Shown piece by piece: positions 1-32,924 of a stretch of 32,924 nucleotides of DNA. The notes below the pieces were generated by a model. That model was not told the DNA's origin. It saw only the letters and a list, made by a program, of their open reading frames with translations, and ran no database searches. Position 1 is the stretch's first letter; every line of letters starts with the position of its first letter. The translations under genes and the position numbers were made by a program. This stretch comes from Candidatus Monoglobus merdigallinarum (GTDB lineage Bacteria > Bacillota > Clostridia > Monoglobales > Monoglobaceae). The stretch is taken from positions 1 to 32,924 of the forward strand of contig DXIJ01000005.1 of the NCBI GenBank assembly GCA_019112945.1, written 5' to 3'.

Positions 1-182
1 CTTGCTTTACTGTTTCTACCTCAATTACATAATATCAGAATGTTACTAATTTGTCAATACTTTAATTTAAAAATACTGCCGGAAATTTCACTGCGGAATT
101 TCAGCTATTCCACACATTCAATCCGAATAACACACAAAAAAGCAATCTCAGCTGCGCCGGGACTTTGATGTATTTTTTGCAT

Positions 183-222
183 AAAAAAGATAACCCCGGT
201 TTAGCCATGTTGGGGTTATCTT
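183..222 (-). terminator. Intrinsic terminator of small-RNA copy 1
   Basis: A perfect 11-bp inverted repeat (187-197 with 212-222) has a 14-base loop and six A on the plus strand at 183-188, which is a U-run in the minus-strand transcript. Confidence 0.8.
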
Positions 223-266
223 AAAACACCTATATTGGCATAACCGTTTAAAGGTTTGCCTTTTCT
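183..266 (-). ncRNA. Predicted small RNA, copy 1 (about 84 nt)
   Basis: The RNA would run from the perfect promoter to an intrinsic terminator. It has two hairpins. The 5' hairpin at 237-260 is a 24-base element (GGCA...UGCC and AACC...GGUU stems) matched in length and position by copies 2 and 3. The 3' hairpin is an 11-bp perfect stem (AAGATAACCCC with GGGGTTATCTT) followed by a run of U, a classical terminator. Copies 2 and 3 keep the layout but have different stem sequences. No convergent peptide gene is recognisable on the plus strand next to this copy. The family is not one I recognise; expression is inferred from promoter and terminator only. Confidence 0.6.
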
Positions 267-272
267 ATACTT

Positions 273-301
273 ATTATACCTCAGTTTTTGCTAAATGTCA
301 A
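273..301 (-). promoter_or_regulatory. Perfect consensus sigma-A promoter of small-RNA copy 1
   Basis: On the minus strand, TTGACA (296-301), a 17-base spacer and TATAAT (273-278) match the housekeeping promoter consensus at all 12 positions. The predicted start is near 266. No open reading frame with a ribosome-binding site follows. An intrinsic terminator lies about 70 bases downstream, so a short untranslated RNA is the natural product. Confidence 0.75.
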
Positions 302-395
302 CCGCTTTTCAATTCTTGCATATATTCATAAATTAAATGGTGTTATATGCTGTCGCAGTTTGCAGCACGCCCTAATTTTTAAGGTGTGCTGCAAG

Positions 396-540
396 CGGCG
401 GCAGGTGAGCCCTTGGGCGAACATGTTAGGCGCGCAGGCGCGGACGGGTTTATAACTAAACGGATTATATAATTTTTATTTACTGCCTCTGCCGCGCCTG
501 CGCACCTCTGCGCTCACTGCGTTCGCCTACCGTAGTTTGC
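396..540. repeat. Inverted-arm (BIME-like) palindromic module in R1
   Basis: The left arm reads GGCAGGTGAGC...GCGAAC...AGGCGCGCAGGCGCGG and the right arm reads CCGCGCCTGCGCACCT...GTTCGCCTACC...GTTTGC. They are imperfect reverse complements around an AT-rich centre of about 40 bases. The same arrangement occurs at 21473-21622, and single right arms occur near 668, 21382, 21745-21800, 22430 and 32831. The pattern resembles REP/BIME or MITE-type intergenic repeats; no transposase is present. Confidence 0.7.
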
Positions 541-789
541 AGTACGCCTTAGTTTTAAGGCGTAGAAAAAACTTTGCCGAGAATATGCCCGTCATGTCCT
601 AATCCCTACTCGCTAATCTCTAATCTCTACGTTGGCTGCGCACCTATCGTGCTTGCTGTCGCAAGCCTGCCGATGTTTGCAGTAATCCCAAAACTTCGGA
701 TTACGTATAAACTTTAGCCGATAACAAACCCACCACGTCCTAATCCCTATTTACTAATCTCTAATCCCTACGTTGCCTTATATCTACGT

Positions 790-1227
790 TTATATCCCGT
801 TAAGATACAGCTCAAGCTCTCTTTGCAGCTCGGGGCTCCCCATGATAAACGTGAATATGAGTATAATTATCACAACAAAAATTATTGTAAGTATCAAGTT
901 GACAGCGACCATGATCAGAGATGCAATAGCCCAGTTTTTGGAGCTTTCCTCGAATTTATCCGAGCACGCCCAAACGATATACATGATGAGCGTCACGATT
1001 CCGCCTACAATTGGTATCCACGGCAAAAGCATTCTGCCTATCCAGCCTATAACCGAGACAGGCTGCTTTAAGGGCATACCGCCGAATACGGCCGGTCCGG
1101 GCGGCGGAGTATTCATGCCCCGGCTTCCTCCTCCGCTGTTTTGACGCCCGGGCTCCGCAACGGGCGCTTGACCGCACACGGCACATCTTCCGTTTACAAT
1201 GTCGCTTCCGCAGTTTGCACACTTCAT
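790..1227 (-). CDS. Small zinc-ribbon membrane protein
   Basis: The 145-residue protein begins with a double-cysteine zinc ribbon (CANC at residues 3-6, CAVC at 15-18), followed by a glycine- and proline-rich linker to about residue 50. Two hydrophobic stretches follow, about 57-88 and 98-130, the second long enough for one or two membrane segments. This zinc-ribbon plus membrane-anchor layout is common in Firmicutes proteins of unknown function. The ATG start is supported by GGGAGG about 8 bases upstream. It lies 21 bases downstream of the DUF4867 gene on the same strand and is probably cotranscribed with it. Its stop codon sits just before a repeat tail module. Function unknown. Confidence 0.8.
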   Translation of the reverse strand: MKCANCGSDIVNGRCAVCGQAPVAEPGRQNSGGGSRGMNTPPPGPAVFGGMPLKQPVSVIGWIGRMLLPWIPIVGGIVTLIMYIVWACSDKFEESSKNWAIASLIMVAVNLILTIIFVVIIILIFTFIMGSPELQRELELYLNGI

Positions 1228-1248
1228 AATAATCCCTCCCTAAGCAGC

Positions 1249-1890
1249 TTAAATCAAATCCTTGATATCGATATTCTCGCCCGTCAGCGCAACAACAGCT
1301 CCCTGAGCGGCCTCCGGCGCTTCGGGGTGCGCTATCAGCCACTTGTTGCGCGCAAACAATCTTTCGTCCTCACTGCATGTTATTTCGATATCCGGCTTAT
1401 CCTCGTTTGTTCCCTTAGGCAGCACGATAACAACTCTGAACGGCTGACCGAGCTTTGCGCTGCACGGCGCATAGTGAAGCGTTGTGGCATACAGCTCCAC
1501 CCCCGTACCCTTAGGACAGAGGAACGCCTCAATCTTTGCGGTATCATACTCGCCCTTTGCAGCGTCCTGCTGACTTCCAAGAAGCAGTACAACGTCATCG
1601 TCCGCTATATCGATCTCACTGTCTCTGTGATATTCAAGACAGTTCAGCTTTGTGTTCGTTCCGTTGCAGTAGCCTATCTGTACCGGCATTCCTCCGTATA
1701 CGTTATCGCTGAGCAGCTGCTTTACCGGCAGGGCTTCAAGCTCCGGGCAGGATGGGACATATATCACGCTGTCGGGCGCCGGAGAGCTTGCACGCAGCGT
1801 CTCAAGCAGCCCGCTCCAATCGATACCCTCAACAACGCGGCCGTATTTCGCAAATGCTTCATCTGTAATTGGTTTAATTGTCAAACTCAT
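1249..1890 (-). CDS. DUF4867 family protein (cupin-like)
   Basis: The 213-residue protein resembles the DUF4867 family of Firmicutes, recalled from its pattern (KPITDEAFAKYGRVVEG at the start, an EYHRDSEIDIADDDVVLLLG core and a GTGVELYATTLHYAPC segment). The His/Glu pattern and glycine spacing resemble a cupin barrel such as ureidoglycolate lyase relatives, which suggests a small-molecule or sugar-acid role, but the reaction is unknown. GGAGG stands upstream of the ATG. A good promoter (1933-1961) precedes it, and the zinc-ribbon gene follows after 21 bases. Confidence 0.7.
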   Translation of the reverse strand: MSLTIKPITDEAFAKYGRVVEGIDWSGLLETLRASSPAPDSVIYVPSCPELEALPVKQLLSDNVYGGMPVQIGYCNGTNTKLNCLEYHRDSEIDIADDDVVLLLGSQQDAAKGEYDTAKIEAFLCPKGTGVELYATTLHYAPCSAKLGQPFRVVIVLPKGTNEDKPDIEITCSEDERLFARNKWLIAHPEAPEAAQGAVVALTGENIDIKDLI

Positions 1891-1932
1891 TTTTCATTCC
1901 TCCAAAAAAATTTTTACATTTTGTATAAATTA

Positions 1933-1961
1933 AGTATATTAAATTTTTTATAAATTGTCAA
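1933..1961 (-). promoter_or_regulatory. Promoter of the DUF4867 gene
   Basis: On the minus strand, TTGACA (1956-1961), 17 bases and TATACT (1933-1938) lie about 40 bases upstream of the start codon. It stands between the rpoC terminator and the gene, so the DUF4867/zinc-ribbon pair is a separate transcription unit from rpoBC. Confidence 0.7.
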
Positions 1962-1993
1962 TCATGTTTTTGTTTAAAAGCGAAAAACGCCGC

Positions 1994-2032
1994 GCAAACA
2001 AAAAACAGAGAGCGGACAAATTGCCGCTCTCC
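1994..2032 (-). terminator. Intrinsic terminator of rpoBC
   Basis: The minus strand after the rpoC stop reads GAGAGCGG, an 8-base loop, CCGCTCTC, then TGTTTTTTGTTTG. This 8-bp GC-rich stem with a T-tract is a clear rho-independent terminator. Confidence 0.85.
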
Positions 2033-2036
2033 GATA

Positions 2037-5000
2037 TTATTCTGCGTCAAGATCCAGCGTATCCGAGCCGTCGGAGCTTTGAGCTCCAAAACTCGTATAC
2101 ACATCGATATCATTATACTGAGGCATTCCGGTTCCTGCGGGAACAAGTTTACCTATTATGACGTTCTCTTTAAGTCCGACCAGCGGGTCTGTCTTTCCTT
2201 TTATCGCCGCATCTGTGAGTACTCGTGTCGTCTCCTGGAACGACGCTGCGGAAAGGAACGATTCTGTAGCCAGCGCCGCTTTGGTTATACCCATGAGCTG
2301 CACCGAATACTCCGCCGGTGTGCCGCCGTTTTCGGCTGTATCCATGTTGATCTTCTCGAGGTCGTACACATTGACCAGCGATCCTGTGAGCAATCCGGTA
2401 TCTCCCGGATCCTCGATCTTGACCTTGTGCATCATCTGTCTTACTATGACCTCAATATGCTTGTCGTTGATATCAACACCCTGCAGACGGTAAACACGCT
2501 GTACCTCCTGGATAAAGTAGTTCTGGACAGCGGTCTCGCCTTTGATAGCCATAACGTCATGCGGATTGAGCGAACCCTCGGTTATCGGGTCTCCGGCCTC
2601 GATGACGTCGCCCTCGCGCACCTTTATTCTTGAACCGAACGGGATAAGGTATGTGAAAGCCTCGCCCGTCTCGGTATTCGTCACACTGATCTCACGCTTC
2701 TGATTTGATTCTTCTATATGAACCAGGCCTCCGCCCTCGGTGACAATAGCGACGCCCTTAGGCTTACGTGCCTCAAACAGCTCCTCGACACGCGGCAGAC
2801 CCTGCGTGATATCATCGCCCTGCGCAACGCCGCCGGCGTGGAATGTTCTCATTGTCAGCTGCGTACCGGGCTCGCCGATGGACTGAGCGGCTATGATACC
2901 GACAGCCTCGCCGATATCGACCGGGCGGCTTGTCGCCAGGTTCATACCGTAGCACTTGGAGCACACGCCTACCTTGCTTCTGCACTTAACAACCGAGCGT
3001 ATCTTGACCTCCTTGATACCCTCTCTGATAATCAGATCCGCCTTGTCGTGCGTGATCATTTCTCCGTCAAACGCAATTACATCTCCGGTGCGCGGCGAAA
3101 CCAAATCGCCGATTATCGTTCTGCCCTCAAGCCTGTCGCGCAGCGGCTCAATAACCTCGTTGCCGTCCATAATATCGGAAACGATAATACCATCGTCTGT
3201 ACCGCAGTCGTCCTCGCGGACTATAACGTCCTGGGAGACGTCGACAAGCCTTCTTGTCAGATATCCCGAGTCCGCCGTTCTGAGCGCCGTATCGGTAAGA
3301 CCCTTTCTTGCGCCGTGCGTTGAGATGAAGTACTCAAGCACGTTAAGACCCTCACGGAAGTTAGCGCGGATAGGTATCTCGATGGTCCGTCCGGAGGTAT
3401 CTGCCATCAGTCCGCGCATTGCCGCCAGCTGACGTATCTGGTTGACGCTTCCGCGGGCGCCTGAGTTAGCCATCATATATATGGGGTTGAGCTGCTTTAA
3501 GTTATCCATAAGTGCGTTTGTGACCTTGTCTGAGGTCGAGTTCCATATATCGATAACTTTCTGATATCTCTCCTCGTCTGTCAGCAGGCCTCTTCTGAAG
3601 CTTCTTACGACCTTGTCAATCTCGTCCTCTGCTTCCTTAAGATATACGGCCTTTTCTTTCGGGATCTCCATATCGGAAACGCCGACGGTTATAGCTCCTA
3701 TAGTTGAGTATTTATAGCCCATAGCCTTTACATCGTCAAGCAAAGTTGCGGTCTCGGTTATGCCGTGGACTTTGATATTTGCGTTGATAATCTTTCCGAG
3801 CAGCTTTTTGTCAACGCCGGGCTCAACATTATCGTTTATATTTTCTTTTGAAGCGGGCTTCTTTAAGACCTCGTCGCCTATCTCAAGGTCGAGGATCTTA
3901 TCCGGGTCTGTTCTGTCAACAAAGCCGAGGTCCTGCGGTATTTTCTCGTTGAATATGATACGTCCGACCGTAGCGTCGATGATACGCTCGACCTTAAGGC
4001 CGTCTATCACCTTGCTGACGCGCACTTTTATCGGCGCATGGAGCCCTACCGCCTTGTTGACGTATGCCAGTTTAGCCTCGGTCGGTGAGCTGAACACCTT
4101 ATAAACCTTTCGTCCGTCTTCCTCGTGCGGCGAACCTATCTCGCTGTCGTCCTTGAGCGTCAGGTAGTAGGAGCCGAGAACCATATCCTGTGTCGGGACT
4201 GTTACCGGTTTTCCGTCCTGAGGCTTTATAAGGTTGTTGGCAGAAAGCATGAGGTATCTCGCCTCTGCCTGAGCCTCTGCCGACAGCGGGAGATGAACCG
4301 CCATCTGGTCGCCGTCAAAGTCCGCATTAAACGCGGTACAAACCAGCGGGTGCAGCTTCAGCGCCTTGCCCTCGACCAGCACGGGCTCAAATGCCTCTAT
4401 ACCAAGTCTGTGAAGCGTAGGCGCACGGTTGAGCAGTACCGGGTGCTCTGAGATAACGTCCTCAAGCACGTCCCAGACCTCCTCGCGCACACGCTCTACC
4501 ATTCTCTTGGCAGACTTGATATTGTGCGCCAGGCCGTCCTGCACCAGTTTTTTCATAACAAACGGCTTAAACAGCTCAAGAGCCATTTTCTTGGGCAGTC
4601 CGCATTGATATATTTTAAGCTCGGGGCCGACGACTATAACCGAACGTCCCGAATAATCGACACGCTTGCCCAGCAGGTTCTGACGGAAGCGTCCCTGCTT
4701 GCCTTTGAGCATATCCGACAGGGATTTGAGCGGCCTGTTTCCGGGTCCCGTTACCGGTCTGCCGCGCCGTCCGTTGTCTATAAGCGCATCGACAGCTTCC
4801 TGAAGCATACGCTTCTCGTTTCTGACAATGATATCGGGTGCGCCCAAGTCAAGCAGGCGCTTTAATCTATTGTTTCTATTGATAACGCGCCTGTAGAGGT
4901 CATTTAAGTCACTGGTTGCAAACCTGCCGCCGTCAAGCTGCACCATAGGTCTGATCTCGGGCGGGATGACGGGTATGACCGTCATTATCATCCATTCCGG

Positions 5001-5666
5001 CTTGTTGCCCGAATGGCGGAAGGCTTCGACCACCTCGAGACGTCTGACCGTCCTTATCTTCTTCTGACCCTTTGCTCCGTCAAGGTCGCTCTTCAGCTCA
5101 TCATAGAGCTCATCTAAATCGATATCCCTGAGCATTTCAAGAATCGACTCCGCACCCATGCCCGCACGGAACATATCGCCGTACTTTTCGCGGTTCTCTG
5201 TATATTCCTTTTCGGACAGTATCTGGTTCTTCATAAGCCCCGTGTTGCCCGGGTCTATAACAATATAAGCCGCGAAGTATAAAACCTTTTCAAGGGCTCT
5301 CGGGGATATATCAAGTATCAGACCCATACGCGACGGGATCCCCTTAAAATACCAAATATGCGAAACAGGTACGGCAAGCTCAATATGACCCATTCTCTCA
5401 CGCCTTACCTTGCTTCTCGTAACTTCAACGCCGCAGCGGTCGCACACTACGCCCTTATAGCGAACGCGCTTATACTTACCGCAGTGGCACTCCCAGTCCT
5501 TTTGCGGTCCGAAAATCCTTTCGCAAAACAGTCCGTCCTTTTCAGGCTTCAAGGTTCTGTAATTAATGGTCTCCGGCTTCTTGACCTCGCCTCTTGACCA
5601 TTCTCTGATTTTTTCAGGCGAAGCAAGTCCTATCTGGATTGCCTCAAAATTTTGATATTCGCCCAT
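2037..5666 (-). CDS. rpoC: DNA-directed RNA polymerase subunit beta'
   Basis: Largest core subunit of RNA polymerase, carrying the catalytic magnesium site. [12 protein letters not shown] (about residues 445-456) holds the three metal-binding aspartates. The N-terminal zinc finger ([20 protein letters not shown]) and the second zinc site ([13 protein letters not shown]) are present, as are the bridge-helix and trigger-loop regions ([18 protein letters not shown]). The protein is 1209 residues from the chosen start, normal for a Firmicute without large insertions. The track ORF begins 19 codons earlier, but family N-termini align at [20 protein letters not shown], so the ATG at 5664-5666 is preferred (AAAGG lies about 12 bases upstream, so the site is weak). 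It follows rpoB after 99 bases with no terminator visible and is presumably cotranscribed. Confidence 0.97.
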
Positions 5667-5765
5667 AAACGACCACGCCTTTCTACTCACTTTTAATGCC
5701 GCCGTCTGCCGTGAGTTTAACAAACCGGCTCTTACATAACAAAATCAATACTCACCGCTGCGGGA

Positions 5766-8700
5766 TCAATACTCTTCGTCGTCAAAATCAAAGGTCTCCG
5801 ATGCTTTTAGCTCTTCAAACGACTGCAGCTCCTCCGCTCTCTCGTCAAAGATATCGGAGCTTTGCGTATGCGGAGACTCCAGTATCTGCGTCACCTCATC
5901 TATGATATCGTCCTCTGTGCTCTCTTCGTCCTCTTCTTCAATATCTTCATCATCGCTCCGGCTTGATTCGGAGGCAATAACATCATCATCCTCAAAGCCG
6001 GCAATGTTGACCGGCAGCTCCTCAACGTCGTCATCATCAATGGTTTCTTTCAAAATAATCTCGTTTCCGTCGCCGTCTAAGACTTTTATGTCAAGCGCAA
6101 GGCTCTGCAGCTCCTTGATAAGCACCTTAAACGATTCCGGAACACCGGGCTCGGGTACGTTTTCGCCCTTAACTATCGCCTCGTAGGTCTTGACACGTCC
6201 GACAACGTCATCGGACTTGACCGTCAGTATCTCCTGAAGAGTGTAGGCAGCTCCGTATGCCTCAAGAGCCCAGACCTCCATTTCTCCGAAACGCTGACCG
6301 CCGAACTGCGCCTTACCGCCGAGAGGCTGCTGGGTGACAAGCGAATACGGGCCTGTGGAACGCGCATGTATCTTGTCATCAACAAGATGGGCGAGCTTGA
6401 GCATGTGCATGTATCCGACCGTAACTCTGTTGTCAAACGGCTCGCCCGTTCTGCCGTCATACAGTACGCTCTTACCGTCCTCGTTGTATCCGGCCATCTT
6501 CAGCGCTTCCATTATATCGTCCTCGGTCGCGCCGTCAAATACAGGGGTCGCCACCTTCCAGCCGAGAGCCTTTGCGGCATAGCCCAGGTGCACCTCAAGA
6601 ACCTGTCCGATATTCATACGCGATGGAACGCCGAGGGGGTTCAGCACTATCTGCAGCGGTGTACCGTCCGGGAGGAACGGCATATCCTCAACCGGAAGTA
6701 TACGTGACACAACGCCCTTGTTACCGTGGCGTCCCGCCATCTTATCGCCGACAGATATCTTTCTCTTCTGTGCTATATAGCAGCGCACAACCTGATTAAC
6801 TCCCGGCGGGAGCTCATCACCGTTCGCACGCGTAAACACCTTTACGTCAACGATTATACCATACTCACCATGCGGCACCCTCAGGGACGTATCCCTGACC
6901 TCGCGCGCTTTTTCACCAAAGATAGCGCGCAGCAGTCTCTCCTCCGCCGTGAGCTCGGTCTCGCCCTTGGGCGTGACCTTTCCGACCAGTATATCTCCGC
7001 TTTCGACCTCGGCGCCGACTCTGATTATTCCTCTCTCGTCAAGGTCTTTGAGCGCATCCTCGCCGATGTTCGGTATATCTCTCGTTATCTCCTCGGGGCC
7101 GAGCTTGGTATCTCTCGCATCGACCTCGTATTCCTCTATATGGATAGAGGTAAAGACATCATCCTTAACAAGCTCCTCGCTGATCAGGATAGCGTCCTCG
7201 TAGTTATAGCCCTCCCAGGTCATAAAGGCCATGCGGATATTTCTTCCGAGACCGATCTCTCCGTTCTTTGTCGAGGGGCCGTCGGCAATAATCTGATCCT
7301 GCTTGACCCTCTGTCCCTTTGAGACGATAGGCTTCTGGTTTATGCACATTCCCTGGTTGGAGCGCGTGAACTTTATCAGCTTGTAGCTGTCAACGTCTCC
7401 GTCATCGGTTTTTATCTTGATATTGGTAGACGAAACATATGAAACAACACCGGGTCTTTTTGCAAGTATACACACACCCGAATCCTTGGCGGCCTTATAC
7501 TCCATACCGGTACCGATTATCGGAGATTCCGGAACGAGCAGCGGAACCGCCTGACGCTGCATGTTAGAGCCCATCAGAGCGCGGTTGGCGTCATCGTTTT
7601 CAAGGAACGGTATCATAGCTGTAGCTATACTCGTTACCTGTCTCGGGGAAACGTCCATATAATCCACGCGGCTCGGCGGGATCTCGACAAATTCGTCCTT
7701 ATATCTTGTAACTATCTTTCTGTTGACAAACGAACCGTCCTCGTTTAAGGGCTCGTTTGCCTGAGCAACATAAAAGCCCTCCTCATAGTCCGCAGTCATA
7801 TATGTTACCTCATCGGTAACTATCATTTTTTCGCGGTCAACACGTCTGTACGGCGTCTCGATAAAGCCGTACTCATTAACCCGCGCAAAGCCGCTGAGCG
7901 AATTGATAAGACCGATGTTCGGTCCCTCAGGCGTCTCTATCGGGCACATACGTCCGTAGTGCGAATGGTGAACGTCACGCACCTCATAACCGGCTCTCTC
8001 TCTCGAAAGTCCGCCGGGGCCGAGCGCCGAAAGCCTCCTCTTGTGCGTGAGCTCTCCGAGCGGGTTTATCTGATCCATAAACTGCGACAGCTGTGATGAA
8101 CCGAAGAACTCTTTAATAGCAGACGTAACGGGCCTGATGTTTATAAGCGACTGCGGAGTTATCGAATCAAGGTCAGAGGTCGTCATTCTCTCGCGTACAA
8201 CTCTTTCCATTCTCGAAAGTCCGATCCTGAACTGATTCTGGAGCAGTTCGCCCACGCTTCTTATTCTTCTGTTGCCCAGGTGGTCGATATCGTCAACACT
8301 GCCAACGCCGTGAGCCAAATTTCCGATATACGAAACCGAAGCCACAATGTCGTCAATAAGCACGTGTTTCGGCTGGAGCTCATCGCGCCTGTCGGTGAGC
8401 GCATTTTTAAAGTCCTCGGAATTTACATCGCCGTACTGCTCTAAAATCTCATCAAGAACGCTGCGCCTTACCCTTTCCGTAATGCCGCACTCTCTCGGGC
8501 TGTAGGCAATCTCCTGCCCTGTCTTGTTCAGGATATATTCCGGTATATCCACCATATGGTTTGAAATAACCTTTGTCCTTGCGCCGTCACAGTCGAGGAC
8601 TACCTCGTTGACAGCATGGATCTCAAGCTCATGCGCAAGCTCCTTGGTTATGGTCTGTCCCTGCTCGCAGAGTATCTCTCCCGTTACCGGACTGATAATA

Positions 8701-9575
8701 TTTTCAGCTGCGGCAAACCCGGTCACCCTGTCCGAAAGCCTCAGCTTTTTATTGTACTTATATCTTCCGACCTTTGCCATATCATATCTCTTGGGATCGA
8801 AAAACGTGCTGGAGATAAGCGACTGCGCGCTCTCCACCGTAGGCGGCTCGCCCGGGCGCAGCCTCCTGTAGACCTCAAGCAAGCCGTCCTCATGAGACTT
8901 TGTGGTGTCCTTTTCCATTGTAGCTATAAGGCGCTCGTCTTCACCGAACAAATCAATGATCTCCGCGTCCGTACCAAAGCCCAGCGCACGGATAAGAACC
9001 GTGATAGGGATCTTTCGCGTGCGGTCTATCCTGACATAGCAGATATCATTGCTGTCGGTCTCGTATTCAAGCCATGCGCCGCGGTTCGGTATGACCTGAG
9101 ACGAAAACAGCTTTTTCCCCAGCTTGTCATAGTCCTGAGAGTAATATACGCTTGGCGCGCGAACAAGCTGAGAAACGATAACACGCTCAGCTCCGTTTAT
9201 TATAAAGGTTCCCGACGGCGTCATAAGCGGGAAATCGCCCATAAAGATCTCCTGCTCCTTGACCTCGCCCGTCTCCTTGTTTATCAAACGTACCTTTACC
9301 CTGAGAGGCGCCGCATAAGTAGCATCTCTTTCCTTGCATTCTTCAATATCGTATTTCGGCTTTGTCTCTAATCTGTAATCAATGAACTCCAATATAAGAT
9401 TACCTGTGTAATCCGTAATCGGGGAGACGTCATGAAAGACCTCCTTGAGACCTTCATCCAAAAACCATTGATATGAGTTGGTCTGTATCTCAATAAGGTT
9501 AGGCATCTCTAAAACCTCATTGATTTTACCATAGCTCATTCTCGTGTTTTCGCCAAGTTTTACAGGATGTACCAT
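5766..9575 (-). CDS. rpoB: DNA-directed RNA polymerase subunit beta
   Basis: Second-largest core polymerase subunit, about 1269 residues. The rifampicin-binding cluster is intact near residues 485-530 ([13 protein letters not shown], then [19 protein letters not shown]). The positions equivalent to E. coli D516, H526 and S531 are wild type, so it should be rifampicin-sensitive. The switch and catalytic region ([15 protein letters not shown]) and C-terminal segment ([24 protein letters not shown]) are canonical. A long acidic tail ([16 protein letters not shown] and onward) ends the protein, as in many Clostridia. The track start at 9587 is a GTG lying inside the GAGGTG ribosome-binding site; the ATG at 9573-9575, nine bases after it, is the credible start. 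The usual upstream neighbours rplJ and rplL are absent; a pectate lyase diverges instead. Confidence 0.97.
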
Positions 9576-9802
9576 AAAACCGATCACCTCTCGTAAAAAA
9601 TATTTAAAATAACAAAATTACAAAAAATGCAATTTCTAATTATTACCAAATCTTAAACCGGGATCTGTGAGCGGCTCCGCATCATCTTAAAAAATAACGC
9701 CAAAACCCCCGACAAACTGTGGTTTTTGACGATTTCAAGGCGGCTCCCGGGCCACACAAATCCTTAAAAAAAAGCACAGTCCCTCACTATATACAGACAT
9801 AC

Positions 9803-9831
9803 ATTTTATCACAATTTATTTCCTGTGTCAA
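9803..9831 (-). promoter_or_regulatory. rpoBC promoter with a long leader
   Basis: On the minus strand, TTGACA (9826-9831), 17 bases and TAAAAT (9803-9808) give a near-consensus promoter with a start near 9796. The untranslated leader to the rpoB ATG is then about 220 bases. It contains GC-rich stretches around 9665-9755 that could fold, but I could not establish a definite structure or attenuator. Confidence 0.65.
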
Positions 9832-9913
9832 TACAAAAAACAGGAATTTTTTATATTTCTTATGAAAAATACAGCCGTCCGAAAAAACGGCGCAGGACTT
9901 TAACCGGCAAGGA

Positions 9914-9942
9914 TTTACAAGAGCAAAAAAATGTGATATTAT
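9914..9942 (+). promoter_or_regulatory. Pectate lyase promoter
   Basis: TTTACA (9914-9919), 17 bases and TATTAT (9937-9942) lie with a predicted start about 30 bases before the ATG. A GGAGG ribosome-binding site follows at a normal distance from the start codon. Confidence 0.65.
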
Positions 9943-9978
9943 ATACAGGCAAACAATTGCAGATCACGGAGGCCTTTT

Positions 9979-12921
9979 ATGAGAAAGTATATCATCACGG
10001 TTATTTCAATAATACTGACGCTCTGTGCGTTTTCGGCAACGGGCGCGGCGGAGAGCTCTCTGCCCGCATTCCCCGGCGCGGAGGGCGGCGGAAAATACAC
10101 AGAGGGCGCAAGAGCAGGCGGCGCGGCCAGCGTCTATCATGTCACCAATCTAAACGCAAGCGGCGAGGGCTCCTTTGCGGATGCGGTATCGGAGCCAAAC
10201 CGCATAATCGTGTTTGACGTGGGCGGAGTTATCGATATGAAGGGCGATTCGCTCAGAATATCCGCCGACAATCTGACGATACTCGGCCAGACCGCGCCCG
10301 GGGACGGGATCACGATAACGGGCGGAGACCTTTTGCTTAACAATCAGGTCGAGCAGATAATTTTAAGATATATCCGCGTGAGGCCGACGGACAAATACGG
10401 CGGCGAGCCCGACGGCATAGGCGGCAGATGGAACAACCATATAATCATCGACCACTGCAGCACAAGCTGGGGCGTTGACGAGCTGCTGACGCTTTATGCG
10501 GGCTCAAGCGAAGACAGGACGCAGGGCGCAAACCTCACCGTTCAGAACACTATCGCCTCGGAAAGCCTTAAGATGTCCAACCACTTCAAGGGCTCTCACG
10601 GCTACGGCGCGATATGGGGAGCCACAAATTCCACCTGGCGCCTCAATCTGCTTGCTCATCACGACAGCAGAAGTCCGCGCCTTGACCGCGAGCTTCAAAA
10701 GACGGATATCAGAAACAATTGTTTCTACAACTGGGGGCTTAACAATTCCGCATACGGAGGCGAAGCATACTCCTACAATAACCAAACCCAAAACGGAACA
10801 TATGTAAACTGGGTGAACAACTACTATAAATACGGCCCCGGAACAAGCGCAAACAAGCGCAGCCGTATCTTTCAGTTCTCCGCTCCAAACGGCGGTGAAT
10901 CTCAGTTTTATGTAAACGGCAACTATGTGTACGGGTACGAGAGCGTGACGAATGACAACACTCTGGGGCTTGTTGACCCGGGGTATGTGACGCTTCTCGG
11001 CAGCGAGATTGATATGGGCGAGTATGCACTCCCGCACATGACCGCGGAGGAGGCATACGCGGAAGTACTCAAAAACGCGGGCGCAACGCTCCCGAGGCGC
11101 GACGCTATAGATGCAAGGATAATCGCGGATGTTAAAAATCAGACAGGCCGCATTATCAATAGTGCGGACGAAGTCGGCGGAGTGATAAATTCCGAGACCG
11201 TGACAAGGGTGTTTGAGATACCCTCTGATTGGAAAGAGGAACACGGCATGGGAAGCGCAAAAGAGACCGATATAGTAAACAGCGGCGAGTTTAAAGGCTA
11301 TACCTGGATAGAAGCGTATGTGAACGACCTGACAGAAGCACAGCCGGACCCGGCAAATCCATCAGTCATCGTCACATACCCGGCTATTCAGGCATTAAGC
11401 GACACCATAGACGGCGAGACGGTCACAAACGAAAACTGGCTCGTGCTGAGCGAGGGCGAGAGCTTTAACTACAAGGCCGCCGTCAAAGCCCAAAGCGGGA
11501 CAGAGCTTTCAAGAATCAAAATTTACGACGGCAGCGAGCTTATAGATACTATTAACGGCCTGAGCGGCGAGAGCTATACCCTAAACCGCGAGGTAACACT
11601 CAATCCGGGCACGCACTATATGACGCTGAGGGTCTATAACGACAGAGGCGAGGCGACCCAAAGCCCGACCTCTATAGTATATGTCAAAGGGGAGCAGGAG
11701 AGCACGGCAGGATTTTCACATGCTCAAATCGGCAGCACGCCGTTCGGCGAAAAAGGCGGCTCGTGGTACGGCAGCGGAACATATCATATCTTCGGCAGCG
11801 GCAAGATCACCTCTACCACCAATACATCCGACAACTCCTCGGGCAGCACCCAAGACAGCTGTGACTTTATGTATTGCCGCGTTTCGGGCGATTTTGACAT
11901 CACGGTAGAGGTCGAGCAGGTTCCCAAGAACGAGAACGGGGCCGTCTGCGGGATAATGATGAGGGAGAGTCTGGATTCCGGTTCAAGAATGGCTTTTCTT
12001 GCGGACGGCTGGCTGAAATACGGCGAAAATGTAAAAGTCATAAGCAGAACCGAAACCGACAGGCGCGGAAGAGTGAAATATTTTGAAGACGGCAGGGGCA
12101 ATTCAATCGACAACAGCAGCGACTACGACACAAGCAAGGACGAATACAAACTGCCCAAATACCTGAGAATGCAGAGGACGGGCGACACTCTGACATTTTC
12201 GGTCTCAAACAGCGGCGCTGACTTTTCAGACAACGCAAGGCAGCCGCTCAGCATAAACTTTTCGGGGCTCAGTGACACGGTATACTTAGGGCTTGCCGCG
12301 GATTCATGCGAGGGTACGCCAATGAAAGATTTTATGTCCGAAGCAGTGTTCAGCAGCCTGAGCATAACCGGCACGGCCGCCCCCGAGCCAATACCGACTG
12401 CTACGCCAACGCCAACGCCTACAGCAACACCAACCGCAACGCCTACAGCAACACCAACGCCCACAGCTACACCAACGCCAACACCGACTGCAACGCCAAC
12501 GCCTACAGCAACGCCAACGCCAACACCTACCGCAACACCAACACCCACGCCTACGCTAACAGCAACACCGACCGCTACACCAACGCCAACACCGACTGCA
12601 ACACCGACTTTGGCACCTACGCCTACGCCTACATTAAGACCCGGGGTATATTATGACAAAGCCCCGGCGACTGATGGAAGCGCGGTTACAGCAACGGCGG
12701 TCAACAACAGCTCCGGCCGTGCAGCAGTGATAATATGCGTATACGAGCAAGACACCGAGATACTCAGCGAGATATTTATTGAGCCTATTGAGCCGGGTGA
12801 AGTGAAGCATATCGAAAAGGATATCGGCAATACCGGCAAGCCTGTAAAGGTCATGCTATGGGATGAGAATATGTCTCCCGTGTGTACGCCGTCAGTTTTC
12901 GGCGCTGCGCAGGAGGCATAG
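9979..12921 (+). CDS. Secreted multidomain pectate lyase (PL1-like)
   Basis: An extracellular enzyme expected to cleave polygalacturonate by beta-elimination. The 980-residue protein begins with a signal peptide ([26 protein letters not shown]). The right-handed beta-helix lyase domain spans about residues 28-400, with the family opening [31 protein letters not shown] and [10 protein letters not shown], and [12 protein letters not shown] in the active-site region. An Ig-like region (about 465-570) is followed by a concanavalin-like or carbohydrate-binding-like domain (about 575-800), a threonine/proline linker (about 805-887) and a C-terminal module of about 90 residues. No LPXTG, SLH or dockerin motif was seen, so it is probably secreted free or bound through an unrecognised module. 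GGAGG precedes the ATG. The family assignment is from motif recall; precise activity is inferred. Confidence 0.88.
12394..12640 (+). repeat. In-gene tandem repeat encoding a Thr-Pro linker
   Basis: About 245 bases of six-base-like units (CAACGCCAACGCCTACAGCA and variants) encode alternating TPTP and TATP. Low-complexity linkers of this type join domains in secreted glycan-degrading enzymes and are often O-glycosylated. The DNA repeat is prone to copy-number change; since most units are six bases, length changes would usually keep frame. Confidence 0.9.
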
Positions 12922-12960
12922 CAGTCCGGAGGCGTATGCAGAGGTTTTAGGATGAATTTG

Positions 12961-12989
12961 TTGACTGCGCCGCAGGTTTGTGTTATACT
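12961..12989 (+). promoter_or_regulatory. Promoter of the TetR gene
   Basis: TTGACT (12961-12966), 17 bases and TATACT (12984-12989) lie about 34 bases before the regulator's ATG. No clear operator palindrome was seen over it. No convincing terminator was found between the lyase stop at 12921 and this promoter. Confidence 0.65.
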
Positions 12990-13022
12990 GGCTTAAGAAT
13001 ACAAATGCTAAGGTAGAATACT

Positions 13023-13553
13023 ATGAATGTGAAAGACCAAATAGCCGATATTTTTCTGGAGCTCGTCAGAAAAAAGAGCGTAGATAAGATAACGGTCAGA
13101 GATATCGTTGAAAAATGCGGGATCACAAGGCAGTCCTTTTATTATCATTTCAGTGATATTTTTAATCTTATCGAGTGGATCATGCAGCGGGAATGCAGCA
13201 GACTGCTGGCGGACGTTTCCGGTGATGACACTCCTGAGCAGTGCGCAAAAAAGCTGCTTAAAAGCACGTATGAAAACCGCGGGCTGATAAAACGCCTGAC
13301 CAACACAAAAGAGCTTGAAACGGTCGAGAAGATAATCATAAACACTGTCAGAGCGTTTTTAATAAAAATTGCCGACCCGTATAAGACCTCAAACGTATCC
13401 GCCGCGGAGCTCGATATGACACTTGATTTTTATTCGTTTGCGGTCGCAGGCTTCATTATGGGGCTGCACGGGCGCAATGATACGGATGTGGAGCGCGCCT
13501 CCGCTCAGCTGCTGAAATTGCTCAGAGGACAGGTGCAGCTCACAGATGCTTAA
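13023..13553 (+). CDS. TetR/AcrR family transcriptional regulator
   Basis: The 176-residue protein has an N-terminal helix-turn-helix (ITVRDIVEKCGITRQSFYYHFSD, about residues 23-46), typical of TetR regulators, and an all-helical ligand/dimer domain resembling the DhaS-like subgroup. The target and ligand are unknown. It has its own promoter and terminator, so it is monocistronic; it lies between the lyase and the ftsH group and could regulate either or neither. The ribosome-binding site is weak (AAGG about 11 bases before ATG). Confidence 0.85.
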   Translation: MNVKDQIADIFLELVRKKSVDKITVRDIVEKCGITRQSFYYHFSDIFNLIEWIMQRECSRLLADVSGDDTPEQCAKKLLKSTYENRGLIKRLTNTKELETVEKIIINTVRAFLIKIADPYKTSNVSAAELDMTLDFYSFAVAGFIMGLHGRNDTDVERASAQLLKLLRGQVQLTDA

Positions 13554-13588
13554 CAGCGTTTTTACACTTTTTGTGTTTTGTAAAGTAC

Positions 13589-13625
13589 AGAAACGGGATT
13601 TTGTCAGTTCCGTTTCTTATTTTTT
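13589..13625 (+). terminator. Intrinsic terminator of the TetR gene
   Basis: AGAAACGG (13589-13596) pairs with CCGTTTCT (13610-13617) and is followed by TATTTTTTG. The T-tract is directly upstream of the next promoter's -10 element. Confidence 0.75.
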
Positions 13626-13627
13626 GT

Positions 13628-13635
13628 GCTATAAT
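13628..13635 (+). promoter_or_regulatory. Extended -10 promoter for the ftsH group
   Basis: TATAAT at 13630-13635 is preceded by TG one base upstream (TGCTATAAT), an extended -10 element. No good -35 lies 17 bases upstream. It would start transcription about 75 bases before the next gene. Confidence 0.45.
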
Positions 13636-13717
13636 CATAATAACTAAGATGGGCCGCTTTTCTTGATACGCCGGCACTGCACCCATTATCTGACAAAACC
13701 CATCGGGAGGCGCAAAC

Positions 13718-14161
13718 ATGTACGAGGGAATATTAGCCGCAAAACTCTGTGAGCTCAGCTCAAGCTGCGCACAGCTTAAAGACCGCACAGACGTCTGCCG
13801 CAACGAGGACGCGGACGGGCTCAAAGCGTCCATACGGCAGATAAGCGAAGAATGCGCCGAAAGCGAAGCAGCCCTTAAAAACGGTGCACTAAACGGAAAG
13901 AATCCCGGTGCGGCCGCACTTTCGGAATTGTATCTTGAGTTTTCGGAAAGGCTCGCGGAAACCGTTAAGAACATATCCGGCAAGGCGCTGTTTGACGAGC
14001 TCTCACCGTCGGAGGACGATGCGGAAAGAGCAATGCTGTTTGCCGAATACGCCATTGACTTTGCGGTATATGCCGCGCGCCAGGCAACGCTTGCCGCAAT
14101 GACGGCGGTATATAAGGAGAAGCGTCTCAGCAGCGCGGAGGACGGCCGCGGTAAACTTTAA
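13718..14161 (+). CDS. Small helical hypothetical protein
   Basis: A 147-residue, alanine- and glutamate-rich protein with no signal peptide, membrane segment or recognised domain. Predicted content is mostly helical (LSELYLEFSERLAETVKNISGKALFDEL; AERAMLFAEYAIDFAVYAARQATLAAM). GGGAGG precedes the ATG at a good distance, and ftsH begins 23 bases after its stop, so the two are probably cotranscribed. Function unknown; a role linked to the FtsH protease is only a guess from position. Confidence 0.75.
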   Translation: MYEGILAAKLCELSSSCAQLKDRTDVCRNEDADGLKASIRQISEECAESEAALKNGALNGKNPGAAALSELYLEFSERLAETVKNISGKALFDELSPSEDDAERAMLFAEYAIDFAVYAARQATLAAMTAVYKEKRLSSAEDGRGKL

Positions 14162-14184
14162 TACAAGAACCGGGAGGAATCTTT

Positions 14185-15999
14185 ATGAATGAAGTAAAAT
14201 CACCGAAAAAACCTCTTATCTACTACTATGCGATAGCGCTGATAATACTTATGCTTTTGAACATCTTTGTCATGCCGCAGCTGATGAAGCCGCACGTGAG
14301 CGAAGTCGATTACGGAACGTTCATAAGCATGACCGAGAGCAGCGATATCGGCTACGTACAGGTACAGGACAATCAGATAATATTTACCGACAAAAACGAG
14401 GAAAACATATACAAGACCGGAGTAATGGACGACCCCGGACTGACCGAGAGGCTGTATAATTCGGGCGCGAAGTTTTCGCAGGAGATAGTGCAGGAGGCGT
14501 CCCCGATCGCAGCGCTGTTCTTCTCCTGGATCCTGCCGACGCTGATATTTATCGGCATAGGCCAGCTTATCTCACGCCGCATTACAAACAAAATGGGCGG
14601 TTCAAATTCCATGATGTTCGGAATGGGCAAGAGCAAGGCAAAGATATATGTAAGGTCTACGTCTGGCATTAAGTTTTCCGACGTTGCGGGAGAAGACGAG
14701 GCAAAGGAAAACTTAAGCGAGATAGTGGATTATCTGCACAATCCCGAAAAATACAGCTCCATAGGCGCTTCAATGCCAAAGGGCATACTGCTTGTCGGGC
14801 CTCCCGGAACAGGCAAAACAATGCTCGCAAAAGCTGTTGCCGGCGAATCCAACGTTCCGTTCTTCTCCATCTCGGGCTCCGAGTTTGTGGAGATGTTTGT
14901 CGGAATGGGCGCGTCAAAGGTGCGCGACCTGTTCAGCCAGGCAAAAGAGAAAGCCCCCTGCATAGTGTTCATTGACGAGATCGACGCTATAGGCAAAAAG
15001 CGTGACGGACAGCCGGGCGGAAACGATGAGCGTGAGCAGACACTCAACCAGCTGCTGACCGAGATGGACGGCTTTGAAGAAAACACGGGCGTTATCATTC
15101 TCGCGGCCACAAACCGTCCGGAATCGCTCGATCCCGCGCTGCTGCGTCCCGGACGCTTTGACAGGCGTGTCCCCGTTGAGCTGCCGGACCTTAAAGGACG
15201 TGCGGAAATATTAAAGGTTCACGCCCGCAAAATAAAGACCGATCCAAACATCGATTACAGCACTATCGCCCGCATGGCGTCCGGTGCGTCGGGCGCAGAG
15301 CTTGCAAACATCGTCAACGAAGCCGCGCTCCGTGCGGTGCGCAGCGGCAGGAACTCGGTCACTCAGGCCGATATGGAAGAAAGTATCGAGGTCGTGATAG
15401 CGGGATATCAAAAAAAGAACGCTATCCTTTCGGACAGGGAAAAACGCATTGTCGCATACCACGAAACCGGCCATGCTCTTGCGGCCGCGCTGCAGACACA
15501 TTCCGCACCGGTGCAGAAGATAACGATAATACCCCGCACCTCGGGCGCACTCGGATACACTATGCAGATTGATGAGGGAAACCATTATCTTATGTCTAAG
15601 GAAGAGCTTGAGAATAAGATAGCGACATACACGGCAGGCAGAGCTGCTGAGGAGGTCGTGTTCGGCTCGGTCACTACGGGCGCGTCAAACGATATTGAGC
15701 AGGCGACAAAACTTGCGCGCGCTATGATCGCAAGATACGGCATGAGCGAAGATTTTGACATGGTCGCCATGGAAAGCGTTACAAATCAATATCTCGGCGG
15801 TGATAACTCGCTTGCGTGCTCACCGGAAACACAGGCCAAAATCGACGCAGCGGTTGTGGATATTGTCAAAACCCAGCACCAAAAAGCACGGAAGCTGCTC
15901 GAAGCAAACAGAGAAAAACTTGACGCTCTCACTCTTTATCTGTACGAAAAGGAAACTATCACAGGCGATGAGTTTATGCAAATTCTAAACAAAGAATAA
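14185..15999 (+). CDS. ftsH: ATP-dependent zinc metalloprotease FtsH
   Basis: Membrane-anchored AAA+ protease that degrades misfolded membrane proteins and selected regulators. The 604-residue protein has two N-terminal membrane segments (about 11-31 and 107-127) around a short extracytoplasmic domain. Walker A is GPPGTGKT (about 205-212), Walker B is [10 protein letters not shown], the second region of homology is [21 protein letters not shown], and the zinc protease motif is HETGH (about 426-430) with the third-ligand region ASNDIEQAT (about 503). All key residues are present. GGGAGG precedes the ATG. It is slightly short at the C-terminus compared with B. subtilis FtsH but ends in a normal way. 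Confidence 0.95.
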
Positions 16000-16011
16000 G
16001 GATGTTTTATT

Positions 16012-16812
16012 ATGAATATACTTTTTGCCGTAAACACAAAAGTAAAACAGCAGCTCATAAACTGCATCTATTCAATAGTGAGATTTAACAACAGATATGA
16101 TATATATATCCTGCACTCCGATTTCGGCGCAGAGGATATAAGAGAGATCAAAGACCGCTTCCCAAAAGACGTATCCATCACCTTTATATACGTCTCCCCG
16201 GAGCTTACACGCGGCTTCCCCGTGAGCAGGCGGTATCCTAAAGAGATATACTACAGGCTGTTTGCGGCGCAGGTGCTCCCGGGCGATTTGGACAGGATAC
16301 TGTATCTTGATGCAGATACTGTAGTTATAAACCCTCTCGACGAACTGTACGGAGCCGAATTTGACGGCGCGTATTATATCGGCTGCACCCATATACGAAA
16401 AGCGCTGACAAAGGCAAATCAAAAACGGCTCGGCGTAAAAGGCGGCGGCGTATACATCAACACAGGCGTAATGCTTATCAATCTAAAAAAGCTCAGAGAG
16501 GAGCAGTCTCTGACCGAAATACGTGAATTTGCGGAAAAAAACGCCTCGCGGCTGCTCCTGCCCGACCAGGATATCATAGCGGCGCTTTACGGCCGCAATA
16601 TCAAGACGTCCGACAGTATGCGCTACAACCTGACCGAAAGGGCGCTCATGCTCCACAATGCCGGCGCCCGCCGCGAAAAACGGGATATTGAATGGGTGAG
16701 GCAAAATACCGTGATAATCCATTATATAGGCAAAAGCAAGCCTTGGGAAAACGGCTGCAGCGGGACACTCGGAGTATTTTATGACGAGCTTAAAGCAAGC
16801 GTCAACTCATAG
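16012..16812 (+). CDS. GT8-family glycosyltransferase
   Basis: A 266-residue protein of the glycosyltransferase 8 family, which transfers glucose or galactose from nucleotide sugars, often to surface polysaccharides or lipopolysaccharide-like acceptors. The metal-binding DXD motif is in YLDADTVV (about 97-104), the N-terminal nucleotide-binding strand is MNILFAVNTKVKQQLINCIYSI, and the late HYIGKSKPW motif is characteristic of GT8. Its AAGGATG ribosome-binding site lies in the 12-base gap after ftsH, so the two are very probably one operon. Donor and acceptor unknown. Confidence 0.88.
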   Translation: MNILFAVNTKVKQQLINCIYSIVRFNNRYDIYILHSDFGAEDIREIKDRFPKDVSITFIYVSPELTRGFPVSRRYPKEIYYRLFAAQVLPGDLDRILYLDADTVVINPLDELYGAEFDGAYYIGCTHIRKALTKANQKRLGVKGGGVYINTGVMLINLKKLREEQSLTEIREFAEKNASRLLLPDQDIIAALYGRNIKTSDSMRYNLTERALMLHNAGARREKRDIEWVRQNTVIIHYIGKSKPWENGCSGTLGVFYDELKASVNS

Positions 16813-16928
16813 CCGCAGAGAAAAACTCAGTACGTATAAACCGTGAAAAGTTTAACGCCCCATGTATAGCACAGGCAAATTAAGGCAATGCTATAAAGCA
16901 ACTCAAAAAAACACAGGGGGGCTTAAAA

Positions 16929-17207
16929 ATGACTTTAAAAAACAAACGGCAGGTACTGATAATCAATGATATAAGATCAGACAAGATAGAGCAGGCGATA
17001 TTCATCCTGCGCGACGAGAAAGACAGCCGGACGCACGGCGTCGAGAGCGATATCGTCCTTGAAGCACATCGGATAATAAACGGCGTACTGTATTCGCCGT
17101 CCGCCTCCTGCGGCGGAGAGAAGAAGCACAAAAAACTGATGCGCGCCGCCGTGTGGCTGCTCTCTGCAGCCGCAGCCGCACTGCTTATGATTTTGCTGCT
17201 GACTTAG
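16929..17207 (+). CDS. Small C-terminally anchored membrane protein, unknown function
   Basis: A 92-residue protein whose first 60 residues are soluble (KRQVLIINDIRSDKIEQAIFILRDE...LEAHRIINGVLY), followed by a Lys/His-rich stretch and a C-terminal hydrophobic segment (about 73-92) that could anchor it with the N-terminus in the cytoplasm. GGGGGG stands nine or so bases before the ATG. It is followed directly by a strong hairpin terminator. A TGCTATAAA element near 16890 may be its own extended -10 promoter. Not a family I recognise. Confidence 0.65.
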   Translation: MTLKNKRQVLIINDIRSDKIEQAIFILRDEKDSRTHGVESDIVLEAHRIINGVLYSPSASCGGEKKHKKLMRAAVWLLSAAAAALLMILLLT

Positions 17208-17218
17208 GCTAACAAAAA

Positions 17219-17261
17219 AGGCCTTGTTTCAGGAATCTTACGATCCGAAACAAGGTCTTTT
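17219..17261. terminator. Bidirectional intrinsic terminator
   Basis: GCCTTGTTTC (17221-17230) pairs with GAAACAAGGT (17247-17256). T-runs lie on both sides when read on each strand (TCTTTTA on plus, CCTTTTTTG on minus). It ends the small membrane protein gene and may back up the rpmE terminator. Confidence 0.8.
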
Positions 17262-17287
17262 ATATTGCCTGAAAGCCTGCATAACAG

Positions 17288-17311
17288 TCTAAAAGGCTGC
17301 CTGAGGCAGCC
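17288..17311 (-). terminator. Intrinsic terminator of rpmE
   Basis: On the minus strand, GGCTGCC, loop TCA, GGCAGCC and TTTTAG follow 12 bases after the rpmE stop. The short GC-rich stem and T-tract fit a rho-independent terminator. Confidence 0.75.
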
Positions 17312-17323
17312 GCAAATAAATCA

Positions 17324-17527
17324 TTATTTATCAAGACCATAACGCTTCTTGAACTTGTCAACTCTGCCGCCGGTATCGACAAGCTTCTGCTTTCCGGTGT
17401 AGAAAGGATGACAAGCAGAACAAATTTCTATACGGATATCTTTCTTTGTAGAACCCGTGTCGATAACATTACCGCATGCACATCTTATCTGTGTCTGCTC
17501 ATAATTCGGATGAATTCCCTCTTTCAT
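17324..17527 (-). CDS. rpmE: 50S ribosomal protein L31 (zinc type)
   Basis: A 67-residue protein of the large ribosomal subunit. It is the zinc-binding C+ form: Cys16 and Cys18 (CAC) with Cys36 and Cys39 (CSAC). The opening MKEGIHPNY and the [25 protein letters not shown] end are typical. GAGGTG precedes the ATG. It has its own promoter and terminator. Zinc-free paralogs usually replace this form under zinc limitation; none is in the window. Confidence 0.96.
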
Positions 17528-17589
17528 TGCGTTTCACCTCTTTCAATATATAAACTTAAATTTTTACTGATTAAATTGCAACGGCGTAT

Positions 17590-17618
17590 ATTATAACACA
17601 CCTTTATAAAGAAATCAA
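17590..17618 (-). promoter_or_regulatory. rpmE promoter
   Basis: On the minus strand, TTGATT (17613-17618), 17 bases and TATAAT (17590-17595) lie about 62 bases upstream of the rpmE ATG. They sit only about 25 bases after the pfkA stop. Confidence 0.7.
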
Positions 17619-17642
17619 CACTTTTTATCAAAAATATTTATT

Positions 17643-18743
17643 TTAATCGCCGAGGCACATATTGATAGCTCTTGCCGCCTTGATCCAATAGCTCTCCGGT
17701 TCGACCGCCTTATTCTTTCCTATGACGTTCTCAAGAGAGTCATAGCTGAGGTTTGAACCGTCAAGAACTACCATATTTCCGAACTTTCCGGCCATGACAA
17801 GCTCGACTGCATATGAACCGTAGCGTGTGGACAGGATTCTGTCGTTTGCCGTCGGCGAACCGCCGCGCTGCGTATGTCCGAGTATCGTCGCACGGCATTC
17901 AAGCCCCGCAAGATGCTCAAGCTGTCCTGCAATGACCTCGCCTATACCGCCCAGTCTTATCGGGTCGGGGCTGTTCTCTACGACCTTTGAGACAACAATA
18001 TCTCCGCCCAGCGGCTTTGCGCCCTCAGCGACGACGACTATGGCAAAGTTCTTGCCCCTTGCCCTGTTTTCCTTTATCGTCTCGGCAACCTTGTTTATAT
18101 CATACGGTATCTCCGGTATCAGCGCAGCGTCTGCTCCGCCTGCGAGTGCGGACGCTATCGCAATAAATCCCGCATATCTTCCCATTACCTCGACCACAAT
18201 CGTCCTGCTGTGGGATTCCGCAGTCGTCCTCAGCTTATCTATAGCCTCGGTCGCGGTCGCAACCGCCGTATCAAAGCCGAAAGTGGTATCTGTAGAAGCA
18301 AGGTCGTTGTCAATCGTTTTGGGTACGCCTATCACCTTAACGCCCTTGCGCGCAAAATCGCGTCCCGAGGTCAGCGTTCCGTCGCCGCCTATAACAATAA
18401 GCGCGTCTATGCCGGCTCTCTTTAAGTTGTTAACGCCCACGTCGGATACATCACCGCGCTGCTCCTGGCCGTGCTCGTCAACATATGTGTAATCAAAAAG
18501 GTTATCCTTGTTTGAACTGTACAGCATTGTTCCGCCCTTTGAGATTATTCCCGAAACATCATGAAGCGTAAGCGGAACAAACTCTTCCTCGCCGAGATAC
18601 AAACCGCGGTAACCGTGCTTGATTCCGATGACCTCAAGCCCGTATTTCTGTATAGCCGTCTTTACAACGGCTCTGATCACCGCATTTAAGCCCGGACAGT
18701 CTCCGCCGCCGGTCATTACTCCTATTCTTTTAATTTCACTCAT
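17643..18743 (-). CDS. pfkA: 6-phosphofructokinase (mixed-substrate type)
   Basis: Phosphorylates fructose-6-phosphate to the 1,6-bisphosphate in glycolysis. The 366-residue protein opens with GVMTGGGDCPGLNAVIR, has the phosphoryl-donor loop GGDGT (about 119-123), the catalytic PKTIDND (about 141-147), MGRYAG (about 180) and GHTQRGGSPTANDR. Donor-site residues are mixed: glycine in GGDGT fits ATP use, while lysine in PKTIDND is typical of pyrophosphate enzymes (ATP enzymes have PGTIDND). This combination is the so-called group III or mixed-substrate branch. Whether ATP or pyrophosphate is the donor cannot be read from sequence alone. GGAGG precedes the ATG. Confidence 0.93.
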   Translation of the reverse strand: MSEIKRIGVMTGGGDCPGLNAVIRAVVKTAIQKYGLEVIGIKHGYRGLYLGEEEFVPLTLHDVSGIISKGGTMLYSSNKDNLFDYTYVDEHGQEQRGDVSDVGVNNLKRAGIDALIVIGGDGTLTSGRDFARKGVKVIGVPKTIDNDLASTDTTFGFDTAVATATEAIDKLRTTAESHSRTIVVEVMGRYAGFIAIASALAGGADAALIPEIPYDINKVAETIKENRARGKNFAIVVVAEGAKPLGGDIVVSKVVENSPDPIRLGGIGEVIAGQLEHLAGLECRATILGHTQRGGSPTANDRILSTRYGSYAVELVMAGKFGNMVVLDGSNLSYDSLENVIGKNKAVEPESYWIKAARAINMCLGD

Positions 18744-19062
18744 TTTCTGACCTCCAAAACAAATTATAAAGGTGGATTTTATAATAAAATTTATTACAGT
18801 TTAATATGCAGGCATATATCAGCCCGCGGCAATTTACAAAAGTTTACTTGCATACATACTACAGTTTACTCCATTAAACCATAAAAATCAAGCAAAAATA
18901 ACATCAGTCAATGTTTTTTGTATACTGTAACAAAAACGCCTTTTCCGCCGCCCGCCTTTTTAAATAAATCCGATACACAAATCATAAGATACGGCGCATT
19001 GACAAACAGTTCACAATCACACCCGATACGGCAAAAATTTTAAAAAATATTCCAAATTGCTC

Positions 19063-19091
19063 TTGCCAACCCATTGATATTGAGTTATAAT
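19063..19091 (+). promoter_or_regulatory. eda-kdgK promoter
   Basis: TTGCCA (19063-19068), 17 bases and TATAAT (19086-19091) give a good promoter with a start near 19098. A second TATAAT sits at 19105-19110 with TTGAGT 19 bases before it, a possible alternative. Confidence 0.6.
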
Positions 19092-19123
19092 ATTGATGGT
19101 GTGATATAATTTTGTATAAGCAA

Positions 19124-19161
19124 TTATTGTAAAAGCTATTATTTATTGTAAAAACTATTAT
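19124..19161 (+). repeat. Two 19-bp tandem repeats in the eda leader
   Basis: Two consecutive 19-base units (TTATTGTAAAAGCTATTAT and a copy with A for G) sit between the promoter and the eda ribosome-binding site. They could be a regulator-binding site or simply AT-rich slippage. Confidence 0.6.
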
Positions 19162-19186
19162 TTATATATTTATAGGAGGTTTCAAA

Positions 19187-19834
19187 ATGGAAAAACAACA
19201 AGTTTTAAAAAAGATGACCGATGCGGGTCTTGTTGCGGTCGTACGCGCAAGCAGCGCCGAAGAGGCTATCAGGATCTCTGACGCCTGCCTGGAGGGCGGC
19301 TGCCCCTCAATCGAGCTGACATTTACGGTCCCCGGCGCTCATAAGGTCATTGAAGCTCTTGCGGCTAAATACTCAAACGGCGAAATGCTGCTGGGCGCAG
19401 GCACGGTGCTTGATTCCGAAACAGCAAGACAGGCTATCCTGTCCGGCGCTAACTTTATCGTAAGCCCCGGCTTCAACGCGGGCGCAGCAAAGCTCTGTAA
19501 CCGCTATGCAGTGCCGTATATGCCCGGTACAATGACGTTTACAGAAATCCTGACGGCTATGGAAGCAGGTGCTGATATCTGCAAGGTATTCCCCGGAGAT
19601 ATCGTAGGCCCCAACTTCATCAAGGACGTAAAGGGTCCCCTGCCGCAGGCTAAGCTCATGCCCACGGGCGGCGTTGACGTCGGCAATGTCGACAAGTGGA
19701 TAAAGGCGGGCGCAGTTGCCGTCGGCGCGGGTTCATCGCTCACAAAGGGCGCAAAGACGGGCGACTATGCAGCTATCACGGCTACCGCAAAAGAATTTAT
19801 TGCAAAAATTAAAGAGACTCGTGCATCGCTCTGA
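19187..19834 (+). CDS. eda: 2-keto-3-deoxy-6-phosphogluconate (KDPG/KHG) aldolase
   Basis: Cleaves KDPG to pyruvate and glyceraldehyde-3-phosphate, the last step of pectin-derived uronate breakdown and of the Entner-Doudoroff pathway. The 215-residue TIM barrel has the Schiff-base lysine in ICKVFPG (Lys133), the catalytic glutamate in IELTF (Glu43), GAGTVLD and the phosphate-binding PTGGV and GAGSSL loops. GGAGG stands just before the ATG. kdgK follows after about 60 bases, so the two steps from 2-keto-3-deoxygluconate are encoded together. No uronate isomerase or dehydratase genes are in the window. Confidence 0.93.
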   Translation: MEKQQVLKKMTDAGLVAVVRASSAEEAIRISDACLEGGCPSIELTFTVPGAHKVIEALAAKYSNGEMLLGAGTVLDSETARQAILSGANFIVSPGFNAGAAKLCNRYAVPYMPGTMTFTEILTAMEAGADICKVFPGDIVGPNFIKDVKGPLPQAKLMPTGGVDVGNVDKWIKAGAVAVGAGSSLTKGAKTGDYAAITATAKEFIAKIKETRASL

Positions 19835-19893
19835 TTGATGCACGCTCCGCTTAGGCGGACTTAGATTATACATAGTTAAAAGGAGATAAAAAA

Positions 19894-20925
19894 ATGGCAA
19901 AAGTTGTTACAATGGGCGAAATCATGCTCAGATTATCCACACCGGGTAATGAAAAATTTATTCAGGCTGATGAATTTGACGTATGCTACGGCGGCGGTGA
20001 AGCAAACGTAGCGGTATCGCTTGCAAACTACGGTCATGACGCTGAATTTGTTACCGCTGTTCCCGACAATCCGATCGGAGAATGCGCTGTCGCAGCGCTC
20101 CGCAAGATGAATGTCAAGACCGATAACATCGCAAAATGCGGCGAAAGGCTTGGTATATACTTCCTGGAGACAGGCGCTTCGATGAGGGCTTCAAACGTCG
20201 TTTATGACAGGGCTCATTCTTCGATCTCTACGGCTACGGCTGCCGACTTTGATTTTGACAAAATCTTTGACGGCGCAGACTGGTTCCACTTCACAGGTAT
20301 CACTCCTGCTGTTTCGGACGCTGCCGCAGAGCTCACAGAGGCTGCTCTTAAGGCTGCAAAGGCTAAGGGCGTTAAGGTCTCGGTCGACCTCAACTTCCGC
20401 AAGAAGCTGTGGTCAAGCGAAAAGGCTCAGAAGATCATGACAAACCTCATGCAGTATGTTGACGTCTGCATCGGCAACGAGGAGGACGCTGAAAAGGTTC
20501 TCGGCTTCAAGCCGGGCGCAACGGATGTTACAAGCGGTGACCTTGAGCTCGCCGGCTATGAGGACATCTTCAAGCAGATGGTTGACAAATTTAACTTTGA
20601 GTACGTTATAAGCTCGCTCAGAGTAAGCCACTCGGCGTCTGACAACGGCTGGTCGGCTTGTATCTACTCAAGAGACACAAAGGAATTTTATCATTCCAAG
20701 GAATACAGCATTCATCCCATTGTTGACCGCGTAGGCGGCGGCGATTCTTTTGCCGGCGGTACAATCTGCGGCTTCCTCGATGGAAAGAACTTTAAGGACG
20801 CTTTGGAATTCGGTGTTGCAGCTTCGGCTCTCAAGCACACTATCCCCGGCGACTTTAACCTTGTTTCACGCGCTGACGTTGAGAACCTCGTCGGCGGAGA
20901 CGGCAGCGGCCGTGTTCAGAGATAA
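19894..20925 (+). CDS. kdgK: 2-keto-3-deoxygluconate kinase
   Basis: Phosphorylates 2-keto-3-deoxygluconate to KDPG, the substrate of the adjacent Eda. The 343-residue PfkB-family sugar kinase opens with MAKVVTMGEIMLRLS, has the GGGEANVA substrate-binding loop near residue 33 and the ATP/anion-hole motif DRVGGGDSFAGG with the catalytic aspartate (about residue 283). The pairing with eda supports KDG as substrate rather than fructose or ribose. AGGAG precedes the ATG. A hairpin terminator follows. Confidence 0.9.
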   Translation: MAKVVTMGEIMLRLSTPGNEKFIQADEFDVCYGGGEANVAVSLANYGHDAEFVTAVPDNPIGECAVAALRKMNVKTDNIAKCGERLGIYFLETGASMRASNVVYDRAHSSISTATAADFDFDKIFDGADWFHFTGITPAVSDAAAELTEAALKAAKAKGVKVSVDLNFRKKLWSSEKAQKIMTNLMQYVDVCIGNEEDAEKVLGFKPGATDVTSGDLELAGYEDIFKQMVDKFNFEYVISSLRVSHSASDNGWSACIYSRDTKEFYHSKEYSIHPIVDRVGGGDSFAGGTICGFLDGKNFKDALEFGVAASALKHTIPGDFNLVSRADVENLVGGDGSGRVQR

Positions 20926-20939
20926 TCGGGATAAATCAT

Positions 20940-21028
20940 TGACCGAAATTCCGGTCAGCTAAATATTCTTTTAATGCTAATATACAGCCGTTCCTTTTGG
21001 CAAATAAGGAACGGCTGTATTACTTTTT
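20940..21028 (+). terminator. Terminator hairpins after kdgK
   Basis: A small stem (TGACCG at 20940-20945 with CGGTCA at 20952-20957) is followed by a 14-bp perfect stem (20983-20996 with 21006-21019, TACAGCCGTTCCTT) and a T-rich tract (TTACTTTTTG). The second is the effective rho-independent terminator of eda-kdgK. Confidence 0.8.
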
Positions 21029-21068
21029 GCGATATGATCGCATTAATATTTCTTATGGTTTTCACCAT

Positions 21069-21157
21069 AAAAGCAATATAGCCGCCCATCTGGCCAAAGG
21101 GACGGCTATAAATTCATGTTCTTTTGGCTAACCTAACTTTAGGGTTGCCTTTTATCT
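21069..21157 (-). ncRNA. Predicted small RNA, copy 2 (about 89 nt)
   Basis: Same plan as copies 1 and 3: start region GCAGATAAAAGG, a 24-base hairpin (21126-21149), and a 3' terminator stem (TATAGCCG at 21077-21084 with CGGCTATA at 21103-21110) followed by GCTTTTATGG. On the opposite strand, a 16-codon ORF (21034-21081) ends in the same residues (IKAI-stop) as the peptide next to copy 3 but has no ribosome-binding site, so this copy looks like an antitoxin-like RNA with a decayed partner. Confidence 0.6.
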
Positions 21158-21393
21158 GCTTTTATTATATATTTTTTTCTTAAATTTGTCAAGGACGTTT
21201 GTTTTCTTAAATTGGGTTTTAAGTTATCGAATTTTTATTTCAGCCTCTCCCTCGCCTGCGTCAAAGCAAGCTGCGCTTGTTCGTTTTTGCTCAAAGAGCA
21301 AAAAGCTCACCCGCTGCGCTGCTTTTCCTTTCAAACAAAAGTCCGCTGCGCCGGGACTTTTGTTTGGTTAAGTCTTTGCAAGCCTGCCGAAGT
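21122..21393. repeat. 270-bp direct repeat, first copy
   Basis: Nearly identical to 22175-22444. The identity covers the small-RNA 5' hairpin, promoter and about 200 bases upstream of the promoter, including the CAAACAAAAGTCC hairpin. The copies differ by substitutions and a 5-base length difference in the GCCTC region, which argues against a shared reading frame. Recombination between them would delete the peptide locus. Confidence 0.8.
21164..21192 (-). promoter_or_regulatory. Perfect consensus promoter of small-RNA copy 2
   Basis: On the minus strand, TTGACA (21187-21192), a 17-base spacer and TATAAT (21164-21169) match consensus at every position. The predicted start is near 21157. Confidence 0.75.
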
Positions 21394-21472
21394 TTGCACC
21401 AACCAAAATTGTTATTTGGTTAGATAACTATCACACGCCTGTATACTCAACACTTTGCTAAAGGTGCTGACC

Positions 21473-21622
21473 CAAACTACGGCAGGTGAGCCCTTGGGCG
21501 AACACGTTAGGTGCGGAGGCGAGAGTTAGTTTATAATTAGACGGATTCTATTATCTTTAATTGCTGTCTCTGCCGCGCCTGCGCGCCTATCGCGTTCGCT
21601 AACGCTCACCTACCGAAGTTTG
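21473..21622. repeat. Inverted-arm (BIME-like) palindromic module in R2
   Basis: Left arm CAAACTACGGCAGGTGAGC (21473-21491) and right arm GCTCACCTACCGAAGTTTG (21604-21622) are near-perfect reverse complements, and pairing continues inward through GCGAAC...AGGTGCGGAGGCG to the AT-rich centre at about 21532-21570. It matches the R1 module at 396-540. Confidence 0.75.
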
Positions 21623-21932
21623 CACTTATCCGAAAGTTTTTAGGATAAACTCAATATTTGACTGAGAACAAACCCGTCACGTCCTAATCCCTGCGTCGGA
21701 GCGAGAGCGTCGCATAGAATATTTTAAGTTGCTTATACTATCTGCCCATTTCCGCGCCTGCGCACCTCCGCGCTCACTCCGTTCGCCTGCCGATGTTTGC
21801 ATTAACCAAAAATGTTATTTGGTTAGATAACTATCCCACGCCTGCATACTCAACACTTTGCCGAGTATAAACCCGCCCAAGTCCTATTCTCTATTCGCTA
21901 ATCTCTAATCCCTACGTTCCTACGTTCCTACG

Positions 21933-21961
21933 TTGACATAATATATCATTTATTGTATAAT
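21933..21961 (+). promoter_or_regulatory. Perfect consensus promoter of the peptide gene
   Basis: TTGACA (21933-21938), a 17-base spacer and TATAAT (21956-21961) match the housekeeping consensus fully. The predicted start is near 21968, giving a leader of about 75 bases. The -35 element lies across the end of a repeat tail (ACGTTG), so the repeat contributes half of it. Confidence 0.75.
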
Positions 21962-22000
21962 ATTGTCAGCAGATAAACAGGTAATTGAAGGACGGTTAGC

Positions 22001-22036
22001 CATCTCCTGCGCTGCGGCTGCAGCAGAAAGGAGGTG
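22001..22036 (+). promoter_or_regulatory. Stem-loop that would hide the peptide ribosome-binding site
   Basis: CATCTCCT (22001-22008) pairs with AGGAGGTG (22029-22036) over 8 bp including one G-U, and an inner stem GCTGC (22011-22015) with GCAGC (22020-22024) closes the loop. AGGAGGTG is the ribosome-binding site of the peptide, six bases before its ATG. Such sequestration is a known feature of type I toxin messengers. The folding is by eye, not calculated. Confidence 0.6.
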
Positions 22037-22042
22037 TCGCTT

Positions 22043-22117
22043 ATGTGGAACACAATAATTAAGTTTATTGTATCTATTATACTTATTTATATGATAGTGT
22101 CCATAAAAGCAATATAG
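22043..22117 (+). CDS. 24-residue hydrophobic peptide, candidate type I toxin
   Basis: The ORF is too short for the supplied track: MWNTIIKFIVSIILIYMIVSIKAI. It is nearly all hydrophobic with one lysine near each end, long enough for a single membrane helix. It has an exceptionally good ribosome-binding site (AAAGGAGGTG, six bases before ATG) and a perfect upstream promoter. The final codons and stop lie inside a hairpin (22111-22148) that also terminates an opposite-strand RNA. Small membrane-active peptides with an antisense RNA sharing the terminator are the plan of known type I toxin-antitoxin loci such as Fst/par and TxpA/RatA. Sequence similarity to those peptides is not evident. A leader peptide or chance ORF is the alternative. 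Confidence 0.6.
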   Translation: MWNTIIKFIVSIILIYMIVSIKAI

Positions 22118-22210
22118 CCGTTCCTCCGGTCAAGGAAATGGCTATATTATTAATTATTAATTATTAATATACCTTTTTGGCTAACCTAACTTTAGGTTTA
22201 CCTTTTATCT
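22105..22210 (-). ncRNA. Predicted antisense small RNA, copy 3 (about 106 nt)
   Basis: Convergent to the peptide gene. It has the GCAGATAAAAGG start, the 24-base hairpin (22179-22202), an AT-rich insertion of TTAATTA repeats absent from the other copies, and a terminator stem (AATATAGCC at 22111-22119 with GGCTATATT at 22140-22148, plus TTCCT with AGGAA inside) followed by GCTTTTATGG. Its 3' end is antisense to the last four or so codons of the peptide and to the messenger's 3' untranslated region. The role as antitoxin is inference. Confidence 0.6.
22111..22148. terminator. Shared terminator hairpin of peptide gene and small RNA
   Basis: The 9-bp outer stem (AATATAGCC/GGCTATATT) plus inner TTCCT/AGGAA spans the peptide stop codon. 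The minus-strand side is followed by GCTTTTATGG. The plus-strand side is AT-rich (ATTAATTATT) rather than a clean T-run, so termination in that direction is less sure. Confidence 0.6.
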
Positions 22211-22444
22211 GCTTTTATTATATATTTTTTTCTTAAATTTGTCAAGGTCTTTTGTTTTCTTAAATTGGGTTTTAAGTTATCGAATTTTTATTTCAGCCTC
22301 TGCCTACGTCAAAGCAAGCTCCGCTTGTTCGTTTTTGCTCAAAGAGCAAAAAGCTCACCCACTGCGCTGCTTTTCCTTTCAAACAAAAGTCCGCTGCGCC
22401 GGGACTTTTGTTTGGTTAAGCAAGCCTTGCCTACCGAAGTTTGC
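22175..22444. repeat. 270-bp direct repeat, second copy (part of R3)
   Basis: Counterpart of 21122-21393. It continues into a GTTTGCA-plus-hairpin module (22451-22464) and a tail ending in CCCTACGTTGG (22503-22541). The tail reads into the 3' end of the ABC permease gene. No credible gene was found in 22118-22518. Confidence 0.8.
22217..22245 (-). promoter_or_regulatory. Perfect consensus promoter of small-RNA copy 3
   Basis: On the minus strand, TTGACA (22240-22245), 17 bases and TATAAT (22217-22222) match consensus fully and face the peptide gene. The predicted start is near 22210. Confidence 0.75.
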
Positions 22445-22518
22445 AGAACACCTTAATTTTAAGGCGTAGAAAAAACTTTACCGAGAGTAAGCCCGTCACA
22501 CGCCCTAATACCTATTCC

Positions 22519-23700
22519 CTAATCTCTAATCCCTACGTTGGCGGCTGTCTCCCGCAAAGCAGGGTATATACCGGCAAGTGCGGCAAAGACCGCCGAGAAC
22601 AGCACCGGCAGCAGCACTGCGGGTATCAAAAACCAATCTATGATCACGCCGACGCCGCTTATCATGCACACTGCGGCGCCGATACCGACCCCTATAAGCG
22701 CACCGGCCAGCGAACCGAAAAATGCGCACAGCACGCATACAAATTCCTTTTTCAAAAACGCTGCCGTCTTAGTATGCCCGCGCGGGAGCTTCTCCCTGCT
22801 TGACGGGTACAGCGCAAACATCATAAGCATAAGCCCGCTTATAACCAAAAGCGCGGCAAAAATTCCCAGAACTGTCATGTTATAAGAACTTCCGCCCTCG
22901 GTCAAATTCAGGCTGAATTCCGTACTGCGCGAAATATCCGAGACATATTTAAAAATATCGTCATACGCCCTGCCGGGACTTGTGACCGAAAATATGTATT
23001 CGGTTATGTTGTTTGAGTTCATAAGCAGCCGCGCGCTCGTGTACGGGATCACCGCCAGGCTCCCGGGGCTGTAGCCGGAGCTGCCCGTCATAACGCCTTT
23101 GACGGTGAATATGCGCCCGCCGAGCCTTATCTCCTGCCCCACGGGGTCGGCTTCTCCGAAAACAGAATCTGCAAGCTCACGGCTTATGACCGCCTCCGCT
23201 CTCCTTGCGTTTGTATCAGCCGCCGTGAACCCCTCGCCGCCCGCAAAATCAACGGGTGCGTTCTCAAAAAATGTCTCGTCGGACGCCAGCACGGCGCAGC
23301 CCGCCGCCGTGCTTCCGGCGGAGGCTTCGATATTTTCGATCCGCTGTGCCGGAGTGACCGCTCTTACATATTCACTTTCAAGCTCTCTTAATGCGCCGAT
23401 ATCTATTCCCGAATCCGCACTTCCGAGGCTCAGGGCAATACTGCCCAAGCCATACGGGTTTTTGCTGTAGCCCGCAGCGGTATCGCTTGAGCGCTGCCAC
23501 AGCAGATATGATGAAATAACCGCCAGGGCAACAACAAAGCCCAGCGCGGCTATAAGCGCCTGGGTCTTGTTTTTCTTTATTTCCGAAACGGCCGCGGCAG
23601 ACGCAGCCCTGAGACTGCCGCCCCGCCGTATTTTTACCGTTTCGCTTAAATTTTCATTCGCTTTACTTTTAAATCTCATCGCTAACTTCCTGATAATCAT
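22519..23700 (-). CDS. MacB/FtsX-type ABC transporter permease, C-terminus altered by repeat
   Basis: A 393-residue membrane protein. One membrane segment (about 47-68) is followed by a large extracytoplasmic MacB-like domain (REAELADSV-type region EAVISRELADSVFGEADPVGQEIRLGG is covered in part by the motif VISRELADSVFG) and three C-terminal membrane segments ending in FAALAGIYPALRETAA. MacB relatives continue YPA...A..DP..ALR at this point; here the last residues NVGIRD and the stop are encoded by the repeat tail. The start may instead be the ATG at 23677-23679 (AGGAAG precedes it). It follows the adaptor gene by 21 bases, fitting an adaptor-permease exporter. No ATPase gene is present on either side. 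Confidence 0.82.
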   Translation of the reverse strand: MIIRKLAMRFKSKANENLSETVKIRRGGSLRAASAAAVSEIKKNKTQALIAALGFVVALAVISSYLLWQRSSDTAAGYSKNPYGLGSIALSLGSADSGIDIGALRELESEYVRAVTPAQRIENIEASAGSTAAGCAVLASDETFFENAPVDFAGGEGFTAADTNARRAEAVISRELADSVFGEADPVGQEIRLGGRIFTVKGVMTGSSGYSPGSLAVIPYTSARLLMNSNNITEYIFSVTSPGRAYDDIFKYVSDISRSTEFSLNLTEGGSSYNMTVLGIFAALLVISGLMLMMFALYPSSREKLPRGHTKTAAFLKKEFVCVLCAFFGSLAGALIGVGIGAAVCMISGVGVIIDWFLIPAVLLPVLFSAVFAALAGIYPALRETAANVGIRD

Positions 23701-23721
23701 CAGCCCCCGCGCACCGCAGAA

Positions 23722-25890
23722 CTACAGGTCTGTCACTCCTGTAGCCGACCTGCCCGTTGACCTCACGTTCTCTCCGCTTGTGTCTTCACCGCCGCCTGCA
23801 CTTTCTCCGCCGCTTCCGTCAGCATCCCCGCTGCCTGACGGTGACGGCGACACAGCCGGTACGACATCCCCGGCTTCATCCGGGTTGTACAGAACGCTGT
23901 CGCCGACCCTAAGGCCGGAAAGTATCTCAACACTCGCACCGTCGCTGAGCCCGTACTGTATCTTGGCAAGCTGATAACCCTCGGGCACCTCTATATCCGG
24001 ATAATCCGCAGGGTTTACCATATTCTCCTCCGTCAGGCTTGACGAATCGGTCACTACCAGGGCGTGCGAGCCGTCTGATTCATAAAGCGCATTGCTCGGA
24101 AGCGTCAAAACATTTATTGCAGAATTGATAATAATCTTAGCGTCAACATTCATGCCTGATTTGAGCCGTCCCGGCTCCGATACGCTGATCTCGACCGCAT
24201 AGGCCGTAACGCCGTCGCCCTTTTTCTCGCCCTGACCTGCAATGTTGGTAATCTCGCCGCTGAATGTCTCGCCCGGGAGCGCGTTCGCCGTTATAACGAC
24301 CGTCTGACCCAGCTCAACATTCCAGATATCAAGCTCGTCCACATCGATCGTGAACTTCATTCTGCTCATATCCGCTATGACCATAAGCGGCTCGCCGCTT
24401 CCATCTGCGCTTACGTTATCGCCTATTTTCGCATTCTTGACAAGTATTGTGCCGTCTATCGGAGAAGCTATCCTGTACTTTTCAAGCTCTTTCTGCGCCT
24501 GCTCGAGAGCAAGCTCCGCAGACTCCCTGTCAAGCTCGCGGTTCTCCGACGTGCCCGAAGCGTCGCTCCTGAGCGTGGCTATGACCTGTCCCGCCGTAAC
24601 GTTTGCGCCGTTTCTGACGCTCACGCTCTGAACCGTACCGGTCACGGACGGTATAAGCGCGATCTCCGCACCGCCAGCCTGGGTTATGGTGGCTATCTTG
24701 CCGCCGTTTATCGTGCTTCCGGCCGAAATATTGAGGTCGCTTATAACGCCGGTCGCGTTTGCATAAATCCTGAGGTCGGTTGTCGATGACGATGACGACG
24801 AGGCCGTCTGCGAACGCCTGACTGCATTCTCGGCCTGCTGCACCGCCAGCTGGGCGTTGGTATCGTCAATTTTGTAGACCAGCTCGCCCGCTCTGACCGC
24901 TTCGCCCGCATTGAGCGGCGATTCTGTGACCGCACCGCTGACAAGCGGGGTTATATTATATGTTGCATTAGGCTCCACATTGCCCGCCGCCGACATAGTT
25001 TTAATAATATTTCCCTTAACCGCATAGACCTCGCTGTAGCCCATGAGCGGGTCAAACGGATATCTGAACGCAATTATCGTGCCCACCAGGGCGGCGATAA
25101 CAACCACTGCCGCGCACGCGCCCACGATGAACCATCTGCGCTTTTTCAGGAACGCCCTGAATTTGCCCGGCTGCTCAGGCTCGTCCTCCTCCTCCTCGAT
25201 ATCATCGAGGTCGTAATACGACTTTTCCGTCACCTCGGAACGTATGCTCCGCGGCGCGTATGCCGCGTACACAAGCTCCTTATCAAAGGTATCGTTTATT
25301 TCATCTTCGCCTGCCGGGGCTTCCGCCTCTTCGCTCACGGACGGCTCATCCTCCGTCCCGCCGGCAGCTGCGTCTGCCGTCTGCACGTCCTCCGGGCTGT
25401 ATTCCTCTCCGTATGCCAGCAAGGAATCCTCCAGCCGGCGGCTGCGGCTCTCTGACACATAATCATGCGTCCTGCCGGCCGCACGTTCAATCTCTCCGGC
25501 GTCCATCTCTCCCGTACTGCCGCCGTCCTGCGCGTCGTCATATACCACGTCCGTATCCAACTCATCCGTATAATCATCAGAGAGCTCTGTATTCTCAAAG
25601 CCGCTTTCATAATCCTCCAAGTCACCGCCGTGCTCCGGCGCACTGCCGTAAGGCTCATCCTCCGCCATACTGTCTTTAAAAACGTCAAAAGCACCGTCAT
25701 TTAAAAATGCGGCGTCATTCTCCTGAGGATAACCCTCGGGCGTATCCTTGCTGTTTGCATCACTGTTCTCATCAAGAATTTTTTCCGGATTAAAGCTGCT
25801 CTCATCGCTTAGGCTGTCATATGCCTTCTTAAGCTCACTGTTCTCTTTGACTTTATTCTTATCGGAAAACAATTTATCAAAAAAACTCAT
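23722..25890 (-). CDS. Membrane-fusion (HlyD/MacA-type) adaptor with long acidic N-terminus
   Basis: A 722-residue protein. Residues 1 to about 250 are an unusual acidic, low-complexity cytoplasmic region. One membrane segment (about 252-275, RWFIVGACAAVVVIAALVG) follows, then the adaptor fold: barrel-sandwich half (LVSGAVTESPLNAGEAVRAGELVYKIDD), a helical hairpin, second lipoyl half (ASPIDGTILVKNAKIGDNVSADG) and beta-barrel (VELGQTVVITANALPGETFSGEITNI). A Ser/Gly-rich tail ends the protein. Adaptors of this type link an inner-membrane MacB-like permease to substrate export. GAGG precedes the ATG. The permease follows directly. Confidence 0.88.
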   Translation of the reverse strand: MSFFDKLFSDKNKVKENSELKKAYDSLSDESSFNPEKILDENSDANSKDTPEGYPQENDAAFLNDGAFDVFKDSMAEDEPYGSAPEHGGDLEDYESGFENTELSDDYTDELDTDVVYDDAQDGGSTGEMDAGEIERAAGRTHDYVSESRSRRLEDSLLAYGEEYSPEDVQTADAAAGGTEDEPSVSEEAEAPAGEDEINDTFDKELVYAAYAPRSIRSEVTEKSYYDLDDIEEEEDEPEQPGKFRAFLKKRRWFIVGACAAVVVIAALVGTIIAFRYPFDPLMGYSEVYAVKGNIIKTMSAAGNVEPNATYNITPLVSGAVTESPLNAGEAVRAGELVYKIDDTNAQLAVQQAENAVRRSQTASSSSSSTTDLRIYANATGVISDLNISAGSTINGGKIATITQAGGAEIALIPSVTGTVQSVSVRNGANVTAGQVIATLRSDASGTSENRELDRESAELALEQAQKELEKYRIASPIDGTILVKNAKIGDNVSADGSGEPLMVIADMSRMKFTIDVDELDIWNVELGQTVVITANALPGETFSGEITNIAGQGEKKGDGVTAYAVEISVSEPGRLKSGMNVDAKIIINSAINVLTLPSNALYESDGSHALVVTDSSSLTEENMVNPADYPDIEVPEGYQLAKIQYGLSDGASVEILSGLRVGDSVLYNPDEAGDVVPAVSPSPSGSGDADGSGGESAGGGEDTSGENVRSTGRSATGVTDL

Positions 25891-26049
25891 TCGTTTTCCT
25901 CCCGTATGTATTTAAACAAAAAATCCCTCTATGATAAATGCTTTGTCTTTAATTGTATCAAAAGTTTATCACCAAATTGTTAAGCGAATATTAATATTAT
26001 ATTACCTTTGTTATAAATATTGTCTGCCGCAGCGCGGAGAAATATACGC

Positions 26050-26793
26050 TCAGCCGATATATTTTTTCACAATATAGTCATTGCCCTTGTTCTCCAGCTC
26101 ATCATCAAGCGGTGCGAGCGAGGTAAATTCGGGGTATTTCCGCTTCAGGGCGCAGCTTAAAATATAATCGCACAGCTGCGGGTTCTTGGGCAGGAGCGGG
26201 CCGTGGAGATAGGTCGCGACAGTGTTCTTGTATATCACGCCCTCATAGCCGCTGCTGCCGGTGTTTCCGTTTCCGTACGCGACCTGCCCCAGAGGCTTCA
26301 CACCCTCGCCCAAATACGTTCTGCCCGCGTGGTTCTCAAAGCCCACTACCGGGCGGTCAAACATCGGGCACTTCAGCACAACGTTGCCGATAAGCCGCGT
26401 GTCGCCGGAGTTTGTATAAATATCAAGTATGTCAAGACCCTCTATTTTGGTCTTTGCAGTCATGTAGTATTTGCCCAAAAGCTGATATCCGCCGCACACC
26501 GCCAAAAGTGCGCCGCCGCTCTCAACGTGCGCCTTGATCTCGTCACGCTTCCCGCGCAGCAGACCGCACACGATCTCCTGCTCGCGGTCTGAGCCGCCGC
26601 CCAGGAACAGTATGTCCGCGCCGCTCAAATCGGCGCTGCCGTCACTGTTGGTGCATTCATAAACATTTGCCGATATCCCCCGCCACTTAAGACGCTTTTC
26701 CATGCAGGCAATGTTGCCGCGGTCTCCGTAAAGGTTCAAAAGGTCGGGGTAGAGATGAACTATATTTATCTGATAATTATTGGTATTTTCCAT
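26050..26793 (-). CDS. gatD: Lipid II isoglutaminyl synthase, glutaminase subunit GatD
   Basis: With MurT, amidates the D-glutamate of peptidoglycan stem peptides. The CobB/CobQ-like glutamine amidotransferase has its nucleophile cysteine in LLAVCGGYQLLG (Cys100) and its histidine in VATYLHGPLLPKNP (about 195). The track ORF starts 46 codons too early, inside murT; the ATG at 26791-26793 is preceded by GGGAGGTG and gives a normal protein of 247 residues opening MENTNNYQINIVHLYPDLLN. It starts two bases after the murT stop, so translation is probably coupled. Confidence 0.93.
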   Translation of the reverse strand: MENTNNYQINIVHLYPDLLNLYGDRGNIACMEKRLKWRGISANVYECTNSDGSADLSGADILFLGGGSDREQEIVCGLLRGKRDEIKAHVESGGALLAVCGGYQLLGKYYMTAKTKIEGLDILDIYTNSGDTRLIGNVVLKCPMFDRPVVGFENHAGRTYLGEGVKPLGQVAYGNGNTGSSGYEGVIYKNTVATYLHGPLLPKNPQLCDYILSCALKRKYPEFTSLAPLDDELENKGNDYIVKKYIG

Positions 26794-26795
26794 GA

Positions 26796-28154
26796 TCAAG
26801 CACCTCCCTGCGGCGCAGCAAGCGTCTGATGAGTCTCGCCGCTGAGCTTCAGCATTGCCGTCTGTGTCGGATAAAGCGCGGTGTAGTTTACCAGTACATA
26901 GCACACCTCGGCGTCCGAGTGCGCAAGACATCTTTTAAGAGCCTCCCGCATATCCGAAGTCATAAAATCGACCTTGACGCCGGCGTACTTAAATCTCAGC
27001 GAGATATCGTACATTCTGATGCCGGTCGTTGTCAGAGTATTTAAATTTGCCTGCGCGAGATTGTCAAAATCAACATCCCAAAGCCAGGACACATCGCGGC
27101 CGTCGTTTGCCAAGTCGTTTATCGCAACGATAACGTCTTTCCTGCGCTTGTCCAGCAGCACGGTCTGGATAGCCTGATTGAATCCGGCCGGATTTTTGGC
27201 AAGGTTCAGGATAAACGGCTTTCCGCCTATCTCGATAAGCTCCATTCTTCCTATCTGAGGCTTGTAATCGCTGAGCACTGCGTTAAAGTCGAGCGCGTTT
27301 GTCTCCATGGTGTTTAAAGCCGCGTACACGGCGAGCACATTATAGATATTGTAAAAGCCCCTGTAGTTTACGTCTATGCTCCTGCCGCCGACGTCAAACT
27401 TCATGGACGATGACAGGTCAACATTGGTCGCCGCAAAGTCGATATGCGGCCGCTTGTTTCCGCACGCCGGGCAGTAGTAATCGCCCAGCTGGCTGTAGTG
27501 GAAGTAGTTATACACCTGCTCCGCTCCGCACTTTGCGCAGAAGCGCCCCTCCTTGGTCTCGTTGGTCTGGGGCAGGACTTTTTCCGATATGCCGAAATAA
27601 ACCGCGTCCCTGCCCTCTCCGAGAGAAGCCGTCAGCGGATCGTCTCCGTTCAGTATCAGCTTTACGTCTCCGGCCATGTCTATGGCCTCGCGCAGCAGGT
27701 CTATCGTAATATCTATCTCTCCGTATCTGTCAAGCTGGTCTCTGAACAGGTTGGTTATTATCATGTAATCCGGCTTAATATGGCGAAACACGCGCCTTGC
27801 GGACGCTTCGTCCACCTCCAGCACAGCGTAGTCCGCTTTAAGACGGCCGAACACATTGCAGGACATTGCAAATGCGGTGGCAACTCCGCCCACCATGTTT
27901 GCACCCAGGTTGTTGCAGACAGTCTTATAGCCGCACTTTTGCAGCGCAGTGTTTAAAAGATTGTTAGTAGTCGTTTTTCCGTTCGTTCCGCACGTAACAA
28001 TAACGCCCTTTTCGACATTTTTGGCAAGCCGTGAAATCAGATCGGGACAAATTTTAAGGGCTATAACCCCGGGAGACGATGATGATTTTTTCCCGATAAG
28101 CTTACCTATCACCGAGGACGCCTTGGCCGCCCAGACGGCCAACAGTTTGCGCAT
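26796..28154 (-). CDS. murT: Lipid II isoglutaminyl synthase, Mur ligase-like subunit MurT
   Basis: Activates the D-glutamate carboxylate of lipid II with ATP so that ammonia from GatD can amidate it. The 452-residue protein has the Mur ligase P-loop GTNGKTTT (about 56-63), VLEVDEASA, the TNLFRDQLDRYGE motif, a four-cysteine zinc ribbon insertion (CAKC...CPAC, about 207-231) and the C-terminal DUF1727 domain (KPFILNLAKNPAGFNQ; NDLANDGRDVSWLWDVDF). A GGGGTG site precedes the ATG. The order murT-gatD is the conserved one. Confidence 0.95.
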   Translation of the reverse strand: MRKLLAVWAAKASSVIGKLIGKKSSSSPGVIALKICPDLISRLAKNVEKGVIVTCGTNGKTTTNNLLNTALQKCGYKTVCNNLGANMVGGVATAFAMSCNVFGRLKADYAVLEVDEASARRVFRHIKPDYMIITNLFRDQLDRYGEIDITIDLLREAIDMAGDVKLILNGDDPLTASLGEGRDAVYFGISEKVLPQTNETKEGRFCAKCGAEQVYNYFHYSQLGDYYCPACGNKRPHIDFAATNVDLSSSMKFDVGGRSIDVNYRGFYNIYNVLAVYAALNTMETNALDFNAVLSDYKPQIGRMELIEIGGKPFILNLAKNPAGFNQAIQTVLLDKRRKDVIVAINDLANDGRDVSWLWDVDFDNLAQANLNTLTTTGIRMYDISLRFKYAGVKVDFMTSDMREALKRCLAHSDAEVCYVLVNYTALYPTQTAMLKLSGETHQTLAAPQGGA

Positions 28155-28231
28155 TAACTCTCACCCCTTAGGCAGTAATTCATGCGGCCGCCGGTTTGGA
28201 GCCAAAGCGGCAGCCGCATATATATTTTACT

Positions 28232-28260
28232 ATTATAACGGAAACGAATTTGCTTTTCAA
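28232..28260 (-). promoter_or_regulatory. murT-gatD promoter
   Basis: On the minus strand, TTGAAA (28255-28260), 17 bases and TATAAT (28232-28237) lie about 78 bases upstream of the murT ATG. Confidence 0.7.
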
Positions 28261-28292
28261 GTTAATTTTTATCAAATTTTTGATACAAAACC

Positions 28293-28317
28293 CTACAATA
28301 TTATGGCATTATTGTAG
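28293..28317 (-). terminator. Hairpin downstream of spoIIP
   Basis: CTACAATA (28293-28300) pairs with TATTGTAG (28310-28317). On the minus strand it follows the spoIIP stop and is followed by GGTTTTG, a weak T-tract. It probably separates spoIIP from the murT promoter. Confidence 0.5.
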
Positions 28318-28347
28318 CATTTATGTTATGGCGGCCTTAGATAAGCG

Positions 28348-29541
28348 TTACTTCAGCTCGTTTAGGAACTCGGCTATACACTCCGCAGCACAGGTTATTC
28401 CAAGTTTCGCCTCGCTCAGGGTGTTGCCGCTGCTTCCGACTTCAATGATAAGGCTGCCCTTTGTGGTGTGGCCGTTAAAACGCTCCTGCCTCAAGTTGAT
28501 ATAACGCATGAGCTCGGGATACTTCCCGTCTATCCTGTCCTGGAGCTTCACGGCAAACTTCAGGTTCTCGCGCCACTCCGGATGGTATAAGCCCTTTTCG
28601 TTCGTGCCCACCACAAACATCAGCTGTGCGGCGTTTTGGCCGTTTATCTCAGTGACCGGCTTGGCCTTGGTGCCGTCGTCATAGACGATCGAATCCCTGT
28701 GTATATCAAGCACTATCCGTATGCTCGGGTACTTTGCTATGTAATCTTCGGCAGAGCTGAGCGCATGGCCGTACGAACCGTTAAACGACGGATAATCATG
28801 CAGTTCCGTATCGTGCAGCGTCTTAATCCCATGCTCCTCAAACACCTGTGCGGCGGCGGTTCCCACCGCGACCACGTTTTCGTCCGTATCCATGCTTCTG
28901 TCGCTCTCACCGCTGTTGTACCGCTCCGCTCCCTCCGGAGAGTACGCCTCGGTCGCGTGGGTGTGCAGTATAAGTATCTTGGGGCCGTCTCCGCTCATAT
29001 CGAAATCAAGCGGCTCGGCAAGCAGCGCGTTTACATCCACTCCGTATGACGTCTGGTTGCCTATCCTTATCTGATACGAATCCGACTTTGCGTTCTGAGC
29101 GGCATTTATCGCCCTTATCTCAAGGCTGTTTTCATCATACTGCTGCGGGCTGGGGGCAGGGGTCGGAGGCGGCGACGGCGACGCCTCCGAATTATCCGCC
29201 GCCTCTTTAACGATGGCGTAGCTGTTTACCGTGTCCGCCCCCGGAGCCTCTGCCGCGACGATCCCGGTCGCGGTGTACGGGTCAAACCCCAGAATCAGTA
29301 CAGACAGCTTTTTAAGCGACGACAGAACATGCTCTGCCGCCGCTGTGCCGTGCTGCGCCGTCTCCGGCTCTTCCGGAATATCGGCTTCGCCCTGCTGCGC
29401 CCCGGGCGCCGAAGCTATGACCGCGCCTATTATGACCGCCGCTAAAATCAGCACAGCCGCTCTGAGCAGCTTTTTTGCGTCTATTACCACCGCACGGTAC
29501 CTGCCGCTCTTTTTCTCCGCTTTGTAGTTTCTTGCTATCAT
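28348..29541 (-). CDS. spoIIP: Stage II sporulation protein P
   Basis: Cell-wall amidase that, with SpoIID and SpoIIM, degrades septal peptidoglycan during forespore engulfment. The 397-residue protein has an N-terminal membrane anchor (about 25-45), a low-complexity Ser/Pro spacer and a C-terminal amidase domain with the metal-site motifs ILHTHATEAYSP, VLDIHRDSI and IIEVGSSGNT. GGAGG precedes the ATG. The usual upstream neighbour gpr is absent. No sporulation-type promoter could be assigned with confidence. Confidence 0.92.
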   Translation of the reverse strand: MIARNYKAEKKSGRYRAVVIDAKKLLRAAVLILAAVIIGAVIASAPGAQQGEADIPEEPETAQHGTAAAEHVLSSLKKLSVLILGFDPYTATGIVAAEAPGADTVNSYAIVKEAADNSEASPSPPPTPAPSPQQYDENSLEIRAINAAQNAKSDSYQIRIGNQTSYGVDVNALLAEPLDFDMSGDGPKILILHTHATEAYSPEGAERYNSGESDRSMDTDENVVAVGTAAAQVFEEHGIKTLHDTELHDYPSFNGSYGHALSSAEDYIAKYPSIRIVLDIHRDSIVYDDGTKAKPVTEINGQNAAQLMFVVGTNEKGLYHPEWRENLKFAVKLQDRIDGKYPELMRYINLRQERFNGHTTKGSLIIEVGSSGNTLSEAKLGITCAAECIAEFLNELK

Positions 29542-29645
29542 TTATCTGCCTCCGCGCTTGTCTTTGTTTTAAAAATATATTCACCGCGCGGACAAAATAT
29601 ACATACAGGCATAAAAAATAAAGGCGAGTGTAACATAAACTTAAT

Positions 29646-29674
29646 TTGAAAACATATTATCATCATAGTATAAT
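29646..29674 (+). promoter_or_regulatory. Promoter of the DUF975 gene
   Basis: TTGAAA (29646-29651), 17 bases and TATAAT (29669-29674) lie about 36 bases before the ATG. Confidence 0.7.
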
Positions 29675-29710
29675 ATGCTTGCAAAATAATTAATTGAGGA
29701 GGTCTTAGTT

Positions 29711-30406
29711 ATGAAAGCTAAGGATTTTAAGCAGCTGTCGCTTAATCAGCTGCGCGGCAAATACGGCTCTGTGCTCCTTGCACTGTTTTTGGCAATGCTT
29801 GTTACCGGTGCTGTCAGTGCTATCGTCAATATTCCATCAACTCTCAGCGACACACCGCTGATAGATTCGGCAGGCGGGCTCAACCTTTCGCAGCTGCCGG
29901 TATTTGTGCCCCTGGGCGTTATCGGCGGGATTATCCTGCTGGCGGTATCGGGTGCAATATCATACGGTGTTTCAAAATACATGCTTACGTTCGTCCGTCA
30001 GGGAAGCGCCGATCTCGGATATATCTTCTGCGGCTTTTCAAACGGCTTCGGAACGTTCCTGCGCACGTTTGTGCTGGCTCTCTTGATGGATATTTTTGTG
30101 TTTCTATGGTCGCTTCTGTTTATCATACCGGGAATAATAGCGTCATACAGATACGCGCTGGCATATTACATCATGGCGGATGACGACAGCATATCTGCAA
30201 TAGACGCTATAAGAAAGAGCACGCAGATGATGATAGGACATAAATGGAAGCTGTTCTGCCTGCAGCTGAGCTTTATCGGCTGGTATGTGCTCTGCACAAT
30301 AACCTGCGGAATAGGCTTTATATTCCTGGCTCCGTACCTTGATGCAGCCACCACCAACTTCTATGAATATCTCCGCGGCATCAGCGAGGGCTCAAAGGCC
30401 GCCTAA
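29711..30406 (+). CDS. DUF975 family integral membrane protein
   Basis: A 231-residue membrane protein of the DUF975 family, common in Firmicutes and of unknown function. Hydrophobic segments lie at about 20-41, 68-93, 118-145 and 187-212. The opening MKAKDFKQLSLNQLRGKYG and the central IPGIIASYRYALAYYIMADD with downstream AIRKSTQMMIGHKWKLF are typical. AGGAGG precedes the ATG. It is monocistronic, with its own promoter and terminator. Confidence 0.88.
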   Translation: MKAKDFKQLSLNQLRGKYGSVLLALFLAMLVTGAVSAIVNIPSTLSDTPLIDSAGGLNLSQLPVFVPLGVIGGIILLAVSGAISYGVSKYMLTFVRQGSADLGYIFCGFSNGFGTFLRTFVLALLMDIFVFLWSLLFIIPGIIASYRYALAYYIMADDDSISAIDAIRKSTQMMIGHKWKLFCLQLSFIGWYVLCTITCGIGFIFLAPYLDAATTNFYEYLRGISEGSKAA

Positions 30407-30422
30407 TAATATTTCATAAATT

Positions 30423-30454
30423 AAGCACAGGCCGCGCGGTCTGTGCTTTTTTTG
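30423..30454 (+). terminator. Intrinsic terminator of the DUF975 gene
   Basis: AGCACAG (30424-30430) pairs with CTGTGCT (30441-30447), extended inward by CCGC/GCGG, and TTTTTTT follows. Confidence 0.85.
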
Positions 30455-30463
30455 CGTCCCGAA

Positions 30464-30487
30464 TAAAAAAAGACCGCATAAGCGGCC
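30464..30487 (-). terminator. Intrinsic terminator of ruvX-DUF1292
   Basis: On the minus strand, GGCCGC (30482-30487), loop TTAT, GCGGTC and TTTTTTT. The stem begins at the last base of the DUF1292 stop codon. Confidence 0.8.
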
Positions 30488-30789
30488 TATTCAAAATCAA
30501 ACTTGTCTATATTGCGTTTCTTAAATTCTTCATAGATCCTGCCGACCAGCTCATCGTCCAGCACCTGAGACAGGCAGTCCTCGCTCGCCGCGTCCTTGTC
30601 AAGTTTAAATATGGCTATCTCCGTGACCTCTTCTTCCTCATCGTCATAGGGGATACAGATAATATAATCATCCCCGTCTATCCTGACCGTGTCAAGATGC
30701 TCAAACGGCACGGTATTGCCGTCCTCGTCTATGAGCTCCAAGACGTTGGGATTTTCCTCTGTGTTTCCGTTTATATTATTTTCAGGCAT
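30487..30789 (-). CDS. DUF1292 domain protein
   Basis: A 100-residue acidic protein of the DUF1292 family (YrzB-like), function unknown. The core reads LIDEDGNTVPFEHLDTVRIDGDDYIICIPYDDEEEEVTEIAIFKL. It follows ruvX by 27 bases, a conserved Firmicutes pairing. GGAG precedes the ATG. The upstream alaS and ireB genes usual in this neighbourhood are not present. Confidence 0.9.
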   Translation of the reverse strand: MPENNINGNTEENPNVLELIDEDGNTVPFEHLDTVRIDGDDYIICIPYDDEEEEVTEIAIFKLDKDAASEDCLSQVLDDELVGRIYEEFKKRNIDKFDFE

Positions 30790-30816
30790 GATTTATGGCT
30801 CCTTTCAGCTATTTTT

Positions 30817-31227
30817 TCAGCGCCGGCTGTCAAGATATGCCTGCAGGATAAATGCCGCAGATATGCTGTCAACCGACTCCTTGCGTTTTTTTCCTCTTAC
30901 ATTGGTTGTGTTCATAAGGCTGTGTGCCGATACCGTCGTCAGGCGCTCATCCCACAGGATAACGGGCAGACCGCTCAGCTCCCTGAGCTTTTCGGCAAAA
31001 AGCTGCGTCTTTTCCGCACGGGGTCCCAGCGTGCCGTTCATGTTCTTCGGAAACCCCAAAACAATCTCCGAAACTCCGAGCTCCCCTGCAAGCGCCGCCG
31101 CGTACTCCGCGGTACGCTCAAGGCTCAAGGACTTAAAATTGTCAAGCGTTGCCGCACCGAAACCAAGTTCGTCCGACACCGCAAAGCCCGTGCGCCTGTC
31201 GCCGAAATCTATACCCAAAACTCTCAC
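30817..31227 (-). CDS. ruvX: Pre-16S rRNA nuclease / Holliday junction resolvase-like RuvX (YqgF)
   Basis: An RNase H-fold nuclease thought to finish the 5' end of 16S rRNA. The 136-residue protein has the first catalytic aspartate in MRVLGIDFGDRRTG (Asp7), the EIVLGFPKNMNGTLGPRA loop, the LWDERLTT motif and a last acidic residue in KESVDSISAAFILQ. The start codon is GTG (31225-31227), preceded by GGAGGGG at about 10 bases. Confidence 0.93.
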   Translation of the reverse strand: MRVLGIDFGDRRTGFAVSDELGFGAATLDNFKSLSLERTAEYAAALAGELGVSEIVLGFPKNMNGTLGPRAEKTQLFAEKLRELSGLPVILWDERLTTVSAHSLMNTTNVRGKKRKESVDSISAAFILQAYLDSRR

Positions 31228-31265
31228 GGCGGTTCAGCCCCTCCTTAAACATAACCTGCATATAA

Positions 31266-31294
31266 ATAATACCATTATTCACCCATAAAAACAA
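31266..31294 (-). promoter_or_regulatory. Promoter of ruvX-DUF1292
   Basis: On the minus strand, TTGTTT (31289-31294), 17 bases and TATTAT (31266-31271) lie between the terminase stop and the ruvX start, making ruvX independent of the terminase gene. Confidence 0.55.
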
Positions 31295-31312
31295 CCCCCT
31301 ATTTTTAAAAAA

Positions 31313-32704
31313 TCACAAAACAAAACGGTTCATAACGCTGTCAAGCGGCGAATAGTATTCCCTGCCGCCCGCGTCCTCATTCACACGCGTGGAGATAGGG
31401 TTGCTCATCAGGAAGTATTTAAGCGCGTCATAGAGGTGATCCTCCTGCCGTGTGTCCACGTCCTCAGGGTTCTGCTCGTCATACCTCAGCGCGGGCAGCG
31501 TCCTTATCATTCCCGGGCACTTCTTGTCAAAGAAGTATATCATCGGCAGCCCCTCGCCGTCAAACGCCAGACGGTAGTGTACCTGCATTTTCCCCGCCAG
31601 TCTGTCATTCTTTCCCTTTTCAAAATACACTCCCCGGCGCTCCATCATGTCGGCAATGCTGCCCTCACTGCTTCCGGTAGCGTTCCAGATAGCAGGGTCG
31701 GCTATCCCGGTTATACTGCAGCCTCTCTCACGCTCTTCGTGCTCAAACTCCAGTATCTTGTCCGCAATCCGCTGCGCCGTCCACCTGACGCCGACGTCCG
31801 CCTTGCCCGTGCACCCGTACAGCTCACGGTAATTATACGCCCTGCCGTCGTAATCCACCGCGTACCAGGATACCGCAAACGGCTTTGAATACCCAAAGTC
31901 AAACGCGCGGAAACGCCGCCATTCCTTTGGTATATCAAACGGCGCGATCACGTGTGAGTTACGCCGCGTCAGATATCCGCTCCTGTTGTTGCGCCACTCG
32001 GTAAAGACCTGACCGTCGAATATCTCCCAGTCGCCGTACAAAAGAGCGCGGCGCTCGTTCTCCGGCAGCTGGTTAAGCCTGCTTATATACGCGCTGTCGG
32101 CTTTCATAAGGAACTTGTTGTCCTGCACGAAAGACGGGATAAAAAGCCGCTTTGTGCCGTAATCGGTAGTCTGTTCGGCGCCGGGCGTGCACCCGTCGAT
32201 AAACCTGCGCTTCACCCAGGCATGGCCTATCCCGCCGGGATTTGTGCTGGATTTTATCTGCTTGGGATATCCGTTCGTGCCTCTGACCCTTGACAGCAGG
32301 TATGTATACTGGCTCTCGGTGAAGTGCGTCAGCTCATCAAATCTCACAACGTCATACTCCGCGCCCTGGTACCTTAGAACATCGGTCTCGGCGCGGCAGT
32401 AGCCGAACTCAATTATCGAGCCGTTTTTAAACACCCACTTACCGGTGCCGCTGTTGTATTTCCCGGCCGAGGCGGGATAGAGCAGCAGTGCGTTCATGAT
32501 GAGAGAATGCTCCAGCTCAGGCAGCGTGCGCCTCAGTATAAGCTGATGGCTGCGCGGATATTTCAGCGCAAACAGCAGCGCGTCCACCAGCTGGCCGAAC
32601 GACTTGCCGCCGCCGGCCGCACCGCCGAACAGCACCTCGTCGGATGTGGCATTGATGAATGCAAGCTGTGTTTTGGTTATTTCAAGTTTAAGTTTAGAGC
32701 TCAA
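31313..32704 (-). CDS. Phage terminase large subunit (isolated)
   Basis: The packaging ATPase and nuclease of tailed phages. The 463-residue protein has Walker A GGAAGGGKS (27-35), Walker B VVRFDE (about 119-124), the coupling region SSTNPGGIGHAWVK, and nuclease acidic residues in RAFDFGYSKP (about 268), GIADPAIW (about 336) and DHLYDALKYFL (about 428). Length and motifs are complete. The start is TTG (32702-32704) with GAGGTG seven bases before it. Downstream lies ruvX, not a portal gene; upstream lies a repeat. It is therefore a prophage remnant, a phage-derived single gene or the edge of an element lying outside the window. Confidence 0.85.
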   Translation of the reverse strand: MSSKLKLEITKTQLAFINATSDEVLFGGAAGGGKSFGQLVDALLFALKYPRSHQLILRRTLPELEHSLIMNALLLYPASAGKYNSGTGKWVFKNGSIIEFGYCRAETDVLRYQGAEYDVVRFDELTHFTESQYTYLLSRVRGTNGYPKQIKSSTNPGGIGHAWVKRRFIDGCTPGAEQTTDYGTKRLFIPSFVQDNKFLMKADSAYISRLNQLPENERRALLYGDWEIFDGQVFTEWRNNRSGYLTRRNSHVIAPFDIPKEWRRFRAFDFGYSKPFAVSWYAVDYDGRAYNYRELYGCTGKADVGVRWTAQRIADKILEFEHEERERGCSITGIADPAIWNATGSSEGSIADMMERRGVYFEKGKNDRLAGKMQVHYRLAFDGEGLPMIYFFDKKCPGMIRTLPALRYDEQNPEDVDTRQEDHLYDALKYFLMSNPISTRVNEDAGGREYYSPLDSVMNRFVL

Positions 32705-32924
32705 AACGCTTCACCTCACTTAAATTTAATTTCGGAGCTATCAGGAAGTTATTGAGATAGCAAACATTATTACCTGCTACCCTATATTTTAGGGTAAATC
32801 CAAACAGCGGTAGGTGAGCCGCAAGTCTGCCGATGTTTGCATAACGCTTTGCGCAAAGCGTTATATGCTATACCAACGTTTAGGATAAACTCAATATTTA
32901 ACTGAGTTATCCAACCAAATAACA
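32705..32924. repeat. Modular repeat copy R4 (runs off the window)
   Basis: After about 75 unassigned bases comes a hairpin (ACCCTA at 32779-32784 with TAGGGT at 32790-32795), a left arm CAAACAGCGGTAGGTGAGC (from 32801), a right arm CTGCCGATGTTTGCA, a 24-bp perfect palindrome (32841-32864) and a second hairpin GGATAAACTCA/TGAGTTATCC near the end. These are the same modules as R1 to R3. Confidence 0.7.

Follow-up and report, generated by a model that had tools for sequence, protein, structure and literature searches.

In par/Fst of pAD1 (RNA I / RNA II), which belongs to the Fst/Ldr family, the promoters are convergent, the toxin is a small membrane peptide and a terminator hairpin lies in the overlap of the two RNAs. 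The Shine-Dalgarno (SD) sequence of the toxin mRNA is held in a stem-loop, and contact between the RNAs begins at the terminator loops (PMC7472228). TxpA/RatA and BsrG/SR4 of Bacillus subtilis also have convergent genes, with a large 3' overlap of toxin mRNA and antisense RNA. 3'-overlapping toxin/antisense loci such as TxpA/RatA are silenced through RNase III (PMC3531473). In hok/Sok and aapA/IsoA, the full-length toxin mRNA is closed by long-distance pairing of its 5' and 3' ends and stays stable and silent until the 3' end is trimmed, and SD-sequestering hairpins block ribosomes (PMC6733600). Validated type I systems in Clostridia were limited to C. difficile according to a 2019 review, and searches that started from known toxins found little elsewhere in Clostridia (PMC6563280).

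The window analyzed here, a stretch of 32,924 nucleotides from Candidatus Monoglobus merdigallinarum, holds a locus that quite likely belongs to a type I toxin-antitoxin family not described before, which is chromosomal and multi-copy and joins the layout of par/Fst to an end clamp like that of hok and AapA. The first-pass annotation had proposed a candidate type I locus with the convergent layout and overlapping 3' ends of Fst/par and TxpA/RatA. The toxin-antitoxin reading is supported by a conserved peptide frame, by the co-occurrence of peptide and RNA, and by the lack of a match to a known toxin family. The convergent layout also stands, but the overlap appears to comprise the whole antitoxin and to extend beyond the 3' hairpin.

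With par/Fst, the locus shares the convergent promoters, a small, putatively membrane-bound peptide, a terminator hairpin in the overlap and a stem-loop predicted to sequester the SD of the toxin mRNA. The Fst signature (P/D/S/TxxxG and a charged C-terminal tail) is absent from our peptide alignments, and the Fst/Ldr direct repeats DRa/DRb, which render the antitoxin complementary to the toxin initiation region, were not encountered in the present modules. A likeness to Fst in the RNA-RNA contacts was therefore not borne out, as there is no direct-repeat complementarity to the 5' UTR. The energy of pairing between antitoxin and 5' UTR was hardly different for cognate (-24.6) and non-cognate partners (-23.9; P 0.12), and the longest perfect runs in the modules printed were 4-8 nt. 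In addition, unlike in par, transcription of the present toxin gene appears to continue beyond the mid hairpin, and the two ends of the RNA appear to pair with each other.

The convergent genes and the large 3' overlap of toxin mRNA and antisense RNA are common to TxpA/RatA, BsrG/SR4 and the present module. The module is smaller than these, its antitoxin leader doubles as a clamp strand, and the TxpA and BsrG peptides are unrelated to the present ones (no Pfam or NCBIfam match). No Rfam family matched the window at gathering level; the best below-threshold score over the toxin transcript was that of BsrG, at 22.3 bits against a gathering cut-off of 55. Predicted 5'-3' closure of the full-length toxin mRNA and SD-sequestering hairpins are shared with hok/Sok and aapA/IsoA. 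In those two systems, as far as we know, the 3' end of the toxin mRNA is not made up by the antisense gene. Unlike in hok and AapA, one stretch of the present locus would serve as antitoxin leader, as toxin 3' clamp strand and probably as toxin terminator. An end clamp is a known device; from a keyword search of the literature, we know of no description of one whose 3' strand is the antitoxin's own leader. The Clostridioides difficile modules, CD2517.1-RCd8, CD0956.2-RCd10 and others, encode toxins of 34-59 residues with charged C-termini (PMC6563280). The present peptides have 19-25 residues and, judging by the descriptions of the C. difficile modules, we noticed no relation to them. By its layout, the module is a type I system; it lacks the Fst motif and direct repeats and is therefore not Fst, and no model places it with BsrG/TxpA.

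Facing promoters and a candidate toxin peptide

Both perfect promoters that had been described as facing each other are present, with their -10 hexamers about 255 bases apart, and so are the peptide ORF and the SD six bases ahead of its ATG (Table 1). No ORF of note was found on the minus strand, in agreement with an RNA that encodes nothing, and the stem of the hairpin said to overlap the peptide stop codon includes the TAG (22115-22117). Four perfect 12/12 sigma-70 promoters with spacers of 16-18 occur in the window, against 0.017 expected from dinucleotide-shuffled copies. All four lie in copies of the same element, three of them within 1.1 kb, and the third and fourth (21192 and 301) sit in orphan antitoxin-like copies of it. 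Across modules, the -35 hexamer is mostly TTGACA in antitoxin arms and mostly TTGACT or TTGACG in toxin arms.

Table 1. Features of the locus and of its orphan copies, in positions of the window
Feature	Position	Strand	Remarks
Toxin promoter, TTGACA-17-TATAAT	21933..21961	+	kept as TTGAC(A/T/G)-17-TATAAT in nearly all modules
Toxin mRNA 5' leader, clamp 5' strand (GCAGATAAACAGGTAATTGAAGGACGGTTAGCC)	21969..22001	+	predicted to pair with 22179-22212 of the same transcript
Anti-Shine-Dalgarno, CATCTCCT	22001..22008	+	predicted to pair with 22029-22036
Shine-Dalgarno, AAAGGAGGTG	22027..22036	+	perfect; six bases before ATG
Toxin-candidate ORF, MWNTIIKFIVSIILIYMIVSIKAI, 24 aa	22043..22117	+	homologues and purifying selection
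Antitoxin RNA, about 115 nt	22098..22212	-	ends deduced from promoter and terminator positions; wholly antisense to the toxin mRNA 3' part
Antitoxin terminator U-tract (GCUUUUAU)	22103..22110	-	opposite C-terminal Ile-Lys-Ala codons
Mid hairpin, antitoxin terminator stem-loop over the toxin stop codon	22111..22148	-	fold, U-tract and covariation
Antitoxin 5' leader (GCAGATAAAAGGTAAACCTAAAGTTAGGTTAGCC)	22179..22212	-	its complement forms the clamp 3' strand in the toxin mRNA; variation coupled to that of the module's own toxin leader
Toxin mRNA 3' end, hairpin then U-rich tract (CCTTTTATCTGCTTTTATTATA)	22179..22222	+	probable toxin terminator in the window
Antitoxin promoter, TTGACA-17-TATAAT	22217..22245	-	perfect consensus, read from sequence
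Orphan antitoxin-like copy 1	21070..21192	-	has lost its toxin ORF but keeps a perfect promoter, a leader and a terminator
Orphan antitoxin-like copy 2	176..301	-	perfect promoter, leader AGAAAAGGCAAACC..GGTTATGCC, strong terminator, no toxin ORF

Homologues share 46-88% identity with the window peptide. In these loci the frame is conserved, and so are the length of the peptide, the SD and the surroundings of the start codon. Over 20 type A coding sequences (MWNTILKVIVSIIIFFIIVSIKAI-like peptides), pN/pS is 0.48 with high synonymous change, and the differences at codon positions 1, 2 and 3 number 1224, 560 and 1616. Judged by these substitutions, the peptide is under purifying selection. The family peptides are hydrophobic, single-helix and 19-25 residues long, and they carry few charged residues relative to many type I toxins, which counts against a toxin reading. 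The earlier impression that the peptide belongs to no known toxin family proved right, with no Pfam, NCBIfam or PHROGs model above cut-off. For the module as a whole, no model of Pfam, NCBIfam, PHROGs or Rfam passes threshold. Subthreshold scores came from a single homologue only, for NCBIfam smalltalk (15.2 bits against a cut-off of 24.7) and Pfam DUF6486 (14.1 against 22.7), and a literature keyword search for peptide strings gave no match. We infer toxicity of the peptide and its repression by the RNA.

Ends of the two transcripts

The mid hairpin had been taken as the end of both RNAs. This fits the antitoxin strand, on which the hairpin is followed by a good U-tract. Compensatory changes occur in 4 of 6 tested pairs of this helix (helix 5), and the antitoxin RNA folds with z -3.8 to -4.2. 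In the window, the AAA codon of the conserved C-terminal Lys is the complement of part of the antitoxin U-tract, and in a tandem array of five modules (L041) the tract lies opposite Lys-Lys codons (CTTTTTTATTG). On the toxin strand the hairpin does not appear to be the end, as covariation points to a transcript reaching ~22212-22222. The toxin strand past the hairpin has little or no U in several modules, and 0-1/8 in the L041 array.

The modules share convergent promoters with Fst. As to the shared bidirectional terminator of Fst, the mid hairpin carries its U-tract on the antitoxin strand, and several modules have few or no U on the other. Bidirectional termination at this hairpin is not favored, given few U on the toxin-strand tails in several of 16 modules, a set that includes one (L045) with the wrong hairpin assigned. 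In 4 of 5 L041 modules, a far hairpin followed by CCTTTTATCT resembles a terminator when read on the toxin strand. With little toxin-strand U at the mid hairpin and a terminator-like far hairpin, the likeliest 3' end of the toxin mRNA (~250 nt) lies close to where the antitoxin begins, at ~22212-22222, so that the antitoxin would be fully nested within it as antisense.

A predicted end-to-end clamp and Shine-Dalgarno hairpin

The same leader, GCAGATAAAAGG..GGTTAGCC, stands behind each promoter, all but identical in the toxin mRNA and the antitoxin RNA. Identical leaders in inverted orientation would be complementary inside one toxin transcript that reaches the antitoxin start, and the mRNA would therefore be clamped end to end, a feature that the first-pass annotation had missed. 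The full toxin transcript folds at -91.8 kcal/mol, compared with -54.1 when shuffled (z -8.3), and a shorter transcript ending at the mid hairpin gives z -4.4. Clamp duplexes average -37.8 kcal/mol for cognate and -29.7 for non-cognate strands. Given no more than the alignment of 28 modules, RNAalifold predicted all three elements (clamp, SD hairpin and mid hairpin), and 17 of the 32 pairs show double compensatory changes. When run on just the leader it found no pairs, the conserved pairing lying with the far end; because of this, our leader model, R1 (42 positions), is sequence-only.

The structure that we named was drawn from the window sequence, which favors it over slid versions; it is 88.8% paired, against 40-51% when slid. 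Its covariation score is 0.266 against 0.176 for shuffled alignments (0/500), with 68 double-change cells against 26 in the shuffles. In the clamp helix, compensatory changes run from A-U to G-C, from G-C to U-A and from C-G to A-U at columns 34, 35 and 37. An independent set of 19 loci, found by their peptide alone, has the variant leader AAAGGYAAGAC..GGTTATGCC; 5'-3' pairing is found in 19/19, with 21.9 expected clamp pairs compared with 8.1 for a shuffled tail. Assuming that the transcript reaches the far end, pairing between the 5' and 3' ends of the toxin mRNA is conserved.

In a further difference from hok/Sok and aapA/IsoA, the predicted clamp is positioned outside the SD helix, and neither of its strands pairs with the SD. 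In the minimum-energy fold, the anti-SD/SD stem has 8 bp, of which 7 bp are left once the clamp forms, and the computed probability that the window SD is unpaired is 0.01. The mean over modules is 0.16, against 0.42 with a shuffled upstream leader, and the value is lower in 27 of 29 modules. Double changes occur in 4 of 7 pairs of this hairpin (helix 4), and pairing is kept despite altered stem sequence. Tandem duplicates of SD/anti-SD hairpins are seen upstream of the ORF in L043, L044, L047, L023, L036, L056, L072 and L073. The leaders of L047 (type A peptide) and L044 (MKLFF type) are nearly the same, which suggests leader or ORF exchange between modules.

Leaders match within modules

R1 scores 36-39 bits on both window arms, which are themselves part of the model. 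Leader variants change in both arms of the same module: GGTTGTCA in L015, L032 and L039, GGTTAGCC in most of the L041 array, GGTTATCC in L050, GGTATA in L022 and L024, GGGCAAG in L089, L079, L068 and L090, GATGAYAGG in L077, and GGTTGCCC in L075. In a set of 32 modules, leaders resemble their cognate partners more closely than partners assigned by permutation (z 10.5). Permutation within genomes gives P 0.0001, or 0.0005 with near-duplicates removed; these values are indicative, because the rows were chosen and trimmed by eye and the modules are of common ancestry, so that counts are not independent. No within-module coupling was seen, again over 32 modules, for the promoter spacers (P 0.37; within genome, 0.13) or for the 20 nt downstream of the leader (P 0.69; within genome, 0.98).

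The shared leader might be the site for a common regulator of both genes, either a protein on RNA or a DNA operator, with the clamp as a by-product. The leader comes immediately after the promoter in either arm, and a palindrome (AACCGTTAAACGGTT) lies within the antitoxin leader. However, leaders differ between paralogous modules of one genome and match within the module, which a single trans-acting factor would not produce, and the changes in the clamp helix are compensatory. We regard a common regulator as improbable and prefer the clamp. Direct pairing of the antitoxin with the toxin leader was rejected as the cause of the shared leader (cognate -19.2, non-cognate -19.6).

Gene conversion could in principle keep inverted homologous ends, and the L041 module at 1261-1499 has the same insertion in both arms; conversion of whole arms is not favored, as the flanks are uncoupled. 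This insertion, in the second module of the array (L041 1200-1600; G004:C1:2362499-2362899), is roughly 60 nt or longer (...GAACCCGCAAGCAAGCTTGCTGATT...) and sits at the same place after AGCA in each arm, parting promoter from leader. It may reflect either arm-to-arm copying or site-specific repeat insertion.

A model of how the toxin mRNA may be kept silent

The sequence supports a toxin mRNA of ~250 nt for a hydrophobic single-helix peptide of 22-24 residues. The complementary, co-varying 5' leader and 3' end of this mRNA would close the transcript on itself, while an upstream anti-SD would hold the SD in a separate hairpin. A convergent RNA of ~115 nt, driven by a consensus promoter, would be wholly antisense to the 3' part of this mRNA. 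Its leader is the complement of the clamp 3' strand, and the U-tract of its terminator is encoded by the same bases as the toxin's C-terminal lysines. Newly made toxin mRNA would be stable yet translationally silent, as in hok and AapA, and would become open through unfolding or through slow trimming of its 3' end. The antitoxin would pair with the toxin 3' UTR and the duplex would pass to RNase III, as in txpA/RatA. If the antitoxin were lost or outrun, the peptide would be translated, insert into the membrane and stop growth.

We lean slightly toward the further proposal that a single sequence of ~35 bp does three jobs, as antitoxin leader, toxin terminator and clamp 3' strand, which would make the module a distinct type I class. 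Sharing this sequence would force the antitoxin and toxin leaders to evolve together, and the clamp and loops would determine specificity among paralogous modules. The C-terminal lysines would be kept partly because their AAA codons are the antitoxin terminator U-tract, and orphan antitoxins may act in trans. The covarying end clamp lends itself to a genetic test of the construction of silent toxin mRNAs, with single mutations and compensating ones, and the module description may serve as a model for annotating such loci.

Family members and distribution

About 30 distinct modules were studied in detail. The genome of the window (a 1.5-Mb, 74%-complete assembly) contains two further intact modules, L002 with peptide MWNTITKFIVSIILIYIIVSIKAV and L003 with peptide MWNTILKVIVAIVIFFIIVSIKAI, the latter 74% identical in DNA across the portion that matched. 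Single arms occur there as well. The five-module L041 array, in a single-contig relative (G004), has the second peptide type, MEYVYIIIFMIVFITLIESIKK. By DNA search, 18 of 38 genomes of the GTDB family have matches, a count that takes in the genome of the window, and a peptide-pattern scan of named genomes found three uncultured Monoglobus sp. and one Eubacteriales MAG. R1 arms occur in 25 of 51 order genomes at E <= 0.01. At E <= 5e-4, 21 of the 391 genomes sampled from the class have them, families outside the order included. By peptide-alignment search alone, the type A peptide is found in 14 of the 51 order genomes, two of which (G049 and G050) appear only at E 0.02-0.04. The type B peptide (M[DEG]NEYIISFMIILLLLVISIKK-like) is found in 46 of the 391 class genomes at E <= 0.05, and in 30 at E < 1e-3. 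None of the databases searched covers this multi-copy family, with its two main peptide types across Clostridia, apparently owing to the small size of the ORFs (19-25 codons).

Several copies per genome with inverted homologous arms, some of them decayed and sited among dispersed intergenic repeats, would also be expected of a MITE-like selfish repeat, in which promoters lie by chance in terminal inverted repeats and the ORF is a passenger. However, the arms match in promoter hexamers and leader only, with spacers and downstream sequence unlike within a module. Module copies have diverged (about 74-87%), the peptide frame is under purifying selection, and the SD and its hairpin are conserved. 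In addition, no module was found in viral contigs, phages or plasmids at the sensitivity used, although peptides this short can escape such searches, as they can when low-complexity filters are on. A selfish repeat is thus very hard to credit, and we retain the toxin-antitoxin reading.

Peptide and RNA co-occur, a point that the first-pass annotation had proposed to check: of the type A loci retrieved with only the peptide as query, 28 of 28 have an antitoxin arm, judged by eye for L130 and for L105-L107, whose scores were weak. Conversely, arms of the antitoxin that lack a toxin are found twice in the window and in L034 and L035. Orphan copy 1 lies 1 kb from the intact module and retains only a C-terminal ...VFTIKAI remnant on the + strand. 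Tandem arrays and broken toxin ORFs next to intact RNA arms are seen among L041, L031 and L045. Antitoxin-only loci but no toxin-only type A loci were found, an asymmetry expected if the peptide is harmful. In L031 (G017), the toxin C-terminus is rewritten and extended to 42 aa, and in L045 (G017) the toxin is frameshifted and truncated to 16 aa; both promoters and leaders are intact in each.

Alternatively, the peptide may be a small regulator in the membrane that is not toxic and acts, for instance, on a protease or transporter, with its dose tuned by the antisense RNA. Non-toxic membrane peptides of similar size exist, the present peptides are short single helices, and their toxicity is a deduction. 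Many paralogues per genome and tandem arrays nevertheless fit a dangerous product better. The toxin is never seen without an antitoxin arm, and decay affects the toxin only. Moreover, translation would be doubly silenced, by the SD hairpin and the clamp, and no consistent neighbor gene was noticed in an unsystematic look. We therefore think a non-toxic regulator unlikely and a toxin the better reading.

Dispersed intergenic repeats occur in the window at 21122-21372 / 22175-22420 and at 21382-21458 / 21785-21861, and CCTAATCCCTACGTT tracts at about 600-780, 21684-21932 and 22499-22541. The repeats include a quasi-tandem CCTAATCYCTA / CCTACGTT motif, and they adjoin several modules and are also found elsewhere in the window. 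By eye, a large ORF at 9979-12921 (+) is of the secreted pectate-lyase type with a long Thr-Pro-Ala (TPTPTATPT) linker, and ORFs at 19187-20925 are KDPG aldolase- and KDG kinase-like. These likenesses fit a pectin degrader such as Monoglobus.

Follow-up and report, generated by a model that had tools for sequence, protein, structure and literature searches.

A MacB-like permease gene of Candidatus Monoglobus merdigallinarum probably terminates within the outer edge of a dispersed intergenic repeat array

A MacB-like permease gene of Candidatus Monoglobus merdigallinarum most likely (with a probability of about 0.83) terminates within the outer edge of an intergenic repeat array of a kind dispersed in Monoglobus genomes, the arrays having replaced the original 3' DNA and codons. 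The gene (22519..23700, minus strand) lies in a window of 32,924 nt, the whole stretch of DNA analyzed here, and encodes a permease subunit of 393 aa that matches the MacB periplasmic core domain (MacB_PCD, PF12704; E = 2e-19); upstream of it on the same strand is a gene for a HlyD/MacA-like membrane-fusion protein (23722..25890). The 3' codons of the permease are CGG GAG ACA GCC GCC AAC GTA GGG ATT AGA GAT TAG (R E T A A N V G I R D and stop), and all of the last seven, from AAC onward, are repeat sequence: positions 22519-22539, CTAATCTCTAATCCCTACGTT as written in the window and AACGTAGGGATTAGAGATTAG when reverse-complemented, are identical to the repeat tail at 21 of 21 nt. This exact complement bears out the claim of the initial annotation that a repeat tail encodes the last residues and the stop of the permease. 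The span given there, 22503-22542, does contain the tail, but the tail starts at about 22505, its part inside the gene is limited to 22519-22539, and 22503-22518 lie beyond the stop. On the plus strand the tail (22505..22540) consists of the heptamers CTAATAC, CTATTCC, CTAATCT and CTAATCC followed by a terminal CTACGTT and a G, so that bases 22505-22518 fall past the permease stop and the G at 22540 is the tail's other end. It forms the outward-facing right end of a composite array of hairpin modules (21122..22540), which occupies the space between the gene at 19894-20925 (plus strand) and the permease and in which some modules are repeated (21122-21252 and 22175-22305; 21254-21372 and 22302-22420).

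The tail is by no means restricted to this gene. A search with the 21-mer, allowing at most three mismatches, found 54 copies in the 1.5 Mb genome (30 forward and 24 reverse), whereas the reversed control gave none. Each of the 12 genomes of the genus, several of which are incomplete metagenome assemblies, carries the tail; with a slightly wider pattern, G008 has a single copy and every other genome between 8 and 67 copies (8-67), and a looser cut-off gives 131 tails in G010. A profile of 375 tails consists of approximately five heptamers CTANTCN (complement NGANTAG) that lead up to CTACGTT as the last unit, with G as the next base in 66%. Conservation declines slowly in the inward direction and breaks off abruptly on the outer side, and past the first outer base the bases outside the tail are scarcely conserved. 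The arrays are mosaics of palindromic modules and frequently have outward-pointing tails at both ends. In the window, a left-hand array has a tail copy at 613..633 (plus strand), and a further copy (754-774) with an extra outer CTACGTT (784-790) spans 754..792 (plus strand), where the TAA stop of a minus-strand gene (790-1227; complement of 790-792) overlaps the extra unit by 1 nt. The permease is thus one of dozens of cases rather than a one-off. A coincidence, with NVGIRD as the native end of the permease and merely repeat-like DNA beside it, is hardly credible. A native gene end can look tail-like by chance, as that of atpC does (see below), but here the identity is complete over 21 nt and runs on into further heptamers and the array, and none of the same-genus orthologs, all of which lack a tail at the stop, has an NVGIRD end. 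At the DNA level, a coincidental match is refuted by the copy number together with the exact match.

The 11 permease orthologs in the same genus share 28-34% identity with the permease and have varied ends (e.g., KRLGGGKHA, LASRKFKRGKIK and KWSKDERCSV), and none of them has a tail at its stop. With 34% as the best identity, no empty orthologous site of the permease is similar enough for an alignment, and a scan of 84,980 species genomes revealed no close permease relative. The initial annotation had attributed the lack of a DP..ALR-type C-terminus to the repeat; this does not hold, because the motif is also absent from all 11 tail-free orthologs and is seen only in more distant MacB relatives, and its absence from the permease is a trait of the subfamily that the repeat did not cause. 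Likewise, an ATPase gene had been supposed downstream, but none is present 3' of the permease: in 10 of the 11 same-genus relatives the next gene encodes a PAS-GGDEF protein, and here the array stands in its place. No full-length PAS-GGDEF ortholog was found elsewhere in this genome, only matches to the GGDEF domain with 34-35% identity; because the genome is 74% complete, we make no claim that the gene was lost or displaced.

To what extent tails have altered gene ends is evident from genes whose orthologs occur both with and without them. In cinA of this genome (G000) the tail supplies the stop, and the protein ends in DLIRR followed by EAT, whereas in 11 tail-free species DLIRR is followed by CALGLELKI, CALGIEIKI or other tail-free sequence. 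The CinA domain match still reaches nearly to its end in G000, and the alignment shows that codons of cinA were replaced by the tail and that insertion into the coding end was tolerated. The class III fructose-bisphosphatase of G000 ends in GLIK followed by QNSST at a tail, and its ten tail-free orthologs end in PKS, PKN, PKP or QAQ. In atpC, G003 and G010 carry CAACGTAGGGACTAG plus heptamers in comparison with CAGCGCAGGGACTGA in tail-free species, and G007 carries a hybrid in which the native codons CAGCGCAGGGACT are joined to tail heptamers; all of them encode a protein that ends in QRRD. The hybrid points to a junction within the shared AGGGACT, and the tail-free atpC end is already tail-like. 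The difference between the native codons with heptamers in G007 (L205) and the canonical tail in G003 and G010 (L206, L207) involves synonymous changes only, and gene conversion toward the canonical tail within the coding sequence is possible. In groEL the tail stands directly behind the stop in 6 of 11 species (TAC TAA, then CGTAG) and leaves the protein end unaltered, and in tadA the presence of a tail varies among close species. The aligned orthologs of cinA, the fructose-bisphosphatase gene and atpC demonstrate that the ends of these genes underwent insertion or recombination and that the change was tolerated. The earlier proposal that the repeat was inserted into, or recombined at, a gene end and tolerated thus stands for these sibling genes; for the permease we infer the replacement of its own last codons by analogy with them, since its native 3' end cannot be reconstructed from orthologs at 28-34% identity.

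The composition of the tail accounts for the way in which genes end at it. The CTA present in each heptamer reads TAG from the opposite strand. Since the unit length is not divisible by three (7 = 1 mod 3), the three outermost units stop all three frames, with stops at -21, -14 and -7 counted from the end of the tail. A gene that enters an array therefore ends at most 21 nt from its edge, with NV.I.D, a QRRD-like sequence or T before the stop, or with a TAA at the junction. In a census of non-redundant tails over four sequence sets, with genes called by a simple ORF/hexamer scorer, 46 of the 140 tails that face a gene 3' end hold that gene's own stop codon within their 21 nt: 12 in the permease frame (NV.I.D), 6 as QRRD, 18 as T and 10 at the junction. 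Past the tail, 15 stops fall in the next 21 nt and 4 in the 21 nt after that, and none of 325 tails is located inside a gene. If the edge were placed uniformly within its own spacer, 7.0 ± 2.5 stops would be expected in the tail, although this null is rough in that insertions into last codons pile up at fixed distances. The same pattern could arise if the insertion machinery preferred stop codons or tail-like sequence through target specificity or microhomology, without purging of random insertions elsewhere. The excess exactly at the stop, the sharing of the AA of TAA in 8 junctions and of one base in 2 more, the position of the groEL tail in six species, the atpC hybrid of G007 and the tail-like end of tail-free atpC all speak for such a preference; the similar number of tails facing gene starts (124) and gene ends (140), the scarce conservation beyond the first outer base and the lack of a detectable target duplication speak against it, and we regard it as the less probable account, though one that deserves serious attention.

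The opposite side of an array may also be fitted to a functional element. For 12 of the 124 tails directed at a gene start, a -35-like hexamer begins precisely within the TTG of the tail (offset -2), in contrast to at most 3 for any other offset, and in six of the 12 both TTGACA and TATAAT are perfect. An internal tail copy in the window, followed by extra CTACGTT units (21898..21936, plus strand), opens with its final TTG a perfect TTGACA-17-TATAAT promoter (21933-21961, plus strand). The TTG of the tail also starts a TTGACA at L064:819, L068:5943 and L076:4039 in G000 and in other genomes. The sequences on the two sides suggest that arrays fill spacers right up to functional borders, namely stop codons and -35 boxes. 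It could be argued instead that the arrays are functional 3' modules, such as terminators or mRNA stabilizers like REP/BIME, which selection has placed behind stops, as would fit their palindromic modules and their abutment on the stops of the housekeeping genes groEL, proS, atpC, tadA and cinA. However, tails face gene starts about equally often, the predicted fold of the 124-nt transcript end that follows the permease is no more stable than those of shuffled sequences (z = -0.07), no Rfam match was found in the window, and the orthologous genes lack an array in many species, so we consider a role of this kind unlikely.

Under the preferred reading, that the permease ends within an array edge, a mobile or recombinational process would have brought in or expanded arrays in the permease spacer, and the arrays would have taken the place of the former downstream DNA and of the last permease codons, with the non-essential flank being lost. 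The new C-terminus would have been tolerated, perhaps because the C-terminal part is variable in this family, and arrays would be kept only as far as the functional borders, that is, the stop codon on one side and sometimes, on the other, the -35 box in which the TTG of the tail starts TTGACA. Insertions are rarely caught in the act, since G003 and G010 (95.5% identical in one compared region) have most array sites in common, and the array contents differ between them. Terminal inverted repeats are formed by outward-facing tails at both ends of 32 arrays, and many other arrays are one-ended. No target-site duplication was found beside the 32 two-ended arrays, nor in one clear filled/empty pair (tadA in G003 and G010). 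In the parts of genomes covered, 188 proteins were predicted from the DNA enclosed by inverted tails, and no recurrent transposase was found in this set; only host genes recurred (e.g., those for ribosomal S12/S7). An autonomous transposon with the same ends was rejected because no transposase is shared between the inverted tails of these parts, and a Y1/REP transposase was rejected as the mobilizer because PF01797 occurs in 2 of the 12 genomes and in neither G000 nor the tail-rich G010. A more far-reaching idea, which we offer as a rather improbable conjecture, is that the tail is a selected genus-wide edge element that closes the frames of the gene to one side and, toward the other neighbor, completes a -35 box, and that is spread by a recombination system joining at stop codons or tail-like sequence. 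If so, such an element would let arrays fill spacers completely with neither neighbor harmed.

Several known systems resemble these arrays in part. REP/BIME elements with RAYT (Y1) transposases have palindromic modules in intergenic arrays and in both orientations. The Monoglobus arrays are likewise intergenic with palindromic modules in both orientations, but a Y1 transposase is found in just 2 of the 12 genomes and is absent from tail-rich ones. Bacterial MITEs (RUP, Correia/NEMIS and ERIC) are dispersed and intergenic with inverted ends, some have stops in all frames, and in-frame gene fusions are known (Delihas, PMC2229807). The Monoglobus arrays share the dispersal, the intergenic location, the inverted ends and the all-frame stops, but have neither a detected target-site duplication nor a detected related transposase, and differ in their mosaic, highly variable interior and heptamer-iteration ends. 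Frame-independent stops at ORF ends have been described for the TAACTGA heptanucleotide direct repeats of Beggiatoaceae (MacGregor 2015, PMC4679880), which are similar to the Monoglobus tail in this respect. Those repeats form simple tandem series that for the most part immediately precede start codons (PMC4679880), whereas the unit here is CTANTCN, and its iterations make up the outward edge of palindromic, mosaic arrays, with CTACGTT(G) as the fixed terminus. In the open-licence literature, we found no description of the repeat in Monoglobus or Clostridia. With its states with and without repeat in named genes (cinA, the fructose-bisphosphatase gene, atpC, tadA and groEL), the genus provides an unusually clear case of repeats altering the ends of essential as well as ordinary genes. 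It illustrates how a short repeat unit with a length not divisible by three yields a frame-independent stop, and why repeats of this kind can occupy intergenic space; annotated C-termini in Monoglobus genomes may be repeat-derived.

The array beside the permease also contains, at 22043-22117 (plus strand), a reading frame for a hydrophobic peptide of 24 residues, MWNTIIKFIVSIILIYMIVSIKAI, with a ribosome site and the perfect sigma-70 promoter at 21933-21961 described above. A second perfect promoter on the opposite strand (22245-22217, minus strand) faces it, and a partial second copy with its reverse promoter is located at 21054-21192. The peptide has no Pfam match, and the locus looks like a type I toxin-antitoxin locus. 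Elsewhere in the window, a Pro-Thr-Ala repeat linker of 12-bp and 18-bp units (12363-12644, plus strand) lies near the C-terminus of a large protein (9979-12921). Finally, repeat modules in inverse orientation occupy the right end of the contig (32788-32924), where the assembly break is probably such an array.
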